A stretch of 64,000 nt of DNA, taken from NCBI GenBank assembly GCA_018662005.1, contig JABJHA010000014.1:62001-126000 (forward strand), read 5' to 3'. A program made the position numbers and the translations under genes. Positions 1 through 64,000 of the stretch are shown here, piece after piece; position 1 is the stretch's first letter; the number at the start of each line of letters is the position of its first letter. The notes beneath the pieces were generated by a model. The model was not told where the DNA came from. It saw only the letters and a list, made by a program, of their open reading frames with translations, and did not search any database. This stretch comes from Rhodospirillaceae bacterium (GTDB lineage: Bacteria; Pseudomonadota; Alphaproteobacteria; Rhodospirillales; JABHCV01).

Positions 1-450
1 CACCCAGGCAATGGCGATGAGCACCAGACAACCGCTGAAAATGGGAAACAGCAGAAACATCGGTCCGGGGTCCGTCAGCATGACAACAACCGGGGTCGCC
101 CCGGCCGGTGGATGGGTGACCCGAAAGGCGACCATCAGACCGATCACCAGACCAACGGCAATGCCCACCGCCCACCAGTCCGGCGGCAGCCAAACGCGCA
201 AGACCAGAGTGACCGCCGCCGCCAGCATATGACCACCGATCACATTGGCCGGTTGCGCCAAAGGACTTTTGGGAACCGCAAACAGCAAAACGCACGACGC
301 GCCGAAGGGGGCGATCAGGAACGGATGGCCGCTGACAACGCCAAGCCAGCCGACAAACCCCATACCAAGCATGGCGCCAAGGCCGGACTTTATCCAGCAA
401 GCGCAATGCAGTTCAGGTTGATGGCGATGAAAAAACGACAGCATATTCAT
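1..450 (-). CDS. HPP family integral membrane protein (partial, C-terminus outside window)
   Basis: Reading leftward from the ATG at 450, 150 codons stay open to the window edge. The translation is strongly hydrophobic and carries two signatures of the HPP family (PF04982): an IAPFGAS motif near residue 46 followed by a PLAQPxNVIGGH motif, and a THPPAG motif near residue 110, from which the family takes its name. At least four membrane segments are visible. Family members sit in the inner membrane; some have been linked to nitrite transport, but no substrate can be assigned here. The gene is divergent from gluQ with only 32 bases between start codons, so the two promoters must overlap. The C-terminal part is missing only because the window ends. 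Confidence 0.85.
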   Translation of the reverse strand, partial: MNMLSFFHRHQPELHCACWIKSGLGAMLGMGFVGWLGVVSGHPFLIAPFGASCVLLFAVPKSPLAQPANVIGGHMLAAAVTLVLRVWLPPDWWAVGIAVGLVIGLMVAFRVTHPPAGATPVVVMLTDPGPMFLLFPIFSGCLVLIAIAWV

Positions 451-482
451 AGTAGGGCCGTTATAACTGCTGATTCGAAAAC

Positions 483-1364
483 ATGTATAGTTCTAAAATG
501 AATATGCCCTCACCCGACCGCGCCATTGTCACCCGGTTCGCCCCGTCGCCAACGGGGTTGTTGCATCTGGGTCATGCCTATTCGGCCTTACTTGCCGAAA
601 ACCTGGCCAAACAGGCAGCAGGCCAGTTGCTGCTAAGAATCGAAGACATCGATCCCCTGCGCTGCCACGCCGAATTCGAGACCGCCATTTTTGAAGATCT
701 CGACTGGCTGGGACTTGAGTGGGAGCTTCCGGTGCGGCGGCAATCCGATCATATGGATACTTACGAGGAAGCGCTTGCGCGGCTCGAAGACATGGAGTTG
801 CTGTATCCCTGTTTCTGCTCGCGCAAGGATATCCGCGACGAGATCGCAGCGGCGGGTGGTGCCCCCCATCAAGGGCCGGAGGGGCCACACTATCCGGGTA
901 TTTGTCGCGGCCTTACGCGGGCAGAAGCCACCCAGCGCAGAGAAGCCGGGGAGCCCTTCGCCCTCAGGCTTGATACCCATAGGGCTTTATCGGGGATAAA
1001 GGGCCCGCTCATCTGGCGAGACACAGACAACCTGGAATTCACGGCCCGTCCAGAGCAATTCGGTGATGTGGTTTTGGCTCGCAAAGACATCCCGACCAGC
1101 TATCATCTGGCCGTCACCATTGACGATGATCTGCAGGGTGTCACTCTGGTCAGTCGCGGCGAGGATTTGTTGCCCTCAACAGATGTTCACCGCCTGCTGC
1201 AGGAATTGCTGAACCTGAACGTCCCCACCTACCACCATCATCCCCTGTTGAATGACAAGGACGGTCGCAGGCTGGCAAAGCGCCACAAGTCAGAGACCAT
1301 CAGGGCCCTGCGTGAAGCGGGTAACAGTCCAGAGGTGGTCAGGGCCATGGCCGGAATCGACTAA
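483..1364 (+). CDS. gluQ: Glutamyl-Q tRNA(Asp) synthetase
   Basis: This is a shortened glutamyl-tRNA synthetase paralogue of 293 residues, the usual size of GluQ-RS, which activates glutamate and attaches it to queuosine-34 of tRNA(Asp) rather than to a 3' end. The N-terminal RFAPSPTG block and the HLGH class I signature are followed by a zinc-site-like CxC pair (FCS near residue 111) with later Tyr and Cys, and by an RLAKRH variant of the KMSKS loop near the C-terminus. The anticodon-binding domain of full GltX is absent, as expected. The start could be ATG 483, 498 or 504; none has a clear ribosome binding site. It is followed by an AT-rich stretch and an independent hairpin-RNA promoter. 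Confidence 0.9.
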   Translation: MYSSKMNMPSPDRAIVTRFAPSPTGLLHLGHAYSALLAENLAKQAAGQLLLRIEDIDPLRCHAEFETAIFEDLDWLGLEWELPVRRQSDHMDTYEEALARLEDMELLYPCFCSRKDIRDEIAAAGGAPHQGPEGPHYPGICRGLTRAEATQRREAGEPFALRLDTHRALSGIKGPLIWRDTDNLEFTARPEQFGDVVLARKDIPTSYHLAVTIDDDLQGVTLVSRGEDLLPSTDVHRLLQELLNLNVPTYHHHPLLNDKDGRRLAKRHKSETIRALREAGNSPEVVRAMAGID

Positions 1365-1413
1365 AATATGATCGCTAAATAAGGAAAATTAACTTATTTT
1401 ATATATATTTTCC

Positions 1414-1493
1414 TTGTTTTTCCGATATTTTTATCCTATACTCCCCCTTAACGAGTGGCACAAATGCGTTTGCATTTCGGGGCCACTTTTTTT
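1414..1493 (+). ncRNA. Hairpin-RNA element, copy A (promoter + ~44 nt + terminator)
   Basis: A sigma70-like promoter (TTGTTT at 1414-1419, 17-base spacer, TATACT at 1437-1442) is followed within about 50 bases by an intrinsic terminator: AGTGGC 1454-1459 pairs with GCCACT 1482-1487, AAATGC 1462-1467 pairs with GCATTT 1472-1477, and seven T follow. Any transcript would be about 44 nt and too short to code. The block TTAACGAGTGGCACAA after the promoter matches the same position in three further copies near 9.0, 12.0 and 20.7 kb (TTAACGAGTTGCACAA or TTAACGAGTTGTACAA). This copy is the most divergent and lies just upstream of the MuF gene on the same strand. The layout is visible; that it is a functional RNA is inferred. 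Confidence 0.55.
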
Positions 1494-1543
1494 GTCCGGC
1501 CTGTCGGTGATTTAAAAAACCAGCGCCGCACAGACCGAAGAAC

Positions 1544-1580
1544 AAACCGCCGCCCAGGCTAAAGCCTGAGCGGTTTTTTT
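1544..1580 (+). terminator. Intrinsic terminator-like hairpin upstream of the MuF gene
   Basis: AAACCGC at 1544-1550 pairs with GCGGTTT at 1570-1576, with an inner CAGGCT/AGCCTG stem (1555-1560/1563-1568), followed by a T-run to 1580. The stem resembles those ending hairpin elements B, C and D, so it may be the decayed terminator of another element copy. It would also block readthrough from upstream into the gene at 1659. Confidence 0.7.
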
Positions 1581-1658
1581 GTGCCCGCCAATCTTTTTAA
1601 CGGCGACGGAAGCCAACACGCCGACAGACACCTCAGCCTTTCATCAGGAGATAAAACC

Positions 1659-2645
1659 ATGACAAGAATTTTCAAATTGAGCCACCCCATTGCCGAAAAC
1701 GTAAACGCCAGGCCGAAAGACGTTCTGTCGGCGAAGCGCTTTTTGTATGACAGGGGATTCTACGAACCACCAAAATGGGGACTGACTGAATTCCCCGACC
1801 ACGCCCTGATCGACGCCATCCGAGATTTCCAGCGCGCCAGCGCATTACGCGTCGATGGCGTCATGAAACCGGGTGGCTCAACAGAAGAAACGATCCGGAA
1901 AATCCAGTCCCGGGCGCGCCAGTTGCAGGGCATGGGCCGTCATGGCGATACCCTGCTCGCCCACATTAACCCCGCCGAGGCGATGATACTGAAAGCCAAA
2001 GGCGGCGCCGGGACGACGAACCCTGCGACCGGATTGCTTGAGTTTTATGACGCTGACGAAAGGCAAGGGAAATACATCTGGCGAACAGTCGGCGACAGCA
2101 AGGTGCGCTCTTCCCATGCCGAGCTTGATGGAAAAGTTTTTTCTTGGGACGACCCGCCTGAAGAAGGCCACCCCGGTGAAGAATACAATTGCCGATGCTG
2201 GGCGGAAGATGTGGAAGAGAAAAAAGAGGACAAGGAAGACTGTGAGAAAATTAAGTGGGAAGTTAGAGCTGCAAATCAAAGGATTAATGATCTCCAAAAG
2301 CCTATTGATAACGCTGAGAATAACGTATCTAAAACCGAAGATATGCTTGAAGACTTGAAATCTGAAAGGAATGCCACAAGGCTTGAATTAACGGCAGCAC
2401 AGGCTTCAATCAGGCTGGGGACTAAGACTCTAATAGGAATTGTTATCAGTACTGCATACCTGACCGATGAAATTCAAAGGCTTCAAGAAAAATTGGAAGA
2501 AATTGAACACAATATCGGCATTGAAAAGCATACGCTCGCTGATCAAAAAATGAAGCTTGAACAACTTGAGCGCAAATGCGAAAGCCATCGACAAACTGCT
2601 GAGGAATTGTCCCGTCGATACGAAGAATGTGTCAAAAAACAATAA
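1659..2645 (+). CDS. Putative effector: peptidoglycan-binding-like domain + phage MuF domain + coiled coil
   Basis: The start is ATG 1659, with AGGAG at 1646-1650, giving 328 residues. Residues about 20-85 resemble a peptidoglycan-binding domain (helices, then VDGVMKPGG and TEETIRKI). Residues about 105-190 contain a KAKGGAGTxNPxTGLLEFYD block followed by the conserved end of the phage Mu F / SPP1 gp7 domain (PF04233): YIWRTVGDSKVRSSH, then HPGEEYNCRC. In phages this domain occurs in minor head proteins; in bacteria MuF domains are also found in polymorphic toxins. The remaining 140 residues are Lys/Glu-rich coiled coil broken by one hydrophobic stretch (LIGIVISTAYL) and are AT-richer than the neighbours. 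No catalytic site is recognised. Stop codons of this gene and the convergent secreted protein are 15 bases apart. Effector function is inferred from domains and context. Confidence 0.7.
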   Translation: MTRIFKLSHPIAENVNARPKDVLSAKRFLYDRGFYEPPKWGLTEFPDHALIDAIRDFQRASALRVDGVMKPGGSTEETIRKIQSRARQLQGMGRHGDTLLAHINPAEAMILKAKGGAGTTNPATGLLEFYDADERQGKYIWRTVGDSKVRSSHAELDGKVFSWDDPPEEGHPGEEYNCRCWAEDVEEKKEDKEDCEKIKWEVRAANQRINDLQKPIDNAENNVSKTEDMLEDLKSERNATRLELTAAQASIRLGTKTLIGIVISTAYLTDEIQRLQEKLEEIEHNIGIEKHTLADQKMKLEQLERKCESHRQTAEELSRRYEECVKKQ

Positions 2646-2660
2646 ATGAACTGAAGTGCC

Positions 2661-3548
2661 TTAATAAGGCCGAAAGTTCCCTTCGGTCCATATCTCGATG
2701 TTCAGGAAGTCAGCCACCGATAAATGGGGAAACAGCCTGTCCGTTCCGGTTTGGGCAACGTCACCTCCACCGTTTTGCAGGGCGCGTTTGTACCAGAAAT
2801 AGGCCATTGCGTTGCTCTGCCGGAAATTGTGCCCAATTTCGAGGCGGCGGGCCAACTTCAACTGGGCGGCGAGATCGCCCTTGTGGGCTTTGTTTACGAG
2901 GTTCGTCTGAAATCCCAGGCCTTCGGGATAACGTTTTTTCCATTCCTGGTGTTCCTTCTCCCAGTGTATTTCCTTGATTTTGCTGTTTATGAAACTGTTA
3001 AGGATGTCATAATTCACATTGTCAGGATGTCGTTCGAGCAGCGTTTCATACTCGCGCCCCATGACGCGTATTTCCTCTACGGTGGCCGCATGGAGTTTCT
3101 TTGCCCAGGAAAGTCCATCTCGTAGCGCCTTGGCTTCCGGCACGGGTTCACCATTGTCTTGAACGCAGTTGATGATGCCCCGGACATAGGGGGGGAAGTC
3201 ATTTTCCTCAACTAATACAAAAGCCGGAATGCGCATTTGATGATGCAGGTGTTCAAGGTCTTGTTTTGTCAGCAGCGAGGCCATTGCCTTTCGGTAAGGA
3301 CATAGCTTTTTATGATAATCCAGTGTGGCCCGGTCTTTGATTGAAATTTCTTCCCCGGCGTCCAGACCCGTCGTCATTTCATAAATTTCGTTGATGAGTT
3401 GTCCTGATCGTCCAAGATCGTTTTGGGCTATGGCTCTTTTGGCTTTTTTTACGAGAACTGCAACGGGCGTCAGGCCGGGATCATCGGCGAGGACATCGCT
3501 CGAAGATAGGATAACAACCGTCAGCAAAAGAAAGAATAAGCGCAACAT
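2661..3548 (-). CDS. Secreted Sel1-like protein, candidate partner/immunity of the MuF protein
   Basis: From ATG 3548 the protein begins with a typical signal peptide (MLRLFFLLLTVVILSSSDVLA, cleavage after ADVLA-like site near residue 21), placing it in the periplasm; a GTG at 3587 would add 13 residues before the signal and is less likely. About 295 residues follow a mostly helical pattern. One Sel1-like repeat is visible near the end (AAQLKLARRLEIG, then AMAYFWYKRALQNGG). Sel1 repeats are protein-binding scaffolds and are known among type VI immunity proteins. The gene is convergent with the MuF effector gene and separated from it by 15 bases, which is the arrangement expected of a cognate pair, but no experiment or homologue is known to me. 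Confidence 0.6.
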   Translation of the reverse strand: MLRLFFLLLTVVILSSSDVLADDPGLTPVAVLVKKAKRAIAQNDLGRSGQLINEIYEMTTGLDAGEEISIKDRATLDYHKKLCPYRKAMASLLTKQDLEHLHHQMRIPAFVLVEENDFPPYVRGIINCVQDNGEPVPEAKALRDGLSWAKKLHAATVEEIRVMGREYETLLERHPDNVNYDILNSFINSKIKEIHWEKEHQEWKKRYPEGLGFQTNLVNKAHKGDLAAQLKLARRLEIGHNFRQSNAMAYFWYKRALQNGGGDVAQTGTDRLFPHLSVADFLNIEIWTEGNFRPY

Positions 3549-3649
3549 CGCTATATTATCGCGAAAGTTGGCTTGATGGACAAACACCTTTTAAGGGCAT
3601 GGCCACCCGCCGGGTTGCCGACCCGCGCGGGGCCGGGGCGATGGCCGGT

Positions 3650-4108
3650 TTATAGAACGCCGGTCATCACGTATTTTAAGATCCGCACCACCTGTTCGGG
3701 CGTCTCCGCTACGGCCAACGCTGCCCCGTCGACTTCTTTCAAAGGGTGGTTGATGGCCGGATCGTGCAGGGTGACAAGTGGCGTTCCCATGGCGACCGCG
3801 TAACCGGCGTCGAAGGCGGCGTTCCACTGCTTGTATTTATCACCAAAGCGCACGACGACCACATCGGCGCGCTCGATCATGGTGCGGGTGCGGATGGCGT
3901 TGATGCCTGATCCCTTTTTATCTTTCCAGAAGTCGTCCGTCTCGGCCCCCAGAATCTCGACACCGCAATCATCGCTGCTGGCGTGATCGGTGATCGGCGA
4001 AAGCAGTTCAATGTCCAGCCCGGCCGCCTCGATGCCCGCTTTAATTTGCTCGCGCCAGTCGGTGTGAATTTCACCAGACAGGTAAACGCTTAATCCTTCT
4101 TCGTTCAT
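3650..4108 (-). CDS. YtoQ family protein
   Basis: The 152-residue protein matches the YtoQ family (TIGR03646) along its length: the opening VYLSGEIHTDWR, an FWKDKKGSGINAIRTRT block in the middle and the DVVVVRFGDKYKQWNAAFDAG block. It resembles nucleoside 2-deoxyribosyltransferase-like folds, but the family has no established reaction. It is soluble and has no signal peptide. It follows the Nudix gene (4129-4977) with 20 bases between them on the same strand, so the two probably form one transcript. The ribosome binding site is weak (AGGA about 12 bases upstream of ATG 4108). Confidence 0.85.
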   Translation of the reverse strand: MNEEGLSVYLSGEIHTDWREQIKAGIEAAGLDIELLSPITDHASSDDCGVEILGAETDDFWKDKKGSGINAIRTRTMIERADVVVVRFGDKYKQWNAAFDAGYAVAMGTPLVTLHDPAINHPLKEVDGAALAVAETPEQVVRILKYVMTGVL

Positions 4109-4128
4109 GTTATTTAAGTTCCTATACT

Positions 4129-4977
4129 TTAAAGACCGTGAAGGCCGTTTATCAGATCGATGTAATCGGGATGGTCAGCTTCGATATATCCATGGCGGAT
4201 GAGAAAATCAATGACCACCAGCGAACAATTGAATTTGAAGTCCTCGCCCTCGCCAACCCGGGCGGCGACAGCGTCCAGTTCCATCAGTTGAAAATCCTCG
4301 ACCTCGCCATCCGTGTTGTCGGGCCTGAAGTCAGCGGGCAGGGCCAGGTCATAGTTAAACAGAACATCCCGGCGCAATCCTTCGGGGCGTTCGGTAACAT
4401 AACTGATAGCCCCCACCGGCACACTGGCGGCGGCAATAATGGCCGGGATCGCGGCTTCTTCGGCGCATTCCTTTAGCAGATTATCTTTAAGCGAGATGCC
4501 GCCGGGCTGGCCACCGGCGACGATCTGATCAAGTTTCCCGGGCCCGGTAGGCTTCGACAAACTGCGCCGGGCGATCCACATGGACAGGCCATCATCAGTC
4601 AAGACGACACCGTTTAAGTGGACCCCGTACCCGATAATACCAAAGGGGGCTACGGCGGCGCGTTCAATGTCAAACAGTGTCGGGGCTGAAAATGAGGTGG
4701 CGACTTTATACTTCTCGCCGCGCCAGCCGGGAAGATCACCGCGCTGCATCAGTGCTTCAAGAACCTCGCCGACAGCCGCGGTACGATTGTCAGGGCCTGA
4801 AAGATGCTCATTGAGGGCCACGGATTCGTCGCCACAAACAAAGGTATCGGGGTAATCCTTCAAGGCAGCGGCGAAATCAGGCTTCACATAACCAACCACT
4901 TCGCCACCCACGATAAATGGCAGATAAGCGGATAAATCCGGTGCTTTGCATTGGTTTATGCGATCAAGAAAACTCAT
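4129..4977 (-). CDS. DUF4743 / Nudix hydrolase family protein
   Basis: The protein has an N-terminal DUF4743-type region (about residues 1-115) followed by a Nudix fold with the box GGISLKDNLLKECAEEAAI, in which the REXXEE glutamates are represented by KECAEE. This two-part layout is found in Tnr3-like proteins and bacterial relatives that act on thiamine diphosphate derivatives or other nucleoside-diphosphate-like compounds; the substrate here is not predictable. ATG 4977 was chosen because AGGA lies at the right distance, whereas the upstream start would add a non-conserved leader that overlaps the divergent gene at 5043. Length is 282 residues. Confidence 0.85.
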   Translation of the reverse strand: MSFLDRINQCKAPDLSAYLPFIVGGEVVGYVKPDFAAALKDYPDTFVCGDESVALNEHLSGPDNRTAAVGEVLEALMQRGDLPGWRGEKYKVATSFSAPTLFDIERAAVAPFGIIGYGVHLNGVVLTDDGLSMWIARRSLSKPTGPGKLDQIVAGGQPGGISLKDNLLKECAEEAAIPAIIAAASVPVGAISYVTERPEGLRRDVLFNYDLALPADFRPDNTDGEVEDFQLMELDAVAARVGEGEDFKFNCSLVVIDFLIRHGYIEADHPDYIDLINGLHGL

Positions 4978-5042
4978 AACCCGATCCTGACCCGATCCAG
5001 AGAACCTTGTCAATTAAGCGTCCTTGTGCGAGCTTTGTGTTT

Positions 5043-5507
5043 ATGAAAATTTCAGCCCGCAAAGTTGCCCCTGATGTCTACGCGCTCAACTTCGACGACA
5101 CTGAAGTTGTGCTCGAAGGCAAGGAAATCAAGATGTTACTTCTTGAGGTCATGCAAACCCTTGCGCCGGGAGGGGCAACAAAAAAGGAAGACACCCGTTC
5201 CAAGGATTTCATGCGCCGTATCAAGAATGCCAACGATGTCGGTATTCAGAAACTACTACTGGTCGCCGATCATGAAGATTTACTGGTGTTGCTCAAGAAC
5301 GGTGAACTGGACGAGATGTTGCAGGATAAATTTTTCAACAACATGAGCGACAAAAACCGCAAGATGTTTGAAGAAGACCTGATCTACCAGTTTAAAGACG
5401 GCATCCCCGCCCAGCGCGCCAAGCAAGCCATCAGCCGGCTGATCGAAACCACCAAAGACCTGGAGGTTGAAGGCTCGCTGACCTACGAAAACGTGATGAG
5501 CCGCTAA
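5043..5507 (+). CDS. Stand-alone FliG C-terminal domain-like protein
   Basis: A 154-residue soluble protein. Residues about 60-150 follow the middle/C-terminal pattern of the flagellar switch protein FliG: a helix ending IQKLLLVADHEDLLVLLKNG, then MLQDKFFNNMSDKNRKMFEEDL and a helix ending in AKQAISRLIETTKDLEVEG, equivalent to the FliG phrases for the dL..ALKg, F.NmS and A...Iv..ir.L segments. The N-terminal domain that anchors FliG to the MS ring is missing and the first 50 residues are unrelated. No flagellar genes are nearby. It may be a motor modulator or an unrelated use of the fold. No ribosome binding site is visible at ATG 5043. Confidence 0.6.
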   Translation: MKISARKVAPDVYALNFDDTEVVLEGKEIKMLLLEVMQTLAPGGATKKEDTRSKDFMRRIKNANDVGIQKLLLVADHEDLLVLLKNGELDEMLQDKFFNNMSDKNRKMFEEDLIYQFKDGIPAQRAKQAISRLIETTKDLEVEGSLTYENVMSR

Positions 5508-5517
5508 ACACTGACAA

Positions 5518-5546
5518 AAAAAGGGCGGGAATGACCCCGCCCCTGA
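5518..5546 (-). terminator. Intrinsic terminator of gcrA
   Basis: On the minus strand GGGCGGGG pairs with CCCGCCC around the short loop TCATT and is followed by seven T. It lies 33 bases beyond the gcrA stop codon and also just past the convergent stop at 5507, so it probably serves gcrA and may act in both directions. Confidence 0.85.
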
Positions 5547-5578
5547 ACACTTTGCTGGTTGTCAAAAGAAAGCGGCGA

Positions 5579-5992
5579 TCAGGCCACCTTGCGATCGCGG
5601 GTGCTTTTGACGTAGGCGCGGGCGCAATGACCGGCGCAATAAGGTTTACCCTCGACGCTGGGCTGGCCGCAGAAGCGCAAATCTTCAGAACCCGGCTCCC
5701 CTTCAGGCCAGTTGCACATACCTGATGTCAGGTCTTCCATCTTGACCATATCGGCGCGCGGCGGAACCACCATGGACGGGGCCCGTACCGCTTGCGGCAA
5801 TTTCGCCACCCTGGGCGCCCTTGGCGTCGCATTAATCGGTGACTGACGTTTGGGCAGACCCAGACGGTGCACCTTGCCGACAACGGAATTCTTGGTGACG
5901 CCCAGACGGCGGCCTATTTCAAGTGTCGGAATGCCTTCGGCCCACAACGCCATAAGTGTTTTGACGCGATCAGGTGTCCAGTCGATAGCCAT
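5579..5992 (-). CDS. gcrA: GcrA cell cycle regulator
   Basis: The first 50 residues (WTPDRVKTLMALWAEG, then the helix-turn-helix IGRRLGVTKNSVVGKVHRLGL) are diagnostic of GcrA, an alphaproteobacterial sigma70-binding coactivator that stimulates promoters carrying CcrM-methylated GANTC sites. The C-terminal half has a conserved cysteine-containing block (MCNWPEGEPGSEDLRFCGQP, then YCAGHC), typical of the sigma-interacting end. At 137 residues it is somewhat shorter than the Caulobacter protein because the proline-rich linker is short. Its upstream region contains a GATTC (GANTC) site at 6048-6052 and a cluster of DnaA boxes, consistent with the Caulobacter circuit in which DnaA activates gcrA. 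Confidence 0.95.
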   Translation of the reverse strand: MAIDWTPDRVKTLMALWAEGIPTLEIGRRLGVTKNSVVGKVHRLGLPKRQSPINATPRAPRVAKLPQAVRAPSMVVPPRADMVKMEDLTSGMCNWPEGEPGSEDLRFCGQPSVEGKPYCAGHCARAYVKSTRDRKVA

Positions 5993-6047
5993 GTTATTAT
6001 TCAGGGACGCGTACGGGATAAAGGTGATGACTTCCCCCCCATAATCC

Positions 6048-6287
6048 GATTCTGCGCGGGTCCTGCCTCCTTGTTGTTGGTTGGCGTTAAGCAGTCAAAT
6101 GCTAAAAATTTTTACTACATTTACCACTGCTTGCCTACCCCCATACTATATGTAGTTGAAATCGCTACATATTGTGGGGATTATCCACAACCTCCACCGT
6201 ATAAGGTGGTTTTATCCCCCGTTTCCACAGACTTTTCCACCTGAGGGCCGCGCTTCTTCGCACCTGCACAACAATTCCTTTTCCACA
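6048..6287. promoter_or_regulatory. DnaA-box cluster and GANTC site between gcrA and methylmalonyl-CoA mutase
   Basis: This 350-base intergenic region (5993-6342) has a perfect DnaA box TTATCCACA at 6181-6189 and four near matches on the same strand: TTATCCCCC 6212-6220, GTTTCCACA 6221-6229, TTTTCCACC 6233-6241 and TTTTCCACA 6279-6287. An AT-rich stretch (about 6095-6175) with an inverted repeat TGTAG/CTACA flanks them. One CcrM site GATTC lies at 6048-6052, 56 bases before gcrA. A TATACT at 6303-6308 is the likely -10 for the mutase gene. The cluster may control gcrA, act as a DnaA titration site, or be part of an origin; no parAB, gidA, hemE or dnaA gene is in the window. Confidence 0.6.
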
Positions 6288-6342
6288 ATGGGGTCCCGTG
6301 TTTATACTTTCCGCTCAATGATCTTTTTTAAGGAGCACTGCG

Positions 6343-8493
6343 GTGACATCGTCCAAGAACAAGGGACTGAACGATTGGCAGCAGGCTGCGACCAAGGAAC
6401 TAAAGGGCGGCACGCCCGACGACCTGGTCTGGAAAACGCCTGAAGGCATCGAGGTCAAACCGCTTTATACGGCAGCCGATCTGGAAGGACTGGAAGCCAT
6501 CGACACCCTGCCCGGCCTGCCCCCTTACATGCGCGGACCGCGCGCCACCATGTACGCCGGCAGGCCCTGGACGATCCGTCAATACGCCGGATTTTCAACG
6601 GCCGAAGAATCCAACAAGTTCTACCGCGACAATTTGAAGGGCGGGCAGAAGGGCCTGTCCATCGCCTTCGATCTGGCGACCCACCGGGGTTATGATTCCG
6701 ACCACCCGCGGGTCGTCGGCGATGTTGGCAAGGCAGGCGTCGCCATCGACAGTGTCGAGGATATGAAGATCCTGTTTGACGGCATCCCCTTGGATGAAAT
6801 GACCGTTTCCATGACCATGAACGGCGCCGTCCTGCCGGTATTGGCCGGATACATCGTCGCCGCCGAAGAACAGGGCGTACCGCGCGAGAAATTGGCCGGG
6901 ACCATTCAGAACGATATTCTCAAAGAGTTCATGGTCCGCAACACCTACATTTATCCGCCTGAACCCTCCATGCGCATCGTATCGGACATCATCGGCTACA
7001 CCGCCCGGCACATGCCCAAGTTCAACTCCATCTCCATATCCGGCTACCATATGCAGGAAGCCGGGGCGACCGCCGTGCAGGAACTGGCCTACACCTTGGC
7101 CGACGGTGTCCAGTACGTGAAAACGGCGGTGGAAAGCGGCCTTGATGTTGACAGCTTCGCGCCACGCCTGAGTTTCTTCTTCGCCATTGGCATGAACTTT
7201 TTTATGGAAATCGCCAAACTGCGCGCCGCCCGCCTGCTGTGGTCCGAACTGATGAGCCCGTTCAATCCAACCGATCCGCGCTCATCAATGCTGCGTACCC
7301 ACTGCCAGACATCGGGTGTGTCATTGACCGAAAAAGACCCCTACAACAATGTCGTCCGCACCACTATCGAAGCGATGGCTGCGGTGCTTGGTGGCACCCA
7401 GAGTTTGCACACCAATTCCCTTGATGAAGCGATCGCCCTGCCGACGCCGTTTTCGGCCCGCATTGCGCGCAACACCCAGCTGGTGCTGGCCGAAGAAGCC
7501 AGCATCACCCGTGTCATCGACCCGCTGGGTGGCAGTTACTATGTTGAAAGCCTGACCGCTTCACTGGTCAATGAGGCCCGCAAGCTGATCGATGAAGTCG
7601 ACGCCATGGGCGGCATGACCCGCGCTGTCGAGGCCGGTTTGCCGAAACTGCGCATCGAGGAATCAGCGGCCCGCAAGCAAGCCCGTGTTGACCGGGGCGA
7701 GGAAGTGGTGGTCGGCGTCAACAAATACGCCAAGGATGACGAAGACAGCATTGACACCCTGGAAATTGATAACGATGCCGTCCGCGAAGCGCAGGTGGCG
7801 CGCCTGAAGAACATCCGCGACAACCGCGATGACGCGGCCTGTCAGGCGGCCCTCGACGCCCTGACGCAAGCGGCTGAAAGCGGCGAAGGCAATCTTCTCG
7901 ATCTGGCCGTCGTCGCGACCCGGGCGCGTGCAACCGTTGGTGAAATTTCCGACGCCCTTGAAAAGATTTATAGTCGCCATCAGGCCAACACCCAATCCAT
8001 ATCGGGTGTTTACGGGGCGGCCTTTGAAGACGACCCGTCGTTCGCCGAAATCCTTACAAAAGTTGAAGCGTTTATGGAAGGCCGCGGCAGGCGTCCGCGT
8101 CTGCTGGTCACCAAGATGGGCCAGGACGGTCACGACCGGGGCGCCAAGGTTATCGCCACTGCTTTTGCCGATATTGGTTTTGATGTTGATATCGGGGCGA
8201 TGTTCCAGACCCCGGCGGAAACCGCCCGTGAAGCCATTGAAAATGACGTGCACGTCATTGGCGTCTCAACCCAGGCCGGCGGCCACAAGACCCTTGTCCC
8301 CGAATTGATCGCGGAGCTACGCAAGCAGGATGCGGAGGACATCATCATCATCTGCGGCGGTGTCATTCCGGCCCGTGACTATGATTTTCTCCACGATGCC
8401 GGGGTGTCGGGAATTTATGGCCCCGGAACCCATATTCCAACGGCAGCCGCTGAAATTCTTGGCATCATCGAAAAGACCCGTAAGGCCGCTTGA
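6343..8493 (+). CDS. Methylmalonyl-CoA mutase, single-chain type
   Basis: This B12-dependent enzyme interconverts (R)-methylmalonyl-CoA and succinyl-CoA, the last step of propionyl-CoA breakdown. The 716-residue chain is full length for the homodimeric Sbm/MCM type. The substrate barrel occupies about residues 35-555 ([20 protein letters not shown], the [15 protein letters not shown] block, [16 protein letters not shown]). The C-terminal B12 domain has DGHDRG with His597 as the lower cobalt ligand, then the STQAGGH and CGGVIP motifs. The GTG start at 6343 has AAGGAG seven bases upstream. Neither the propionyl-CoA carboxylase nor the MeaB chaperone is in the window. Its 3' end is overlapped on the opposite strand by the broken phage portal reading frame. 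Confidence 0.95.
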
Positions 8494-8696
8494 AGATCAA
8501 GAAGACTTGCGCGAAGAAAAACCGAAAATGGGATGCGCCAGTGACTTTCCCAAACCTGACGTTGCTCAAGGGATTTTTTGTAACGCTCGACAATCCGTTC
8601 GGGGGTCAGGCCCGTGTCATTATCGCGGGATGCTACGTCAACCTCGCTTAAGATCGCAGCGGGAATCAGTTTTTTCTTCGCTTGGTTTTTCATCAT
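8415..8696 (-). pseudogene. Truncated podoviral portal (head-tail connector) gene, N-terminal fragment
   Basis: The first ~55 residues end in a pattern typical of the N-terminus of podoviral head-tail connector proteins (PF12236): TPERIVERYKKSLEQRQVWESHWR, where the intact family continues into a tyrosine- and proline-rich segment of a roughly 500-residue protein. Here the similarity stops after ESHWR and the frame runs on through unrelated sequence antisense to the end of the mutase gene. The break near 8530 is therefore the junction between phage-derived and host DNA. AGGA lies upstream of ATG 8696/8693, and the gene follows the small virion-type gene by 9 bases, as in a phage operon. A functional product is unlikely. 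Confidence 0.6.
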
Positions 8697-8705
8697 CTTT
8701 TCCTG

Positions 8706-8912
8706 TTATTCACCCAGCAGGGATTTACGCTTGGGCGTGTTATCGCTAAGGCCAAGCAAGCCGCGTGGTGATGTGGCAATGGTTCCTGAACGACCGCGAC
8801 GGCGACGTTCAATTTCTTCAAGCCGTTTCTTGCGGGCCTCAATCTCGGGATCGGGGGGCGTCGGCATTGACAGTGGCGCTGGCGGTGAAGGCGCTGAAAA
8901 TAATCCACCCAT
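8706..8912 (-). CDS. Small phage protein of the virion/connector region
   Basis: The start is ATG 8912, with AAAGGAG about nine bases upstream, giving 68 residues. The layout is one I recognise from many podo- and siphophage genomes: an MGGLF start with a proline-rich stretch, a charged helix with repeated arginines (ARKKRLEEIERRRRGRSGTI) and the ending LLG..(x)RKSLLGE. Such genes lie beside portal genes and have no proven role. The gene lies between hairpin-RNA element B (about 40 bases upstream on the same strand) and the broken portal fragment, and marks this locus as prophage-derived. Confidence 0.6.
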   Translation of the reverse strand: MGGLFSAPSPPAPLSMPTPPDPEIEARKKRLEEIERRRRGRSGTIATSPRGLLGLSDNTPKRKSLLGE

Positions 8913-8952
8913 GACATCAAACTCCTTTGTTAGTGGGGTTAAATCGAAAAAC

Positions 8953-9049
8953 AAAAAAACCCGCCCGGGCTTCAAGCCTTGGGCGGGGTGCGAACACAGT
9001 TGTGCAACTCGTTAAGGGGGAGACTAGGCTAATAGACGGGATAAGTCAA
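8953..9049 (-). ncRNA. Hairpin-RNA element, copy B
   Basis: On the minus strand TTGACT (9044-9049), a 17-base spacer and TAGTCT (9021-9026) form a good sigma70 promoter. The predicted transcript starts near 9013, contains TTAACGAG and a small AGTT/AACT hairpin, and ends in a strong GC stem (CCCGCCC 8960-8966 with GGGCGGG 8981-8987) plus a T-run at 8953-8959, about 60 nt in all. It has no reading frame. It is nearly identical to copy C at 12011-12106 in the same orientation, so the two are direct repeats about 3.06 kb apart, flanking the effector module. It lies about 30 bases beyond the stop of the effector gene at 9079. Confidence 0.6.
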
Positions 9050-9078
9050 GTCTTTATTCCCTTTATATGTTTTTTTTC

Positions 9079-10003
9079 TTAGAAAAAGCCGAAGTTATTG
9101 CTGAGGCTCTTCATAAAGCCGCCCATTCCTGTCGGTTTGAACACCTTGTCGAACGCGCCTGCGGTTTTTGGGCCAATCCAGCCGTCGTTCTTCAGGGGCT
9201 TGAAGGCGCCTTTGCCAAAGGTTTTGGCGCCGACATCGTTGATGGTGTCCTGAACGACCAGACCCCAGGCGGTCGGGCTTTTATCGGCAGGCTTGTAGGG
9301 ACTGTCATTCTGGAACAGGCCGGAGAAACTGTCATGGGCGACCTCGCCGAGCGTACCGCGGGCAGGCCCGCGTTTATTATCAAGCAGGTTCTGGAAGCTG
9401 CCAAGGGCGAGCGCGTTTTCAACCCTTGGGGCACCCAGTTCGGCGACGTTATTTCTGAATGATTGTTTGGTCTTCGGCCCGAACAGACCATCTGTTTTAA
9501 GTGACCCGGTCTTTTTGCGACCGTCCGCCTGATATTGACCGAGCAGGTTAAGGCCGCTCTGGACACCGCGGATAGCTGTCGACAGGCCGCGCTTGTCGGC
9601 CAGGCCGGCGATTTTAGCCCCGGCCCCAAGCACGCCGTCCAATACCGGTTGGCCATCCTTGCCCTTTGCTGCAACCGGTTCTTTTCTTGGGACGGTGGTG
9701 AACACCGGATCCAGCATTCTGCCGGTCTCGTCGGTGTTCACAGGGTCTGTACCGTAGTGATCCTCGAACCACTGGCGAACCTTACCGGCAACGTCGCTTT
9801 GCAGCGGGTCTGCGTAAGCGTCTGACCGATGCACCTGCCCCACCTCGTCCTCGGTCCAGTCACGGGTTGATTTAAGCAGGATGTCTGCAAGCGGGTTGTC
9901 GGATGTCTTCAGGTCCTCAAGGAAACTCTCGACCTCGGGACGGCGATCCGGTTTGGCGCTTTCATCGGCAACAAGTGAGTCCGCGCCTGATGAACCTTTA
10001 ACC
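9079..10003 (-). repeat. Long direct repeat, copy 1 (effector C-terminal module)
   Basis: This part of the permuted-papain effector gene is closely similar at DNA level to 16797-17682, for example a run of over 40 bases around 9660-9715 matches 17350-17400 with a single two-base difference. Both copies are on the minus strand, 7.7 kb apart, so recombination between them would delete or duplicate the FGE-like, S24, aminotransferase and lysK genes or swap effector heads. Confidence 0.8.
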
Positions 10004-10545
10004 TCGTCATCGCCCTGGACGGGCTTTTGCGGTTGATCAGGAACATCACCTGCGGGTGTACCGCCGAGTTCTCCATCGATGGGGTTTTGATAATCGATCA
10101 ATTCATTCCGATCTGTTTTGGCGATAGCGTTGCTACCCGCACTGGTAATTGAGCCCATGTTCAGGAGTTCAGCTTTATCAAATTTATCCGCTAACTTGCC
10201 CATATTCCCGGCGTTATCCAACGCGCCTTGCACAAAATCGACGCAGTTATCATCTAGCAATTGATAATTTCCCGGACTGGTTTTTGCGTTGTTCATGAAA
10301 TCACGGACATTGGCTGCTTGCTCAGCGGTTAGGGAGATTTTCTTTTCGACAACCCCTTCACCCTTCACCCGTTCACCATCATCACGGATTTCTCCGGGAT
10401 TATTTCCAAGGAGTAATTTTGCATCTCCCTGTCCTGGATATTTTCCCGATACCTTTTTCTCCAAACCGGGGCCGGAGACGCTAACGGAAAAATGCCCTGT
10501 CGGGCCTTTTGGGTCTGCATAAACTGTCATTTTATAGTCACTCAT
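9079..10545 (-). CDS. Putative cell-wall effector: permuted NlpC/P60-like domain + shared C-terminal module
   Basis: The protein has 488 residues and no signal peptide. Residues 1-115 look like a circularly permuted papain/NlpC-type domain: a TGHFSVSV strand with His18 precedes the nucleophile region DDNCVDFVQGAL with Cys101, the order seen in permuted members. Residues 116-180 are a linker. From residue 182 the sequence is largely the same as the end of the lysozyme protein encoded at 16797-18362, including two peptidoglycan-binding-like motifs (TDGLFGPKTKQ and NDGWIGPKT) and the same terminal NNFGFF. AAGGA lies eight bases upstream of ATG 10545. A secreted FGE-like gene is divergent, 61 bases away. 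I infer a peptidoglycan amidase/peptidase effector; substrate and delivery route are unknown. Confidence 0.65.
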   Translation of the reverse strand: MSDYKMTVYADPKGPTGHFSVSVSGPGLEKKVSGKYPGQGDAKLLLGNNPGEIRDDGERVKGEGVVEKKISLTAEQAANVRDFMNNAKTSPGNYQLLDDNCVDFVQGALDNAGNMGKLADKFDKAELLNMGSITSAGSNAIAKTDRNELIDYQNPIDGELGGTPAGDVPDQPQKPVQGDDEVKGSSGADSLVADESAKPDRRPEVESFLEDLKTSDNPLADILLKSTRDWTEDEVGQVHRSDAYADPLQSDVAGKVRQWFEDHYGTDPVNTDETGRMLDPVFTTVPRKEPVAAKGKDGQPVLDGVLGAGAKIAGLADKRGLSTAIRGVQSGLNLLGQYQADGRKKTGSLKTDGLFGPKTKQSFRNNVAELGAPRVENALALGSFQNLLDNKRGPARGTLGEVAHDSFSGLFQNDSPYKPADKSPTAWGLVVQDTINDVGAKTFGKGAFKPLKNDGWIGPKTAGAFDKVFKPTGMGGFMKSLSNNFGFF

Positions 10546-10606
10546 AATTTATTTCCTTTTTCCATAGTTGTGATAATCTGAAACGACTCAACGATAGGAA
10601 ATCGCA

Positions 10607-11422
10607 GTGCCGTCGGTTTTAAAGTTCTCAGTCTGGTTGTTTGCATGGATTGCCTTGCCCGGTTTCCCGGCAAGTGCTGATGAACCGGCACGAAAACCCC
10701 TGTCAGTGTTTAAAGACTGCGAGGTCTGCCCGGAAATGATCGTCATCCCGCCGGGTAGTTTTTTTATGGGATCGGTTTTTGGCGATTCAACGGAAATGCC
10801 CGTCCACAGAGTCACCATCGCCTACCCCTTCGCCATTGGACGCGCCGAGGTTAAGGTGTGGGAATGGAAGGCCTGCGTTGCCGATGGAAATTGTGACATA
10901 GTCGACACTTTTTTTACTCAATCGCCTGATGACTATCCGCAAACCGGGATAAGCTGGCCGATGGCAAAGGATTATGCCGCCTGGCTATCGGAGAAAACCG
11001 GTGGGACATATCGTCTGCCTTCTGAAGCCGAATGGGAATACGCGGCCCGTGGCGGCACCCAGACCCGTTTCTGGTGGGGAGCAAACTTCAAAGAAAATTA
11101 TGCCAATTGTGAATATTGTGGCACCAACAAAGATGTCGTCGGGTTACGCCCTGCGGGCACGTTTCCGCCAAACCCTTACGGGCTATATGATGTGTCCGGT
11201 AACCTCTACGAATGGATAGAGGACTGCTGGAACCCTTCATTCAAGGGCGCGCCAACGGATGGCTCATCCTGGCTGGAAGGGGAATGCAGATTGCGTGTTA
11301 TCAAGGGCGGCTCACGAATGTCCTATGCCAAAGGTATCCGACCGGCCTATCGCTATCGAATTCACGGTGGCGGCACTAGTGGCAACAATCATGGATTCCG
11401 CGTCCTTCGCGAACTGCCGTAA
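10607..11422 (+). CDS. Secreted FGE-like (SUMF1/EgtB fold) protein, candidate immunity
   Basis: A 271-residue protein with an N-terminal signal peptide ending in ASADEPA. The body matches the FGE-sulfatase fold (PF03781): MIVIPPGSFFMGS, RLPSEAEWEYAARGG, GLYDVSGNLYEW and a final RVIKGGS....GFRVLRE. The catalytic cysteine pair of true formylglycine-generating enzymes is absent from the KGGSRMSYAKGIRPAYRYR segment, so sulfatase activation is unlikely; many such proteins are binding modules instead. The GTG start at 10607 has AGGA eight bases upstream. The gene is divergent from the permuted-papain effector and followed by a membrane protein gene. Context suggests a periplasmic immunity or accessory protein; this is inference. 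Confidence 0.7.
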   Translation: MPSVLKFSVWLFAWIALPGFPASADEPARKPLSVFKDCEVCPEMIVIPPGSFFMGSVFGDSTEMPVHRVTIAYPFAIGRAEVKVWEWKACVADGNCDIVDTFFTQSPDDYPQTGISWPMAKDYAAWLSEKTGGTYRLPSEAEWEYAARGGTQTRFWWGANFKENYANCEYCGTNKDVVGLRPAGTFPPNPYGLYDVSGNLYEWIEDCWNPSFKGAPTDGSSWLEGECRLRVIKGGSRMSYAKGIRPAYRYRIHGGGTSGNNHGFRVLRELP

Positions 11423-11469
11423 ATTCAAACCCACATTCCCCCAACAAATAAATATGTGAGATACCGTAA

Positions 11470-11985
11470 ATGAGAAAAGGGCTTCCGAACACTTCCTTCC
11501 TGCCCTTCGCCTTCGTGGCGGTCTTGTTTGGCGGATATCCCGTATTGGAATATGTGCTCACGGCATTGGAACTTAGAGGACATGATCCAGGCTTTTGGAT
11601 AATCGCAATAATTGTACTGGTAGACTCTGTTATCTTGAATTTTTGGCTACTTTCTTATGCATCTGGACAGCCCGCTTACAAATCCTGGAAAGCGGTTCTG
11701 GCGCTCTATCTGACGATCATTCTTCCTGGGTCAATCGCGTTTTCGGGAACAATGCTTATTGTGCTAAACTTGGGCGGCGATTCCAACCCTATCTATATCC
11801 CCATTACCTGGATGTTGATTGCATACATCCTGTTGTGGGGAAGTTACCAATTATTACGATCCAGGTTATTCACACCCTTCATAGGTGATCGCTTTGGGGC
11901 ATGGCACGTTCGCCTGCAACTTGCCGCGGGTTTGACGGTGTTTCTGCTTTATGCCCTTTTCTTCATTAGTGCGTTTGCAGTGTAA
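11470..11985 (+). CDS. Small integral membrane protein in the effector module
   Basis: I do not recognise this 171-residue protein. It has about five predicted membrane segments (for example LPFAFVAVLFGGYPVLEYVL, FWIIAIIVLVDSVILNFWLL and a C-terminal LAAGLTVFLLYALFFISAFAV) with short loops and no cysteine or histidine motif. It lies 47 bases after the FGE-like gene on the same strand and ends 25 bases before hairpin element C, so it belongs to the cargo between the two element copies. A second immunity component or a transport accessory would fit, but nothing in the sequence proves it. The ribosome binding site is weak. Confidence 0.6.
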   Translation: MRKGLPNTSFLPFAFVAVLFGGYPVLEYVLTALELRGHDPGFWIIAIIVLVDSVILNFWLLSYASGQPAYKSWKAVLALYLTIILPGSIAFSGTMLIVLNLGGDSNPIYIPITWMLIAYILLWGSYQLLRSRLFTPFIGDRFGAWHVRLQLAAGLTVFLLYALFFISAFAV

Positions 11986-12010
11986 AGATTTAATGCGGGG
12001 TAACTTTCAC

Positions 12011-12106
12011 AAAAAAACCGCCCGGGCTTCAAGCCTTGGGCGGGGTGGGAACACAGTTGTGCAACTCGTTAATGATGAGACTAGGCTAATCGAACGGATA
12101 AGTCAA
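12011..12106 (-). ncRNA. Hairpin-RNA element, copy C
   Basis: The promoter is TTGACT (12101-12106), 17 bases, TAGTCT (12078-12083) on the minus strand. It is followed by TTAACGAG, the AGTT/AACT mini-hairpin and the GC-rich terminator stem with T-run 12011-12017, predicting a transcript of about 60 nt. The -35 box and spacer are embedded in the last codons and stop of the gene at 12086 (ending LTYPFD). Copy B retains LTYPVY and a stop in the same position, showing that B was duplicated together with the 3' end of this gene. This is direct evidence that B and C arose by duplication around the effector module. Confidence 0.6.
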
Positions 12107-12484
12107 GGACTTTTTTTCTATTTTATGATTATTTTCTATAAATTGGTATAATTGCCAAGGCGTGACGACGGCCCGGACCTGGATGCCCAGGGTCCGTTTT
12201 ACAGCCTCGACACAGGTATAGGGAAACAGGGGGGCCAGTTTTTTGGGAACCTCCCCAATCTGTGTCCTGAGCACCGTAAAACCCAATCCCTGATAGAACT
12301 GCGCGATCTCCTCTTCATCCAGCGACGGGTAGGTTTCGATTTCCGTATAATGACTGAGCGGATTAAAGACGGCCCATCCGGACCGCCCCTCGATGATCGC
12401 GAAGCAGTGCCGGTATCCGCGTTTCAGCAGCCACAGCTTTCTTAAGTCCGTTCTGTCCGTAAAGATGACCAGCGCCCGCTTCAT
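12086..12484 (-). CDS. Phage-like protein with a His...Cys (permuted papain-like) pattern
   Basis: A 132-residue protein starting at ATG 12484, which overlaps the upstream stop as ATGA, so translation is probably coupled. A GYRHCFAIIEG strand is followed later by FPYTCVEAVKRTLGI, a histidine-before-cysteine order like permuted NlpC/P60 domains, and by TPWQLYQFI. I recall similar small proteins near portal genes in phages, but cannot name a family. It is the second gene of the SOS-controlled pair and precedes element C; beyond the inserted effector module the phage operon resumes at 8912. Confidence 0.55.
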   Translation of the reverse strand: MKRALVIFTDRTDLRKLWLLKRGYRHCFAIIEGRSGWAVFNPLSHYTEIETYPSLDEEEIAQFYQGLGFTVLRTQIGEVPKKLAPLFPYTCVEAVKRTLGIQVRAVVTPWQLYQFIENNHKIEKKSLTYPFD

Positions 12485-12846
12485 TCGACAATGCCTTTTT
12501 TCCTGAGGATTGTCGTCATCCTGTCCAGTGCTTCGTTCCAAAAACGGGCCGCCCTTTCCTGTTCCCTGAGCCTGGGGTCGGGGGCGCACTCGCTGAAACC
12601 AAAGCTGGCCAGAACTTTTAAATGATGGCGTCCCAGAATCCGGGCCCGAACCAATTCCATCACCGAACAGTAGACATCATCAGGATCACAAGGGCGCACG
12701 ACATCGGCTTCATCGCTGCGCATTTTTGCGCCTTCCAGACGGGCCCGCTGGCTGCGCATAAACCAGAACCAGGCTTCCTGCGCATCCAAAAACGGGAAGG
12801 TTGGCGCCTGTGAGATTTTTTTGTGTGTATAGCGACAGCGTACCAA
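12481..12846 (-). CDS. Phage-like hypothetical protein, first gene of an SOS-controlled pair
   Basis: A 121-residue soluble protein with a charged, helical composition (DAQEAWFWFMRSQRARLEG, then a DPDDVYCSVMELVRARIL segment and a C-terminal helix ALDRMTTILRKKGIVE). I do not recognise the family with certainty; the arrangement with the following gene resembles prophage operons near the portal. The TTG start at 12846 is supported by AGGAGAGG eight bases upstream. A TTGACA-N17-TAGTTG promoter with an overlapping alphaproteobacterial LexA box lies immediately upstream, so expression should rise on DNA damage. Confidence 0.55.
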   Translation of the reverse strand: MVRCRYTHKKISQAPTFPFLDAQEAWFWFMRSQRARLEGAKMRSDEADVVRPCDPDDVYCSVMELVRARILGRHHLKVLASFGFSECAPDPRLREQERAARFWNEALDRMTTILRKKGIVE

Positions 12847-12869
12847 AATGATATCCTCTCCTAAAAATG

Positions 12870-12918
12870 GAACAAAAGCAGAACATTATCAACTATTAGA
12901 CTTTTTCTCCTATGTCAA
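12870..12918 (-). promoter_or_regulatory. SOS-controlled promoter with LexA box
   Basis: On the minus strand TTGACA (12913-12918), 17 bases and TAGTTG (12890-12895) form the promoter, followed directly by GTTCTGCTTTTGTTC at 12884-12870. This is the GTTC-N7-GTTC box known for alphaproteobacterial LexA, placed over the expected start of transcription where repression would be effective. Confidence 0.7.
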
Positions 12919-12985
12919 GGCCGCACACCGCGAGTTTTCCACAGGTTTTTACGTGCATCTTTTTTATAATTGTACGATAATGTTC
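12881..12985. promoter_or_regulatory. Paired inverted operator candidates between the phage-like pair and the S24 repressor
   Basis: GAACATTATC at 12881-12890 and its exact inverse GATAATGTTC at 12976-12985 lie 85 bases apart in the divergent control region, one over the -10/start region of each gene set. TATAAT at 12965-12970 is the likely -10 of the repressor gene. The symmetry suggests binding sites for the adjacent S24 repressor, allowing autorepression; the left copy also overlaps the LexA box. Confidence 0.45.
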
Positions 12986-12987
12986 CT

Positions 12988-13620
12988 ATGTTGAAGCATT
13001 CAGATGTCTGGCGCGCCGTAGACGCCATTGCCCGTGAACACGGGTTTTCACCTTCGGGACTGGCAAAACAGGCCGGTCTTGACCCGACAACATTCAATAA
13101 ATCCAAGCGCGTCTCAGGCGACGGCAAACAACGCTGGCCAAGCACCGAAAGCATTTCCAAAATCCTTCGCGCCACCGGCGCTTCGCTGGGGGAATTCCTT
13201 TCCCACATCGGCGACGGGGAAGGCATCGGCATTTTTCGCAACGTGCCGTTGATCGGCTTTGCGCAAGCCGGAACGCAAGGGTATTTTGATGACGCGGGCT
13301 ACCCCATTGGCGGTTCATGGGACGAAATCCCCTTCCCCGGCCTGGCTGATGATCATGCCTACGCCCTGGAAATTTCCGGCGACAGTATGGAGCCTGCCTA
13401 CCGCGACGGCGATACCGTCATTGTCTCCCCGCAAGCCAGTATCCGCCGCGGCGACAGGGTCGTCGTCAAGACAATGGGCGGCGAAGTGATGGCCAAGGTG
13501 TTGCGCAGACAAACAGCCCACAAGGTCGAGCTTACCTCGATCAACCCGAAACATGACGACCGGGAACTGGCCAGCGAAGATGTCGACTGGATGGCCCGCA
13601 TCGTCTGGTCCAGCCAGTAA
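12988..13620 (+). CDS. LexA/CI-like repressor with S24 peptidase domain
   Basis: A 210-residue protein from ATG 12988. Residues 1-75 contain a helix-turn-helix (FSPSGLAKQAGLDPTTFNKSKR). Residues about 85-205 form an S24 domain with the nucleophile in SGDSMEPAYRDGD and the paired lysine in GGEVMAKVL. An AQAG segment before the peptidase domain fits the Ala-Gly self-cleavage site of this family. Such proteins are phage-type repressors inactivated by RecA filaments, although alphaproteobacteria also carry a chromosomal version beside metabolic genes. It is divergent from the SOS-controlled phage-like pair and shares inverted operator candidates with it, so a repressor role there is plausible. 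Confidence 0.85.
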   Translation: MLKHSDVWRAVDAIAREHGFSPSGLAKQAGLDPTTFNKSKRVSGDGKQRWPSTESISKILRATGASLGEFLSHIGDGEGIGIFRNVPLIGFAQAGTQGYFDDAGYPIGGSWDEIPFPGLADDHAYALEISGDSMEPAYRDGDTVIVSPQASIRRGDRVVVKTMGGEVMAKVLRRQTAHKVELTSINPKHDDRELASEDVDWMARIVWSSQ

Positions 13621-13660
13621 CAACCCGGCACACGAACTTTAAAGCATAAGGATATAGGCC

Positions 13661-14548
13661 ATGGCGAAAACGCATTTCGGCAAGGGAACAAGCCAATCCC
13701 ACATCGAGGAAGGCTACACCTACGTTGATGATCACTGGGTTGAAGGGGATCCGCAGATTATCAGCCCGAAAAGCAATGGCATGTGGTTAAGTTCAACCGT
13801 CTTCGACGGCGCCCGTGCCTTTAAAGGCGTCGCCCCTGATCTTGATCTTCATTGCGCCCGCGCCATCAGGTCAGCCGAAGCCTTGGGGTTGGCACCCAAA
13901 ATAACAGGGCCGGAAATCGAAGAGCTCGCCTGGCAGGGCATCCGCAAGTTTCCCGAGGACACCGAACTTTACGTGTGCCCCATGTTCTTCGGCAATGAAG
14001 GGTTCATCGTGCCCATCCCCGAAAGCACCCGCTTCATCCTGACCGTCAGCCCGTCTCCCATTCCCCCGCCGGACGGTTTTTCCGCCTGCCTGTCATCATT
14101 CCAAAGGCCAGCCGTCAATATGGCACCAACGGACGCCAAGGCGTCATGCCTGTACCCCAATATTGCCCGGGCCGTTGTTGAGGCGAAAAAAAAGGATTTC
14201 GATACCGCCGTCATGACCGACCCGGAAGGCAATGTCGCCGAATTCGCCTACGCCAATCTGTTCATGGCCAAGGACGGGGAGGTTCACACCCCGGCGATCA
14301 ATGGAACATTCTTGAACGGCATTACACGGCAGCGCGTTATCGAGCGCCTGAAAAGCACCGGGATAACCGTACATGAGCGGACCATAACATTTGCCGAACT
14401 TGAAGAAGCCGATGAAATTTTCGGCACCGGCAACTATTACAAGGTCGCCCCCTGCACCCGGATTGAGGGCCGCAACCTGCAACCCGGTCCCCTGTACAGC
14501 AAGGCCCGCGAATTATATTTCGCCTTCGCCGAGGCTGGCCGGAAATAA
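13661..14548 (+). CDS. ilvE: Branched-chain-amino-acid aminotransferase family (PLP fold type IV)
   Basis: The 295-residue protein has the fold type IV layout of IlvE: an N-terminal STVFDGARAFKG block, the presumed PLP lysine in DAKASCLYPN, and the GNVAEFAYANLFM block containing the cofactor-pocket glutamate. It would transfer amino groups between leucine, isoleucine or valine and 2-oxoglutarate; D-amino acid or aminodeoxychorismate activity cannot be fully excluded. AAGGA precedes ATG 13661. The gene is 40 bases downstream of the S24 gene and 12 bases upstream of a Sel1 gene. It appears to be a normal housekeeping gene outside the phage-derived part. Confidence 0.85.
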   Translation: MAKTHFGKGTSQSHIEEGYTYVDDHWVEGDPQIISPKSNGMWLSSTVFDGARAFKGVAPDLDLHCARAIRSAEALGLAPKITGPEIEELAWQGIRKFPEDTELYVCPMFFGNEGFIVPIPESTRFILTVSPSPIPPPDGFSACLSSFQRPAVNMAPTDAKASCLYPNIARAVVEAKKKDFDTAVMTDPEGNVAEFAYANLFMAKDGEVHTPAINGTFLNGITRQRVIERLKSTGITVHERTITFAELEEADEIFGTGNYYKVAPCTRIEGRNLQPGPLYSKARELYFAFAEAGRK

Positions 14549-14560
14549 GGCGCAAAGGCT

Positions 14561-15136
14561 TTGCCAAAATTCCTTGCCACACTGGGCTTCGCACTTTTGC
14601 TAACAGCTCCACCAGGGCAAGTCCGGGCGGATTTTAATGCAGGGCTTTTGGCTTATGAAAATGGCGATTACAAAACCGCCTACGAGCAATGGCGGCCCGG
14701 GGCTGAAAAAGGCGACCCTTACGCCCAACACATGTTGGGTTTCCTGTACGCTAACGGTCGCGCTGTTCCCCTTGACCCGAAACAAACCATTCTCTGGTGG
14801 CAACGCGCCGCTGACCAGGGGTTTGCCCCGGCCCAATACACGCTGGGCTCGCTTTATCGCGAGGGTTTGGGGGTCAGGCGCGACCTTGAAAAAGCCGCCC
14901 ACTGGATCAGCCGCGCCGCCGATGCAGGATACCCCGACGCCCAGTACGATTACGGCGTCATGCACGCCACCGGCGAAGGCGTCAAACAGGATCTGAGCAC
15001 CGCCTACATGTGGCTCGATCTGGCCGCCGATACCAAAGGGCTGGAACCGGGTACATTCTGGAAAAATATCGACAAGCTACTGACGCCGCTGCAACGCCTT
15101 GAGGCCGATCAGTTGAAAAAAAAATGGAAAAACTAG
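14561..15136 (+). CDS. Periplasmic Sel1-repeat protein
   Basis: A TTG start at 14561 with AAAGG upstream gives 191 residues. A short signal peptide ([19 protein letters not shown]) is followed by three to four Sel1 repeats, seen as [30 protein letters not shown] and [16 protein letters not shown] at about 36-residue spacing. Sel1 repeats bind other proteins; the partner is not evident. The last codons overlap the convergent lysK stop by four bases. Although other Sel1-like proteins in this window lie beside putative effectors, this one adjoins ilvE and lysK and may be unrelated to them. Confidence 0.85.
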
Positions 15137-16719
15137 CTACTTAAATCTTCCCCGGCAATGGCGCGACCGATCAACGCCACCGTTTCATCAATGCCGTAAA
15201 GGGCAATGAACGAGCCCATGCGCGGCCCCTGGGATTGCCCCAGCAGGATTTCGTAAAGCGCCTTGAACCAGTCTTTCAGGTTCTCAAAATTGTGACGCTT
15301 GCCAACTTCGTAGACTTCCGTCTGGATGTCGGCCCCCTCACTGCCGGCGGGCAGGATTTGCAGGGTTTTAGCAAGGTCTTCAAGGGCCGCTTTTTCAACC
15401 TCACCGGGCTTACGGTACTGTTTGGCAGGGCGGACGAAATCCCGGTAGTAGTTGATGGCGTATTCAACAAGTTTGTCGAGGATCGGGGCGTTTTCCGGTG
15501 TCGCCCCGGGCCGGTATCGGCCAATGAAATGCCACAGCACCGCCTTGTCTTCCGTATGGCAGACGCTGGCCAGATTGAGCAGGATATTATAGCTCAGGTG
15601 GGCTTCTTCATGGGGTGGATTACCCTGATGGATATGCCACACCGGATTGTCGATTTTCTTGTCGTCTTCGAGCTTCTCGTAATTGCCCAGATGGGCCAGA
15701 TAATCATCGACGTTGCGCGGGATGATATCAAAAAACAGCCGCTTCGCAGTCTTCGGCTTTTGGTACATAAACAGGCTCAGGCTTTCAGGCGGTGCGTAGC
15801 GCAGCCATTCCTCAACAGCCAGGCCGTTACCACGGGATTTAGAAATCTTCTCGCCGTTTTCATCGTTGAAAAGCTCGTAGGTCAGGTTATGCGGCGGGGT
15901 ATGTCCCAAAATGCGGCAAATCTTGCTCGACAGTTTGACCGAATCGATCAGGTCCTTGCCGGACATTTCGTAATTCACATCAAGACCGGCCCAGCGCATA
16001 CCCCAGTCAGCCTTCCACTGTAATTTACAATGGCCGCCGGTAACCGGGGTTTCGATTTTTTCGCCACCCGCGCCCTCATAAACAATTGTTCCGGCATCGA
16101 CATTGCGCTCAATAATCGGCACCTGCAAAACCACACCTGTTTTTGGGCAAATGGGCAGGAACGGACTGTAGGTGGCGCGGCGCTCATCACCCAGGGTCGG
16201 CAGCACCACATTGATGATCTTGTCATACTCGACCAGCACTTTCAGCAGCATCTCGTCAAACAGGCCGCCGCTGTAGTAATCGGTCGAGCTCTTGAATTCA
16301 TACTCGAAGCCAAAATCATCCAGAAACGCCTGCAAGCGGGCATTGTTGTGATGGCCGAAACTTTCGTGGGTGCCAAAGGGGTCAGGGATTTTCGTCAACG
16401 GCTTGCCCAGGTGTTCGCTGACCATGTCCTTGTTGGGGATGTTGTCAGGTACCTTGCGCAGGCCGTCCATGTCGTCAGAAAAGGCGAACAGCTTGGTTGG
16501 CAAATCGGACAACTGCTGGAAGGCATGTTGAACCATGGAGGTACGGGCAACCTCGCCGAACGTGCCAATATGCGGCAGGCCAGACGGCCCGTAGCCCGTT
16601 TCAAACAGCACATAACCTTTTTCCGGCGTTTTGCCGCCTAAGTGTTTGATCAGCGCACGGGCTTCAACAAACGGCCAGGCGTTTGAGTTGTTGGCAAAGG
16701 TTCGGATGTCTTGGCTCAT
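15133..16719 (-). CDS. lysK: Lysyl-tRNA synthetase, class I
   Basis: The 528-residue enzyme charges tRNA(Lys) and belongs to the archaeal-type class I LysRS found in many alphaproteobacteria in place of class II LysS. The signature [19 protein letters not shown] (HIGH variant) is near residue 45, the KISKS loop ([11 protein letters not shown]) is near residue 290, and a helical anticodon-binding domain ends the protein. A clear promoter lies at 16759-16787. The gene is flanked on both sides by effector-associated or repeat DNA, which may have inserted next to an essential gene. Confidence 0.95.
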
Positions 16720-16758
16720 GGTCTGGTGTCCGCTTATCGCTAATGAGAAGAAGGCCGG

Positions 16759-16787
16759 AAACTAGGCGTATGCTAGGCTGGCGTCAA
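16759..16787 (-). promoter_or_regulatory. lysK promoter
   Basis: TTGACG (16782-16787), a 17-base spacer and TAGTTT (16759-16764) on the minus strand lie about 40 bases upstream of the lysK start codon. The element resembles the promoters of hairpin elements B and C but lacks their downstream TTAACGAG block and terminator. Confidence 0.65.
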
Positions 16788-16796
16788 CCGTCGCCC

Positions 16797-17682
16797 TTAA
16801 AAGAAGCCGAAGTTGTTGCCCAGCTTTTCCATAAAACCCGTCATCGCCGTTGGTTTGATGACCCGCCTGAAGGCATCGGATGTTTTAGGACCAATCCAGC
16901 CATCGCTTTTCAGGGGCTTGAAAGCGCCCTTGCCGAAGCTGCTTGCGCCGACGTCGTTGATGGTATCCTGAACAACCAGACCCCAGGGCGTTGTTCTTTT
17001 GTCAGAAGGCTTGAAGGGGGATGGGTTTTGAAACAATCCGGCAAAACTGTCATGGACAGTCTCGGCCAGATCGCCGCGCTTTTTTTCAAGCAGGTTCTGA
17101 AATGAGCCAAGGGCGAGGGCGTTTTCGACCTTCGGGCGGCCGGAAGTTGCGACGGACCCGCGCAATGCCTGTTTAGTCTTGGGCCCGAACAGGCCGTCTG
17201 TTTTAAGCGTCCCGCTTTTATCCAGCAGGTTAAGGCCGCTCTGGACACCGCGAATGGCTGTCGATAGCCCGCGCTTGTCGGCAAAATCGGCGATTTTGGC
17301 CCCGGCCCCAAGCACACCATCCAGAACCGGCTGGCCATCGCTGTCCTTTGCTGCAACCGGTTCTTTTCGGGGGACGGTGGTGAACACCGGATCCAGCGCT
17401 CTACCGGTTTCGTCGGTCTTCACCGGATCGGTGCCGTAGTGATCCTCGTACCATTGGCGAACCTTACCGGCAACGTCGCTTTGCAACGGGTCTGCGTAAG
17501 CGTCGGATCGATGTACCTGCGCCACCTCGTCCTCGGTCCAGTCGCCGGTCGCCTTAAGCAGGATATCGGTGAGCGGGTTATCGGATGTCTTCAGGTCTTC
17601 AAGGAAGCTCTCCACCTCGGGGCGGCGGTCTGGCTTGGCGCTTTCACCCGCGACCAGAGAGTCCGCGCCTGATGAACCCTTA
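16797..17682 (-). repeat. Long direct repeat, copy 2 (effector C-terminal module)
   Basis: This segment of the lysozyme effector gene corresponds to 9079-10003. The main differences are short deletions, for example the loss of a QADGRKK-type insert, and scattered substitutions. Sequence upstream of 17682 in the two genes is unrelated, so the boundary marks a head-domain swap. Confidence 0.8.
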
Positions 17683-18362
17683 ACGTTGTCCTCGCCTTGA
17701 TCAGGCTGCGACGCCGTCTTTTTGCTTTCAAACTGTTCGTCAAGCTTGCTTCGGGCCGTTTCCGTGTCTTCATCCATAACCGCCGCCCGGTTGCGGGCCA
17801 GACGTCTCATATCACGCTTGCCATTTTCCTTGTCGGTGTAAAATGTTCCTTCCCGGGCCATGGCCTCGGCATCGCCATCTTCAATGGCCTGCTTGAAGTC
17901 GGTAAAGTCTTTCAGGCTTCCATTGGCGTAGTGAACATCGACGACGGCGGCTTTCTTTCCATCGCTGAGTTTGTCCCAGGCGTCCCTGCCCACGTCTTTC
18001 TTGATTTGTGAAACGCGCGTGGCGATTTCCTGATCCAGGAGCTTGTCTTGTTCCGCCTTGGGCATTCTAAGGGTGGTATTATTTTCGTATGTATCTGCCC
18101 TGCGATTTAATTTTTCCGGCTCTTTGGCCAAGTCTTCACTTAATTTTTGCATTTTGGCAAATTCTGCGCGTTTGTCGGCTTCCGTCGCTGGTTTTTCAGT
18201 CTGCTCGTTGATCAATGGCAAGGACAGAAACTCTTTTTCTGTTTCAATATGAAAACCGGTGCCGATGGTCAGGTTTCCCTTGATGTCCAGATAAGGGTAT
18301 GGGGGTTGCCCCTCACTTTCGATGATGTGTTGACGGATCGTTTTCAGTGTTGTGTTATCCAT
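16797..18362 (-). CDS. Putative cell-wall effector: T4-type lysozyme + shared C-terminal module
   Basis: From ATG 18362 (AGGAG seven bases upstream) the protein has 521 residues. Residues 1-205 are a phage-type GH24 lysozyme: Glu17, Asp26 and Thr32 (in IESEG and YLDIKGNLTIG) have exactly the 9 and 6 residue spacing of Glu11, Asp20 and Thr26 in T4 lysozyme, so the muramidase is probably active. From residue 227 the sequence repeats the C-terminal module of the effector at 9079-10545, with TDGLFGPKTKQ and SDGWIGPKT motifs and a final NNFGFF. There is no signal peptide, holin or Rz gene, which argues against a simple endolysin. Two secreted candidate immunity proteins are divergent, with start codons 32 bases apart. 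Confidence 0.75.
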   Translation of the reverse strand: MDNTTLKTIRQHIIESEGQPPYPYLDIKGNLTIGTGFHIETEKEFLSLPLINEQTEKPATEADKRAEFAKMQKLSEDLAKEPEKLNRRADTYENNTTLRMPKAEQDKLLDQEIATRVSQIKKDVGRDAWDKLSDGKKAAVVDVHYANGSLKDFTDFKQAIEDGDAEAMAREGTFYTDKENGKRDMRRLARNRAAVMDEDTETARSKLDEQFESKKTASQPDQGEDNVKGSSGADSLVAGESAKPDRRPEVESFLEDLKTSDNPLTDILLKATGDWTEDEVAQVHRSDAYADPLQSDVAGKVRQWYEDHYGTDPVKTDETGRALDPVFTTVPRKEPVAAKDSDGQPVLDGVLGAGAKIADFADKRGLSTAIRGVQSGLNLLDKSGTLKTDGLFGPKTKQALRGSVATSGRPKVENALALGSFQNLLEKKRGDLAETVHDSFAGLFQNPSPFKPSDKRTTPWGLVVQDTINDVGASSFGKGAFKPLKSDGWIGPKTSDAFRRVIKPTAMTGFMEKLGNNFGFF

Positions 18363-18394
18363 GGTAATTCTCCTATTGGTATACATGGAGGTTG

Positions 18395-19000
18395 ATGTTG
18401 CCCGACAAGTCAAAACTAGTCAGACGGTTAAAACACGCCTTCATTAGCGTGGGGATCATTCTTGTCATGGTTAGCGGTTCGGCGCGGGCTGGCGACTGGC
18501 CCCTCGGCAAGTGGCCGTTGGTTCTTCCAACCGAGAAATATGGCGATATTCCCGATGGTCAGGGCATGGATTTCTTTCTCGGGAAATGGAGACAGGGAGG
18601 CTCCCGACCGCAAGGTGGCCCGATGATCGTCACCGAAAAGACGTTGGAATTTCCCGAAACGAGCAATTTCGGCTATCGCTATCGCGTCATTTACGAGGCA
18701 TCCAACTACATCCTGTTGGTAGCTCGAGTTGAACCGCCCGAATACGAACACCCGACTAAATTCATGATTTTTGCAATCCAGAGTTCTGGCATGCCTGTCA
18801 CAATAAAAAGAAACATCCGCACGCATTTATGCGGTTCCGGAACCTGGGGAACTTTTGAGGCCTTTGACTGGCCGGTCGAAAAACTGCTGGACACGTTCAA
18901 AAAATCGCTTTGCCTGTCAATCGTCGAGATTGATGGAACGGTGTCCATAGGCTGGGGAAGTTCCCCGCATATACGGGTTGGCCCGTGGGACAACTATTGA
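18395..19000 (+). CDS. Secreted hypothetical protein, candidate immunity of the lysozyme effector
   Basis: From ATG 18395 the product is about 201 residues: a basic start (KSKLVRRLKH), a hydrophobic segment AFISVGIILVMVSG and a signal cleavage near ARAGDW. The mature part is mixed alpha/beta with two cysteines (HLCGSG and SLCLSI) and aromatic WPLGKWPL and DFFLGKWRQ motifs. I recognise no family. GGAGG lies close (3 bases) to this ATG; a TTG at 18392 is an alternative. The gene is divergent from the lysozyme effector and its stop overlaps a degenerate second copy of its own first codons. A periplasmic lysozyme inhibitor would fit, but is inferred only from position and export. Confidence 0.55.
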   Translation: MLPDKSKLVRRLKHAFISVGIILVMVSGSARAGDWPLGKWPLVLPTEKYGDIPDGQGMDFFLGKWRQGGSRPQGGPMIVTEKTLEFPETSNFGYRYRVIYEASNYILLVARVEPPEYEHPTKFMIFAIQSSGMPVTIKRNIRTHLCGSGTWGTFEAFDWPVEKLLDTFKKSLCLSIVEIDGTVSIGWGSSPHIRVGPWDNY

Positions 19001-19050
19001 TGTTGCCCGACAAGTCGAAACTCGTCAGACGGTTAAAAACGCCCTCATGA
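19000..19050 (+). pseudogene. Frameshifted duplicate of the start of the preceding gene
   Basis: Beginning at the ATG that overlaps the stop at 19000, the first 13 codons (MLPDKSKLVRRLK) repeat those at 18395. A one-base difference in an A-run then shifts the frame to a TGA at 19048-19050. DNA similarity to 18391-18450 continues slightly further. This is the remnant of a tandem copy of the secreted protein gene, or of a recombination event that placed the ankyrin gene behind the same leader. Confidence 0.75.
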
Positions 19051-19140
19051 GCGCTGTGGTAGTTGAATGCATAAATTGTAATGGAAACGGCTCTTTGAGA
19101 CATTTCAAAATCTTGAGTGCTCTTAATCGGAAGGTTGTTA

Positions 19141-20621
19141 TGCCTGTGTATCTTTTTCTTTTGGGCGTCTTATCCATGCTGTCTTTTCCCGTATTGGCCG
19201 ATGGTCTGACTGATGCAGAGTACAAATCGGCAATCGATCACATGCAAACGGAGCCAAAAGATGCTGAAATGGCCATGCGCCAGCGCAACGACTTGCTCGG
19301 TAAACTGGATTTGCTTTTATTCCTCCATACGTATCGGCATGACGAGTCCAAAATTGTTGAAGAAATAAAATTATTGAAAGCAGCTTTGGACGATGCCGCC
19401 GTTAACGGCGAAGGCAAAGATGATTATCTGATAAAGAGTTTAGGAGCTCCCGAACCCTATGATCGAAGCGACAATAGCCTTATCGCAACAATTCAAATTC
19501 TGTCGGGCAGTGCTCAGGTCATCACTCACCCGAGATTTTATGCTATTCCCTGCGCCATTTTGCTTCGACGATCAGGATTGCTTGATGCCACGGCAACGAC
19601 ATTTAGTGGCAATCGCGCCAATTTTGCACCCCGTTCCGGTTGCCATTGGAACAGAGGCGGAGAGATCAAAGGTTTCCCGGAAAAATCTATTCTTTATTTT
19701 ATGAAACTTAGCGAACGGGCCGACGGCAATTTCCTGGCCACCCACGAAGGCACCAACAGATTTTCCATTATGGCTAATCAGATGGAAAATTTGGAGAGAG
19801 CCAAACTGGCGCCAGAAAGCCTGTGGCCAGCACCCCAATACAAGAATCGCCCCTACGAGACATGGTCCTATTTGTCTCTTTATAATCGTCGGGCATTCTC
19901 GCAAATTACGCCTGGCTACAATTCCGCATTAAGGAAATTGGAAAAATATTATGTCACTTTTGGGCGCTCGGATAAAAATGCCAATGAGCTGGCGCGCCGG
20001 GCTTTATTCTCCATATCCATAGGGAGTGATTGTGGATATGCTCCGCCACACTCTTTACGAACATTGTTGCTAGACGGTGCCCCACTGGCAAAAATATCAC
20101 AAATGGCGTCGAAGAAGGATAGCCGACAATCAAAAAATATTTTTGCGTCATGCTCCCCAACTATCGGGTTTGATCCGTTACCCCATGTGGCTGTGGCACG
20201 ACCCGAAACATTGCCAGTACTAGCCAGCTTGCGCCCTTCTTTTGATGTCAATGCTCGTAATCCATTTAATAAAACACCATTAATGACAGCGGCCCAGATA
20301 AACAGTCTTGAATCTGTTAGTTGGTTATTATCAAACGGTGCGGACGTGAATGCCGTAACGGGAATAAACAAAAAGTTAGTATGGCCCTATAAGCTTAAAC
20401 ACAACCAACGGACAGCTTTACACTACGCTGCAGCAAGCGCTGGTTTGCCTGTGCTGAAGGCCCTGATTGCTGCTGGTGCCAACATCGCGGCAAAGGACGA
20501 CAAAGGCCTGGGGGTCATCGATTATTTAAATGGTCATGGCCCCGTAAATCTGAATCCCGTTCTCACGCCAAAACAACGCTCCGCTGCTATAGAACTGATA
20601 TCGAAGGGCCTTGCAAAATGA
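19141..20621 (+). CDS. Secreted ankyrin-repeat protein, candidate immunity
   Basis: ATG 19141, with GGAAGG upstream, starts a clear signal peptide (MPVYLFLLGVLSMLSFPVLADG); 493 residues in total. The first 370 residues are helical and unrecognised (with a cysteine pair spaced around CGYAPPHSLRTLLLDG). Residues about 375-475 contain ankyrin repeats: FNKTPLMTAAQINSLESVSWLLSNGADVNA and RTALHYAAASAGLPVLKALIAAGANIAAKD. Exported ankyrin proteins are known partners of antibacterial effectors. The DNA is noticeably AT-richer than the housekeeping genes on both sides, suggesting acquisition. The stop codon overlaps the terminator of hairpin element D on the opposite strand. Confidence 0.75.
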
Positions 20622-20713
20622 AAAACCCGCCAGGCTTTTGCCTTGAGCGGGGTGTGGACACAGTTGTACAACTCGTTAATGATAGGTATACCCAAACGGG
20701 CATTAAAAGTCAA
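20621..20713 (-). ncRNA. Hairpin-RNA element, copy D
   Basis: Promoter TTGACT (20708-20713), 17 bases, TATACC (20685-20690) on the minus strand, then the shared TTAACGAGTTGTACAACTGTG block and a GC stem-loop (around GGCAAAAGCC) with a T-run ending at 20621. The predicted RNA is about 55 nt. The stem carries changes relative to B and C that keep pairing (loop and inner pairs differ), which supports a selected hairpin. It abuts the stop of the ankyrin gene and faces away from ubiD. Confidence 0.6.
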
Positions 20714-20743
20714 GGACTATTTACCTTGATGAAGAAAAATCGC

Positions 20744-22270
20744 CTATTTCTTCCAAATGGGCATGCCGGAACCGGGCAGCCCGTAGCGTTGCCATTTATT
20801 TGTCACTTCTTCGATAATGTCGTCGCTCATGCGGATTTTGCGACCCCATTCCCGATGGGTTTCAGCACCGATTTTGGCCGTTGCGTCGATACCCATTTTT
20901 GAACCCAGGCCCGATTCCGGGGAGGCGAAATCCAGATAATCTATGGGCGTGCGCTCGACCATAGTGACATCGCGGACCGGATCGACATTGGTCGAAATAG
21001 CCCAGATGACATCGTTCCAGTCACGGGCGTTAATGTCATCATCAACGACGATGACGAACTTGGTGTACATGAATTGCCTAAGGTAGGACCACACCGCCAT
21101 CATGATCCGCTTGGCGTGACCGGCGTAGGCTTTCTTGATGGAAACCACCGCGACCCGGTATGAACAGGCTTCGGGCGGCAGCCAGAAATCAACAATTTCC
21201 GGGAACTGCTGGGTCATCAGCGGGATAAACACGTCGTTGAGCGCTTCGCCCAGAACCGATGGTTCATCGGGCGGCCTGCCGGTAAAGGTGGAGAGATAAA
21301 TCGGGTATTTGCGCATGGTTATGGCGCTGATCGTAAACACCGGAAACCGCTCAACGGAATTGTAATAGCCGGTGTGATCGCCGTAGGGGCCTTCGTCGGC
21401 CTCCTCCGATAACGAGACATGTCCTTCAAGGACGATTTCAGCCTCGGCGGGAACCTTAAGGGGGACCGTCTTGCAATCAACCAGCACCACTTTCTCGCCG
21501 CGCAGAAGACCGGCGAACTGGTATTCGGACAAGGTGTCGGGAACCGGTGTGACGGCGGCTAAAATCGTGCCGGGATCAGCGCCAATAACGGCGGCCAGCG
21601 GCATCGGCTCATTACTGTGTTCTTTCCAGCGGGCAAATTGCTGCGCCCCGCCCCGATGCTTGAGCCAGCGCATGATCGTCGTGTTCGGCCCCGTCACCTG
21701 CATACGGTAAATACCCAGGTTCGGGCTGTCGCGCTTGTCGCCGCCTTCCTGACCCGCTTCGGGGCCTTCGGTGACCACCAGCGGCCAGGTGATTAGCGGC
21801 GCGGGTTCACCGGGCCAGCAGGTTTGCACCGGCAATTTGGCAAGGTCGATGTCTTCCCCGGTCAACACCACTTCCTGGCAAGCAGCCTTACCCGTCGTTT
21901 TCGGCTTCATGGACATCACTTTTTTAAGCAATGGCAACATGTCCAGCGCCTCGCGCCAGCCGCCCGGTGGTTCGGGCTGACGCAGGAAAGCAAGGGTCTC
22001 GCCGATCTCGCGTAGTTGGTCGGGTTCCCGGCCCATGCCCCAGGCGACCCGCTCGATCGTGCCAAACAGGTTGACCAGCACAGACATCGGTGACTTTTCA
22101 CCGCGCTCATCAACGACATTTTCAAACAGCACCGCAGGGCCCCCTTCGGCCAGCAGGCGGGTCTGGATTTCGGTCATCTCAAGGTTCGTGGAAACCGCTT
22201 CGGAAACCCGGACAAGGCGACCATCACGTTCCAGCCGTTCGATGAAATCTCGTAAACTTTTATATGACAT
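20744..22270 (-). CDS. ubiD: UbiD family decarboxylase (3-polyprenyl-4-hydroxybenzoate carboxy-lyase)
   Basis: The 508-residue protein starts at ATG 22270 ([19 protein letters not shown]). It matches UbiD along its whole length, including the [24 protein letters not shown] and [11 protein letters not shown] blocks, the last holding the conserved glutamates near the prenylated-FMN site. It removes the carboxyl group of prenylated 4-hydroxybenzoate in ubiquinone synthesis and needs prenyl-FMN from UbiX, which is not in the window. ubiA, for the preceding prenylation step, lies 3 kb away. A longer frame runs to 22483 but the extra residues are not conserved. Confidence 0.95.
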
Positions 22271-22399
22271 GGTTCCATTTTTAGCGCGTTCGGGGGCCCA
22301 TGAACAGTGGTTAAGGTACTGGAAGCGTTCCAGAATGTTGTATTGGTGTGAAAAGCGGGATACGGTTTCAAATCTTGCAGCTTTGATGGGAACCCGCAC

Positions 22400-24169
22400 G
22401 TGGTTGAAGAACGCCGTAAAGAAGACAATACCTTCAAGCGGATGATCGATATCGGCATCGCGCTGTCCTCGGAGCGCGACCACAATCGATTAATGGAATT
22501 GATCCTTCTTGAGACCAAGGACTTATGCAACGCCGATGGCGGTACTTTGTATCTGCGCACGGAAGATGATCGCCTGAAATTTGAAATCATGCGCACTGAT
22601 TCCCTGAACTTCGCCAAAGGTGGAACCACCGGCGAAGAGATCACCTTCCCGCCCCTGCAAATTTATAATCCTGAAACAGGCCAGCCAAACACCCACAACA
22701 TTGCCACCCATGTGGCTTTAAGCGGTGAAACCGTCAGCATTCCCGATGCCTATGAAACCGACCAGTTCGACTTTTCAGGAACCAAAAAATTCGACGAGGG
22801 CACCGGTTATCGTTCAAAATCATTCCTGACGGTTCCGATGAAAAATCACGACGGAGACGTCATCGGCGTCATTCAGTTGCTCAATTCCCGGGACCGGGAA
22901 AGCGGCGAGGTTATCGCCTTCAACGAGGGCATCCAGCCGCTGATTGAATCGCTGACCTCGCAGGCGGCTGTCGCCCTGGATAACCAGAACCTGCTTTTGG
23001 CGCAAAAACAACTTCTCGACAGCTTTATCGCCATGATCGCCGGCGCCATTGATGCCAAGTCTCCTTACACCGGTGGCCATTGTCAGCGGGTGCCGGTTTT
23101 GGCGATGATGCTGGCCGATCAGGCCTGCGCATCGGATGAAGGCATTTTCAGCGACTTCGATATGAGCGACGATCAACGTTACGAGATGGAAATCGCCGCC
23201 CTGCTGCATGACTGCGGCAAGGTGACAACACCGGAATACGTGGTCGACAAGGCAACCAAGCTTGAAACCATTTATGACCGTATCCACGAGGTTCGCACGC
23301 GCTTTGAAATTCTTAAACGGGACGCCGAAATCGACTGCCTTAAGGCCATTATCGATGGCGGTGACGAGGCGGCGCTTCGGGCCGGGCTGGAAGAAACCTT
23401 AAGCGCCCTGGATGATGACTTCAAATTTATCGCCGATTCCAACATCGGCGGCGAATTCATGACCGACGAAGCCATCGAGCGGGTCAAAGCCATCGCCGCG
23501 ACGACCTGGACACGAACCCTGGATGATCGCATTGGCGTCTCGCACGAAGAACTCAAGCGTATGGAACGTGCCCCGGCCAAACCCTTGCCTGCCGAAGAGC
23601 CGTTGCTGTCTGACAGGGCCGAACACGTTATTGAACGCGACCCGGCCAACAAGATTGCAGAGGATAACCCGTTTGGCTTCAAGATGAATGAGCCCGAGGA
23701 CATGTATAACCGGGGCGAGCTTTATAATATGTGTATCCAGAAAGGCACCCTGACGACCGAAGAACGCTACAAGATTAACCATCACATGGTTCAAACCATC
23801 GCCATGCTGGGCCAGTTGCCATTTCCCAAACACTTGCTCAAGGTTCCCGAAATCGCCGGTGGCCACCACGAAACCATGATAGGCACAGGCTACCCTAAGC
23901 GCTTGAGCAAGGAAGACATGACCCTGCCCGCCCGAATGATGGCTATTGCCGATATCTTTGAAGCCCTGACCGCCTGTGACAGGCCTTACAAGAAGGCGAA
24001 AACGTTAAGCGAAAGTCTGAAAATCCTGTGGTTTATGAAAAAGGATCAACACATTGACCCGGACTTGTTCGAGTTGTTCCTGAAATCCGGCGTTTACAAA
24101 ACCTACGCCGATAAATTCCTGATGGAGAGCCAGATAGACGAGGTCGATATCTCCCAGTATCTGGACTAA
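22400..24169 (+). CDS. GAF-HD-GYP protein, predicted cyclic-di-GMP phosphodiesterase
   Basis: A 589-residue cytoplasmic protein. A GAF sensor domain spans about residues 25-195 ([22 protein letters not shown], then the [21 protein letters not shown] core). The HD-GYP domain follows from residue 210, with [17 protein letters not shown] and, after an unusually long insert of about 200 residues, [14 protein letters not shown] and [14 protein letters not shown]. These are the metal-binding and signature residues, so hydrolysis of cyclic-di-GMP is likely. The insert, rich in Asp/Glu and with [11 protein letters not shown], is unusual. GTG 22400 is the best start, 130 bases from the divergent ubiD. 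The gene three bases downstream is probably cotranscribed. Confidence 0.9.
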
Positions 24170-24172
24170 GCC

Positions 24173-24889
24173 ATGTCGCCAACTGTCGTCCACGCGAAAG
24201 CCTATCCCTTTCCGATCCCTGAAAACTCTTACGTTGTCGAGGACGGGGGCTACCGGGAAATTGCCAAAGGCGAGCCCCTGCCTGATCTTTCCGGGTTAAC
24301 GCCGGTGCTGGCCTGCGGCTCAAACCAGTCACCGGAACAACTGGCCCGTAAATTTGACAATCTGGGCGCGCACCCGATCCCGGTCCTGAAAGCCCGGGTC
24401 AAAGATTTCGACGCCGTCCATTCACCCCATTTCAGCGCCTATGGTTCGATCCCTGCGACGCTTCATTATCATGCCGGGGTTGAAGCAACGCTTTTTACCA
24501 ATTGGTTAAACGATGAACAACTCGCACGGATGCACGAAACCGAAGTCAGCGCCGAAAATTATCACTATGTACGAATTGATGGCATCACCCTCGACATTGC
24601 CTTTGGCGCACGGCTGACGTCGGTGTATGCCTATATTTCAAGCCGCGGGGCGCTTTGCCATGACGGCAAGCCATTAGGATTGGCAGCGGTATCAACAACA
24701 GGACGTGCCTGGCCCGAAATATCGCAAAATGGTGTACAGGCCCTGGCCCGTGACCGCTTGTCGCCCGGGACAGCCCTTGAAGTCTTCATCACCGAAAATG
24801 TCGATAAAATAGAGACCCGACGGGCGAGAATAAAACAGCTGGCGCAAGACGCCCTGCCTTTCGGGTATCCTGCCACACGAATACAATGA
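24173..24889 (+). CDS. Conserved hypothetical protein, possible gamma-glutamylcyclotransferase-like fold
   Basis: A 238-residue soluble protein. The segment LACGSNQSPEQLARKF resembles the YGSNL phosphate-loop-like motif that opens gamma-glutamylcyclotransferase-like domains, and SAYGSIPATL follows about 45 residues later. The glutamate expected for catalysis is not certain (candidate in HETEVSAENYHY). No function can be assigned confidently. ATG 24173 is three bases after the HD-GYP stop, and the stop overlaps the next start by four bases, so the three genes form one unit. Confidence 0.6.
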   Translation: MSPTVVHAKAYPFPIPENSYVVEDGGYREIAKGEPLPDLSGLTPVLACGSNQSPEQLARKFDNLGAHPIPVLKARVKDFDAVHSPHFSAYGSIPATLHYHAGVEATLFTNWLNDEQLARMHETEVSAENYHYVRIDGITLDIAFGARLTSVYAYISSRGALCHDGKPLGLAAVSTTGRAWPEISQNGVQALARDRLSPGTALEVFITENVDKIETRRARIKQLAQDALPFGYPATRIQ

Positions 24890-25383
24890 GCACCGATAAA
24901 AACGCCATCAACGAAGATGCCCGAAACGTCAATCAGGCAGCAAATTTGCTGGGCCTGCGCGAGATCGATTTTTTCCGCCTCGCTCATCGCCGCTGGCATT
25001 CAAATGACGCCAGCAAGGACCAGATGGAGAAGATTTTCACCGCCTATATGTTTCACGAAACCGTGCCGCCCTGGGTCCGCCATTGCGCCCGCGAAGTCAT
25101 CAACCGTGAAGGCATGAATATGCTCGACCCGGCCCAATTCGGGGTCGGTGATTTTCGCCATCAAAGCAAAGTGCCGAAAGTCGGCAAACTGTTTCTGATG
25201 ATCGCCGGTCTGTTGATGGTCATTGTCTACATATCGATCCTGACAACAAAACACGGCTTCGATGACACCAACTGCCCGGGCCGCTACGCCAACAGGTTTG
25301 TCGAACAATGGGTATATATGATCAACGGCGAGCAACCTCCGGCCTGTAAAGAGGGCGAAGTTAAAGAACCTGCCCCGCAATAA
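24886..25383 (+). CDS. Hypothetical protein with one membrane segment
   Basis: A 165-residue protein that starts within the preceding stop (ATGA). Residues 1-100 are hydrophilic and helical, with REIDFFRLAHRRWH and VPPWVRHCAREV motifs; a single membrane span LFLMIAGLLMVIVYISIL lies near residue 108, followed by a short tail with two cysteines (NCPGRYANRFVEQWVYMINGE and ACKEG). It is probably anchored in the inner membrane with the tail outside. I do not recognise the family. Its end overlaps the convergent ubiA stop by 23 bases. Confidence 0.65.
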   Translation: MSTDKNAINEDARNVNQAANLLGLREIDFFRLAHRRWHSNDASKDQMEKIFTAYMFHETVPPWVRHCAREVINREGMNMLDPAQFGVGDFRHQSKVPKVGKLFLMIAGLLMVIVYISILTTKHGFDDTNCPGRYANRFVEQWVYMINGEQPPACKEGEVKEPAPQ

Positions 25384-26278
25384 TGGCGGCGAAAACAATC
25401 AGGCCGAATGTGCGGTTTGATTTGAAACGGGCCAGACAACCCTTGGCGTCATCAATATCGAGTGTCATCGTCTGCCAGATCAAATGCGCAGCTGCAAAAG
25501 CCAGTCCCGTATAAAAGGCCCAACCGAGTGCGGCCAGATATCCACTTAAGGCGATCAGGGTGATGGTGCCTGAATAAAAACCGATCAGCCACCTGGCCGT
25601 ATTTTCACCCAGCTTTAAAGCCGTCGATTTGATCCCGATCAGAATATCGTCCTCCTTATCCTGATGGGCGTAGATGGTGTCGTATCCCAGCGTCCACAAG
25701 ATGCCGGCCATGTACAGGACACCCGCCGCAGCGGAAAGCCCTCCCTGCACCGCCGCCCAACCCAGTAATGCCCCCCAGTTAAAGGCCAGCCCCAGCACCA
25801 CCTGTGGCCAGTATGTGATGCGCTTCATGAATGGATAGACGGCGACGACAACCAGCGATCCTGCGCCGACCATGACGGCGAAGGTATTGAATTGCAGCAA
25901 GACAGATAGGCCCAAAAGCAACTGAAGGCCCAAAAATCCAAAAGCCTGGCGAATACTGACAGCACCCGATGGAATGGGCCGTGTCGCCGTGCGCGCCACC
26001 CGGCCGTCAAAATCCCTGTCAGCGATATCATTCAAGGTGCAACCGGCGCCACGCATAATCAAAGCGCCAACCGCGAACAAGGCAACAAGCAAGGGATCGG
26101 GCCAGCCCGGGGTGGCAAGGGCAATGCTCCACCAGCATGGCAGCAACAGCAACCAGGTGCCAATTGGCCGGTCCAGACGGGCCAGATGCAGGTATGGTCG
26201 CAGCCAAGGCGGAGCCCACCTGTCAATCCAGGTCAACGCGGGCATGTCGCTGTCGATGCTTTTAAAGGCGGTGGTCAT
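25361..26278 (-). CDS. ubiA: 4-hydroxybenzoate polyprenyltransferase
   Basis: The 305-residue integral membrane enzyme attaches the polyprenyl tail to 4-hydroxybenzoate in ubiquinone synthesis. The first aspartate-rich motif NDIADRDFDGRVARTATRP and the second YDTIYAHQDKEDDILIGIKSTA block are intact, with about eight to nine membrane segments between them. It is divergent from rsmE by 46 bases, an arrangement I associate with related alphaproteobacteria. Confidence 0.95.
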   Translation of the reverse strand: MTTAFKSIDSDMPALTWIDRWAPPWLRPYLHLARLDRPIGTWLLLLPCWWSIALATPGWPDPLLVALFAVGALIMRGAGCTLNDIADRDFDGRVARTATRPIPSGAVSIRQAFGFLGLQLLLGLSVLLQFNTFAVMVGAGSLVVVAVYPFMKRITYWPQVVLGLAFNWGALLGWAAVQGGLSAAAGVLYMAGILWTLGYDTIYAHQDKEDDILIGIKSTALKLGENTARWLIGFYSGTITLIALSGYLAALGWAFYTGLAFAAAHLIWQTMTLDIDDAKGCLARFKSNRTFGLIVFAAIIAGQVL

Positions 26279-26324
26279 TATGCACTAAGGTAACCTGTCA
26301 CTTGCCCGAATTCCACCGCCGCTT

Positions 26325-27131
26325 ATGATAAGCACCATGATGTCTATTAAAATCAAAGCCCGGCTGTTTAGCAGCGCCGACATGGGGACAGGCGTAACGA
26401 TCACGCCAAGCACCGATCAGGCCCACTATCTGTTGAAGGTGATGCGGGCCCAGAACGGTGATCACGTCATTGTCTTCAATGGTCGCGATGGCGAATGGTT
26501 AAGTGTCGTTCAGACAATTTCAAAAAAAGCCTGCGCGCTTGAGATTAAAGAACAACTGCGCCCGCAAATCCCGGAGCCGGATCTGTGGCTGGCTTTCGCA
26601 CCCTTAAAGAAATCAAACACGGATTTCCTCGTCGAGAAAGCCACCGAGCTGGGTGTGTCGCGGTTGATCCCGGTGTTTACTGAAAACACCAATACCACCC
26701 GGGTAAAATCGGAACGCCTGGCGGCAATCTCCATGGAAGCGGCAGAGCAATGCGACCGCCTGAGCGTTCCTGAGGTCGCCGAACCGTTAAGCCTGACCGA
26801 GCTGATCACAGACTGGCCGAAAGGGCGCAGCCTTCTGGTTCCTGACGAAACCGGCGGCGGGCGCTCGCTAAAATCCGTACTGGAGACGTCAATTGACGAT
26901 GCAGGCATAACCCCTCACGGCTTTTTGATCGGACCGGAAGGCGGGTTTGCCGCATCGGAACTTGACGCCTTGGACAAACTGCCGTTTGTTAACCGCGTCG
27001 GCTTAGGGCCGCGCATCTTGCGCGCGGAAACGGCTGCCCTTGCGGCCATTGCCTGCTTCCAGGCTGTGGCCGGAGACTGGCAACAAGCCCCGCGCTTTAA
27101 CAACGGATACTTTTTCAATGCCCGCAAATGA
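26325..27131 (+). CDS. rsmE: 16S rRNA (uracil-1498-N3)-methyltransferase
   Basis: A 268-residue SPOUT-family methyltransferase. The N-terminal PUA-like part begins IKARLF; the motifs [17 protein letters not shown] and EQCDRLSVP, the knot motif IGPEGGF and [12 protein letters not shown] identify RsmE, which methylates U1498 in the 30S subunit. Possible starts are ATG 26325 and 26337; the latter is nearer the family start. The last 14 bases overlap the start of gshA, suggesting coupled translation. Confidence 0.95.
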
Positions 27132-28470
27132 ATTTTTCACCACCAAACAACACTTGCTCGATTACATGGCCTCAGGCTGCAAGCCCCCGGAAAAATGGCG
27201 GATTGGCACCGAGCATGAAAAATTCGCCTACCACTTAAAAGACCTGACATCCCTTGAATACGAAGGCGAAGCGGGCATCCGCGCCCTGCTCGAAGGAATG
27301 ACTAAGTTCGGCTGGGAACCGGTGATGGAAGGTGGCAATCCGATTGCCCTGATCAAGCCTGATAATTCATCGATCACCCTTGAACCTGCCGGTCAGGTCG
27401 AACTATCCGGCGCGCCGCTGGAAGATATTCACCAAACCTGTTCGGAAGTTTCAGAACATTTAAGGCAGGTTAAGGAAGTCGCCAAGGAGCTGGGCATCGG
27501 TTTTATTGGCCTTGGCTATCAACCAAAATGGCCGCGCGACAAGGCGCCCTGGATGCCAAAATCCCGCTACGGCATCATGCGCGAATACATGCCGAAGGTT
27601 GGCTCCATGGGCCTTGAAATGATGCAATCGACTTGCACGGTCCAGGTTAATCTTGATTTCGATAGTGAGGCGACCATGGTCAAGATGTTCCGTATATCCC
27701 TTGCCCTGCAACCCATCGCCACCGGCCTTTGGGCCAACTCACCGTTCAAGGATGGCAAACCATCGGGTTTCTTAAGTTACCGCAGTCATATCTGGACTGA
27801 TACCGATCCGGATCGTTGCGGGACCATTCCGTTCGTTTTTGAAGACGGTTTCGGTTTTGAGCGTTATGTCGATTACATGCTCGATGTGCCTATGTATTTC
27901 GCCTACAGGGATGGCACTTATATTGATGCTTCCGGGCAATCATTCCGTGACTTTATGAACGGCACCCTGCCTGCCCTGCCCGGTGAATATCCAACTGAAA
28001 AGGATTGGGAAGATCATTTAACCGTCGCCTTCCCGGAAGTCCGCCTGAAGAAATTTCTTGAAATGCGCGGCGCCGATGGCGGCCCTTGGAACAGGCTTTG
28101 CGCCCTCCCCGCTTTCTGGGTCGGGCTGCTTTACGATGATCAGGCACGCGAAGCCGCCTGGGATATGGTCAAGAACTGGACCGCCGAAGAACACCTGATG
28201 TTACGCAACGAAGTGCCCAAACAAGCTCTCGGCACTCCGTTCAGGAATGGAACCGTCTGCGATTTGGCCCTGGACGCGCTTGATATTGCCCACGAAGGTC
28301 TGTCCCGACGCGGCGTCCAAGATGGTATCGGTTTGGATGAAACCCATTTCCTGAATCCGTTATTCCGTATTGCAGAATCTGGCTTTACCCCGGCCGAAGA
28401 CCTACTTTGTGCTTATGAGCGGCGTTGGCATAAAAACATCGATTTGATATTCAAAGAGTATTCCTACTAG
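27118..28470 (+). CDS. gshA: Glutamate-cysteine ligase (plant/alphaproteobacterial type)
   Basis: The first enzyme of glutathione synthesis, joining glutamate and cysteine with ATP. The 450-residue protein from ATG 27118 has the GCS2-family blocks [46 protein letters not shown] and [11 protein letters not shown], characteristic of the plant-like type and not the gamma-proteobacterial GshA. The ATG 27118 start overlaps rsmE; an upstream in-frame start lies inside rsmE and is not conserved. gshB is not in the window. Confidence 0.93.
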
Positions 28471-28555
28471 AAATAAAGTGTTTGGCTTTCCCCCTTTTGC
28501 GTCTGCGTGTATATAAAGGGGCATAATATTTCTGGGAATTTCAACAAACTGACCG

Positions 28556-29803
28556 ATGCCTGACGCTCGAATTGAATTAGACGAGATAGAACACGCGCTC
28601 CACCACGGAGAGTTTTGCTTCTATTATCAGCCAAAAATATCCTTCGCCACTGGTCAGATTGTTGGCGGAGAAGCTTTGTTGCGCTGGATCAAGCCCGATG
28701 GCACGGTTGTTCCGCCTGGGGAATTCCTGCCACAAGCCGAACAATCAGGTTTCATCACCAATATCACCGCTGTCATGCTGCCCGAACTTGTAGATGACAT
28801 CGAAAAAATCCGGATCGTCAAATCTGACGCCCAGATCGCCTTCAACATTTCGGCGCTCGATCTTTACTCACCCTATATCGTCAAGATGTTGCGTAGCTTC
28901 ATCGGCTCCAAACGCATCAATCCGGGCAATATCCAAATCGAAGTTACCGAAACCGCTCTTGTTGATAACTCCGAGCGTATCAATATCGCGCTGCTCGACC
29001 TGGTCGCCCTGGGTATCGAGATCGCCATGGATGATTTTGGCACCGGCTATTCGTCCCTGGACCTGTTAAGCCGCTTGCCTATTTCCGCCTTGAAACTGGA
29101 TCAGGGCGTTGTCCGCAGAATGGCCGAGGATGTCAAGAACACGCACATCGTTCGTTCCAGCCTTTATATGGCCCGTGAACTATCCATTAAAACCGTTGCC
29201 GAAGGCGTCGAAAGCAGGGGCACCTATACATACCTGATGGCCGCCGGTTGCAACGAAGTGCAGGGTTTCTGGATCAGCCCGCCCTTGCCGCTTGACGAAT
29301 ATATTTCCCTTTGCGAAAGCAATCCCCAGTGGCCGGGATCGTCGTTCGGATTGCTTTACAATGCCTGGGTTAATCACATTTCCTATCGCCGCAAGGTTCT
29401 TGATGCCGCCCTGACCCTGTCCATGACCGAACAGGACGAATGGACGAATTTACCGAAAATGGATCTGGCCCACAGCCCCGCCCGCTGTCGCCTGGGTCAA
29501 TGGTACATGGGGGAAGTCAGCGAAAGTGAAGAAGGTCGCCGCCAGTACAAGCAGCTCGAAGAACCCCACAGGCTTATGCACGCTGCAGGGGCGTCACTGA
29601 TCAAGGCCATCCGCACCCAATCGACGGCGCGGGACATTACCCGGGCCACCCGCATTTTCCTTGAATATTCCGATGTCGTCGACGCCGAAGTATCGCGCAT
29701 CGTCGAGCGGGACCTGGAAAAGACCTTCGCCGAACTGGATGTCGAAAGGGGCAAGGAGATACCCTCTGTCGCCAACCTGATCAGCGAATACGATATCGAA
29801 TAG
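28556..29803 (+). CDS. EAL-domain phosphodiesterase with C-terminal CZB zinc-sensing domain
   Basis: A 415-residue cytoplasmic protein. The EAL domain (residues about 5-245) keeps every catalytic motif: GEALLRW, FNISALDL, EVTETAL, DDFGTGYSSLDLL, LKLDQGVV, AEGVES and EVQGFW, so hydrolysis of cyclic-di-GMP is expected. Residues about 265-370 look like a CZB domain, with DLAHSPARCRLGQWYMGE (His and Cys ligands) and a later HRLMHAAG. CZB domains bind zinc and respond to oxidants or metal; in other proteins they control diguanylate cyclases and chemoreceptors. Coupling to EAL activity is unusual. The gene is convergent with tldD, one base apart. Confidence 0.85.
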   Translation: MPDARIELDEIEHALHHGEFCFYYQPKISFATGQIVGGEALLRWIKPDGTVVPPGEFLPQAEQSGFITNITAVMLPELVDDIEKIRIVKSDAQIAFNISALDLYSPYIVKMLRSFIGSKRINPGNIQIEVTETALVDNSERINIALLDLVALGIEIAMDDFGTGYSSLDLLSRLPISALKLDQGVVRRMAEDVKNTHIVRSSLYMARELSIKTVAEGVESRGTYTYLMAAGCNEVQGFWISPPLPLDEYISLCESNPQWPGSSFGLLYNAWVNHISYRRKVLDAALTLSMTEQDEWTNLPKMDLAHSPARCRLGQWYMGEVSESEEGRRQYKQLEEPHRLMHAAGASLIKAIRTQSTARDITRATRIFLEYSDVVDAEVSRIVERDLEKTFAELDVERGKEIPSVANLISEYDIE

Positions 29804-29804
29804 A

Positions 29805-31238
29805 TTAAGTCGCGGTGCCGCCAACAGTCAGGCCATCGATCCTGATGGTTGGCTGACCGACGCCGCAAGGAACACCCTGGCCGTCTTTTCCGCAGGTGCC
29901 AACACCCGGATCCAAAGCCATATCATGTCCGATCATCGAAACACGGGTTAACACATCCGGGCCGTTACCGATCAACGTCGCCCCCTTGACCGGGGCACCA
30001 ATCTTGCCGTCCTCGACCATATAGGCCTCCGTACAACTGAAGACAAACTTGCCCGACGTGATATCAACCTGACCGCCGCCAAAGTTGGTGGCATAGAGAC
30101 CATTATTAACCGAACGCAGAATTTCTTCAGGATCATGCTCACCGGCCGGCATGAAAGTATTGGTCATGCGCGGGATTGGTGCGTGGGCATAACTTTCACG
30201 GCGGCCATTCCCGGTCGAGGCAGCCCCCATCAGACGGGCGTTCATACGATCGTGCATGTAGCCTTTTAAAATACCATCTTCAATCAACACGGTTTTCTGA
30301 GCCGGTGTTCCTTCATCATCAATGGTCAGCGACCCGCGACGGTCGGAAATCGTACCATCATCAATGACAGTGACGCCGGGTGAGGCAACGCGCTCTCCCA
30401 AAAGACCTGAAAATGCAGATGTTTTCTTGCGATTGAAGTCGCCTTCAAGGCCGTGGCCGATGGCCTCGTGCAGCAAAATGCCCGGCCAACCGGGGCCAAG
30501 CACGACATCCATTTCACCAGCCGGGGCCGGGACTGATTCCAGATTGACCAGAGCCAGACGCAGCGCTTCATCGACCGCCTTTTTCCAGGTTTCGGGTTTA
30601 AGATATTCATCGTAAGGAACCCGTCCACCGGTGCCATAACTACCGGTTTCCATTCGATCACCCTGAGCCGTCATGATGTTAACGTTGAGACGGACCAACG
30701 GGCGAATATCGCCAGCCCTGACGCCGTCAGGCCTGAGCACCTGCACCGCTTGCCAACTGCCTGTCAGCGAAGCCGTAACCTGGGCTACACGCTCGTCCTT
30801 TGATCTGGCGTAAGCATCCATATCGGCCAGCAATTTCACCTTGGTTTCAAAATCGACCATGCTTAGAGGATTGTCATCAACGTAAAGCTGGGTGTTGGTG
30901 CCGGGTGGCGGCGCGGCCAGCGTTCCGCCGTATCCTGCGTGCACGGTCTTGACAGTATCCCCGGCCCGTTTGATGGCTTCTTCGCTCAGTTCGGAAGCGT
31001 GGGAATAGCCCGTGACTTCACCTGAAACAGCGCGCAATCCGAACCCCTGTGAGGTATCGAAACTGGCATTCTTCAACTGCCCGTCGTCAAAGACCACGGC
31101 CTCGGACTGGCTGTATTCAAGGTACAGTTCACCGTCATCGGCCCCGCTTAAGGCGTCTTCAGTCAGGCTTTCGACCCGGGACAGGTCCATACCGGCCCGA
31201 TTAAAGAAAAGCTCATCAGTGCGCGAAAGGTCGCTCAT
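29805..31238 (-). CDS. tldD: Metalloprotease TldD
   Basis: The 477-residue subunit carries the zinc motif HEAIGHGLEGD near residue 255 and the GVTVIDDGT and MTNTFMPAGE blocks typical of TldD. With TldE/PmbA, encoded here at 41340-42698, it forms the cylindrical protease that trims small peptides such as microcins and the CcdA antitoxin. The two subunits are 10 kb apart rather than adjacent. It is divergent from metZ, with a 320-base region between them that holds the SAM-II riboswitch. Confidence 0.95.
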   Translation of the reverse strand: MSDLSRTDELFFNRAGMDLSRVESLTEDALSGADDGELYLEYSQSEAVVFDDGQLKNASFDTSQGFGLRAVSGEVTGYSHASELSEEAIKRAGDTVKTVHAGYGGTLAAPPPGTNTQLYVDDNPLSMVDFETKVKLLADMDAYARSKDERVAQVTASLTGSWQAVQVLRPDGVRAGDIRPLVRLNVNIMTAQGDRMETGSYGTGGRVPYDEYLKPETWKKAVDEALRLALVNLESVPAPAGEMDVVLGPGWPGILLHEAIGHGLEGDFNRKKTSAFSGLLGERVASPGVTVIDDGTISDRRGSLTIDDEGTPAQKTVLIEDGILKGYMHDRMNARLMGAASTGNGRRESYAHAPIPRMTNTFMPAGEHDPEEILRSVNNGLYATNFGGGQVDITSGKFVFSCTEAYMVEDGKIGAPVKGATLIGNGPDVLTRVSMIGHDMALDPGVGTCGKDGQGVPCGVGQPTIRIDGLTVGGTAT

Positions 31239-31368
31239 GGAAACTCCTAAATCATTTCATTTCTGTCGATAGACTATAACGAATGGATTAGCTTCATATA
31301 GGGATTCCTTTTTGATTTTGCGCCCTATCAGAAACAAATTGGTAAGAACGACTGAAATCCCATTTTTC

Positions 31369-31397
31369 TTGACCTGAACGACTTCGGTCAGTAAAAA
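31369..31397 (+). promoter_or_regulatory. Probable metZ promoter
   Basis: TTGACC at 31369-31374 and TAAAAA at 31392-31397 have 17 bases between them and place transcription start about six bases before the riboswitch begins. The -10 box is weak. Confidence 0.5.
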
Positions 31398-31406
31398 ACT
31401 TCCATA

Positions 31407-31463
31407 CGTGGTGATTTGCACGACCAGCTTGCGACCACGGAAAAAAAACTCGCTAAAAGGTCG
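31407..31463 (+). promoter_or_regulatory. SAM-II riboswitch
   Basis: The H-type pseudoknot of SAM-II is complete. P1 is CGTGGT (31407-31412) with ACCACG (31434-31439). Loop 1 opens with the conserved GATTT. CGACC in that loop (31421-31425) pairs with GGTCG (31459-31463), and the conserved GCTAAAAGG precedes the second strand after an A-run. SAM-II senses S-adenosylmethionine and is found upstream of methionine synthesis genes in alphaproteobacteria, matching metZ downstream. Confidence 0.9.
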
Positions 31464-31477
31464 GCGCTCTTGATAGG

Positions 31478-31507
31478 GCCCTGACCATGACTGTCGGGGC
31501 TTTTTTT
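31478..31507 (+). terminator. Attenuator terminator of the SAM-II riboswitch
   Basis: GCCCTGAC pairs with GTCGGGGC around a seven-base loop, followed by seven T. GGTCGG at 31459-31464, part of the pseudoknot strand, can alternatively pair with CTGACC at 31481-31486 and block the terminator stem. SAM binding would free the terminator, turning metZ off. Confidence 0.85.
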
Positions 31508-31558
31508 GTTCCTTCGCCCCATTTTTGAAGGACAAGTGAGACGTTGGAGATAAATTCC

Positions 31559-32761
31559 ATGACGACCAAGAAAACCGATCCACAAAACTGGCGTCCGGCA
31601 ACCCAACTGATTCGCGGTGGCACCGAACGTTCCGGGTTCGATGAGACCAGCGAAGCCTTGTACATGACATCGGGCTACGTCTACGAATCACCAGAAGAAG
31701 CCGAACAGGCCTTCAAGGGCGAGAAAGACCGTTTTGTCTATTCCCGTTACGCCAACCCGACCGTCGCCATGCTGGAAAAACGGCTGGCATTACTGGAAGG
31801 CGCCACCTACTGCAACGCCACGGCCAGTGGCATGTCCGCTGTTTTCGCGGCCCTCGCCTGTCAGCTTAAAACCGGTGACCGGGTCGTCGCCTCGCGCGCC
31901 CTGTTCGGATCATGTCATTACATCATCACCGAATTACTGCCCGGTTTCGGTATTGAAGGGGTGCTGGTTGACGGCACCGATCTTGATCAATGGGACGCCG
32001 CCCTATCCCAACCGACCAACGCGGTGTTCCTGGAAACGCCATCAAACCCGACACTGGAAATCATCGACATCAAGGCTGTATCCGAACGTGCCCACAAGGC
32101 TGGCGCCTGCGTCGTGATCGACAATGTTTTCGCCACCCCGGTATTGCAAAAACCACTGCAACTGGGGGCCGACGTTGTCGTCTATTCATCGACAAAACAT
32201 ATCGACGGCCAGGGCCGTTCCATGGGTGGTGCGATCCTTTCCAATGACCAGGATTTCGCCGAAGAGAAACTTAAACCTTTCTTGCGCAACACCGGCCCGT
32301 CGGCCAGTCCGTTTAATGCCTGGCTACAGTTAAAGGGACTTGAGACCCTTGACCTGAGAGTCGAAAAAATGGCCGCCAACGCCCTGGAGGTTGCCCGCTT
32401 CCTTGAAGCCCGGGACGGCATTCAAAAGGTTTTCTATCCGGGTCTCGAAAGCCATCCCCAGTTCCAACTTGCAAAAACCCAAATGGGTAGTGGTTCAACA
32501 ATTGTCGCCTTTGAGGTCCCCGGCGGGCGAGAGGGCGCGTTCAAATTGTTAAACGGTGTCGATATCATCGACATCTCCAACAACCTGGGTGATTCAAAAA
32601 GTCTGATTACCCATCCGGCAACGACAACCCACCAGCGCCTGAGCCCCGAGGAACGCGCCATGATGGGAATTGAGGACGGGTTGATTCGCCTGTCGGTCGG
32701 ACTGGAAGACGTGGAAGACCTGAAGGAAGATCTGGAACGCGCATTAAAGGTCATGCGTTGA
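31559..32761 (+). CDS. metZ: O-succinylhomoserine sulfhydrylase
   Basis: A 400-residue PLP enzyme of the Cys/Met metabolism family that makes homocysteine from O-succinylhomoserine and sulfide. Visible features are the opening ATQLIRGGTERSGF, SRYANPT, the cofactor lysine in SSTKHIDGQGRSMGG, and the C-terminal THPATTTHQRL. The start is ATG 31559 with GGAG nine bases upstream. SAM-II attenuation upstream supports a methionine role. The stop overlaps the next gene's TTG start (TTGA). Confidence 0.93.
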   Translation: MTTKKTDPQNWRPATQLIRGGTERSGFDETSEALYMTSGYVYESPEEAEQAFKGEKDRFVYSRYANPTVAMLEKRLALLEGATYCNATASGMSAVFAALACQLKTGDRVVASRALFGSCHYIITELLPGFGIEGVLVDGTDLDQWDAALSQPTNAVFLETPSNPTLEIIDIKAVSERAHKAGACVVIDNVFATPVLQKPLQLGADVVVYSSTKHIDGQGRSMGGAILSNDQDFAEEKLKPFLRNTGPSASPFNAWLQLKGLETLDLRVEKMAANALEVARFLEARDGIQKVFYPGLESHPQFQLAKTQMGSGSTIVAFEVPGGREGAFKLLNGVDIIDISNNLGDSKSLITHPATTTHQRLSPEERAMMGIEDGLIRLSVGLEDVEDLKEDLERALKVMR

Positions 32762-34524
32762 CAGAGGAGCTTGGCATTGAGGCGTTAAAAGCTGGCGATT
32801 ACAAGTCAGCCATTTCGTATTTTGAGGCCGCAGTCAAAATCGATCCCGACAATGGAGCTATTCGCTATCATCTGGCCCAGGCACTTCGCCATGATGGGCG
32901 CGAAGGCGACGCGATCATTGAAGCGACCGAGGCTCTGGCTCGTGACCCTGCCCACAATGAAGCGGCCCGTCTGTTAACTTACCTGCTCAGCTTCCTCAAG
33001 CTTCGCAATCCCGGTGGTATCAACCCGGCGGGGCTCGCTGCGGCATTCAATTTCATCAACGTCGACCATCAGGTTCTCGCCACCCCGGCCCTGGCTTACC
33101 TTAAGCAATGCACGCCTTTATGTGATGCCCTGATGGTGTGCCAGGCGCAAGGCTGGTCAGCAGGCGCTCAATGGCTGTTGTCATCGAAAGGCCGCACGGT
33201 TTTACGTGATCCCCTATTGCTTACGACATTAGGCGCCGCCGCCAACACGGATCTGGATATCGAACTGTTACTGACGGCATTACGCAAAGTTCTGTTGATG
33301 AGCGCGCCGGATAAAACTTTTCGCAAAGCTCATATTCTGGAATTTATCTACGTGCTGATCAGGCTGTTGGAAATCAATGAGTATGTCTTTGCCGTATCCA
33401 ATGAAGAGCAACAACAGCTTGAGAACATCTTCATTAATCCGCAGGGCGTTGCCAAAGGATCACGGGCGGCGGCGGAAAGTCTATTGCTAAAGGCGCTTTA
33501 TGCACCCCTTTGGCGGCTTCTGGGTGAGGACGGCAAGAATTGTGATGAATGGAAAGTCACACCCAAAAAGTGGGGTGACATGATCAGCGCACATATTGGC
33601 GAAAGAAATAAAGTCGCCGAAGCCGCGCAAGGAATCGAATGCCTTGGTGACATCGGTGATGAAATTTCACAAAACGTTGCCCGCCTTTATGAGGAAAATC
33701 CTTATCCACGGTGGTTGAGCTTGCATACCCCGAGTGTCAAAAGTCGCCGCAATTTATTGGCGGGTTATTTTACAGATAAGGAATTGGCCTTCATGGAGGC
33801 CCCCTGCACGGTATTGATCGCGGGTGCGGGAACCGGTCAGCAGGCCGTCGATGCCGCCTTGGGGTATGGTCCCAATGCCGCCCTCACGGCAATTGATCTT
33901 AGCCTCGCCAGCCTTGGCTACGCCAAGCGAATGGCTGAACTGTTCCAGGTCGACAATCTGCGCTTTATGCAATGCGACATTTTGAATACCGGTTTGCTTG
34001 AGGGAGAATTTGACGTCATCGAGAGCATCGGCGTCCTCCACCATATGGATGATCCGTGGCTGGGCTGGAAGACGCTTGTTGAAAAACTTCGCCCCGGTGG
34101 ATTGATGAAAATCGGCCTCTACAGCAGCGCCGCCCGGCGTACCATTGCCTCCCTCAGGAAGGAAATTGAAGCCCGCGAAACGGGCGATGACGAGCAAACA
34201 ATTCGCGATTACCGCCAGAGCATTATCAATCAGGGTGCGGATGGGGAAGGCGCGTTCCTGTTGCAATCAGCAGATTTTTTCAGTCTCAGCAATTTTCGCG
34301 ATCTGATGTTTCACGTCAGTGAACAACATGTGACGATCCCTGAAATCGCCACCTTCATGACGACAAGCGAGCTGACTTTCCATGGCTTCGAGATTCCCCT
34401 CGATATCGTCGATGGCTATCCGGGCAGCGATGCAATTCTTGATCTTGAAAGCTGGCATGATTTTGAGGACAGCCACCCCGATACGTTCAAAGGCATGTAT
34501 GTTTTCTGGTGTCGCAAAAACTAA
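32758..34524 (+). CDS. TPR-repeat class I SAM-dependent methyltransferase
   Basis: A 588-residue protein. Residues 1-65 hold tetratricopeptide repeats (ALKAGDYKSAISYFEAAVKIDPD and the following repeat). A middle region of about 250 residues is helical and unassigned. Residues about 345-470 are a class I methyltransferase with motif I VLIAGAGTGQQAVDAA, ALTAIDLS and FDVIESIGVLHHMDDPW. The substrate is unknown; TPR-methyltransferases often act on proteins or glycan precursors. The TTG start overlaps the metZ stop, so the enzyme is under SAM-II control and its supply of cofactor and expression are linked. It is convergent with ppc, two bases apart. Confidence 0.8.
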   Translation: MTEELGIEALKAGDYKSAISYFEAAVKIDPDNGAIRYHLAQALRHDGREGDAIIEATEALARDPAHNEAARLLTYLLSFLKLRNPGGINPAGLAAAFNFINVDHQVLATPALAYLKQCTPLCDALMVCQAQGWSAGAQWLLSSKGRTVLRDPLLLTTLGAAANTDLDIELLLTALRKVLLMSAPDKTFRKAHILEFIYVLIRLLEINEYVFAVSNEEQQQLENIFINPQGVAKGSRAAAESLLLKALYAPLWRLLGEDGKNCDEWKVTPKKWGDMISAHIGERNKVAEAAQGIECLGDIGDEISQNVARLYEENPYPRWLSLHTPSVKSRRNLLAGYFTDKELAFMEAPCTVLIAGAGTGQQAVDAALGYGPNAALTAIDLSLASLGYAKRMAELFQVDNLRFMQCDILNTGLLEGEFDVIESIGVLHHMDDPWLGWKTLVEKLRPGGLMKIGLYSSAARRTIASLRKEIEARETGDDEQTIRDYRQSIINQGADGEGAFLLQSADFFSLSNFRDLMFHVSEQHVTIPEIATFMTTSELTFHGFEIPLDIVDGYPGSDAILDLESWHDFEDSHPDTFKGMYVFWCRKN

Positions 34525-34526
34525 AA

Positions 34527-37286
34527 TCAGCCGCTGTTGCGCAAGCCTGCTGATATGCCGTTGATGGTGAGCTGAATGCCACGCAAAACCTTTGGGTTTT
34601 CTGATTCCCGGCGATACTTTTTCATCAGCTCCAGCTGAAGATGATTGAGCGGATCAAGATAGGGGAACCTGTTGTGCATGGAGCGTTCCAGCAACGGGTT
34701 GGCCTGCAAAAGTCTCTCATTGCCGGATATCTTCAAGACCGCATCAATCGAGAGTTGCCACTCTGCACGGATACGATCAAAAATTCTTTTACGCAGTTCT
34801 TCATCGGCGACCAGTTCCGAATAACGTCGGGCGATGGCGATACTGCTTTTTGACAACACCATGTCGATGTTGGAAAGCTGGGTACGGAAAAAAGGCCACT
34901 TGAGATAAAGTTCCTGCAGGAAGGCAGTGCCCTTATCCGGATTATCCTCCAGCCACTTTTCCACCGCCGAGCCAAAGCCGTACCAGCCCGGCAACATCAA
35001 GCGGCATTGGGCCCAGCTAAACACCCACGGAATGGCGCGCAAGTCCTCAATCTTATGGGTCTTGCTTCGCGATGGCGGCCTTGAACCAATATTCATGGTG
35101 GCGATTTCATTGATCACCGTTGAAGACCAGAAATAATCCTCAAAACCTTCCGTTCCGTAGACCAGATCACGGTATGCGCTAAATGCTTCCCTTGAAAGTT
35201 CGTCCATCACGGCCATGTACGCAAGGGGCGGCGGGGTCTGGTTTTCATGCAGAAGGGTGGCATCCAAAGTTGCAGCGGCAAGAATTTCAAGATTGCGGCG
35301 GCCCAGGTCGGCGTTGGAATATTTACTCGAAATGATTTCACCCTGCTCGGTCATACGCAACTGGCCCTGCACCGCCCCGGCGGGTTGGGCCAGGATTGCA
35401 TCGTAGCTGGGGCCGCCGCCTCGCCCGACCGTGCCGCCACGTCCATGGAACAGGCGCAGTTTGATATCGTGACGGGCAAAAAGGTCGATCAGCCCCGTTT
35501 GCGCCTTGTAAAGTTCCCAGCCCGAGGTGACAAAGCCACCGTCTTTGTTACTGTCGGAATAGCCGAGCATCACTTCCTGGACACCATCAAGGTTGTCCAC
35601 CAATTGCCTGTACACAGGGATCGACAACACCCGGTCCATGATATCCAGACAATTGCGAAGATCGGCAATGGTTTCAAACAGCGGAACGATATGCAACGCG
35701 CAACCGCCTTCCGCAGTCACCAGATTGACCTGCTTGAGCAATACCGCAAGTTCCAGTATGTCCGATACGGACCTGGTATTGGATATGATCGACGTGGTGA
35801 TCGCCTTTTCACCCAAGGCCTGGCGAGTAGCCGCTGCCGCTTGCAGGATATCCAGTTCGGATTTGGTATCTTCTGTGTAGTCCCATCCGCTGCGAAGCAA
35901 TGACCGGCCCGAGCGCAGTTCCGCGACAAGCAAATCAACCCGTTGATCCTCGGATAACCGGGAATAGTCAATATCAGCATCAATCGCATTAAACAGTTCT
36001 GTAATAACCTGTTCATGAACCGATGAATTTTGCCGCATATCAAGGCTGGTCAGGTGGAACCCGAAACAATCGACGGCCCGTCGCAAGTCCCGCAAACGCC
36101 CGTCGGCAAGGTCGGCAAGGCCATTTGATTCCAGCGACTGATGAATGATATCCAGATCATCGGCAAAATCGGCCGGTCCCAGGTAAGGTGGGGCGGCACC
36201 AACCGGCTTACGGGGGGGCTCTCCGAGATCGAGTTTTTCTGCCGTAGCCGCCAGGCGGGCATAAACGCCGGATATGGCCCGCCGGTAAGGTTCGTTGGCA
36301 CGGTGGAGGGATGTATCGGGCGACTGTTCATCGAGGTTTTGCAAACCAACCGATACATTGACCAGCGCCGCAGACATGGACATCTCGGCCCCCAAACGGT
36401 GCAACTCCTTAAAATAAAAGGAAAACGCCTTGGCACCCTGACGCTGTACGGTCTTGCTCAAAACATCGGCGGTAACAAACGGGTTTCCGTCCCGGTCACC
36501 ACCGATCCAGCTGCCGATCTGCAAAAAGGACGCAAGCGGCTGGCCCGGACTGTCACCCGACATTTCCTCTAGCCGGTCTTCAATCGCCCTGTAAATTTTC
36601 GGTAGCTGATCCAGGAAGGTGTAATCGTAGTAGGTCAGCCCGTTTGAAACTTCGTCGAGAACATTCAGGCGGCTGTTGCGCAACATGCCGGTTTGCCATA
36701 GCGCCAGAATTGCCCGGCGAATATGAACTTCGATTTCCTTGCTTTCATCGGGGGTTAAATCCACCTGACCGCGCCGCGCCAAAAGGGCCGCAATGGCCAG
36801 TTCATGACCCATTGTGCTTTTGCGCCGGACTTCGGTTGGGTGAGCCGTCAACACAGGATGAACGTGGGCGTCTGCAAAGAAGGCGTTCAGTTCCGCTGTG
36901 CTGATCCCTGCTTCTGCCGCTCGCGCCAATACATTTTTCATAGAGCCGCGCCGGGGTGGATCACCGGCCCTGTCATGACTGCGGGTTCTGCGCACATGGT
37001 GCAGGTCTTCGGCGATATTGGCCAAATGAGAGAACAGGCTAAAGGCCCGTATCACGTCAACGGCCTCTTTCGGATCAAGCCGTTTTAATATTTTTTCCAG
37101 TTCTTTTTTTGCCGGTTCAGCGTCATCGCGATGGTAACGCACCGAGGTTTGGCGGATCATCTCGACGATCTCGAAGGCGTCATCACCGTTCTGTTCGCGC
37201 ACCGTGTTTCCCAGCAGGCGGCCCAACAGATGGATATCATCACGCAACGGCGCATCTTTATCCGCGTTCAAGGAGGCTTCCGTCAT
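34527..37286 (-). CDS. ppc: Phosphoenolpyruvate carboxylase
   Basis: This 919-residue anaplerotic enzyme makes oxaloacetate from phosphoenolpyruvate and bicarbonate. Catalytic blocks are [13 protein letters not shown] with the essential histidine, [13 protein letters not shown], and the carboxy-terminal [14 protein letters not shown] tail that reaches the active site. ATG 37286 is taken as the start; GTG 37292 overlaps the rhodanese stop and is an alternative. The gene is downstream of and probably cotranscribed with the rhodanese gene. Confidence 0.95.
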
Positions 37287-37288
37287 CG

Positions 37289-37714
37289 TCACCCCTGCAC
37301 CCAGGGCAGGCTATCAACTTTCCAGCCGTTAATTGTGCCACGGTGGCCAGCGGGGTCCTTGTCGCCTTCAAAACCATAGGCGATGTTGTAACAGGTCGAA
37401 AAACCAGCCGTGGTCAAAGCGATGGCGGCAGCTTTCGAGCGCTGGCCGGAGCGACAGAGAATCACCAGATCCTGGGTCGGATCAACGCCGGTCTCCGACA
37501 CCTGTGTGAGGAAGTCAGCATTAATTTGCATGGACGGAAAGACCAGCCAGGGCACCAGCAACGGTTGACGCGCCAGCGCACTTAAATCCGGCAATCCGAC
37601 ATAAGCCCATTCCGCCGGTGTACGCACATCTAGCAACCCAGCCCTGGTGTTATCAGCCATCACCTGCCAGGACTGTTTTGGCCCGATATCGCCGGCATAT
37701 GCACCTTCGTTCAC
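37289..37714 (-). CDS. Rhodanese-like domain protein
   Basis: A GTG start at 37714, with GAGGGG upstream, gives a 141-residue single-domain rhodanese. The domain starts at [22 protein letters not shown] and the active loop is ILCRSGQRS, whose cysteine would carry persulfide sulfur. Its natural substrate is not evident. It overlaps the start of ppc, an association I cannot explain functionally. A longer frame to 37786 has no ribosome binding site. Confidence 0.9.
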
Positions 37715-37839
37715 CGTAAAACCCCTCAAATAATGGGAGAAACCCTTGTTTCTCTTGCCAATCACCGCACAAATGGATATGACCACTGTAATAAATACGC
37801 ATAGCTATGCGTATTTAATCCGACGACTGAAAGAATAGC

Positions 37840-40800
37840 ATGACAGACCTTACCCTCGCCCATCATTTATCATTCAAAGATCTGTACGACAATGATGGAT
37901 TGATCCGCCTCGACAAGGCTTTCCTTGAACACATGCAAGAAGCCGATGGCGATCTTTCCAGGCGTCTCATCGATGCCCGTAAAGATCCTGACGCTCTGGA
38001 CGAGAAAGCAACGTCCGATCTTATTTTGGATTTAGGCCCACATGTTGATGATTTTATCGGACATTTGTTTGGTATTGAGCGACAGATCCGCGAACTAGCC
38101 GAACGCCATCATGATCTGGCGCCCCTGTTCGCCTGTAAAAGGTTATTCGTTCAACGCCAGGCGGCCAAAAAAATAAAGCCGGATGAAGCCGGGACAATCG
38201 ACGGCTCAGGCCTGGAGCAACAACTGACGGCGCAAATGGGTGACGCCTTTGATCAACTGACATTCGCCAAAACCGTGATGAACTGGCTCGATGATGAAGA
38301 GACCAATGCCGACGCCCTTGATATGGCCAGGCGCTACGCTGCCTGGGCTTTCCATACACAAGCAGGAAAGCAGCGCCATCGCGCCGATGTTTTGTTCAAG
38401 GGGCCTGAAAAAGTCGACTTCATGAATTTGGTGGAGGCCGAAACCTTTCACGACCACGGCACCGATATTCTGCACCTGCCGCCCGAATCTCAACATCCCC
38501 GCGACGGCTTCGCCCTGACCGATCAGGGATGCGATCTTGTCGGCGCGCTTGACCAGGCGAACTATTGCGTCATCTGCCATGACCGGGGCAAGGACACCTG
38601 CTCGCGTGGCATTCGCGATAAACAAAGCGGTGCTTTCGCCAGCAATGAGCTGAACATTCCACAGGCCGGTTGTCCGTTGGAAGAAAAGATATCCGAAATG
38701 CACAAAGCCAAGGCTGACGGTCATGCCGTGGCGGCGCTGGCGATCATCGCCATCGATAACCCGATGACAGCAGCCACCGGTCACCGTATCTGCAATGACT
38801 GCATGAAAGCCTGCATCTACCAAAAACAGGAACCGGTCAATATTCCCGAAGCCGAAACACGGACGCTCAAAGACGTTCTTGAATTACCCTGGGGATTTGA
38901 AATCTATTCCCTGCTAACCCGCTGGAACCCCTTGAACTTCAAACGCCCCCATCCGGCCAGTGACAGCGGCTACAAAGTATTGGTCGTCGGCCAGGGACCG
39001 GCCGGTTTCACCCTTGCCCATTACCTGATGAATGAAGGCCACACGGTCGTTGCCATTGACGGGGCCAAAATCGAACCGCTGGATGCTTCTTTAAGCGGCA
39101 TCAGCCAAAGTGGCGAGCGGACTGCCTTCGAACCGATCCATAGCTTTACCGATATTGAAGAACCGCTGGACGAGCGAACCATGGCCGGTTTTGGCGGCGT
39201 TGCCGAATACGGGATCACCGTGCGCTGGAACAAGAATTTTCTAAAAGCCATCCGTATCATGCTCGAACGCCGTGCCCACTACACCCTGTATGGCGGGGTT
39301 CGCTTCGGTGGTGCGATCACCGCTGACAACGCCTTCGAGATGGGCTTCGATCACATCGCCCTTTGCATCGGCGCTGGCAAACCAACCGTGCTTGGCATTC
39401 CCAACGCGCTGGCCCGCGGTGTTCGTCAGGCATCGGATTTCCTGATGGCGTTGCAGTTGACCGGGGCGGCGAAGTCCGACTCCGTAGCCAACCTCAACAT
39501 CCGCCTGCCGGTTGTCGTCATTGGCGGCGGATTGACTGCCATCGATACGGCGACCGAGGCGCTGGCCTATTACGTTAAACAGGTCGAGAAATTCCTTGTC
39601 CGGCATGAGAAACTGGCTGCCAACGGCGGCGTCGATGCGGACTGGAGCAAGGAAGAACAAGGTTTCGCCGAAGAGTTTCTGCAACACGGCAAGGCTATAC
39701 GTGATGAGCGGCAAGCAGCCGCTAAGGAAGACCGTCTACCCAATTTTGCGCCATTGCTCGACAGCTGGGGTGGGGCGACCATTGCCTACCGGCGTCGCCT
39801 GATTGATGCGCCCAGTTACACCCTGAACCACGAAGAAATCACCAAAGCCTTTGAGCAGGGCATCAATTTCGCCGAGATGGTCTCTCCCGTCGCCATCGAC
39901 GTGGATGACCACGGCCATGCCCAGGCAATCAAACTTGAAGTACAGGAACTGGACGAACACAACCGCCCCAATGCGACAGGCCATGTTATTTCCCTGCCTG
40001 CACGATCAATCCTGATCGCTGCCGGAACCCAACCCAATACGGTGATCGCCCGCGAATATCCCGGTTTTGCCGATCTTGACGGCAAATACTTCCAGGCCGA
40101 AGACGAAGACGGCAATATTGTTTCACCTGAATGGTCGGCCAAGCCCGAAGAAGCGCAAGTGACCATGAAGGTCACCGAAAACGGTCATTCCATTACCTTC
40201 TTTGGCGATCTCCACCCATCCTTTGCCGGTAATGTGGTAAAAGCCATGGCCAGCGCCAGGCGGGGCTATCCGGTAATCAACCGGCAACTGGTAAAAAATC
40301 CGCCGAGCCCCGTCAGCGCGTCCAATCTGGTGGAGCAGCTTGATCATGGACTTCGGGCTCGTGTTGTCGACGTCATTCGCCTGACCCCCAACATCGTCGA
40401 GGTCGTCTTGCACGCGCCGCTGGCGGCCAGGGCTTTCAAGCCGGGGCAGTTTTTCCGCCTGCAAAACTTCGAGGCCAACGCCAAACGCTGTGACGGCACG
40501 GTTCTGGGCATGGAAGGTCAGGCACTGACCGGGGCCTGGGTCGACGTTGAAAAAGGACTGGTCGCCACCATCGTCCTTGAAATGGGTGGCTCATCCAGCT
40601 TGTGTGAACTATTGCAACCGGGAGAGCACGTCATCCTGATGGGACCGACAGGCGCGCCGACGGAAACCCCCGGCGGCGAGACCGTTGTTCTGGTCGGCGG
40701 CGGGCTGGGCAACGCCGTGCTGTTTTCCATCGGTCAGGCGTTTCGCCAGGCAGGATCAAAGGTTCTCTACTTCGCCGCCTACAAAGGCACCGGCGACCGT

Positions 40801-41322
40801 TACCACATTGACAACATCGAAGCCGCCGCCGACACCATCGTCTGGTGTTGCGACGAAGCGCCCGGCTTTGAACCCGGACGCGATGGCGACAAAGCCTTTG
40901 TCGGCAATGTTGTCGAGGCCATGACCGCTTACGCCAATGGTGGCCTGGGCGACAACCCGATTTCCATGAAAGACGCCGAACGGATGCTTGTCATTGGTTC
41001 GGACGTCATGATGAAGGCCGTCGCCGATGCCCGACACGGTATTTTGAAAGAACACCTTGATCCGGCCCATACCGCCATCGGCTCCATCAACTCGCCCATG
41101 CAATGCATGATGAAGGAGATCTGCGCCCAGTGTCTGCAATTGCACAGGGACCCTGAAACCGGTGAGGAAACGATCATCTTCTCATGCTTTAATCAGGATC
41201 AGAATCTTGATCATGTTGTCTTCCCGGCCCTCAAACAACGGCTGCTTCAAAACGCCGTGCAGGAGAAACTAACCCGCCAATGGATCATGCATTGCATGTC
41301 GGACTTGCAAGACGCGGGTTAA
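37840..41322 (+). CDS. Nfn-like flavoprotein fusion: GltD-type oxidoreductase + PyrK/FNR-type module
   Basis: An 1160-residue chain. Residues 1-235 are a helical region I do not recognise. Residues about 240-335 are an iron-sulfur domain like the GltD N-terminus (Cys243, 246, 254, 278, then Cys318, 321, 325). Two Rossmann motifs follow, VVGQGPAGF at 382-390 and VVVIGGGLTAID, for FAD and NAD(P)H. Residues from about 830 to 1080 form a ferredoxin-reductase-like domain, ending in a PyrK-type [2Fe-2S] set Cys1089, 1095, 1098, 1116. These are the parts of electron-bifurcating transhydrogenase NfnAB joined in one protein. Bifurcation is inferred. It is followed by pmbA. Confidence 0.8.
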   Translation: MTDLTLAHHLSFKDLYDNDGLIRLDKAFLEHMQEADGDLSRRLIDARKDPDALDEKATSDLILDLGPHVDDFIGHLFGIERQIRELAERHHDLAPLFACKRLFVQRQAAKKIKPDEAGTIDGSGLEQQLTAQMGDAFDQLTFAKTVMNWLDDEETNADALDMARRYAAWAFHTQAGKQRHRADVLFKGPEKVDFMNLVEAETFHDHGTDILHLPPESQHPRDGFALTDQGCDLVGALDQANYCVICHDRGKDTCSRGIRDKQSGAFASNELNIPQAGCPLEEKISEMHKAKADGHAVAALAIIAIDNPMTAATGHRICNDCMKACIYQKQEPVNIPEAETRTLKDVLELPWGFEIYSLLTRWNPLNFKRPHPASDSGYKVLVVGQGPAGFTLAHYLMNEGHTVVAIDGAKIEPLDASLSGISQSGERTAFEPIHSFTDIEEPLDERTMAGFGGVAEYGITVRWNKNFLKAIRIMLERRAHYTLYGGVRFGGAITADNAFEMGFDHIALCIGAGKPTVLGIPNALARGVRQASDFLMALQLTGAAKSDSVANLNIRLPVVVIGGGLTAIDTATEALAYYVKQVEKFLVRHEKLAANGGVDADWSKEEQGFAEEFLQHGKAIRDERQAAAKEDRLPNFAPLLDSWGGATIAYRRRLIDAPSYTLNHEEITKAFEQGINFAEMVSPVAIDVDDHGHAQAIKLEVQELDEHNRPNATGHVISLPARSILIAAGTQPNTVIAREYPGFADLDGKYFQAEDEDGNIVSPEWSAKPEEAQVTMKVTENGHSITFFGDLHPSFAGNVVKAMASARRGYPVINRQLVKNPPSPVSASNLVEQLDHGLRARVVDVIRLTPNIVEVVLHAPLAARAFKPGQFFRLQNFEANAKRCDGTVLGMEGQALTGAWVDVEKGLVATIVLEMGGSSSLCELLQPGEHVILMGPTGAPTETPGGETVVLVGGGLGNAVLFSIGQAFRQAGSKVLYFAAYKGTGDRYHIDNIEAAADTIVWCCDEAPGFEPGRDGDKAFVGNVVEAMTAYANGGLGDNPISMKDAERMLVIGSDVMMKAVADARHGILKEHLDPAHTAIGSINSPMQCMMKEICAQCLQLHRDPETGEETIIFSCFNQDQNLDHVVFPALKQRLLQNAVQEKLTRQWIMHCMSDLQDAG

Positions 41323-41339
41323 AAGGCCATTTTCCAGCA

Positions 41340-42698
41340 ATGACGGATTCTCAAAGCAATGATCAGGCTGAAGCGCTCGGCCTGTTGGAAGATTTAATCG
41401 GACAGGCCAAAAAAGCCGGCGCCGATGACTGTGACGCGGTCTTTATCAAAGGCGTATCCCTGTCGAAATCAATACGACTGGGAAAACCTGAACATCTGGA
41501 ACGCTCCGAAGGCCGTGATATTGGCCTTAGGGTCTTTATCGGCCAGCGCCAGGCTATCGTGTCATCCTCTGATACCGCACCCGAAGCACTGGCGGAACTT
41601 TCGATGCGCGCCGTTGCCATGGCCCGTGCCGTACCCGAAGACCCCTATTGCGGACTTGCCGAAGCGGGACAATTAGCCAAAGACATTCCCGATCTCCAAT
41701 CCTGCGACCCTTTCGAGCCTGACGCCGAACATTTAAGCGATCTCGCTAGCCGTGCTGAAGAAGCGGCATTGGCGGTTTCCGGTGTTACCAATTCGGAAGG
41801 TGGTTCGGCGGGCTGGGGTGCCTACACGGTAGCCATGGCGGGCTCAAACGGATTTTCTCACGCCTACGCCAATTCCAGCCATTCGCTCAGCGCCTCGGTG
41901 ATTGCCGGTGAAGGCACCGGAATGGAACGCGATTACGACTATACCGCCGCCGTATACGCTGCCGATATGGAAAGCCCGGAAGCCATCGGCAAGAGTGCCG
42001 GTGAAAAAGCCATCAAGCGCCTGCACCCGAAAAAAGTTGAAACCGCTGCTGTACCGATCATTTACGACCCACGGGTATCAAAAAGCCTGATCGGGCATCT
42101 GTCGGCAGCCGTCAACGGCTCGTCGATTGCCCGTGGCTCATCATTTTTGAAAGACAAGATGGGACAGCGGATTTTTGCCAAAGGCGTCAATATCATCGAC
42201 GATCCGCATCGTAAACGCGGACTGAAATCCCGTCCCTTCGACGGCGAAGGCGTGGCCACCAGACGCTCGCATCTGATCAATGACGGCGAACTGACAACAT
42301 GGTTCATGGATCTGCGTTCGGCCCGCCAACTGGGGCTTGAAACGACGGGCCACGCTTCAAGGGGAACCTCCTCACCACCATCACCTTCGGCCAGCAATCT
42401 TTATCTGGAGCCCGGCACCATGACCCCGGAAGAACTGATGGCGGATATTGGGCAGGGACTTTATGTCAACGAACTGATCGGTTTTGGCATCAATGGCGTA
42501 ACCGGCGATTATTCACGCGGGGCCAGTGGTTTCTGGATTGAAGACGGCAAAATCGCCTTCCCGGTCAGCGAAGTCACCATCGCAGGAAACCTGAACGAAA
42601 TGTTTGCAAATTTAAGCGCCGCCAACGATCTTGAATTCCGCTACGGCATTGATGCGCCAAGCGTTCGTGTTGATGGCATGACGGTGGCCGGGCGCTAG
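41340..42698 (+). CDS. pmbA: Metalloprotease subunit TldE (PmbA)
   Basis: The 452-residue protein from ATG 41340 is the non-zinc partner of TldD. The family blocks are LERSEGRDIGLRVFIGQRQA, the GSSIARGSSFLKDKMG block and NELIGFGINGVTGDYSRGASGFWIEDG. TldE lacks the HExxxH motif, as here, and closes the peptide chamber with TldD encoded at 29805-31238. It begins 17 bases after the Nfn-like gene. Confidence 0.95.
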   Translation: MTDSQSNDQAEALGLLEDLIGQAKKAGADDCDAVFIKGVSLSKSIRLGKPEHLERSEGRDIGLRVFIGQRQAIVSSSDTAPEALAELSMRAVAMARAVPEDPYCGLAEAGQLAKDIPDLQSCDPFEPDAEHLSDLASRAEEAALAVSGVTNSEGGSAGWGAYTVAMAGSNGFSHAYANSSHSLSASVIAGEGTGMERDYDYTAAVYAADMESPEAIGKSAGEKAIKRLHPKKVETAAVPIIYDPRVSKSLIGHLSAAVNGSSIARGSSFLKDKMGQRIFAKGVNIIDDPHRKRGLKSRPFDGEGVATRRSHLINDGELTTWFMDLRSARQLGLETTGHASRGTSSPPSPSASNLYLEPGTMTPEELMADIGQGLYVNELIGFGINGVTGDYSRGASGFWIEDGKIAFPVSEVTIAGNLNEMFANLSAANDLEFRYGIDAPSVRVDGMTVAGR

Positions 42699-42754
42699 CT
42701 ACCAGCGCCTTGGCATGTTAATGTCCGGCAGTATTTAACGGGGAAATTACAGCC

Positions 42755-44542
42755 GTGGATGACCGGTCCTTAACGAAGGAACACCAACACCAATCAACCT
42801 CCAGCCTGATGCGCAGGCTGGCTGGCGAGTATATCCGGCCTTATATAGGCTGGATTTCATCGGCGGTGTTTTTCATGATCATCGTTTCGGCAGCCACCGG
42901 CATATCCGCGTGGCTAATGGAACCCATCGTCGATGATGTTTTCATCGCCAAAAACAAAGACACTTTATGGCTTGTTGGTCTGGCGGTTTTCGTCACGTTC
43001 GCCGTCAAAGGGGCCGCCAATTATGCCCAGGCGGCTTTAATGAGCCGGGTCGGACTGAAAATTATCGCCGATGCGCAAAGTCGCTTGTTCGCGCACCTTG
43101 AACGCATGGATCTGGGCTTCTTCCATTCCAACCCGACGGGAACCCTTATTTCACGCTTTACCACCGATATCGGGCAAATGCGGGCCATCGTCTCCAACGT
43201 TCTGACCAGTCTGGGCAAGGATCTGATGAGTCTGATCGCCCTTGTAGCTGTGATGTTTTACCAAAACTGGCAACTCGCCTGCATCGCAATTTTCATTTTT
43301 CCTATCGCCATCCTGCCAATTTCCAGACTGGGCAAACGCATACGCAAGGTCACCGCCAATACCCAGGTTGAAGTCGGTTTGTTCATGACCCTGCTTGAGC
43401 AAACCTTTCAGGGCATTCGCGTGGTCAAGGCTTACGGGATGGAAGCCTACGAAAAAGGCCGCATGGATGAAGTGATCACAAAACTGTTCTCTTTAAGTTT
43501 TAAATCCGCCCGTATTCGCGCTCTGGCCAGCCCGATCATGGAATCCCTCGGCGGTGTCGCCGTTGCCATCGTCATCATTTATGGCGGCCAGCAGGTCATC
43601 GACGGGGTTAATTCCCCCGGCGCCTTCTTCTCGTTCATCACCGCCCTGCTGATGGCTTACGAGCCCATGAAACGACTGGCCAATCTGAACGCCAACATGC
43701 AGGAGGGTCTGGCCGGCGCCCAGCGCTTGTTTGATGTCCTTGATACGGAACCTGTGATTCTCGATAAACCGGATGCCCGCCCTTTAAGCGACATTCAGGG
43801 GGAAATTGCCCTCACGAACGTCCATTTTTCCTATACATCGGACACCCCTGCACTTTCCGGCGTAAATCTAAATGTTCCCGCCGGAAAGCGGGTCGCCCTT
43901 GTTGGACCATCGGGGGCTGGAAAATCGACGATTCTCAACCTGATACCACGTTTTTATGACATCAATGAAGGCTCCGTCAGCATCGACGGCATTGATGTGC
44001 GCGACGTGACCATGTGCTCGCTGCACGAAAATATCGCCCTGGTCAGTCAGGAGATCACCCTTTTTGATGACACGGTGCGGGCCAATATTGCGTACGGACG
44101 GGCCGGTGCCAATGACCAGGAAATAGAAGATGCCGCCCGCAATGCCGCCGCCCACGATTTTATTACCGATCTTCCAGGTGGCTACGACACGCAGGTTGGA
44201 GAACAGGGTGTGAAACTATCTGGTGGCCAGCGCCAAAGGCTGGCGATCGCCCGGGCAATGTTGAAAAATGCGCCGATCCTGCTGCTCGATGAAGCCACAT
44301 CGGCGCTTGATACGGAGTCCGAACGGCAGGTTCAGGAGGCCCTCGACCAACTGATGAGCGAGCGCACCACCCTGGTTATTGCACACAGACTGTCGACCGT
44401 TGTTGACGCCGATGTCATCTACGTCATCGAGAACGGTTGCATTAGCCAATCAGGCAGCCATGCCGCCTTGCTCGATGAGGGCGGCCCCTATGCCAAACTA
44501 TACGCTTTGCAATTTGCAAGCCAAGGTACGGCAGTCCCGTGA
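42755..44542 (+). CDS. msbA: Lipid A export ABC transporter (MsbA-type)
   Basis: A 595-residue half-transporter with six membrane helices followed by an ATPase domain. Walker A is GPSGAGKST, the Q-loop SQEITLFDD, the signature LSGGQRQR, Walker B ILLLDEATSALD and the H-loop IAHRLSTV. The gene leads a run of lipid A genes with overlapping ends, so flipping of lipid A-core is the likely role rather than drug export. The GTG start at 42755 follows a 56-base gap from pmbA. Confidence 0.9.
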   Translation: MDDRSLTKEHQHQSTSSLMRRLAGEYIRPYIGWISSAVFFMIIVSAATGISAWLMEPIVDDVFIAKNKDTLWLVGLAVFVTFAVKGAANYAQAALMSRVGLKIIADAQSRLFAHLERMDLGFFHSNPTGTLISRFTTDIGQMRAIVSNVLTSLGKDLMSLIALVAVMFYQNWQLACIAIFIFPIAILPISRLGKRIRKVTANTQVEVGLFMTLLEQTFQGIRVVKAYGMEAYEKGRMDEVITKLFSLSFKSARIRALASPIMESLGGVAVAIVIIYGGQQVIDGVNSPGAFFSFITALLMAYEPMKRLANLNANMQEGLAGAQRLFDVLDTEPVILDKPDARPLSDIQGEIALTNVHFSYTSDTPALSGVNLNVPAGKRVALVGPSGAGKSTILNLIPRFYDINEGSVSIDGIDVRDVTMCSLHENIALVSQEITLFDDTVRANIAYGRAGANDQEIEDAARNAAAHDFITDLPGGYDTQVGEQGVKLSGGQRQRLAIARAMLKNAPILLLDEATSALDTESERQVQEALDQLMSERTTLVIAHRLSTVVDADVIYVIENGCISQSGSHAALLDEGGPYAKLYALQFASQGTAVP

Positions 44543-45255
44543 GGCTGGATAAAAGAATCCTGCGCTCGCAGGTGGTGCAAAACTGCCTGTGTTTTCTGGC
44601 CGCCGCCTATATTCGTTTTGTTTATCTGACAAGCCGTTGGAGCGTTGTCGGCGGCGATATTCCCAAGCGGTTCTGGGATGAAGACAAGATGTTCCTGCTC
44701 TGCTTCTGGCATGGACGCCTGATGATGATGCCGCACTGCTGGGATATGTCCAAAACCATCCATATGATGATTTCCATGCACCGGGACGGGCGTATCCTTT
44801 CAGATACCGTCGCCAAGTTGGGAATCAAAACCATTGTTGGCTCCACATCCAGGGGCGGCGCTGCGGCGCTGCGTACCATGGTTAAAACGGTCAAAGCTGG
44901 TGAATACGTCGGCCTGACCCCGGATGGTCCTCGCGGCCCGCGTATGCGCGCCCAGGAAGGTGTTGTCACGATAGCCAGACTGGCCAACATTCCGGTTATT
45001 CCGATCAGCTACGCCTCAAGCAATTCCAAAATTTTAGGTTCCTGGGATCACTTTGTTGCCGCCCTGCCCTTTGGCCGCGGAGTCTTTGTTTGGGGTGAAC
45101 CCATCCACGTTCCCCACACCGCGGACAAAACAGAGCTGGAAAAATCCCGCCAGGAAATCGAAGACAGTCTTAATGCGATTTCCGCCGAGGCTGATCGTCT
45201 GTGCGGCCTTCGCGTCATTGAGCCAGCCCCACCGGCAGGGGAGACGGCGCCATGA
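44539..45255 (+). CDS. LPLAT-superfamily acyltransferase (DUF374)
   Basis: A 238-residue protein with an N-terminal hydrophobic segment and a lysophospholipid-acyltransferase-like fold. The acceptor motif is FWHGRLMMMPHCW (H and R in place of the HX4D core), followed by GSTSRGGAAALRTMV and GLTPDGPRGPRMRAQEGVV, typical of DUF374 proteins encoded beside msbA and waaA in alphaproteobacteria. Its exact acyl acceptor is unknown, but the cluster points to lipid A or its precursor. A GTG start overlaps the msbA stop by four bases. Confidence 0.88.
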   Translation: MRLDKRILRSQVVQNCLCFLAAAYIRFVYLTSRWSVVGGDIPKRFWDEDKMFLLCFWHGRLMMMPHCWDMSKTIHMMISMHRDGRILSDTVAKLGIKTIVGSTSRGGAAALRTMVKTVKAGEYVGLTPDGPRGPRMRAQEGVVTIARLANIPVIPISYASSNSKILGSWDHFVAALPFGRGVFVWGEPIHVPHTADKTELEKSRQEIEDSLNAISAEADRLCGLRVIEPAPPAGETAP

Positions 45256-46520
45256 TATTGTCTATCTACCGGATCGTTACCACCCTGGGCCAACCGTTGA
45301 TCCGTTTTCATCTTTCAAGACGACTGGCCAAAGGCAAGGAAGACAAAACCCGGTTTGGCGAACGTCTGGGTGTGGCGGGAAAACCACGACCTGATGGAAA
45401 GCTGGTCTGGATTCACGCCGCCAGCGTCGGCGAGTCATTGTCCCTGTTACCCTTGATAGAGCGCTTACGGACTGATTATGCTGACTGGAATATTTTGCTG
45501 ACCACTGGCACCGTGACATCAGCGGCATTGATGGCGGAACGGCTGCCAGAGGGGACCATTCACCAGTATGTACCGGTTGATCGAGCCGCCTACGGCGAGC
45601 GGTTCCTGAACCACTGGCGGCCAGACCTCGCGTTGTGGGCGGAATCTGAATTCTGGCCCAACCTGATCTGTAGAGCTGCGGCAAAAGACCTGCCGATGAT
45701 TCTGTTGAACGGCAGGATATCCAATAAATCCTACTCCGGTTGGCGGCGTTTTCCGGGTTTGATAAGAAAACTCCTTGGCGCTTTTTCACTGTGTCTTGGA
45801 CAATCAAATATTGATGCCGCCCGGCTTAGTGATCTTGGCGCAACAAACGCCAAATCTGTTGGCAACCTGAAATTTGCCGCCCCGCCCCTGCCAGCAGACG
45901 CGCTAGCTATTGATATATTTACCGCCCAAATCGACGGACGCCCCTGCTGGTTGGCATCAAGCACCCACAAAGGGGAGGAGGAAATCGTCGGCAGGGTCCA
46001 GCTTTCCCTGAAAGAAAAACACCCCGCTTTGCTGAGCATCATTGTGCCGCGCCATCCCGGACGCGGGATTGAAGTCTCAGCAGGTTTGCAATCCATGGGA
46101 CTGAACACAGCACTTCGTTCTGCCGGTGAAAAAATCACTGCCGACACGGATATATATATTGCTGACACCATGGGTGAATTGGGGTTGTTTTATCGTCTAT
46201 CGCCTATTGTTTTCATCGGCAAATCGCTAATTGCCTCCGGTGGACAAAATCCCCTGGAAGCGGCCCGCCTTGGCTGCGCCATCATTTTTGGCCCGCACAT
46301 GTCCAACTTTGCTGAAATCACCGATACCTTTATGCAAAATCAGGCCGGGCTGGAAATCGCCGATGAAGCAGGAATGAGAGATACCATCGATCATTTGCTT
46401 TCTCATCCTGATGAATGCCTGAAACTGGGGCAAGCAGCAGCCCGGGTCGCCGATAACGAAGCTGACGTGCTTGACGCGGTAATGGGAGAGCTCATTCCCT
46501 ATCTGAAGGGGGGCAATTGA
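45252..46520 (+). CDS. waaA: 3-deoxy-D-manno-octulosonic acid transferase
   Basis: A 422-residue membrane-anchored GT30 glycosyltransferase that adds Kdo from CMP-Kdo to the lipid A precursor. Motifs are FGERLG, WIHAASVGE, YVPVDRAA, WAESEFWPNL, STHKGEEE, the IVPRHPGR block and GKSLIASGGQNPLEAA. Four bases overlap the previous gene. It is followed one base later by lpxK. Confidence 0.95.
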   Translation: MILSIYRIVTTLGQPLIRFHLSRRLAKGKEDKTRFGERLGVAGKPRPDGKLVWIHAASVGESLSLLPLIERLRTDYADWNILLTTGTVTSAALMAERLPEGTIHQYVPVDRAAYGERFLNHWRPDLALWAESEFWPNLICRAAAKDLPMILLNGRISNKSYSGWRRFPGLIRKLLGAFSLCLGQSNIDAARLSDLGATNAKSVGNLKFAAPPLPADALAIDIFTAQIDGRPCWLASSTHKGEEEIVGRVQLSLKEKHPALLSIIVPRHPGRGIEVSAGLQSMGLNTALRSAGEKITADTDIYIADTMGELGLFYRLSPIVFIGKSLIASGGQNPLEAARLGCAIIFGPHMSNFAEITDTFMQNQAGLEIADEAGMRDTIDHLLSHPDECLKLGQAAARVADNEADVLDAVMGELIPYLKGGN

Positions 46521-46521
46521 C

Positions 46522-47502
46522 ATGCAAGCCCCCGGCTTTTGGCAATCAGGGAAAGGTGGTTTTCTGGCGCAATTACTTGCTCCGCTAGGCTGGGCTTATG
46601 GATTTGCGACAAAAACCAAAATGGCGACGACCAAGCCCTGGAAATCCCCCATCCCTGTCCTTTGTGTTGGCAATCTAACAGCGGGTGGAGCCGGGAAAAC
46701 CCCGGTCGCACTTGATTTGGGCAAACGCCTGATATCAAAAGGCAAGACCGTACATTTCCTGTCGCGCGGCTATGGGGGCAATGAAAAAGGCCCACTACTG
46801 GTCGATCCGGAAATCCATGACCATTTCAGGGTCGGCGATGAACCGCTGTTACTAGCGGCTCTTGCCCCAACCTGGGTTTCCGGGTCCCGAAAATCCGGAT
46901 GCATGGCTGCGGCACAGGCAGGGGCTGATCTGATCATCATGGATGACGGATTTCAAAATCCATATATCCATAAAGATTTTTCCACCATTGTTGTTGATGG
47001 TGGTTATGGCTTCGGCAACGCCAAAATGATTCCGGCAGGCCCCCTACGCGAAAGCATTGCCGATGGTTTGGCCCGCGCCAATGCTTGCGTTGTGATCGGA
47101 GAAGATACATCGGGCGCACTGCATTCAATTTCAGACTGCGGATTATCTCCACTCAGGGCCAGATTTGCCGCAGATACGCAAAGCAAAAGCGAACTGACGG
47201 GACCGGTTGTCGCCTTCGCCGGCATTGGTCGGCCGGATAAATTTTTTGAAACTGTTTCCCAAATGGGCCATAACATCGCTTCGGTCATTCCGTTTCCTGA
47301 CCATCACCCTTATAACAACGCCGATATCGCAACCTTGCGAAATATTGCGACGAAGGCAGGAGCAGGGTTGATAACCACCCAAAAAGATGAACAGCGACTA
47401 CCTGCTTCATTTATGGATGAAGTGAGCGTTGTCACCGTCTCTCTTGAATGGACGGATGAGGGGGCGCTGGAAGCCTTGCTGGATGGAATCTGTAATGCTT
47501 AA
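46522..47502 (+). CDS. lpxK: Tetraacyldisaccharide 4'-kinase
   Basis: The 326-residue kinase phosphorylates the 4' position of the lipid A disaccharide. The P-loop GNLTAGGAGKTP, the HFLSRGYGG motif, VGDEPLLLA and the MDDGFQNP motif are intact. The N-terminal helix probably docks on the inner membrane. The last eight bases overlap the following acyltransferase gene. Confidence 0.96.
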   Translation: MQAPGFWQSGKGGFLAQLLAPLGWAYGFATKTKMATTKPWKSPIPVLCVGNLTAGGAGKTPVALDLGKRLISKGKTVHFLSRGYGGNEKGPLLVDPEIHDHFRVGDEPLLLAALAPTWVSGSRKSGCMAAAQAGADLIIMDDGFQNPYIHKDFSTIVVDGGYGFGNAKMIPAGPLRESIADGLARANACVVIGEDTSGALHSISDCGLSPLRARFAADTQSKSELTGPVVAFAGIGRPDKFFETVSQMGHNIASVIPFPDHHPYNNADIATLRNIATKAGAGLITTQKDEQRLPASFMDEVSVVTVSLEWTDEGALEALLDGICNA

Positions 47503-48379
47503 GCGCTATCTGTCCCATCCCTTACAGGGCCTGGCCGCACAGATTTTTTTCGCGCTGGTTCAATTGCTGCCGATCAAATGGGCATCGGCTTGTGGTGGCT
47601 TTCTGGGAAGAACCATCGGTCCCGCCTTAAGCATCTCGAAGCGGGCGCGACGAAACTTCGCCATCGCCTTTCCCGATATCACGCCCGAGGAAACCGAAAA
47701 TCTGGTCCTCGACATGTGGGATAACCTGGGCCGTACGGTGATGGAATACCCGTTACTGAATCGTATTCGTGTCGAGGGAAAACAGGCCCATGTCGAACTG
47801 ATCGGAGCCCAATACCTGGATTTGCTAAGGGAAGACGACAAACCCGGTCTTTTCTTTTCGGGCCATCTTGCGAATTGGGAAATTCCTGCCATTTGTGTGG
47901 CCAAGCTGGGCCTGACTCCACATCTTATTTACCGCTCGCCGAACAATCCTTACGTCGAGAAATTATTTCAAAGACGCCACCTCAAAGACAGCACCCTGAT
48001 ACAGAAGGGATCGAAAGGCGCCAAAATGGCCCTGAAGGCCCTGTTAGCGGGTGGCCACCTTGGCATGCTAATCGACCAGAAAATGAATGATGGTATCCCT
48101 GTCCCCTTGTTCGGCCACGACGCCATGACCGCCCCCGCCCTGGCTCAATTGGCGCTCAAATTTGATTGCCCGGTCATTCCCATTAAAGTTGAGCGTTTGC
48201 AGGGCTTGAGTTTCCGCGTCACTTGTTATCCACCGCTCGAAATCAAGCCCGGAAGTGACAAGACAGCCGACGTTCTGGCTATCACGACGCAGGTCAACCG
48301 GACGCTGGAAAACTGGATCCGCGAGAACCCCGCCCAATGGCTTTGGCTTCACAACCGTTGGCCCGATGATATCAGTTGA
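47495..48379 (+). CDS. Lipid A biosynthesis acyltransferase (LpxL/HtrB type)
   Basis: From ATG 47495, 294 residues. A hydrophobic N-terminus is followed by the acyltransferase motif FFSGHLANWE (HX4E variant), IYRSPNNPYVE, GGHLGMLIDQKMNDGIPVPLFG and a final WLWLHNRWP. It adds a secondary acyl chain to lipid A. It closes the msbA-to-acyltransferase run of five overlapping genes; no terminator is evident in the 160 bases that follow. Confidence 0.92.
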   Translation: MLKRYLSHPLQGLAAQIFFALVQLLPIKWASACGGFLGRTIGPALSISKRARRNFAIAFPDITPEETENLVLDMWDNLGRTVMEYPLLNRIRVEGKQAHVELIGAQYLDLLREDDKPGLFFSGHLANWEIPAICVAKLGLTPHLIYRSPNNPYVEKLFQRRHLKDSTLIQKGSKGAKMALKALLAGGHLGMLIDQKMNDGIPVPLFGHDAMTAPALAQLALKFDCPVIPIKVERLQGLSFRVTCYPPLEIKPGSDKTADVLAITTQVNRTLENWIRENPAQWLWLHNRWPDDIS

Positions 48380-48540
48380 TTATCCGTTCTAAGAACTGTC
48401 TTTCAATATGCGCAAACAAACACTTGATCCGGTGCCTATCAACTCCAATTTAATACGAACAGAAAGGGGAGAGAGGGTGAAGTTCGCCGCCTGAAAGACA
48501 TACAGTCTGACGGGAAAAAATACCTGGAAAGTCGACCGAT

Positions 48541-51500
48541 TTGTCTGAAGCTCAACATCCCAAAAAAACATATTTTTCCACCAATTTTTCAACGATCCTT
48601 CTCGTCCTGACTGGATTGATCGGCGCCCTGCTTGTCTTTAACTGGTCGGCTAAAGAGCAGCAGCAACATGCCCAGAAAAATTTTGAAGACCTGAGCCAAC
48701 AAGTTGCAGTATCTCTTGAAAGGCAATTCAGGCGTAGTGAAGACGCCTTGACATCAATCGTTGCCTTCTTCGCCGGGTCCAACAATGTAAAACGCGCCCA
48801 GTTTCGTACCTTCGTCTCCAGGGCCATGTCGGATTACGTTGGCATTCAGGCGCTTGAGTGGATACCGCGGGTATCAAGCATGGCCCGGAATACCTACGAG
48901 CGGGCGGCTCGACAAAACGGATTGGAAAATTTCTCATTTCGCCAAATAGGTGATGGCGGCATGGTCACGGCGACAAGACGAGCCGAATATTATCCGGTCT
49001 TTTACGTTGAGCCATTTATCGGCAATCAGAAGGCGTTGGGTTTTGATCTTGCATCCAATCCCGTTCGCAAAGCAGCGCTGGAAAAAGCCCGCGACACAGG
49101 CATGACGGTCTCCAGCGCCCGAATTGCACTGGTTCAGGAAACCGCCAAGCAGGCCGGGGTCCTTGTCTTCGCGCCCATGTATGGCACTGGTAACCCACCC
49201 CTGAGCATCAAGGACAGACGCAGTACCGTTAGTGGTTTCGCCCTTGGCGTATTTCGTATTGGCGATCTTCTGGATGCTTCGATTTCAAAAACCGCACGGC
49301 AAAGTGAACTCATTATCGCCCTTTATGATGTCTCGGATACGAAAAATCTTCAGCCCCTTCATCTGGTCGGTGTCGAAAGTAACGCGCCCTGGCCGGAAAT
49401 GGCGGATCTGGTCGCCGCACAGTATTTCGAGAAAACCCACGATTTTGGCGGCCGGCAGTGGCGACTGGTCATAGCCCCGAAATCCGGCCAAATAGCTATC
49501 GAGCAACCCTGGATACCTTGGCTTGCTGCGTCCGTGATCTTTCTTATCCTGGTCCTGATCAGCTTCTACGTTCAACTGATTGTGCGCCGCAGGGAGTTCG
49601 CCGAAAATCTGGTAAAGGAAAGCACCCGCGAGCTGGATTTTCAAAAACTGGCGCTCGATGAACACGCCATCGTCAGCATCACCGATGTGAAGGGCAACAT
49701 TACTTATGCCAATGATGCATTTTGCGAAATCAGTGGCTTTACACGTGCGGAGCTGTTGGGGAAAAACCACCGCATCATCAAATCCGATGAACATTCGCCG
49801 GAATTTTATAACGACCTATGGCAATCCATAACCAAAGGGAAAATCTGGCACGGCGAATTAAAGAACCTTAAGAAAGGCGGTGGATATTACTGGATCAAGG
49901 CGACCATCGTTCCCTTCCTCGACGAACGGGGCAAACCCTTCCAGTATGTGGCCATCCGCACTGACATTACCGAACGCAAAAAGGCGGAGGATACCCTTTA
50001 TGAAACAACCGACCGCCTGTTAAGCTCGCAACAGATCGCGCATGTCGGTTCGTGGGATTGGGACATCACAGGTGGTGAGCTTTCCTGGACCGACGAAATC
50101 TACAATATTGTCGGACGTATGCGCTCTGGCTTTGAGGCGACTTACGAGAATTTCCTTGAATGCATCCATCCCGATGACCGCGGTCTTGTAGCATCCGCCG
50201 TCGCTCAAGCCGTTGAAAAAGATACACCTTATGATATCGAACACCGGGTCGTGCATCCCGACGGAAGCACCCGCTTTGTTCACGAAAAGGGCCGGGTTTA
50301 CCGCGATGATGAAGGTGCCCCCGTGCGGATGCTTGGTATTGTTCACGATATTACCGAACGGACCTTGCTTGATAAGGCCAAGAACGAGTTTATCTCGACG
50401 GTCAGTCACGAACTGCGCACACCATTGACGTCAATCAAAGGATCGCTTGGCTTGATCAAGTCCGGCACCATTGGCGAGTTGCCTGAAAAGATGCAATCGA
50501 TGTTGCACATCGCCTACAACAATTCTGACCGGCTGGTGTTGCTCATCAACGACATCCTTGATATGGAAAAAATCAAGGCTGGCAAAATGGACTTCCACAT
50601 GCAACCAACCGATATTGTTTCCTTGGTTGAAGAAGCGATGGATGCCAACAAGGGATACGGTGACGAACACGGCGTCACATTCACCTGCCAGGATTGTGAT
50701 CAGAACATGCTGGTGCAAGGTGACAAGGACCGCTTGATGCAGGCCCTTTCCAACATTATGTCAAATGCCGCCAAATTTTCGATAAGCGGCGAGCAAGTAG
50801 AACTATCAATAAAGCGTCAGGACAAGACCATTCGTATCGCCGTGAAGGATACCGGCCAGGGTATTCCCGAAGAATTCAGGGATGCAATCTTCGATAAATT
50901 TTCCCAGGCAGACTCCTCTGACACCCGACAGAAAGGTGGAACCGGGTTGGGTCTCAGTATCACCAAGGCGATTGTTGAACGTCATGAAGGAGTGATTTAT
51001 TTCGACACCGAAACCGGCAAAGGAACAACTTTTTACATCGATCTTCCCGAGCTTGAAGGGCCCGGTGTGCAAACAGAAACTAATGGCGTTGGACAATGTC
51101 GTATTCTGATCTGTGAAGACGAGAGCGACATCGCGACATTGCTTGAAATGATGCTGGAAAAGGCGGGATACAGAACCCATACCGCCAGAACAGCAGCCCA
51201 GGCAAGACAGATGCTTGAACAGGAAAATTTCAATGCAATGACCCTTGATCTCAATCTCCCCGATCAGGACGGCATTTCCTTGATTCAGGAATTAAGAAAC
51301 GAGCCGAAAACACAAAACCTGCCTATCATCGTCGTCTCGGCAACAGCGGGCGAAGGGAAACGGGAATTAAACGGTGACGCGGTAGGGCTCATCGACTGGA
51401 TACAAAAACCCATTGATATGCCGCTTCTTGTCAAGCGGGTGGGCGAGGCACTTCAGCATTCTTCAGGGATCAGGCCCCGAATTTTGCATGTGGAAGACGA

Positions 51501-51837
51501 CGAGAGCATCATTAAGATCATCTCTTCCCTTATCGATGACACAGGGGATGTGGTGGCTGCGATGACCATCAAAGAGGCCAGGGATCGGCTGGAAAAAGAA
51601 ATCTTTGACCTTGTCATCCTTGATCTCGCCCTGCCCGATGGTGATGGTGGCGAGCTTCTTCCCCTGTTAAACAAACCTGGCCGGGCATCGGTCCCGGTGA
51701 TTGTTTTTTCAGCGGGGGATGTTTCGCGCAAAACAGCCCAAAGCATCAGTGCAGCCCTGGTTAAATCTCAAACATCCAACGATGAACTCCTGAGCACGAT
51801 CCGCTCCGTGATCGAGACAAGACAGGTCGCCATCTAA
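48541..51837 (+). CDS. Membrane-bound hybrid histidine kinase (CHASE-PAS-PAS-HisKA-HATPase-REC-REC)
   Basis: A 1098-residue sensor. One membrane span near residues 17-35 and another near 320-340 bracket an extracytoplasmic CHASE domain (ALEWIPRVS, FYVEPFIGNQKALGFD). Two PAS domains follow (ITYANDAFCEISGFTRAELLGKNH and a second from about 490). The phosphoacceptor His623 is in SHELRTP and the ATPase has NAASKF-like NMSNAAKFS and GTGLGLSI. Two receiver domains carry Asp903 and Asp1028. The ligand is unknown; CHASE domains bind small molecules. The TTG start at 48541 is preceded by GGAAAG. No cognate regulator is adjacent. Confidence 0.92.
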   Translation: MSEAQHPKKTYFSTNFSTILLVLTGLIGALLVFNWSAKEQQQHAQKNFEDLSQQVAVSLERQFRRSEDALTSIVAFFAGSNNVKRAQFRTFVSRAMSDYVGIQALEWIPRVSSMARNTYERAARQNGLENFSFRQIGDGGMVTATRRAEYYPVFYVEPFIGNQKALGFDLASNPVRKAALEKARDTGMTVSSARIALVQETAKQAGVLVFAPMYGTGNPPLSIKDRRSTVSGFALGVFRIGDLLDASISKTARQSELIIALYDVSDTKNLQPLHLVGVESNAPWPEMADLVAAQYFEKTHDFGGRQWRLVIAPKSGQIAIEQPWIPWLAASVIFLILVLISFYVQLIVRRREFAENLVKESTRELDFQKLALDEHAIVSITDVKGNITYANDAFCEISGFTRAELLGKNHRIIKSDEHSPEFYNDLWQSITKGKIWHGELKNLKKGGGYYWIKATIVPFLDERGKPFQYVAIRTDITERKKAEDTLYETTDRLLSSQQIAHVGSWDWDITGGELSWTDEIYNIVGRMRSGFEATYENFLECIHPDDRGLVASAVAQAVEKDTPYDIEHRVVHPDGSTRFVHEKGRVYRDDEGAPVRMLGIVHDITERTLLDKAKNEFISTVSHELRTPLTSIKGSLGLIKSGTIGELPEKMQSMLHIAYNNSDRLVLLINDILDMEKIKAGKMDFHMQPTDIVSLVEEAMDANKGYGDEHGVTFTCQDCDQNMLVQGDKDRLMQALSNIMSNAAKFSISGEQVELSIKRQDKTIRIAVKDTGQGIPEEFRDAIFDKFSQADSSDTRQKGGTGLGLSITKAIVERHEGVIYFDTETGKGTTFYIDLPELEGPGVQTETNGVGQCRILICEDESDIATLLEMMLEKAGYRTHTARTAAQARQMLEQENFNAMTLDLNLPDQDGISLIQELRNEPKTQNLPIIVVSATAGEGKRELNGDAVGLIDWIQKPIDMPLLVKRVGEALQHSSGIRPRILHVEDDESIIKIISSLIDDTGDVVAAMTIKEARDRLEKEIFDLVILDLALPDGDGGELLPLLNKPGRASVPVIVFSAGDVSRKTAQSISAALVKSQTSNDELLSTIRSVIETRQVAI

Positions 51838-51884
51838 GAAGCCTTAAAAAATTTACTATAAGGAATCTTCCGCTTGTCCGGCGT

Positions 51885-51923
51885 ATGATCGTATCCCGAA
51901 AAAGACCATGACAAATGATCGTA
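51885..51923 (+). promoter_or_regulatory. Direct repeat ATGATCGTA upstream of the UxaA-type gene
   Basis: ATGATCGTA occurs at 51885-51893 and 51915-51923, 30 bases (about three helical turns) apart and just before the start at 51937. Such spacing on one face of the DNA suggests operator sites for a transcription factor; no regulator gene is adjacent. Confidence 0.4.
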
Positions 51924-51936
51924 CAGGGAAGAACCC

Positions 51937-53463
51937 ATGACCGCCAAAACATCAATCCAGCTAAGCGAAAAAGACAACGTCGCTGTGGTGCCCGTCGAAG
52001 TCGCCAAGGATGAGTATATTGAACCGGCGGGAATTATCGCCTGCCAACTGATTCCGCGTGGTCACAAGTTGGCGTTGGAGGCAATAGAGCAGGGACAGGC
52101 GGTCCTTAAATACGGTCAGATTATCGGTTTTGCCTCGGTTCCCATTGCAGCGGGTGAACATGTCCATGTGCATAACGTTTCCATGGGGGATTTCGAGCGT
52201 GATTATGCTTACGGCGAAGCCGCCGTTGATAGCGAAATGGTTCCCGGGGCCGAGCGCGCCACCTTTGAAGGCTACCGCCGCGAAGACGGTAAAGTCGGCA
52301 CCCGAAACTATATTGGCATCGTCACCTCGGTCAATTGCTCCGCCACCGTTGCCAAACACATCGCTCGCGAGATCGAAAAATGCGGCATTCTGGATGACTA
52401 TCCCAATGTTGATGGCATTGTCCCCATTGTCCATGGCGCTGGTTGCTGTACCGCTACCGATGATGAAGGCTTTAACATGTTGCAACGGACCATTTGGGGG
52501 CACGCCAGACATGCCAACTTTTCTTCGGTGTTAATGCTCGGCCTGGGTTGCGAAGCCAATCAAATTCCCCTGATGCTGGATGTAATGGGCAAACCAGCGG
52601 AGGAAACCTTTCACTACACCACCATCCAGCAGGAAGGCGGAACCCGAAAGACTGTCGAGGAAGCGGTCAGCTGGTTTCAAAGCATTCTGCCGCGCGCCAA
52701 CGCTGCGCGCCGTGAGAGCGTGCCCGCTTCGGAACTGACCGTGGCCCTTCAATGTGGTGGATCGGACGGATATTCGGGTATCACCGCGAACCCGGCGCTG
52801 GGCATCGCCATCGATCATCTTGTCCGCCATGGGGGCTCGGGAGTACTTGCCGAAACGCCTGAAATTTACGGTGCAGAACATCTGCTAACCCGGCGCGCCA
52901 GTTCCCGCGACGTCGGCGAAAAACTGATCGAACGCATCCACTGGTGGGAAGACTATGCCGCCAAAAATGGCGGCAACATGAATAACAACCCGACACCGGG
53001 CAACAAGGCCGGGGGGCTGACGACGATTCTTGAGAAATCCTTAGGGGCCGTCGCCAAGGGTGGTTCGACCAATCTTGTCGGTGTCTATAAATACGCCGAA
53101 CCCATAACCACCAAAGGTTTCGCCTTTATGGACAGCCCCGGCTATGACCCGGCGTCGATCACCGGCGAAGTTGCCTCGGGCTGCAATCTTGTCGCCTTCA
53201 CCACCGGCAGGGGATCGGTTTACGGTAACAAGCCGGTGCCATCCCTGAAACTGGCGACAAACACGCCCATGTACGATCATATGAGCGAAGACATGGACAT
53301 CAATTGCGGCACCATCGTTGACGGCACCCAGAGCCTTGAAGAGGTCGGGGAGAGTATTTTCAAAAAATTACTGGCCGTGGCTTCGGGCGAAAAAACCAAA
53401 TCCGAGGAACTTGACTTCGGCGACGCCGAATTTGTGCCCTGGCAGGTCGGCGCCCAGATGTAA
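51937..53463 (+). CDS. UxaA family hydrolyase (altronate dehydratase-like)
   Basis: The 508-residue protein joins an N-terminal SAF domain (residues about 10-95) to a UxaA C-terminal catalytic domain (GYRREDGKVGTRNYIGIVTSVNCS, HGAGCC, LGCEANQI, GGSDGYSGITANP, and the FTTGRGSVYG end). The cysteines in CSATV, GCC and GCE probably bind iron. The family dehydrates altronate or related sugar acids (galactarate, L-talarate, sulfolactate); the substrate here is not predictable since no other hexuronate gene is present. Confidence 0.88.
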   Translation: MTAKTSIQLSEKDNVAVVPVEVAKDEYIEPAGIIACQLIPRGHKLALEAIEQGQAVLKYGQIIGFASVPIAAGEHVHVHNVSMGDFERDYAYGEAAVDSEMVPGAERATFEGYRREDGKVGTRNYIGIVTSVNCSATVAKHIAREIEKCGILDDYPNVDGIVPIVHGAGCCTATDDEGFNMLQRTIWGHARHANFSSVLMLGLGCEANQIPLMLDVMGKPAEETFHYTTIQQEGGTRKTVEEAVSWFQSILPRANAARRESVPASELTVALQCGGSDGYSGITANPALGIAIDHLVRHGGSGVLAETPEIYGAEHLLTRRASSRDVGEKLIERIHWWEDYAAKNGGNMNNNPTPGNKAGGLTTILEKSLGAVAKGGSTNLVGVYKYAEPITTKGFAFMDSPGYDPASITGEVASGCNLVAFTTGRGSVYGNKPVPSLKLATNTPMYDHMSEDMDINCGTIVDGTQSLEEVGESIFKKLLAVASGEKTKSEELDFGDAEFVPWQVGAQM

Positions 53464-53473
53464 CAACACGCCC

Positions 53474-54283
53474 TTAAGGCATCTTCCCGGCGATCAGGGC
53501 CGGATCAAGATGGGTGCGTCCCAATGTCATGCCCCAATGCAAATGTGCGCCTGTGACCCGCCCGGTTTTACCGACTTTTCCAATCGGTGTTCCTTTTTTC
53601 ACCATCGATCCCTGTTTGACCAGTATGGCGCTCATATGGGCGTAGACGCTGGTCAAGCCAAGCCCGTGATCGAGCATCAGTGTTTTGCCCGTATAGAACA
53701 TGTCATCTTTGATCAAAGCGACCTGACCATCAGACGGAGCCTTGATGATGGTTCCTTCCGGGGCCGCGATATCGGTGCCGTTGTGGGGGTTTTTCGGTTT
53801 GCCGTTTAATATTCGCTGAGATCCAAAAACACCTGAGAGCGGCCCCGTCACCGGCCATATAAACCCTGCAGCGAAATAGGCATCAACCGTATCAAGCCCA
53901 CGGACTCTGCCAATTCCCGCATTGTCTGCCTTAATGCGTGCCACGTCTTCAGGCTTAGGCGTTACTTTTCTTGAGGGCAGTCCGTCAATGCGCTGAACCT
54001 TGTATTGCCGACTGCTAACACTGAGCGTGCGACGGTCTGTTTTACCATCACCACCGGTAATGCTTAAGCTCACCTGTTCCGGCGCGTTGCGGCCAAACCC
54101 GATGAGGAAACGACCATCGCTGGAAAGCCCCAATTGCTTGCCATCCAGTTCGACCTTGTTTCCCGGTTTTGTTTTCCCAAAGACGAGCCCGCCCTGGATA
54201 AAGTTTCCTTCCATGCTGACCTCAGCAGCTTCGGAAATGCCCGATAACAGGATAAAGGCAAAAACAACAAACCACCTTCTCAC
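53474..54283 (-). CDS. Secreted M23 family metallopeptidase
   Basis: A GTG start at 54283 overlaps the xseA stop (GTGA). The 269-residue product has a signal peptide (MRRWFVVFAFILLSGISEA) and a LytM/M23 domain in the last 130 residues with the zinc ligands in NPHNGTDIAAPEGT and AHLHWGM, plus the DHGLGLTSVYAHMS core. All ligands are present, so it could cleave peptidoglycan cross-bridges; many such proteins act in cell division. It is cotranscribed with xseA. Confidence 0.93.
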   Translation of the reverse strand: MRRWFVVFAFILLSGISEAAEVSMEGNFIQGGLVFGKTKPGNKVELDGKQLGLSSDGRFLIGFGRNAPEQVSLSITGGDGKTDRRTLSVSSRQYKVQRIDGLPSRKVTPKPEDVARIKADNAGIGRVRGLDTVDAYFAAGFIWPVTGPLSGVFGSQRILNGKPKNPHNGTDIAAPEGTIIKAPSDGQVALIKDDMFYTGKTLMLDHGLGLTSVYAHMSAILVKQGSMVKKGTPIGKVGKTGRVTGAHLHWGMTLGRTHLDPALIAGKMP

Positions 54284-55689
54284 AACAGGTTTCCTTGTTT
54301 TCCGTCATCTTTTTTGGGTTTTTTTGCAGCCTTGCCCGTCGCATTTGCCGCGACTTTTCCATCATGAAACTGTATCTGCAGGTCCATGCCGGGTTTGACA
54401 TCGGCCGCCGCCAAAAGAGCATTATCTGACGTGTCACTAACCAGCGCAAAGCCCCTTGCCAGCACCCGCTGGTAGGAGAAACTTTCCAGCAACGCCGATG
54501 CTTTCGCCAATTTTTGCTTTCGTTCCAAAACAACGCCTTTTGCGCCTTGCCTCATGGCCCGCGCAGTGCTGTCCAGCCTGTCCCGGGCATGATCAATGCG
54601 TTGCCCCGGCTTGACAATCGCCGCCACCGTTTCAGCAAGACGAGCCCGGCGACTTGCCATTCCGGTGCGCAGGCTAAACGTCAACCGCTCGGCCCAGTCA
54701 TCAAGACGCTGGGACGAGTCTTCGACAACCCGGCGCAAATTCGGTAACCCCCGCACCAGTCCTTCAAGCACAGTCCTGTGCTGGTTAAGAGAACGGTTCA
54801 TGACATTGACCAGTCGCATACCGCTGTCCATGACCTGGGCCAGCAATTCAGCCCGCACCGGCACCGCCAGTTCTGCCGCCGCGGTTGGTGTCGGTGCCCG
54901 CATATCGGCGGCAAAATCAATCAGCGTGGTGTCGGTTTCATGGCCGACGGCCGATATCAGCGGCACGGTGCAATTGGCGGCGGCGCGAACCACCTGTTCT
55001 TCGTTAAAGGCCATCAGATCTTCAAGTGAGCCGCCGCCGCGCGCAACAATCAACAAATCAGGACGGGGAACCGTGCCACCTTGCTTCAAGGCGCTGAAAC
55101 CGTCGATGGCGGCGCTTATTTCCGCCGCCGCCTTGTCACCCTGAACCAGCACCGGCCATAGCAACACCCGAACCGGGAAACGATCAGACAAACGGTGCAG
55201 GATATCGCGAATGACCGCGCCGGTCGGCGAACTGACGACGCCGATCACTTGTGGCAAAAACGGCAAATCGCTTTTTCGCTCAGGGTCGAATAATCCTTCT
55301 TCGGCGAGTTTTCGCCTTCGTTCCTGCAGCAGCTTAAGAAGCGCGCCTTCACCCGCTAACTCAATGGAATCAATAACAATTTGATAGCTTGAGCGGGCAC
55401 CGTAGGCGGTAATCCGCCCCGTCGCCACCACTTCCATGCCATCTTCGGGGGCAATTGACAGACGACCCGCCGTGCCACGCCAGCAAACACCGTCGAGCAC
55501 AGCGTCGTCATCCTTCAGGCGCAGATACATGTGCCCCGATGCGGCGCGTTTAAAACCGGTAATCTCGCCGCGCACCCGAACCCTTGGAAAACGGTCCTCA
55601 AGCGTACTTTTCAGCGCTTGCGACAGCTCACCCACCGAAAGTTCCGGAAGATTATGTACAGATTCTTCAAGCGATTTCTTTTCAGTCAT
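54280..55689 (-). CDS. xseA: Exodeoxyribonuclease VII large subunit
   Basis: From ATG 55689 the protein has 469 residues. The N-terminal OB-fold (LPELSVGELSQALKSTLEDRFPRVRVRGEI) precedes the catalytic domain (GVVSSPTGAVIRDIL, ARGGGSLEDLMAFNEE, GHETDTTLIDFAADMRAPTPTAAAE), and a helical C-terminal tail follows. With XseB it degrades single-stranded DNA. A longer frame would run through purD on the other strand and is rejected. It is divergent from purD by 49 bases. Confidence 0.95.
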   Translation of the reverse strand: MTEKKSLEESVHNLPELSVGELSQALKSTLEDRFPRVRVRGEITGFKRAASGHMYLRLKDDDAVLDGVCWRGTAGRLSIAPEDGMEVVATGRITAYGARSSYQIVIDSIELAGEGALLKLLQERRRKLAEEGLFDPERKSDLPFLPQVIGVVSSPTGAVIRDILHRLSDRFPVRVLLWPVLVQGDKAAAEISAAIDGFSALKQGGTVPRPDLLIVARGGGSLEDLMAFNEEQVVRAAANCTVPLISAVGHETDTTLIDFAADMRAPTPTAAAELAVPVRAELLAQVMDSGMRLVNVMNRSLNQHRTVLEGLVRGLPNLRRVVEDSSQRLDDWAERLTFSLRTGMASRRARLAETVAAIVKPGQRIDHARDRLDSTARAMRQGAKGVVLERKQKLAKASALLESFSYQRVLARGFALVSDTSDNALLAAADVKPGMDLQIQFHDGKVAANATGKAAKKPKKDDGKQGNLL

Positions 55690-55738
55690 GGTCGACAGTA
55701 TGTATGGTGGTGTTGGGGAAATGAAGAAGGATTTTAAG

Positions 55739-57010
55739 ATGAAGGTTTTGGTTGTCGGTTCTGGTGGTCGTGAGCATTCCTTATGCTGGGCCATCGCCAA
55801 GTCGCCAAAGTGCGACGAACTGTTTTGCGCACCCGGTAACGCCGGAATTGATGGCATTGCCATCTGTGTCGATATCGGCGCCGATGACATTGACGCCCTT
55901 GTCGGTTTCACAACCGATAACGCCATCGACTTTGTCGTCGTCGGCCCCGAAGCGCCGCTGGTTGATGGTCTGGTCGACAGACTGAATGAAGCCGGCATCC
56001 CGGCCTTTGGCCCAAGCGCCGCCGCGGCAGCCCTGGAAGGCTCAAAAGGCTTCATGAAGGATTTATCGGCCAAATACAATATCCCGAGCGCCGAATACGG
56101 ACGTTTTGACGAGCCGGACGCAGCCAAGGAATTCATCCTGCGCCACGGCACGCCGATTGTCGTCAAAGCCGACGGATTGGCCGCCGGAAAGGGCGTAATC
56201 ATCTGCCAGAACAAGAATGAGGCCTACGCCGCTGTTGATCACATTATGACAGAGCGCGCCTTCGGCGGGGCTGGCGCGGAAGTCATCATCGAGGAATTCA
56301 TGGAGGGTGAGGAAGCCAGTTTCTTCGTTCTTTGCGATGGGATCAACGCCGTCGCCCTTAGATCGGCACAGGACCACAAGGCCGCCTTCGATGGCGATGA
56401 AGGCCCCAATACCGGCGGTATGGGTGCCTATACCCCGGCCCCGGTCGTCGACGACGCCATGGCTGCCCGAATCATGGATGAAATCATCACCCCGACGATC
56501 AAGGCGATGGCGGCGGAAGGCAAACCGTACAAAGGGGTTCTGTACGCTGGCCTGATGATCACCAGTACGGGGCCAAAACTGATCGAATTCAACGTCCGTT
56601 TCGGTGACCCGGAATGTCAGCCCCTGATGCTGGCGCTGAAATCCGATATCCTGACAGCGCTGATCGCCAGTGCCGATGGCACACTCGATAAAATCAAGTT
56701 GAAATGGCATGACGAAGCCACCCTGATCGTTGTTATGGCAACCAATGGCTATCCCGGTCGATATGAGAAAGGCAGCGTAATAAAAGGTGTCGGGGAAGCA
56801 AACGCCATGGATGATGTCTTTGTCTTCCACGCCGGCACAAAGGCCGACAACGGCGCATTGCTGGCCAATGGAGGACGGGTGCTGGGCATTACGACGAAAG
56901 CCAAAACCGTCGCCCAGGCACAAAAACTGGCTTACAAGGCGGTCGCCAAAATAGACTGGCCGGAAGGCTTCAACCGAACCGACATCGGCTGGCGCGCGGC
57001 CAAACGTTAA
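55739..57010 (+). CDS. purD: Phosphoribosylamine-glycine ligase
   Basis: The second step of purine synthesis, joining glycine to phosphoribosylamine. The 423-residue ATP-grasp enzyme begins MKVLVVGSGGREHSL, with AAGGA seven bases upstream of ATG 55739; ATG 55721 is possible but less usual. ATP-grasp motifs KADGLAAGKGV, EEFMEGEEASFF and NTGGMGAYTPAP are intact, as is LIEFNVRFGDPECQ. It is followed by a DUF1244 gene. Confidence 0.96.
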   Translation: MKVLVVGSGGREHSLCWAIAKSPKCDELFCAPGNAGIDGIAICVDIGADDIDALVGFTTDNAIDFVVVGPEAPLVDGLVDRLNEAGIPAFGPSAAAAALEGSKGFMKDLSAKYNIPSAEYGRFDEPDAAKEFILRHGTPIVVKADGLAAGKGVIICQNKNEAYAAVDHIMTERAFGGAGAEVIIEEFMEGEEASFFVLCDGINAVALRSAQDHKAAFDGDEGPNTGGMGAYTPAPVVDDAMAARIMDEIITPTIKAMAAEGKPYKGVLYAGLMITSTGPKLIEFNVRFGDPECQPLMLALKSDILTALIASADGTLDKIKLKWHDEATLIVVMATNGYPGRYEKGSVIKGVGEANAMDDVFVFHAGTKADNGALLANGGRVLGITTKAKTVAQAQKLAYKAVAKIDWPEGFNRTDIGWRAAKR

Positions 57011-57030
57011 TGGAACAAGAGAGAAGACCA

Positions 57031-57351
57031 ATGGACGATAAAACGCGCACCGAACTGGAAGCAGCCGCCTTTCGCGGCCTTGCCCAACACCTTGGCAAAC
57101 GCACCGATGTACAAAACATCGACTTGATGAATTTGGCCGGATTCTGCCGTAACTGCCTGTCAAAATGGTATATGGCAGCAGCCAAAGAGCACGATATCGA
57201 CATGTCCTACGACGAGGCTCGTGAAATCGTCTACGGCATGACCTACGATGAATGGAAGCGCGATTACCAAAGCGAAGCGTCCGACGAGCAAAAACAGCTA
57301 TTCCAGGACACCATGCCCCTGCACGCAGAGATCAGCGGCCATAACAAATAA
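57031..57351 (+). CDS. DUF1244 family protein
   Basis: A 106-residue helical protein matching DUF1244 through the invariant block VQNIDLMNLAGFCRNCLSKWY, which holds two cysteines, and the MSYDEAREIVYGMTYDEWK segment. The family is widespread in proteobacteria and of unknown role. Start is taken at 57031 (GAGAG upstream); an ATG at 57010 overlapping the purD stop is possible. Probably cotranscribed with purD. Confidence 0.9.
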   Translation: MDDKTRTELEAAAFRGLAQHLGKRTDVQNIDLMNLAGFCRNCLSKWYMAAAKEHDIDMSYDEAREIVYGMTYDEWKRDYQSEASDEQKQLFQDTMPLHAEISGHNK

Positions 57352-57366
57352 TCCTGAAGGTGTTCC

Positions 57367-58776
57367 ATGCTACCACATGTGGCTGCGTTAAGTGATTCCA
57401 CATACCGTCCCGTCTGGCTCGATTCAGAGGGAAGACCAGAAACCCTAGCCCCACTTGAGGGTGATGCCCGTTGTCAATTGTTGATTGTCGGCGGAGGCTT
57501 TACGGGTTTGTGGGCGGCCTTGCAGGTAAAGGAACAGCAACCTGATCTGGATGTTGTTCTGGTAGAGCAAACATTTATTGGTGATGGAGCATCCGGCCGC
57601 AACGGCGGCTTCCTGAACACCAGCCTGACCCATGGCGAAACCAACGGCGACTATCATTTTCCCGGCGAGGCTGAACATCTTGAGGAACTTGGGCTACAGA
57701 ACATGAAGGCGTTTATCGAGACTCTGGAACGCTACAACATTGACGCCGAGTATGAACATGTCGGCCATACAGCCGTTGCCACTAACGAGGCAATGGCCCT
57801 GAAGTTACGCAGTCAGTTTGAGGCCGGGAAAGCAGCGGGCCGGGATGTCGTCTGGTTTGATGGCGATGACATGCGTCGCCAGGTAAACTCCCCCACCTAC
57901 AAGGCCGGGCTATGGCATCGTGACGGACAGGACGGTGTGGTTAACCCTGGAAAGCTGTGCTGGGGGCTTAAAAAAACCATCCTGTCGCTGGGTGTGCGCA
58001 TTTTCGAGAACACACCCGTACTTGATGTCGCCCCAGATGGTGACGGGATGCTGACCACCTGCGCCTCTGCCAACATCCGAAGCGACAAAATTCTGATGGC
58101 GACGAATGCTTTTCGCGGTCTGCTTCCCCAAATCCGCAGGCAAGTGATACCCGTTTGGGATTATCAAATCGCCACCGAACCTTTAACCCCCGAGCAACTG
58201 GACTCCATCAACTGGGGCAAAAACCGTCATGCTCTCTCCAACGAAGCCTACATGTTTCATTATTACCGGATGACAAAAGACAACCGCATTACCTGGGGCG
58301 GTGGTGGCGCTGTTTGCTATTATTATGGCAGTCGCACGGATCAGGGTGTCGCCGATGACCGGGGGCGGTTTGAGCGCCTGTCCAAAGAATTCTTTGAAAC
58401 CTTTCCGCAGTTACAAGGGGTCAGGTTCAGTCACCGCTGGAGCGGCATCATTGCCTCTTCAACGCGCTTTTGCATGGTTCCCGGCGTTGCTTTTGACGGG
58501 CGCGTGTCGTGGGCCGTCGGGTATACGGGACTTGGTGTCGGGGCGACACGGTTTGGCGCCCGCATTGGTCTGGAATTACTGGGTTATCAGCCCAGTGATA
58601 TTCTGGACATGCTGTTTGTCAAAAGGCGCGCCATGAACTGGGCGCCTGAACCCCTACGCTGGATTGGCGTAACCTTGACCCGCCACGCCCTTGCAAAGGC
58701 TGATGCCAACGGGGGCAAGCGGGGGCTGTGGTTAAAACTTCTGGATTACTTCCATTTAACGGGGTTCGCCTGCTAA
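57367..58776 (+). CDS. FAD-dependent amine oxidoreductase (DAO superfamily)
   Basis: A 469-residue enzyme of the glycine oxidase/D-amino-acid oxidase superfamily. The dinucleotide motif LLIVGGGFTGLWAAL is near residue 39, followed by ASGRNGGFLN and a C-terminal GVAFDGRVSWAVGYTGLGVGATRFG FAD-contact block. It resembles gamma-glutamylputrescine oxidase-like proteins. The substrate is unknown. It is 15 bases after the DUF1244 gene and convergent with a bicupin gene, seven bases away. Confidence 0.88.
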   Translation: MLPHVAALSDSTYRPVWLDSEGRPETLAPLEGDARCQLLIVGGGFTGLWAALQVKEQQPDLDVVLVEQTFIGDGASGRNGGFLNTSLTHGETNGDYHFPGEAEHLEELGLQNMKAFIETLERYNIDAEYEHVGHTAVATNEAMALKLRSQFEAGKAAGRDVVWFDGDDMRRQVNSPTYKAGLWHRDGQDGVVNPGKLCWGLKKTILSLGVRIFENTPVLDVAPDGDGMLTTCASANIRSDKILMATNAFRGLLPQIRRQVIPVWDYQIATEPLTPEQLDSINWGKNRHALSNEAYMFHYYRMTKDNRITWGGGGAVCYYYGSRTDQGVADDRGRFERLSKEFFETFPQLQGVRFSHRWSGIIASSTRFCMVPGVAFDGRVSWAVGYTGLGVGATRFGARIGLELLGYQPSDILDMLFVKRRAMNWAPEPLRWIGVTLTRHALAKADANGGKRGLWLKLLDYFHLTGFAC

Positions 58777-58783
58777 AGACCGT

Positions 58784-59554
58784 TTAGCCTGCGGCAGGAT
58801 CCACAATCGCATAATACTTCTTGATTCCACTCGTCTGCCAGCGACAAACCGTGCCCATGGGGATGAAAAAGGCGTCCCCGGCTGTGAACTGCTGGACAGT
58901 CCCGTCCTCTTCAGTGATCGTCAGATCGCCTTCGAGCATTTGTACGAACTCATGCCAGGGAAATGGCCTCATTTCGCTATCAAAGGCGGTACTGTCCCAC
59001 ATGCCGACAAACATGTTCCCAGCATCGTTGGTGAACAAAATATTGTCATGTTGAAGCGGCGCATCGCCAATCATCACAAATTGATCGGTGCTGTCCATCT
59101 TTGTCAAGCCTGCCTCAAGGGCGAGCGGATCAAGGACCATGATGCCGCCATCTGCAGAAGCAATTTCAGGTGTCGCTGCATTCGGGTTGGCGTAAGTGAT
59201 ATAGAATTTTCTTAAGAAACCTACCTGTTTCCAGCTAACGGGGATGCCGTTGCGAACGCAAAAAGATTGCCCCTCATGAACTGGCGTTTCGTTTGCATCA
59301 CCATCAACCATGGCCACCTGGCCTTCAAGTATCCACATGAACTCATCCCCTGGATAGGGGCCGAATTGTTCCTGCATGGTGGTCGTTGTCCAAACACCAA
59401 CGCTCAGGCCCAAGGCCTCATCACCGTAGTACTCATGCAAATATTGCTCGGGCAGGTCAGATTGAAAATCAGCTTGATCAAGTTGCATTTTCTCTAGGCC
59501 CGTTTCGGCGGGGCCATTGCGTTCAAACCGGATAACTTTTTTATCAGAGCTCAT
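58784..59554 (-). CDS. Bicupin protein (DUF861-type cupins)
   Basis: A 256-residue protein with two cupin barrels. The first (residues about 45-120) contains PYPGDEFMWILEGQVAMVDGD and the second (about 175-250) PWHEFVQMLEGDLTITEEDG with DAFFIPMGTVCRWQ. They resemble the DUF861/EutQ-like cupins, which often lack a full metal site: here HEF in the second has one histidine. It is divergent from the sulfatase gene by 158 bases and convergent with the FAD oxidoreductase. A role in the same small catabolic set is possible. Confidence 0.85.
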   Translation of the reverse strand: MSSDKKVIRFERNGPAETGLEKMQLDQADFQSDLPEQYLHEYYGDEALGLSVGVWTTTTMQEQFGPYPGDEFMWILEGQVAMVDGDANETPVHEGQSFCVRNGIPVSWKQVGFLRKFYITYANPNAATPEIASADGGIMVLDPLALEAGLTKMDSTDQFVMIGDAPLQHDNILFTNDAGNMFVGMWDSTAFDSEMRPFPWHEFVQMLEGDLTITEEDGTVQQFTAGDAFFIPMGTVCRWQTSGIKKYYAIVDPAAG

Positions 59555-59712
59555 ATCGTGTTTATACTTTCTGAAAAATTAGGCGCTGATCAAAAATTAT
59601 ATATGAGAAACCAACTCCCCGCAAAAACAGCTTTAACATTTCCATATCCCTGTAATTAAGAATAGAAGGGAAAATAACTTTTTAGAACCGGATCAGGCAT
59701 ACGGAGCATCCC

Positions 59713-61233
59713 ATGTCGCAAACGTCATCACGCCCGAACATCGTTATGATTATGGCGGATCAGTTGGCCCCGCAATTCTTGCCCTGTCACGGACACCCTG
59801 TGGTCAAGGCCCCGACAATCGAGAAATTGGCCAGCGAAGGTGTCGTGTTTGACGCGGCCTATACCAACGCGCCGCTGTGCGCGCCATCGCGCTTCGTGAT
59901 GATGAGTGGACGGCTTCCTTGCAAAATCGCCGCCTGGGACAACGCCGTCGAATTTTCTTCGGAGGTACCAACGTTTGCGCATTATTTATCAGCCGAAGGG
60001 TATCGAACGTGCCTTAGCGGCAAGATGCATTTCATTGGCCCCGACCAATTGCATGGATACGGTGAGCGCCTGACCACCGACGTCTACCCTGCGGATTTTA
60101 CATGGCATCCGGAGTGGGACCGAGCTGACGCGCGGCTCGACTGGTTTCACAATATGGAGGTGGTGACAAAGGCCGGACCGTGTATGCGCTCGCTGTATCT
60201 GGACTACGATGACGAGGCAGTGTTCGCCGCCAAGCGCTATATTTTTGATCAGGCCCGCGATGGTAATGAAGATCCCTTTTTGCTGACCGTCTCGATGATC
60301 CAGCCCCACGATCCTTACCTTTGCCGGCAGGATAAATGGGACCTGTACCGGGATGATGATATCGACCTTCCCAAAACGCCGCCAGGTTCTGTTGATGAAG
60401 ACCCCCATAGCGCCCGCATTCGCCACAGTTACGGTGCAACCGATGTTGATCTTGACGACCAAACCCTACGAAACGCACGGCGCGCTTATTACGGATCGAT
60501 CAGTGATATTGACGACAAGGTTGCCGAGATTCTGGGCGCGCTCGAAGAGTCGGGACTTAGGGACAACACCATCGTTATCTTTACCGGTGACCATGGGGAC
60601 ATGCTGGGGGAACGGGGCATGTGGTTCAAAATGAGCTTCTTTGACTATTCATCCCGGGTTCCGCTGATCGTTCATGCACCGAAAATGTTTTCCCCACGCC
60701 GGGTCGGGCAAGCGGTTTCTCTTGTTGATTTCCTGCCGACGCTGGTTGAGCTTGGCCGTGACGGAAAATCCGGAAATTATGCGACGCCCCTCGAGGGGCG
60801 CTCGCTTCTGTCACATTTAAACGGCGGTGCTGGTCATGACGAAGTGATTGGCGAATACTTTGCCGAAGGCATTGCGACACCGATGTTGATGATCCGCCGG
60901 GGCGCACACAAATTCATTTGCGCGAAAGGCGATCCGCCCCAGTACTACAATCTGGAAACTGACCCCGAAGAACGGCTCAACCTTGCCGCCGATCCCGCAT
61001 TCATTGCCCAGACCAACGCCTTGCAAGCGGAAATCGATGCAGCCTATGACCTGGACGCCTTGACAGAGCGTGTTAAGGAAAGCCAGCGCCGGCGACAGTT
61101 TCTTAAGGGCGTAATGCGCGAACAGGCCATCACCTGGGACTATACCCCGGCCCGTGACGCCGCCCACGATTACGTCCGCAACACGATGCCGATCTATCAA
61201 CTTGAGAAGCGCGGACGATTTCCGCAGGTATAA
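59713..61233 (+). CDS. betC: Sulfatase, choline-sulfatase (BetC) type
   Basis: A 506-residue cytoplasmic type I sulfatase. Cys56 in CAPSR is the residue converted to formylglycine; DQLAPQFLPCHGHP gives metal ligands, and PHDPYLC and FTGDHGDMLGERGMWFK give further ones. The C-terminal tail (RRQFLKGVMREQAITWDYTPARDAAHDYVRN) matches choline-sulfatases, which release choline from choline-O-sulfate for betaine synthesis. No bet transport or dehydrogenase gene is in the window. The FGE-like protein at 10607 lacks catalytic cysteines and is exported, so a maturase must lie elsewhere. Confidence 0.88.
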   Translation: MSQTSSRPNIVMIMADQLAPQFLPCHGHPVVKAPTIEKLASEGVVFDAAYTNAPLCAPSRFVMMSGRLPCKIAAWDNAVEFSSEVPTFAHYLSAEGYRTCLSGKMHFIGPDQLHGYGERLTTDVYPADFTWHPEWDRADARLDWFHNMEVVTKAGPCMRSLYLDYDDEAVFAAKRYIFDQARDGNEDPFLLTVSMIQPHDPYLCRQDKWDLYRDDDIDLPKTPPGSVDEDPHSARIRHSYGATDVDLDDQTLRNARRAYYGSISDIDDKVAEILGALEESGLRDNTIVIFTGDHGDMLGERGMWFKMSFFDYSSRVPLIVHAPKMFSPRRVGQAVSLVDFLPTLVELGRDGKSGNYATPLEGRSLLSHLNGGAGHDEVIGEYFAEGIATPMLMIRRGAHKFICAKGDPPQYYNLETDPEERLNLAADPAFIAQTNALQAEIDAAYDLDALTERVKESQRRRQFLKGVMREQAITWDYTPARDAAHDYVRNTMPIYQLEKRGRFPQV

Positions 61234-61237
61234 GGCT

Positions 61238-61690
61238 TTAACGCAAATCCTTGAAAAACTTCTTCAGCAAGGTACTGGCCGAGGTTTCTTCCATGCCGCC
61301 AACCACTTCGGGCCGGTGGTGACAGGTTGATTGTTCAAACACCCTGGGACCATGATCGACGCCGCCACCTTTTGCATCGTAGGCGCCAAAATAAAGCCTG
61401 CGCAGGCGGGCGAAGGAAATCGCCGTCGCGCACATGGGACAGGGCTCAAGGGTGACATACAGGTCGCAGTTTTCGAGCCGCGGGCTTTCCAACTTCGCGG
61501 CCGCCTCCCTTATCACCAGCATCTCGGCATGAGCCGTCGGGTCGTTCTTTTCTTCCGTACAGTTTCCGGCCCAGGCAAGGACCTCACCGCTGACCGCATC
61601 AACAATAACCGCCCCGACCGGCACTTCGCCCCGGTCGGCGGCTTTTTCTGCCTCTTTCAAGGCCATTGCCATGTAGGTTGACTGATCCAT
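61238..61690 (-). CDS. tadA: tRNA-specific adenosine deaminase
   Basis: The essential enzyme converting A34 to inosine in tRNA(Arg). From ATG 61690 the protein is 150 residues with the zinc site HAEM and PCPMCATAI and the general-acid glutamate in HAE. A longer frame to 61795 overlaps the divergent amidotransferase gene and is not conserved. It is convergent with the sulfatase gene. Confidence 0.95.
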   Translation of the reverse strand: MDQSTYMAMALKEAEKAADRGEVPVGAVIVDAVSGEVLAWAGNCTEEKNDPTAHAEMLVIREAAAKLESPRLENCDLYVTLEPCPMCATAISFARLRRLYFGAYDAKGGGVDHGPRVFEQSTCHHRPEVVGGMEETSASTLLKKFFKDLR

Positions 61691-61772
61691 AGGCAAACAG
61701 TGAACCCAGCATGAAGCGCCGTCAATATGCTTTACTTGCGAAAAGGCCCTGTGATCTCTACATTCCGCCCTT

Positions 61773-62507
61773 ATGAAAACACCCATCATTGGCATTACGT
61801 TGGATTCGGAAGATGCCGGCGGGTATTCAAAATTCCCCTGGTATGGATTGCGTGAAAATTACGCAGGCGCAGTCTCCAGCGCTGACGGCTTGCCATTGGC
61901 CCTGCCCCATCAACTTGACAGTGTTGAGCAATATCTGGACCTGATTGATGGTTTGATGATCACCGGCGGTAATTTTGATATTGATCCGGCTCTGTTTGGG
62001 GCCAGCGATCGCCATGACAGTGTTGTCACCAAAGACCACCGCACCAGCTTCGAGATGGCGATCACAAAAGGCGCACTTGAGCGAAATATGCCGGTGCTGG
62101 GCATTTGCGGCGGCCAGCAATTATTGCATGTGGTTTTGGGCGGCACCCTGATCCAGCATATCCCCGACGCTATTGAGCAAGCCCTTGCCCACGAACAACC
62201 CAATCCCCGCGACGAGGTGGGTCATCAGGCCTTTGTCAAGGAAGGCACCATGCTTCGGCGCATCGTCGGCACCGACACCCTTGAGGTCAACAGCGCCCAT
62301 CACCAAGCGGCAGCCGATGAACCTGACGGCGTTATCATCAATGCCCGCGCCCCTGATGGCGTTATCGAAGGTATTGAATGTAACGCCTACGCCTTTTGTA
62401 TGGGCGTCCAGTGGCACCCGGAATTTCATATCAGCGAGGGTGATAATCTGATTATCAAGGCTTTCATCGCCGCCGCAGGAAACGCCAATGGATCAACAGA
62501 AGCCTGA
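61773..62507 (+). CDS. Class I glutamine amidotransferase-like hydrolase (PuuD/peptidase C26 family)
   Basis: A 244-residue protein whose nucleophile is Cys112 in LGICGGQQ, with the catalytic His and Glu in GVQWHPEF. The GGNFDIDPALFG block is typical of gamma-glutamyl-gamma-aminobutyrate hydrolase (PuuD), which releases GABA in putrescine breakdown. Substrate is uncertain without other puu genes; the DAO-type oxidase at 57367 resembles PuuB but is not adjacent. Its end overlaps rluB by 20 bases. Confidence 0.9.
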   Translation: MKTPIIGITLDSEDAGGYSKFPWYGLRENYAGAVSSADGLPLALPHQLDSVEQYLDLIDGLMITGGNFDIDPALFGASDRHDSVVTKDHRTSFEMAITKGALERNMPVLGICGGQQLLHVVLGGTLIQHIPDAIEQALAHEQPNPRDEVGHQAFVKEGTMLRRIVGTDTLEVNSAHHQAAADEPDGVIINARAPDGVIEGIECNAYAFCMGVQWHPEFHISEGDNLIIKAFIAAAGNANGSTEA

Positions 62508-63312
62508 ACGTATCGCCAAGGTTCTGGCCCGAGCCGGATTGTGTTCTCGCCGCGAGGCCGAACGCTGGATCGAGGCAGGACGTGTTCAGGTCGATGGCAA
62601 GACCCTGAGCAGCCCGGCTTTTACCGTCGATCAGACAAACCTCATCGTGGTCGACGGCAAACCCCTGGCCGAGCCCCAGGAAACAAGACTGTGGCGCTAT
62701 CACAAGCCGACCGGCCTTGTCACCACCCACAAGGACCCACAAGGCCGGCCAACGGTGTTCGAGCGTCTGCCTAAAGAACTGGGCAGGGTTATCTCCATCG
62801 GCCGCCTCGACCTGAATTCGGAAGGGCTGCTTCTGTTGACCAATGACGGGGAACTGGCCCGACGCATGGAAATGCCAGCCACCGGGTGGGTTCGCCGCTA
62901 TCGGGTTCGGGTCCGTGGCACCGTTGATGAGGATAAGCTCAAAAAACTCAAGGACGGCATCACCATTGCCGGTGTCAACTATGGCTCCATTGACGCGGTT
63001 CTTGACAGCAAGACCCGGACAAACGCCTGGCTGAGTGTTGCTTTAAGCGAGGGTAAAAACCGGGAAATCCGCAAAGTCATGGAACACATGGACTTGCATG
63101 TAAATCGCCTGATCCGGCTTTCCTACGGCCCCTACCACCTGGATAAATTAACCCGTGGGGCGGTTCAGGAAGTCTCGGCAAAAATGCTGCGAAACCAGCT
63201 AAGTGACGATGACGCAAAAACAACCGGCAAGACCCGGGGCAAGGGTTGGGCGAAGGCAAAAAAAGCACCGAAGAAAAAGCGCACATTAAGCCTGAACAAG
63301 GGTCGCACGTGA
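62488..63312 (+). CDS. rluB: Ribosomal large-subunit pseudouridine synthase (RluB type)
   Basis: A 274-residue enzyme: an N-terminal S4 domain (IAKVLARAGLCSRREAERWIEAGRV) followed by an RsuA-family catalytic domain with the aspartate in GRLDLNSEGLLLLTNDG and the late motif LSEGKNREIRKVME. It makes pseudouridine in 23S rRNA, probably at position 2605. The C-terminal 45 residues are lysine-rich. The stop (TGA) overlaps the rsmD GTG start. Confidence 0.93.
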   Translation: MDQQKPERIAKVLARAGLCSRREAERWIEAGRVQVDGKTLSSPAFTVDQTNLIVVDGKPLAEPQETRLWRYHKPTGLVTTHKDPQGRPTVFERLPKELGRVISIGRLDLNSEGLLLLTNDGELARRMEMPATGWVRRYRVRVRGTVDEDKLKKLKDGITIAGVNYGSIDAVLDSKTRTNAWLSVALSEGKNREIRKVMEHMDLHVNRLIRLSYGPYHLDKLTRGAVQEVSAKMLRNQLSDDDAKTTGKTRGKGWAKAKKAPKKKRTLSLNKGRT

Positions 63313-63875
63313 GAATCATCGGTGGCAAATTCAAGGGGCGTACATTAAGCGCCCCGCCGGGACGGGATGTTCGCCCGACCTCGGACAGGGCCCGTGAGGG
63401 AATTTTCAACATCCTTTCCCATTCCATCGACTGGAACGGCTTCGACGGCCAAACCGTGCTTGATGTTTTTTCGGGCACCGGCGCACTGGGGTTGGAGGCG
63501 ATGTCCCGCGGCGCCACACGCGGGGTTTTCATCGACAACGACCCGGTTTCCTTAAATTGTTTACGCAGCAACGCCGCCAGCCTTGGTGAGGCAAGCAACA
63601 TCACCCCGCTTAAACTGGATGTAACACGGCTGGCACCGCCACCCAGAATAGCCGGAGCACCTCTCGGCCTGATTTTCCTCGATGCTCCTTACGGCTCCAA
63701 CCTGACTGACCAGACCTTGTTGGGGTTATCGAACAAGGGCTGGATTGCCAACGCCGGTATTGTCATCGTTGAAACCGGCAAGGATGAAGAACTGACCATT
63801 CCACGTCAGTTTGAAATCCTTGATACCCGCACCTACGGTGCGGCACAGGTTACGTTCCTGAAGTTTTCAACTTGA
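63309..63875 (+). CDS. rsmD: 16S rRNA (guanine-966-N2)-methyltransferase
   Basis: A GTG start at 63309 overlaps the rluB stop. The 188-residue protein begins with RIIGGKFKGRTL and has PTSDRAREGIFNIL, motif I VLDVFSGTGALGLEAMSRGA and the catalytic FLDAPYG (NPPY-like). It methylates G966 of 16S rRNA. Cotranscription with rluB is common. Confidence 0.95.
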   Translation: MRIIGGKFKGRTLSAPPGRDVRPTSDRAREGIFNILSHSIDWNGFDGQTVLDVFSGTGALGLEAMSRGATRGVFIDNDPVSLNCLRSNAASLGEASNITPLKLDVTRLAPPPRIAGAPLGLIFLDAPYGSNLTDQTLLGLSNKGWIANAGIVIVETGKDEELTIPRQFEILDTRTYGAAQVTFLKFST

Positions 63876-64000
63876 ATAACCTTTGATCTGGTAGACCAGA
63901 TCATAACGGCGGTGACGTTCGGGGTGAGGGGCAAAATTCCAACGCCAGTCCGCTGTCTGAACTTTCAGGCTTTGCGGGATACTGACACCGGCCAGCGGGT
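63867..64000 (-). CDS. C-terminal end of an unidentified gene (partial)
   Basis: On the minus strand one frame stays open for 43 codons from the window edge to a TGA at 63867-63869, ending WNFAPHPERHRRYDLVYQIKG and three more residues. The other two minus frames have stops. The frame overlaps the end of rsmD by nine bases in convergent orientation. Too little is present to name a family. Confidence 0.45.
   Translation of the reverse strand, partial: PLAGVSIPQSLKVQTADWRWNFAPHPERHRRYDLVYQIKGYSS

Follow-up and report, generated by a model that had tools for sequence, protein, structure and literature searches.

Predicted DnaA and NrdR boxes in the control region of gcrA suggest a link to DNA-precursor supply in Rhodospirillales

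INTRODUCTION

What is the function of a dense group of DnaA boxes lying between the cell-cycle regulator gene gcrA and a divergent methylmalonyl-CoA mutase gene (mcm), i.e., does it mark a replication origin, a DnaA titration site, or a promoter? This question is raised by the 64,000-nucleotide stretch analyzed here (hereafter, the window), which corresponds to positions 62001-126000 of a 145-kb contig (C14) from the 3.5-Mb draft genome of a Rhodospirillaceae bacterium, the closest named relatives of which are uncultured Rhodospirillaceae/Rhodospirillales. In Caulobacter crescentus, DnaA directly activates gcrA (PMC3193534). A 2025 Caulobacter study reported that S phase is delayed when dNTPs are in excess, through a mechanism left undefined; an nrdR deletion was used in that work, and gcrA is unmentioned (PMC12186491).

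RESULTS

Five same-strand DnaA boxes precede gcrA

We located five DnaA boxes in the gcrA-mcm gap, all on the plus strand and within 107 bases (6181-6287; Table 1). The original prediction had described these as one perfect and four near-perfect boxes in a single orientation, a description that stands except that "near-perfect" is generous for boxes 2, 3, and 4, with two mismatches each. The score of this same-strand cluster was reached in none of 2,000 dinucleotide shuffles of the 350-bp intergenic region and, in the 539 kb of its own genome that was examined, amounted to 9 versus 4 for the next-best region. Likewise, the TTWTCCACA sites before gcrA are the only pair closer than 773 bp in the 3.5-Mb draft. 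Genome-wide, TTWTCCACA occurs 44 versus 25 times by orientation on the contigs as given, and its total exceeds that of a reversed-pattern control (41). A cluster of TTTTTCACA on another contig (C10, ~80.1-80.5 kb; L114:1590-2010) was considered as a rival group of DnaA boxes and rejected, as it is lysine-rich repeat coding sequence; the gene encodes a lysine/alanine-rich, histone-H1-like repeat protein, the codons of which mimic TTTTTCACA DnaA boxes.

Table 1. Features of the gcrA-mcm region (window coordinates)
Feature	Position	Strand	Sequence	Remarks
gcrA, cell-cycle regulator GcrA	5579..5992	-		137 aa; Pfam PF07750, E 2.4e-31; match to NCBIfam GcrA model below strict cut-off
CcrM methylation motif	6048..6052		GATTC	56 bases before gcrA start codon at 5992
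NrdR-like box A	6112..6127		core CTACATTTAC, 6115-6124	weak, model score 4.6; overlaps likely gcrA -10
Tentative gcrA -10	6114..6119	-	TGTAGT	read from promoter listing
TAGGCA/TTGCCC-like element	6132-6137			12 bp upstream of tentative gcrA -10
NrdR box B	6143..6158		ATACTATATGTAGTTG, core 6146-6155	score 15.5, nrdJ-trained model
NrdR box C	6162..6177		TCGCTACATATTGTGG, core 6165-6174	score 14.3, nrdJ-trained model; 19 bp from B
DnaA box 1	6181..6189	+	TTATCCACA	perfect; TATCCACA invariant in six family members
DnaA box 2	6212..6220	+	TTATCCCCC	2 mismatches; 31 bp from box 1; position kept in family, mostly YTATCCMC
DnaA box 3	6221..6229	+	GTTTCCACA	2 mismatches
DnaA box 4	6233..6241	+	TTTTCCACC	2 mismatches; 3 bp after box 3
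DnaA box 5	6279..6287	+	TTTTCCACA	1 mismatch; common to closest relative only; adjoins mcm promoter
Methylmalonyl-CoA mutase (scpA/mcm)	6343..8493	+		divergent neighbor of gcrA

We then compared the boxes among relatives. Box 1 is present, almost without change, in every family member; box 2 persists in a weaker form; and boxes 3 to 5 become sparser with distance, such that boxes 4 and 5 are found in the closest relatives only; at the box 3 position, two relatives of the genus carry better matches (GTATCCACA and TTTTCCACA). Most genomes of the order have one DnaA box in a comparable position, and a box of the TTATCCACA type with at most one mismatch lies upstream of gcrA in 16 of the 27 sampled families. 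This distribution, together with the known activation in Caulobacter (PMC3193534), supports the predicted control of gcrA by DnaA. A titration site (datA- or DARS-like) that adjoins gcrA by chance would also account for a DnaA-box density unmatched in the 539 kb examined and for the spacing of boxes 3 and 4, which is the double-box spacing preferred by E. coli DnaA (PMC11317965). We consider such a site improbable, given that only box 1 is kept family-wide and that most of the order retains a single box at this place. Moreover, up to six DnaA boxes are present at the DnaA-activated hdaA promoter of Caulobacter, so density alone is no argument (PMC3193534).

The replication origin probably lies elsewhere, and the GATTC site is probably incidental

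The DnaA box cluster and its adjoining AT-rich stretch had also prompted the suggestion that this region is the chromosomal origin. A GC-skew analysis spoke against it: skew on contig C14 is negative on both sides of the cluster, with no sign change, and the cumulative minimum is on a different contig (C4) at ~140 kb, at a gap of ~0.5 kb between hemE and the PPDK-regulator gene (RP001). In Caulobacter and many alphaproteobacteria, oriC usually sits in the hemE/RP001 neighborhood, and oriC of this genome likely lies between these two genes (L312; contig C4 140900-142500), at a site that is poor in consensus DnaA boxes. Based on the skew and the hemE/RP001 location, we rejected an origin upstream of gcrA and attach next to no credence to it.

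A GATTC site had likewise been reported 56 bases before gcrA, and it is present there (Table 1). GANTC motifs are three times rarer in the window than expected (84 versus 261), a scarcity that is as expected with CcrM, so a single one before gcrA is not remarkable. Within 450 bp upstream of gcrA, four of the five family relatives have no GANTC, which rules out the site at 6048 as a conserved element and leaves a CcrM/GcrA feedback role for it without support; the site is probably incidental.

Palindromic boxes next to the DnaA boxes match NrdR boxes

The earlier reading of the control region recognized the DnaA boxes and missed a set of NrdR boxes, the conservation of which is at least as high. 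We built a 16-bp motif model from 56 nrdJ-promoter boxes of relatives only and defined strong sites as those scoring at least 10. Before nrdJ, the gene for class II ribonucleotide reductase, these genomes carry the boxes as pairs 31-32 bp apart. Applied to E. coli, the nrdJ-trained model recovered the pairs at nrdHIEF and nrdDG (scores of 10.7-15.2) and three boxes at nrdAB (14.4 for box 1), with the published 31/32-bp geometry (PMC12176259); thus, we treat it as a model of the NrdR box.

Boxes B and C before gcrA are 16-bp palindromes that match validated NrdR boxes and score as strongly as those of E. coli. No other two strong sites lie within 70 bp of each other in the 539 kb examined of this genome, and CTATATGTAG and CTACATATTG in the control block are two of only 32 CWAYATRTWG places in the 3.5-Mb genome, many of the others being inside genes. 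Across the six family members, the core of box C carries at most one mismatch. Box A is weak when taken alone; it lies exactly 31 bp from box B, and the A-B pair scores 20.1 at this spacing. At the -10 position that box A overlaps, many relatives have TATAGT or TATTGT. The B-C spacing, 19 bp, differs from the span known for NrdR tetramers (31-32 bp). We also considered the whole B-C inverted repeat as a single operator and rejected it, because the changes in relatives keep each 10-bp box near the NrdR consensus and break the larger repeat.

The genome encodes NrdR (TIGR00244, E 3.2e-51; C28:9595-10032), as do 55 of 60 relatives; since nearly all genomes have nrdR, its presence was uninformative as a discriminating test. 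The promoter of the second reductase gene of this genome (807 aa) has no near-perfect box.

NrdR boxes recur upstream of gcrA across the order

Six family members share a nearly gap-free block (~6110-6225), and the spacer between this block and gcrA varies by more than 100 bp in length. To extend the comparison, we used 58 gcrA upstream regions of the order, retained after removal of near-duplicates by a simple identity filter, and found 71 strong sites versus 2.4 in shuffles. The sites are confined to the vicinity of the gene, with 3.6 strong sites per kb within 300 bp of gcrA versus 0.07 per kb beyond 400 bp (~50-fold), the distal flanks of real sequence being mostly coding; shuffles and own-genome contigs, which are independent controls, agree. 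Pair spacings of 19, 32, and 50 bp (the last equal to 31 + 19) stand out at scores of at least 10, joined by 31 bp at scores of at least 6, and the chance expectation for any one spacing is well below one occurrence. Because kinship makes the genomes non-independent, counts by family are more reliable: among the 27 sampled families, 22 have a strong NrdR site and 15 a diagnostic pair, alongside the 16 with a DnaA box. No strong site was found before gcrA in five of the 27, though their genomes have nrdR. A DnaA/NrdR composite sharing 2 bp, of the form TTATCCACAAYATNTWG or close to it, occurs in 5 of the 27 families, and such an overlap would let only one of the two proteins bind at a time. A weaker signal is also seen in the other orders of the class (18 strong sites versus 2.2).

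Many genomes of the order place mcm beside gcrA, and DnaA box 5 adjoins the mcm promoter, so the boxes might instead serve the mutase gene. We reject this assignment as very unlikely: in one relative (L063), another neighbor stands in place of mcm and the DnaA/NrdR block is kept, indicating that the block belongs to gcrA, and several genomes (L073, L083, and L091) carry boxes with no mcm adjacent.

The ccrM promoter carries NrdR boxes

The ccrM gene of this genome (recognized by the NCBIfam CcrM model, below its strict cut-off) sits behind rnhB and is preceded, at ~120-150 bp, by two NrdR boxes 31 bp apart (L186:1079-1125; contig C12 ~111.08-111.12 kb). Boxes were found upstream of ccrM in 26 of 29 relatives' genomes, with 24 strong sites within 300 bp, whereas the 14.5 kb lying beyond contained none; DnaA boxes were absent upstream of ccrM in the 29 genomes. 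These data suggest that ccrM belongs to the same putative regulon as gcrA.

We also weighed whether DnaA alone controls gcrA, the palindromic boxes binding a different factor that also controls nrdJ and ccrM. In favor of such a factor, 19 bp is not a known NrdR spacing, and gcrA and ccrM are absent among NrdR targets in the literature searched. We nevertheless judge it unlikely, as the nrdJ-trained model picks out experimentally established E. coli NrdR boxes and pairs at 31/32 bp recur at both gcrA and ccrM.

DISCUSSION

We consider it probable that the region is the control region of gcrA, with its promoter, at which DnaA would activate and dATP-loaded NrdR would repress transcription, coupling GcrA/CcrM to the dNTP pool. 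We infer that both proteins occupy their boxes, that NrdR acts by repressing, and that its role is to sense dNTPs. As in Caulobacter, gcrA would be activated by DnaA bound at box 1 (6181), which is perfect, and probably at the weaker ones farther right. NrdR, whose DNA binding requires dATP together with ATP or ADP (PMC12176259), would in that state bind boxes B and C and probably A, which lies over the likely -10, and would repress gcrA when dNTPs are plentiful. A comparable placement is known from Pseudomonas, where NrdR box 1 overlaps the -10 (PMC4409342). Weighing against this reading, one predicted pair in E. coli, nrdAB boxes 0 and 1, was barely bound (PMC12176259). Consumption of dNTPs after initiation would lift repression, so that gcrA, and CcrM via the ccrM boxes, would be timed to ongoing replication. 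Since the same NrdR boxes precede gcrA, ccrM, and nrdJ in the order, ribonucleotide reductase, GcrA, and its partner methylase CcrM may form one dNTP-responsive regulon. The sign of NrdR action on gcrA is uncertain, because NrdR activates topA in Pseudomonas (PMC4409342).

Control of gcrA by DnaA is known from Caulobacter (PMC3193534); control of reductases and topA by NrdR is also known. The present region resembles the Caulobacter gcrA promoter in having gcrA with an upstream DnaA box, for which direct activation was demonstrated in that organism (PMC3193534), and differs from it in having five such boxes rather than one; NrdR boxes are unreported for the Caulobacter promoter in the literature searched. 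It shares with the NrdR regulon (nrdHIEF, nrdDG, and nrdAB of E. coli; nrd genes and topA of Pseudomonas) the 16-bp palindromic boxes, the 31/32-bp spacing, which in the window involves the weak box A and across the order recurs alongside 19 bp, and one box over the likely -10, and the same model fits both. In contrast to reductase genes, the targets predicted here are gcrA and ccrM, with an extra 19-bp spacing and, in some families, overlap with a DnaA box. A further parallel is the E. coli nrdAB promoter, which unites DnaA (cited in PMC4898720) and NrdR (PMC12176259) sites, whereas the gene controlled here is a master cell-cycle regulator. We found no NrdR-gcrA or NrdR-ccrM link in the literature searched, mostly outside subscription journals.

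DnaA and NrdR sites before gcrA suggest that the master cell-cycle switch is tied to DNA-precursor supply, and the conserved NrdR boxes before gcrA and ccrM would be a concrete wiring for dNTP input into the alphaproteobacterial cell cycle. If so, NrdR, thought to be nearly specific to ribonucleotide reductase, would also govern a master transcription factor and an epigenetic methylase. On a broader proposal we are evenly divided: that NrdR regulates the cell cycle in Rhodospirillales and relatives, dATP-NrdR repressing gcrA and ccrM along with ribonucleotide reductase and competing with DnaA at overlapping gcrA boxes, such that entry into the GcrA/CcrM program would need both replication initiation and falling dNTPs.

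Several minor observations concern the surroundings of the control block. A Shine-Dalgarno-like AAGGAGGCAGG (window 6068-6078, minus strand) is kept in five of six family members and sits ~70-190 nt before the gcrA start codon, gcrA itself having no obvious Shine-Dalgarno sequence; it is possibly a leader element. Rfam gave no RNA element in the region before gcrA, with a single chance-level match elsewhere. In the closest relative (L062), an insertion of ~115 bp between control block and gcrA carries a TGCATTTAAA...TTTAAATGCA inverted repeat. Farther away, the protein encoded at window 1581-2645 combines Phage Mu F-like and peptidoglycan-binding domains and is possibly a prophage remnant.
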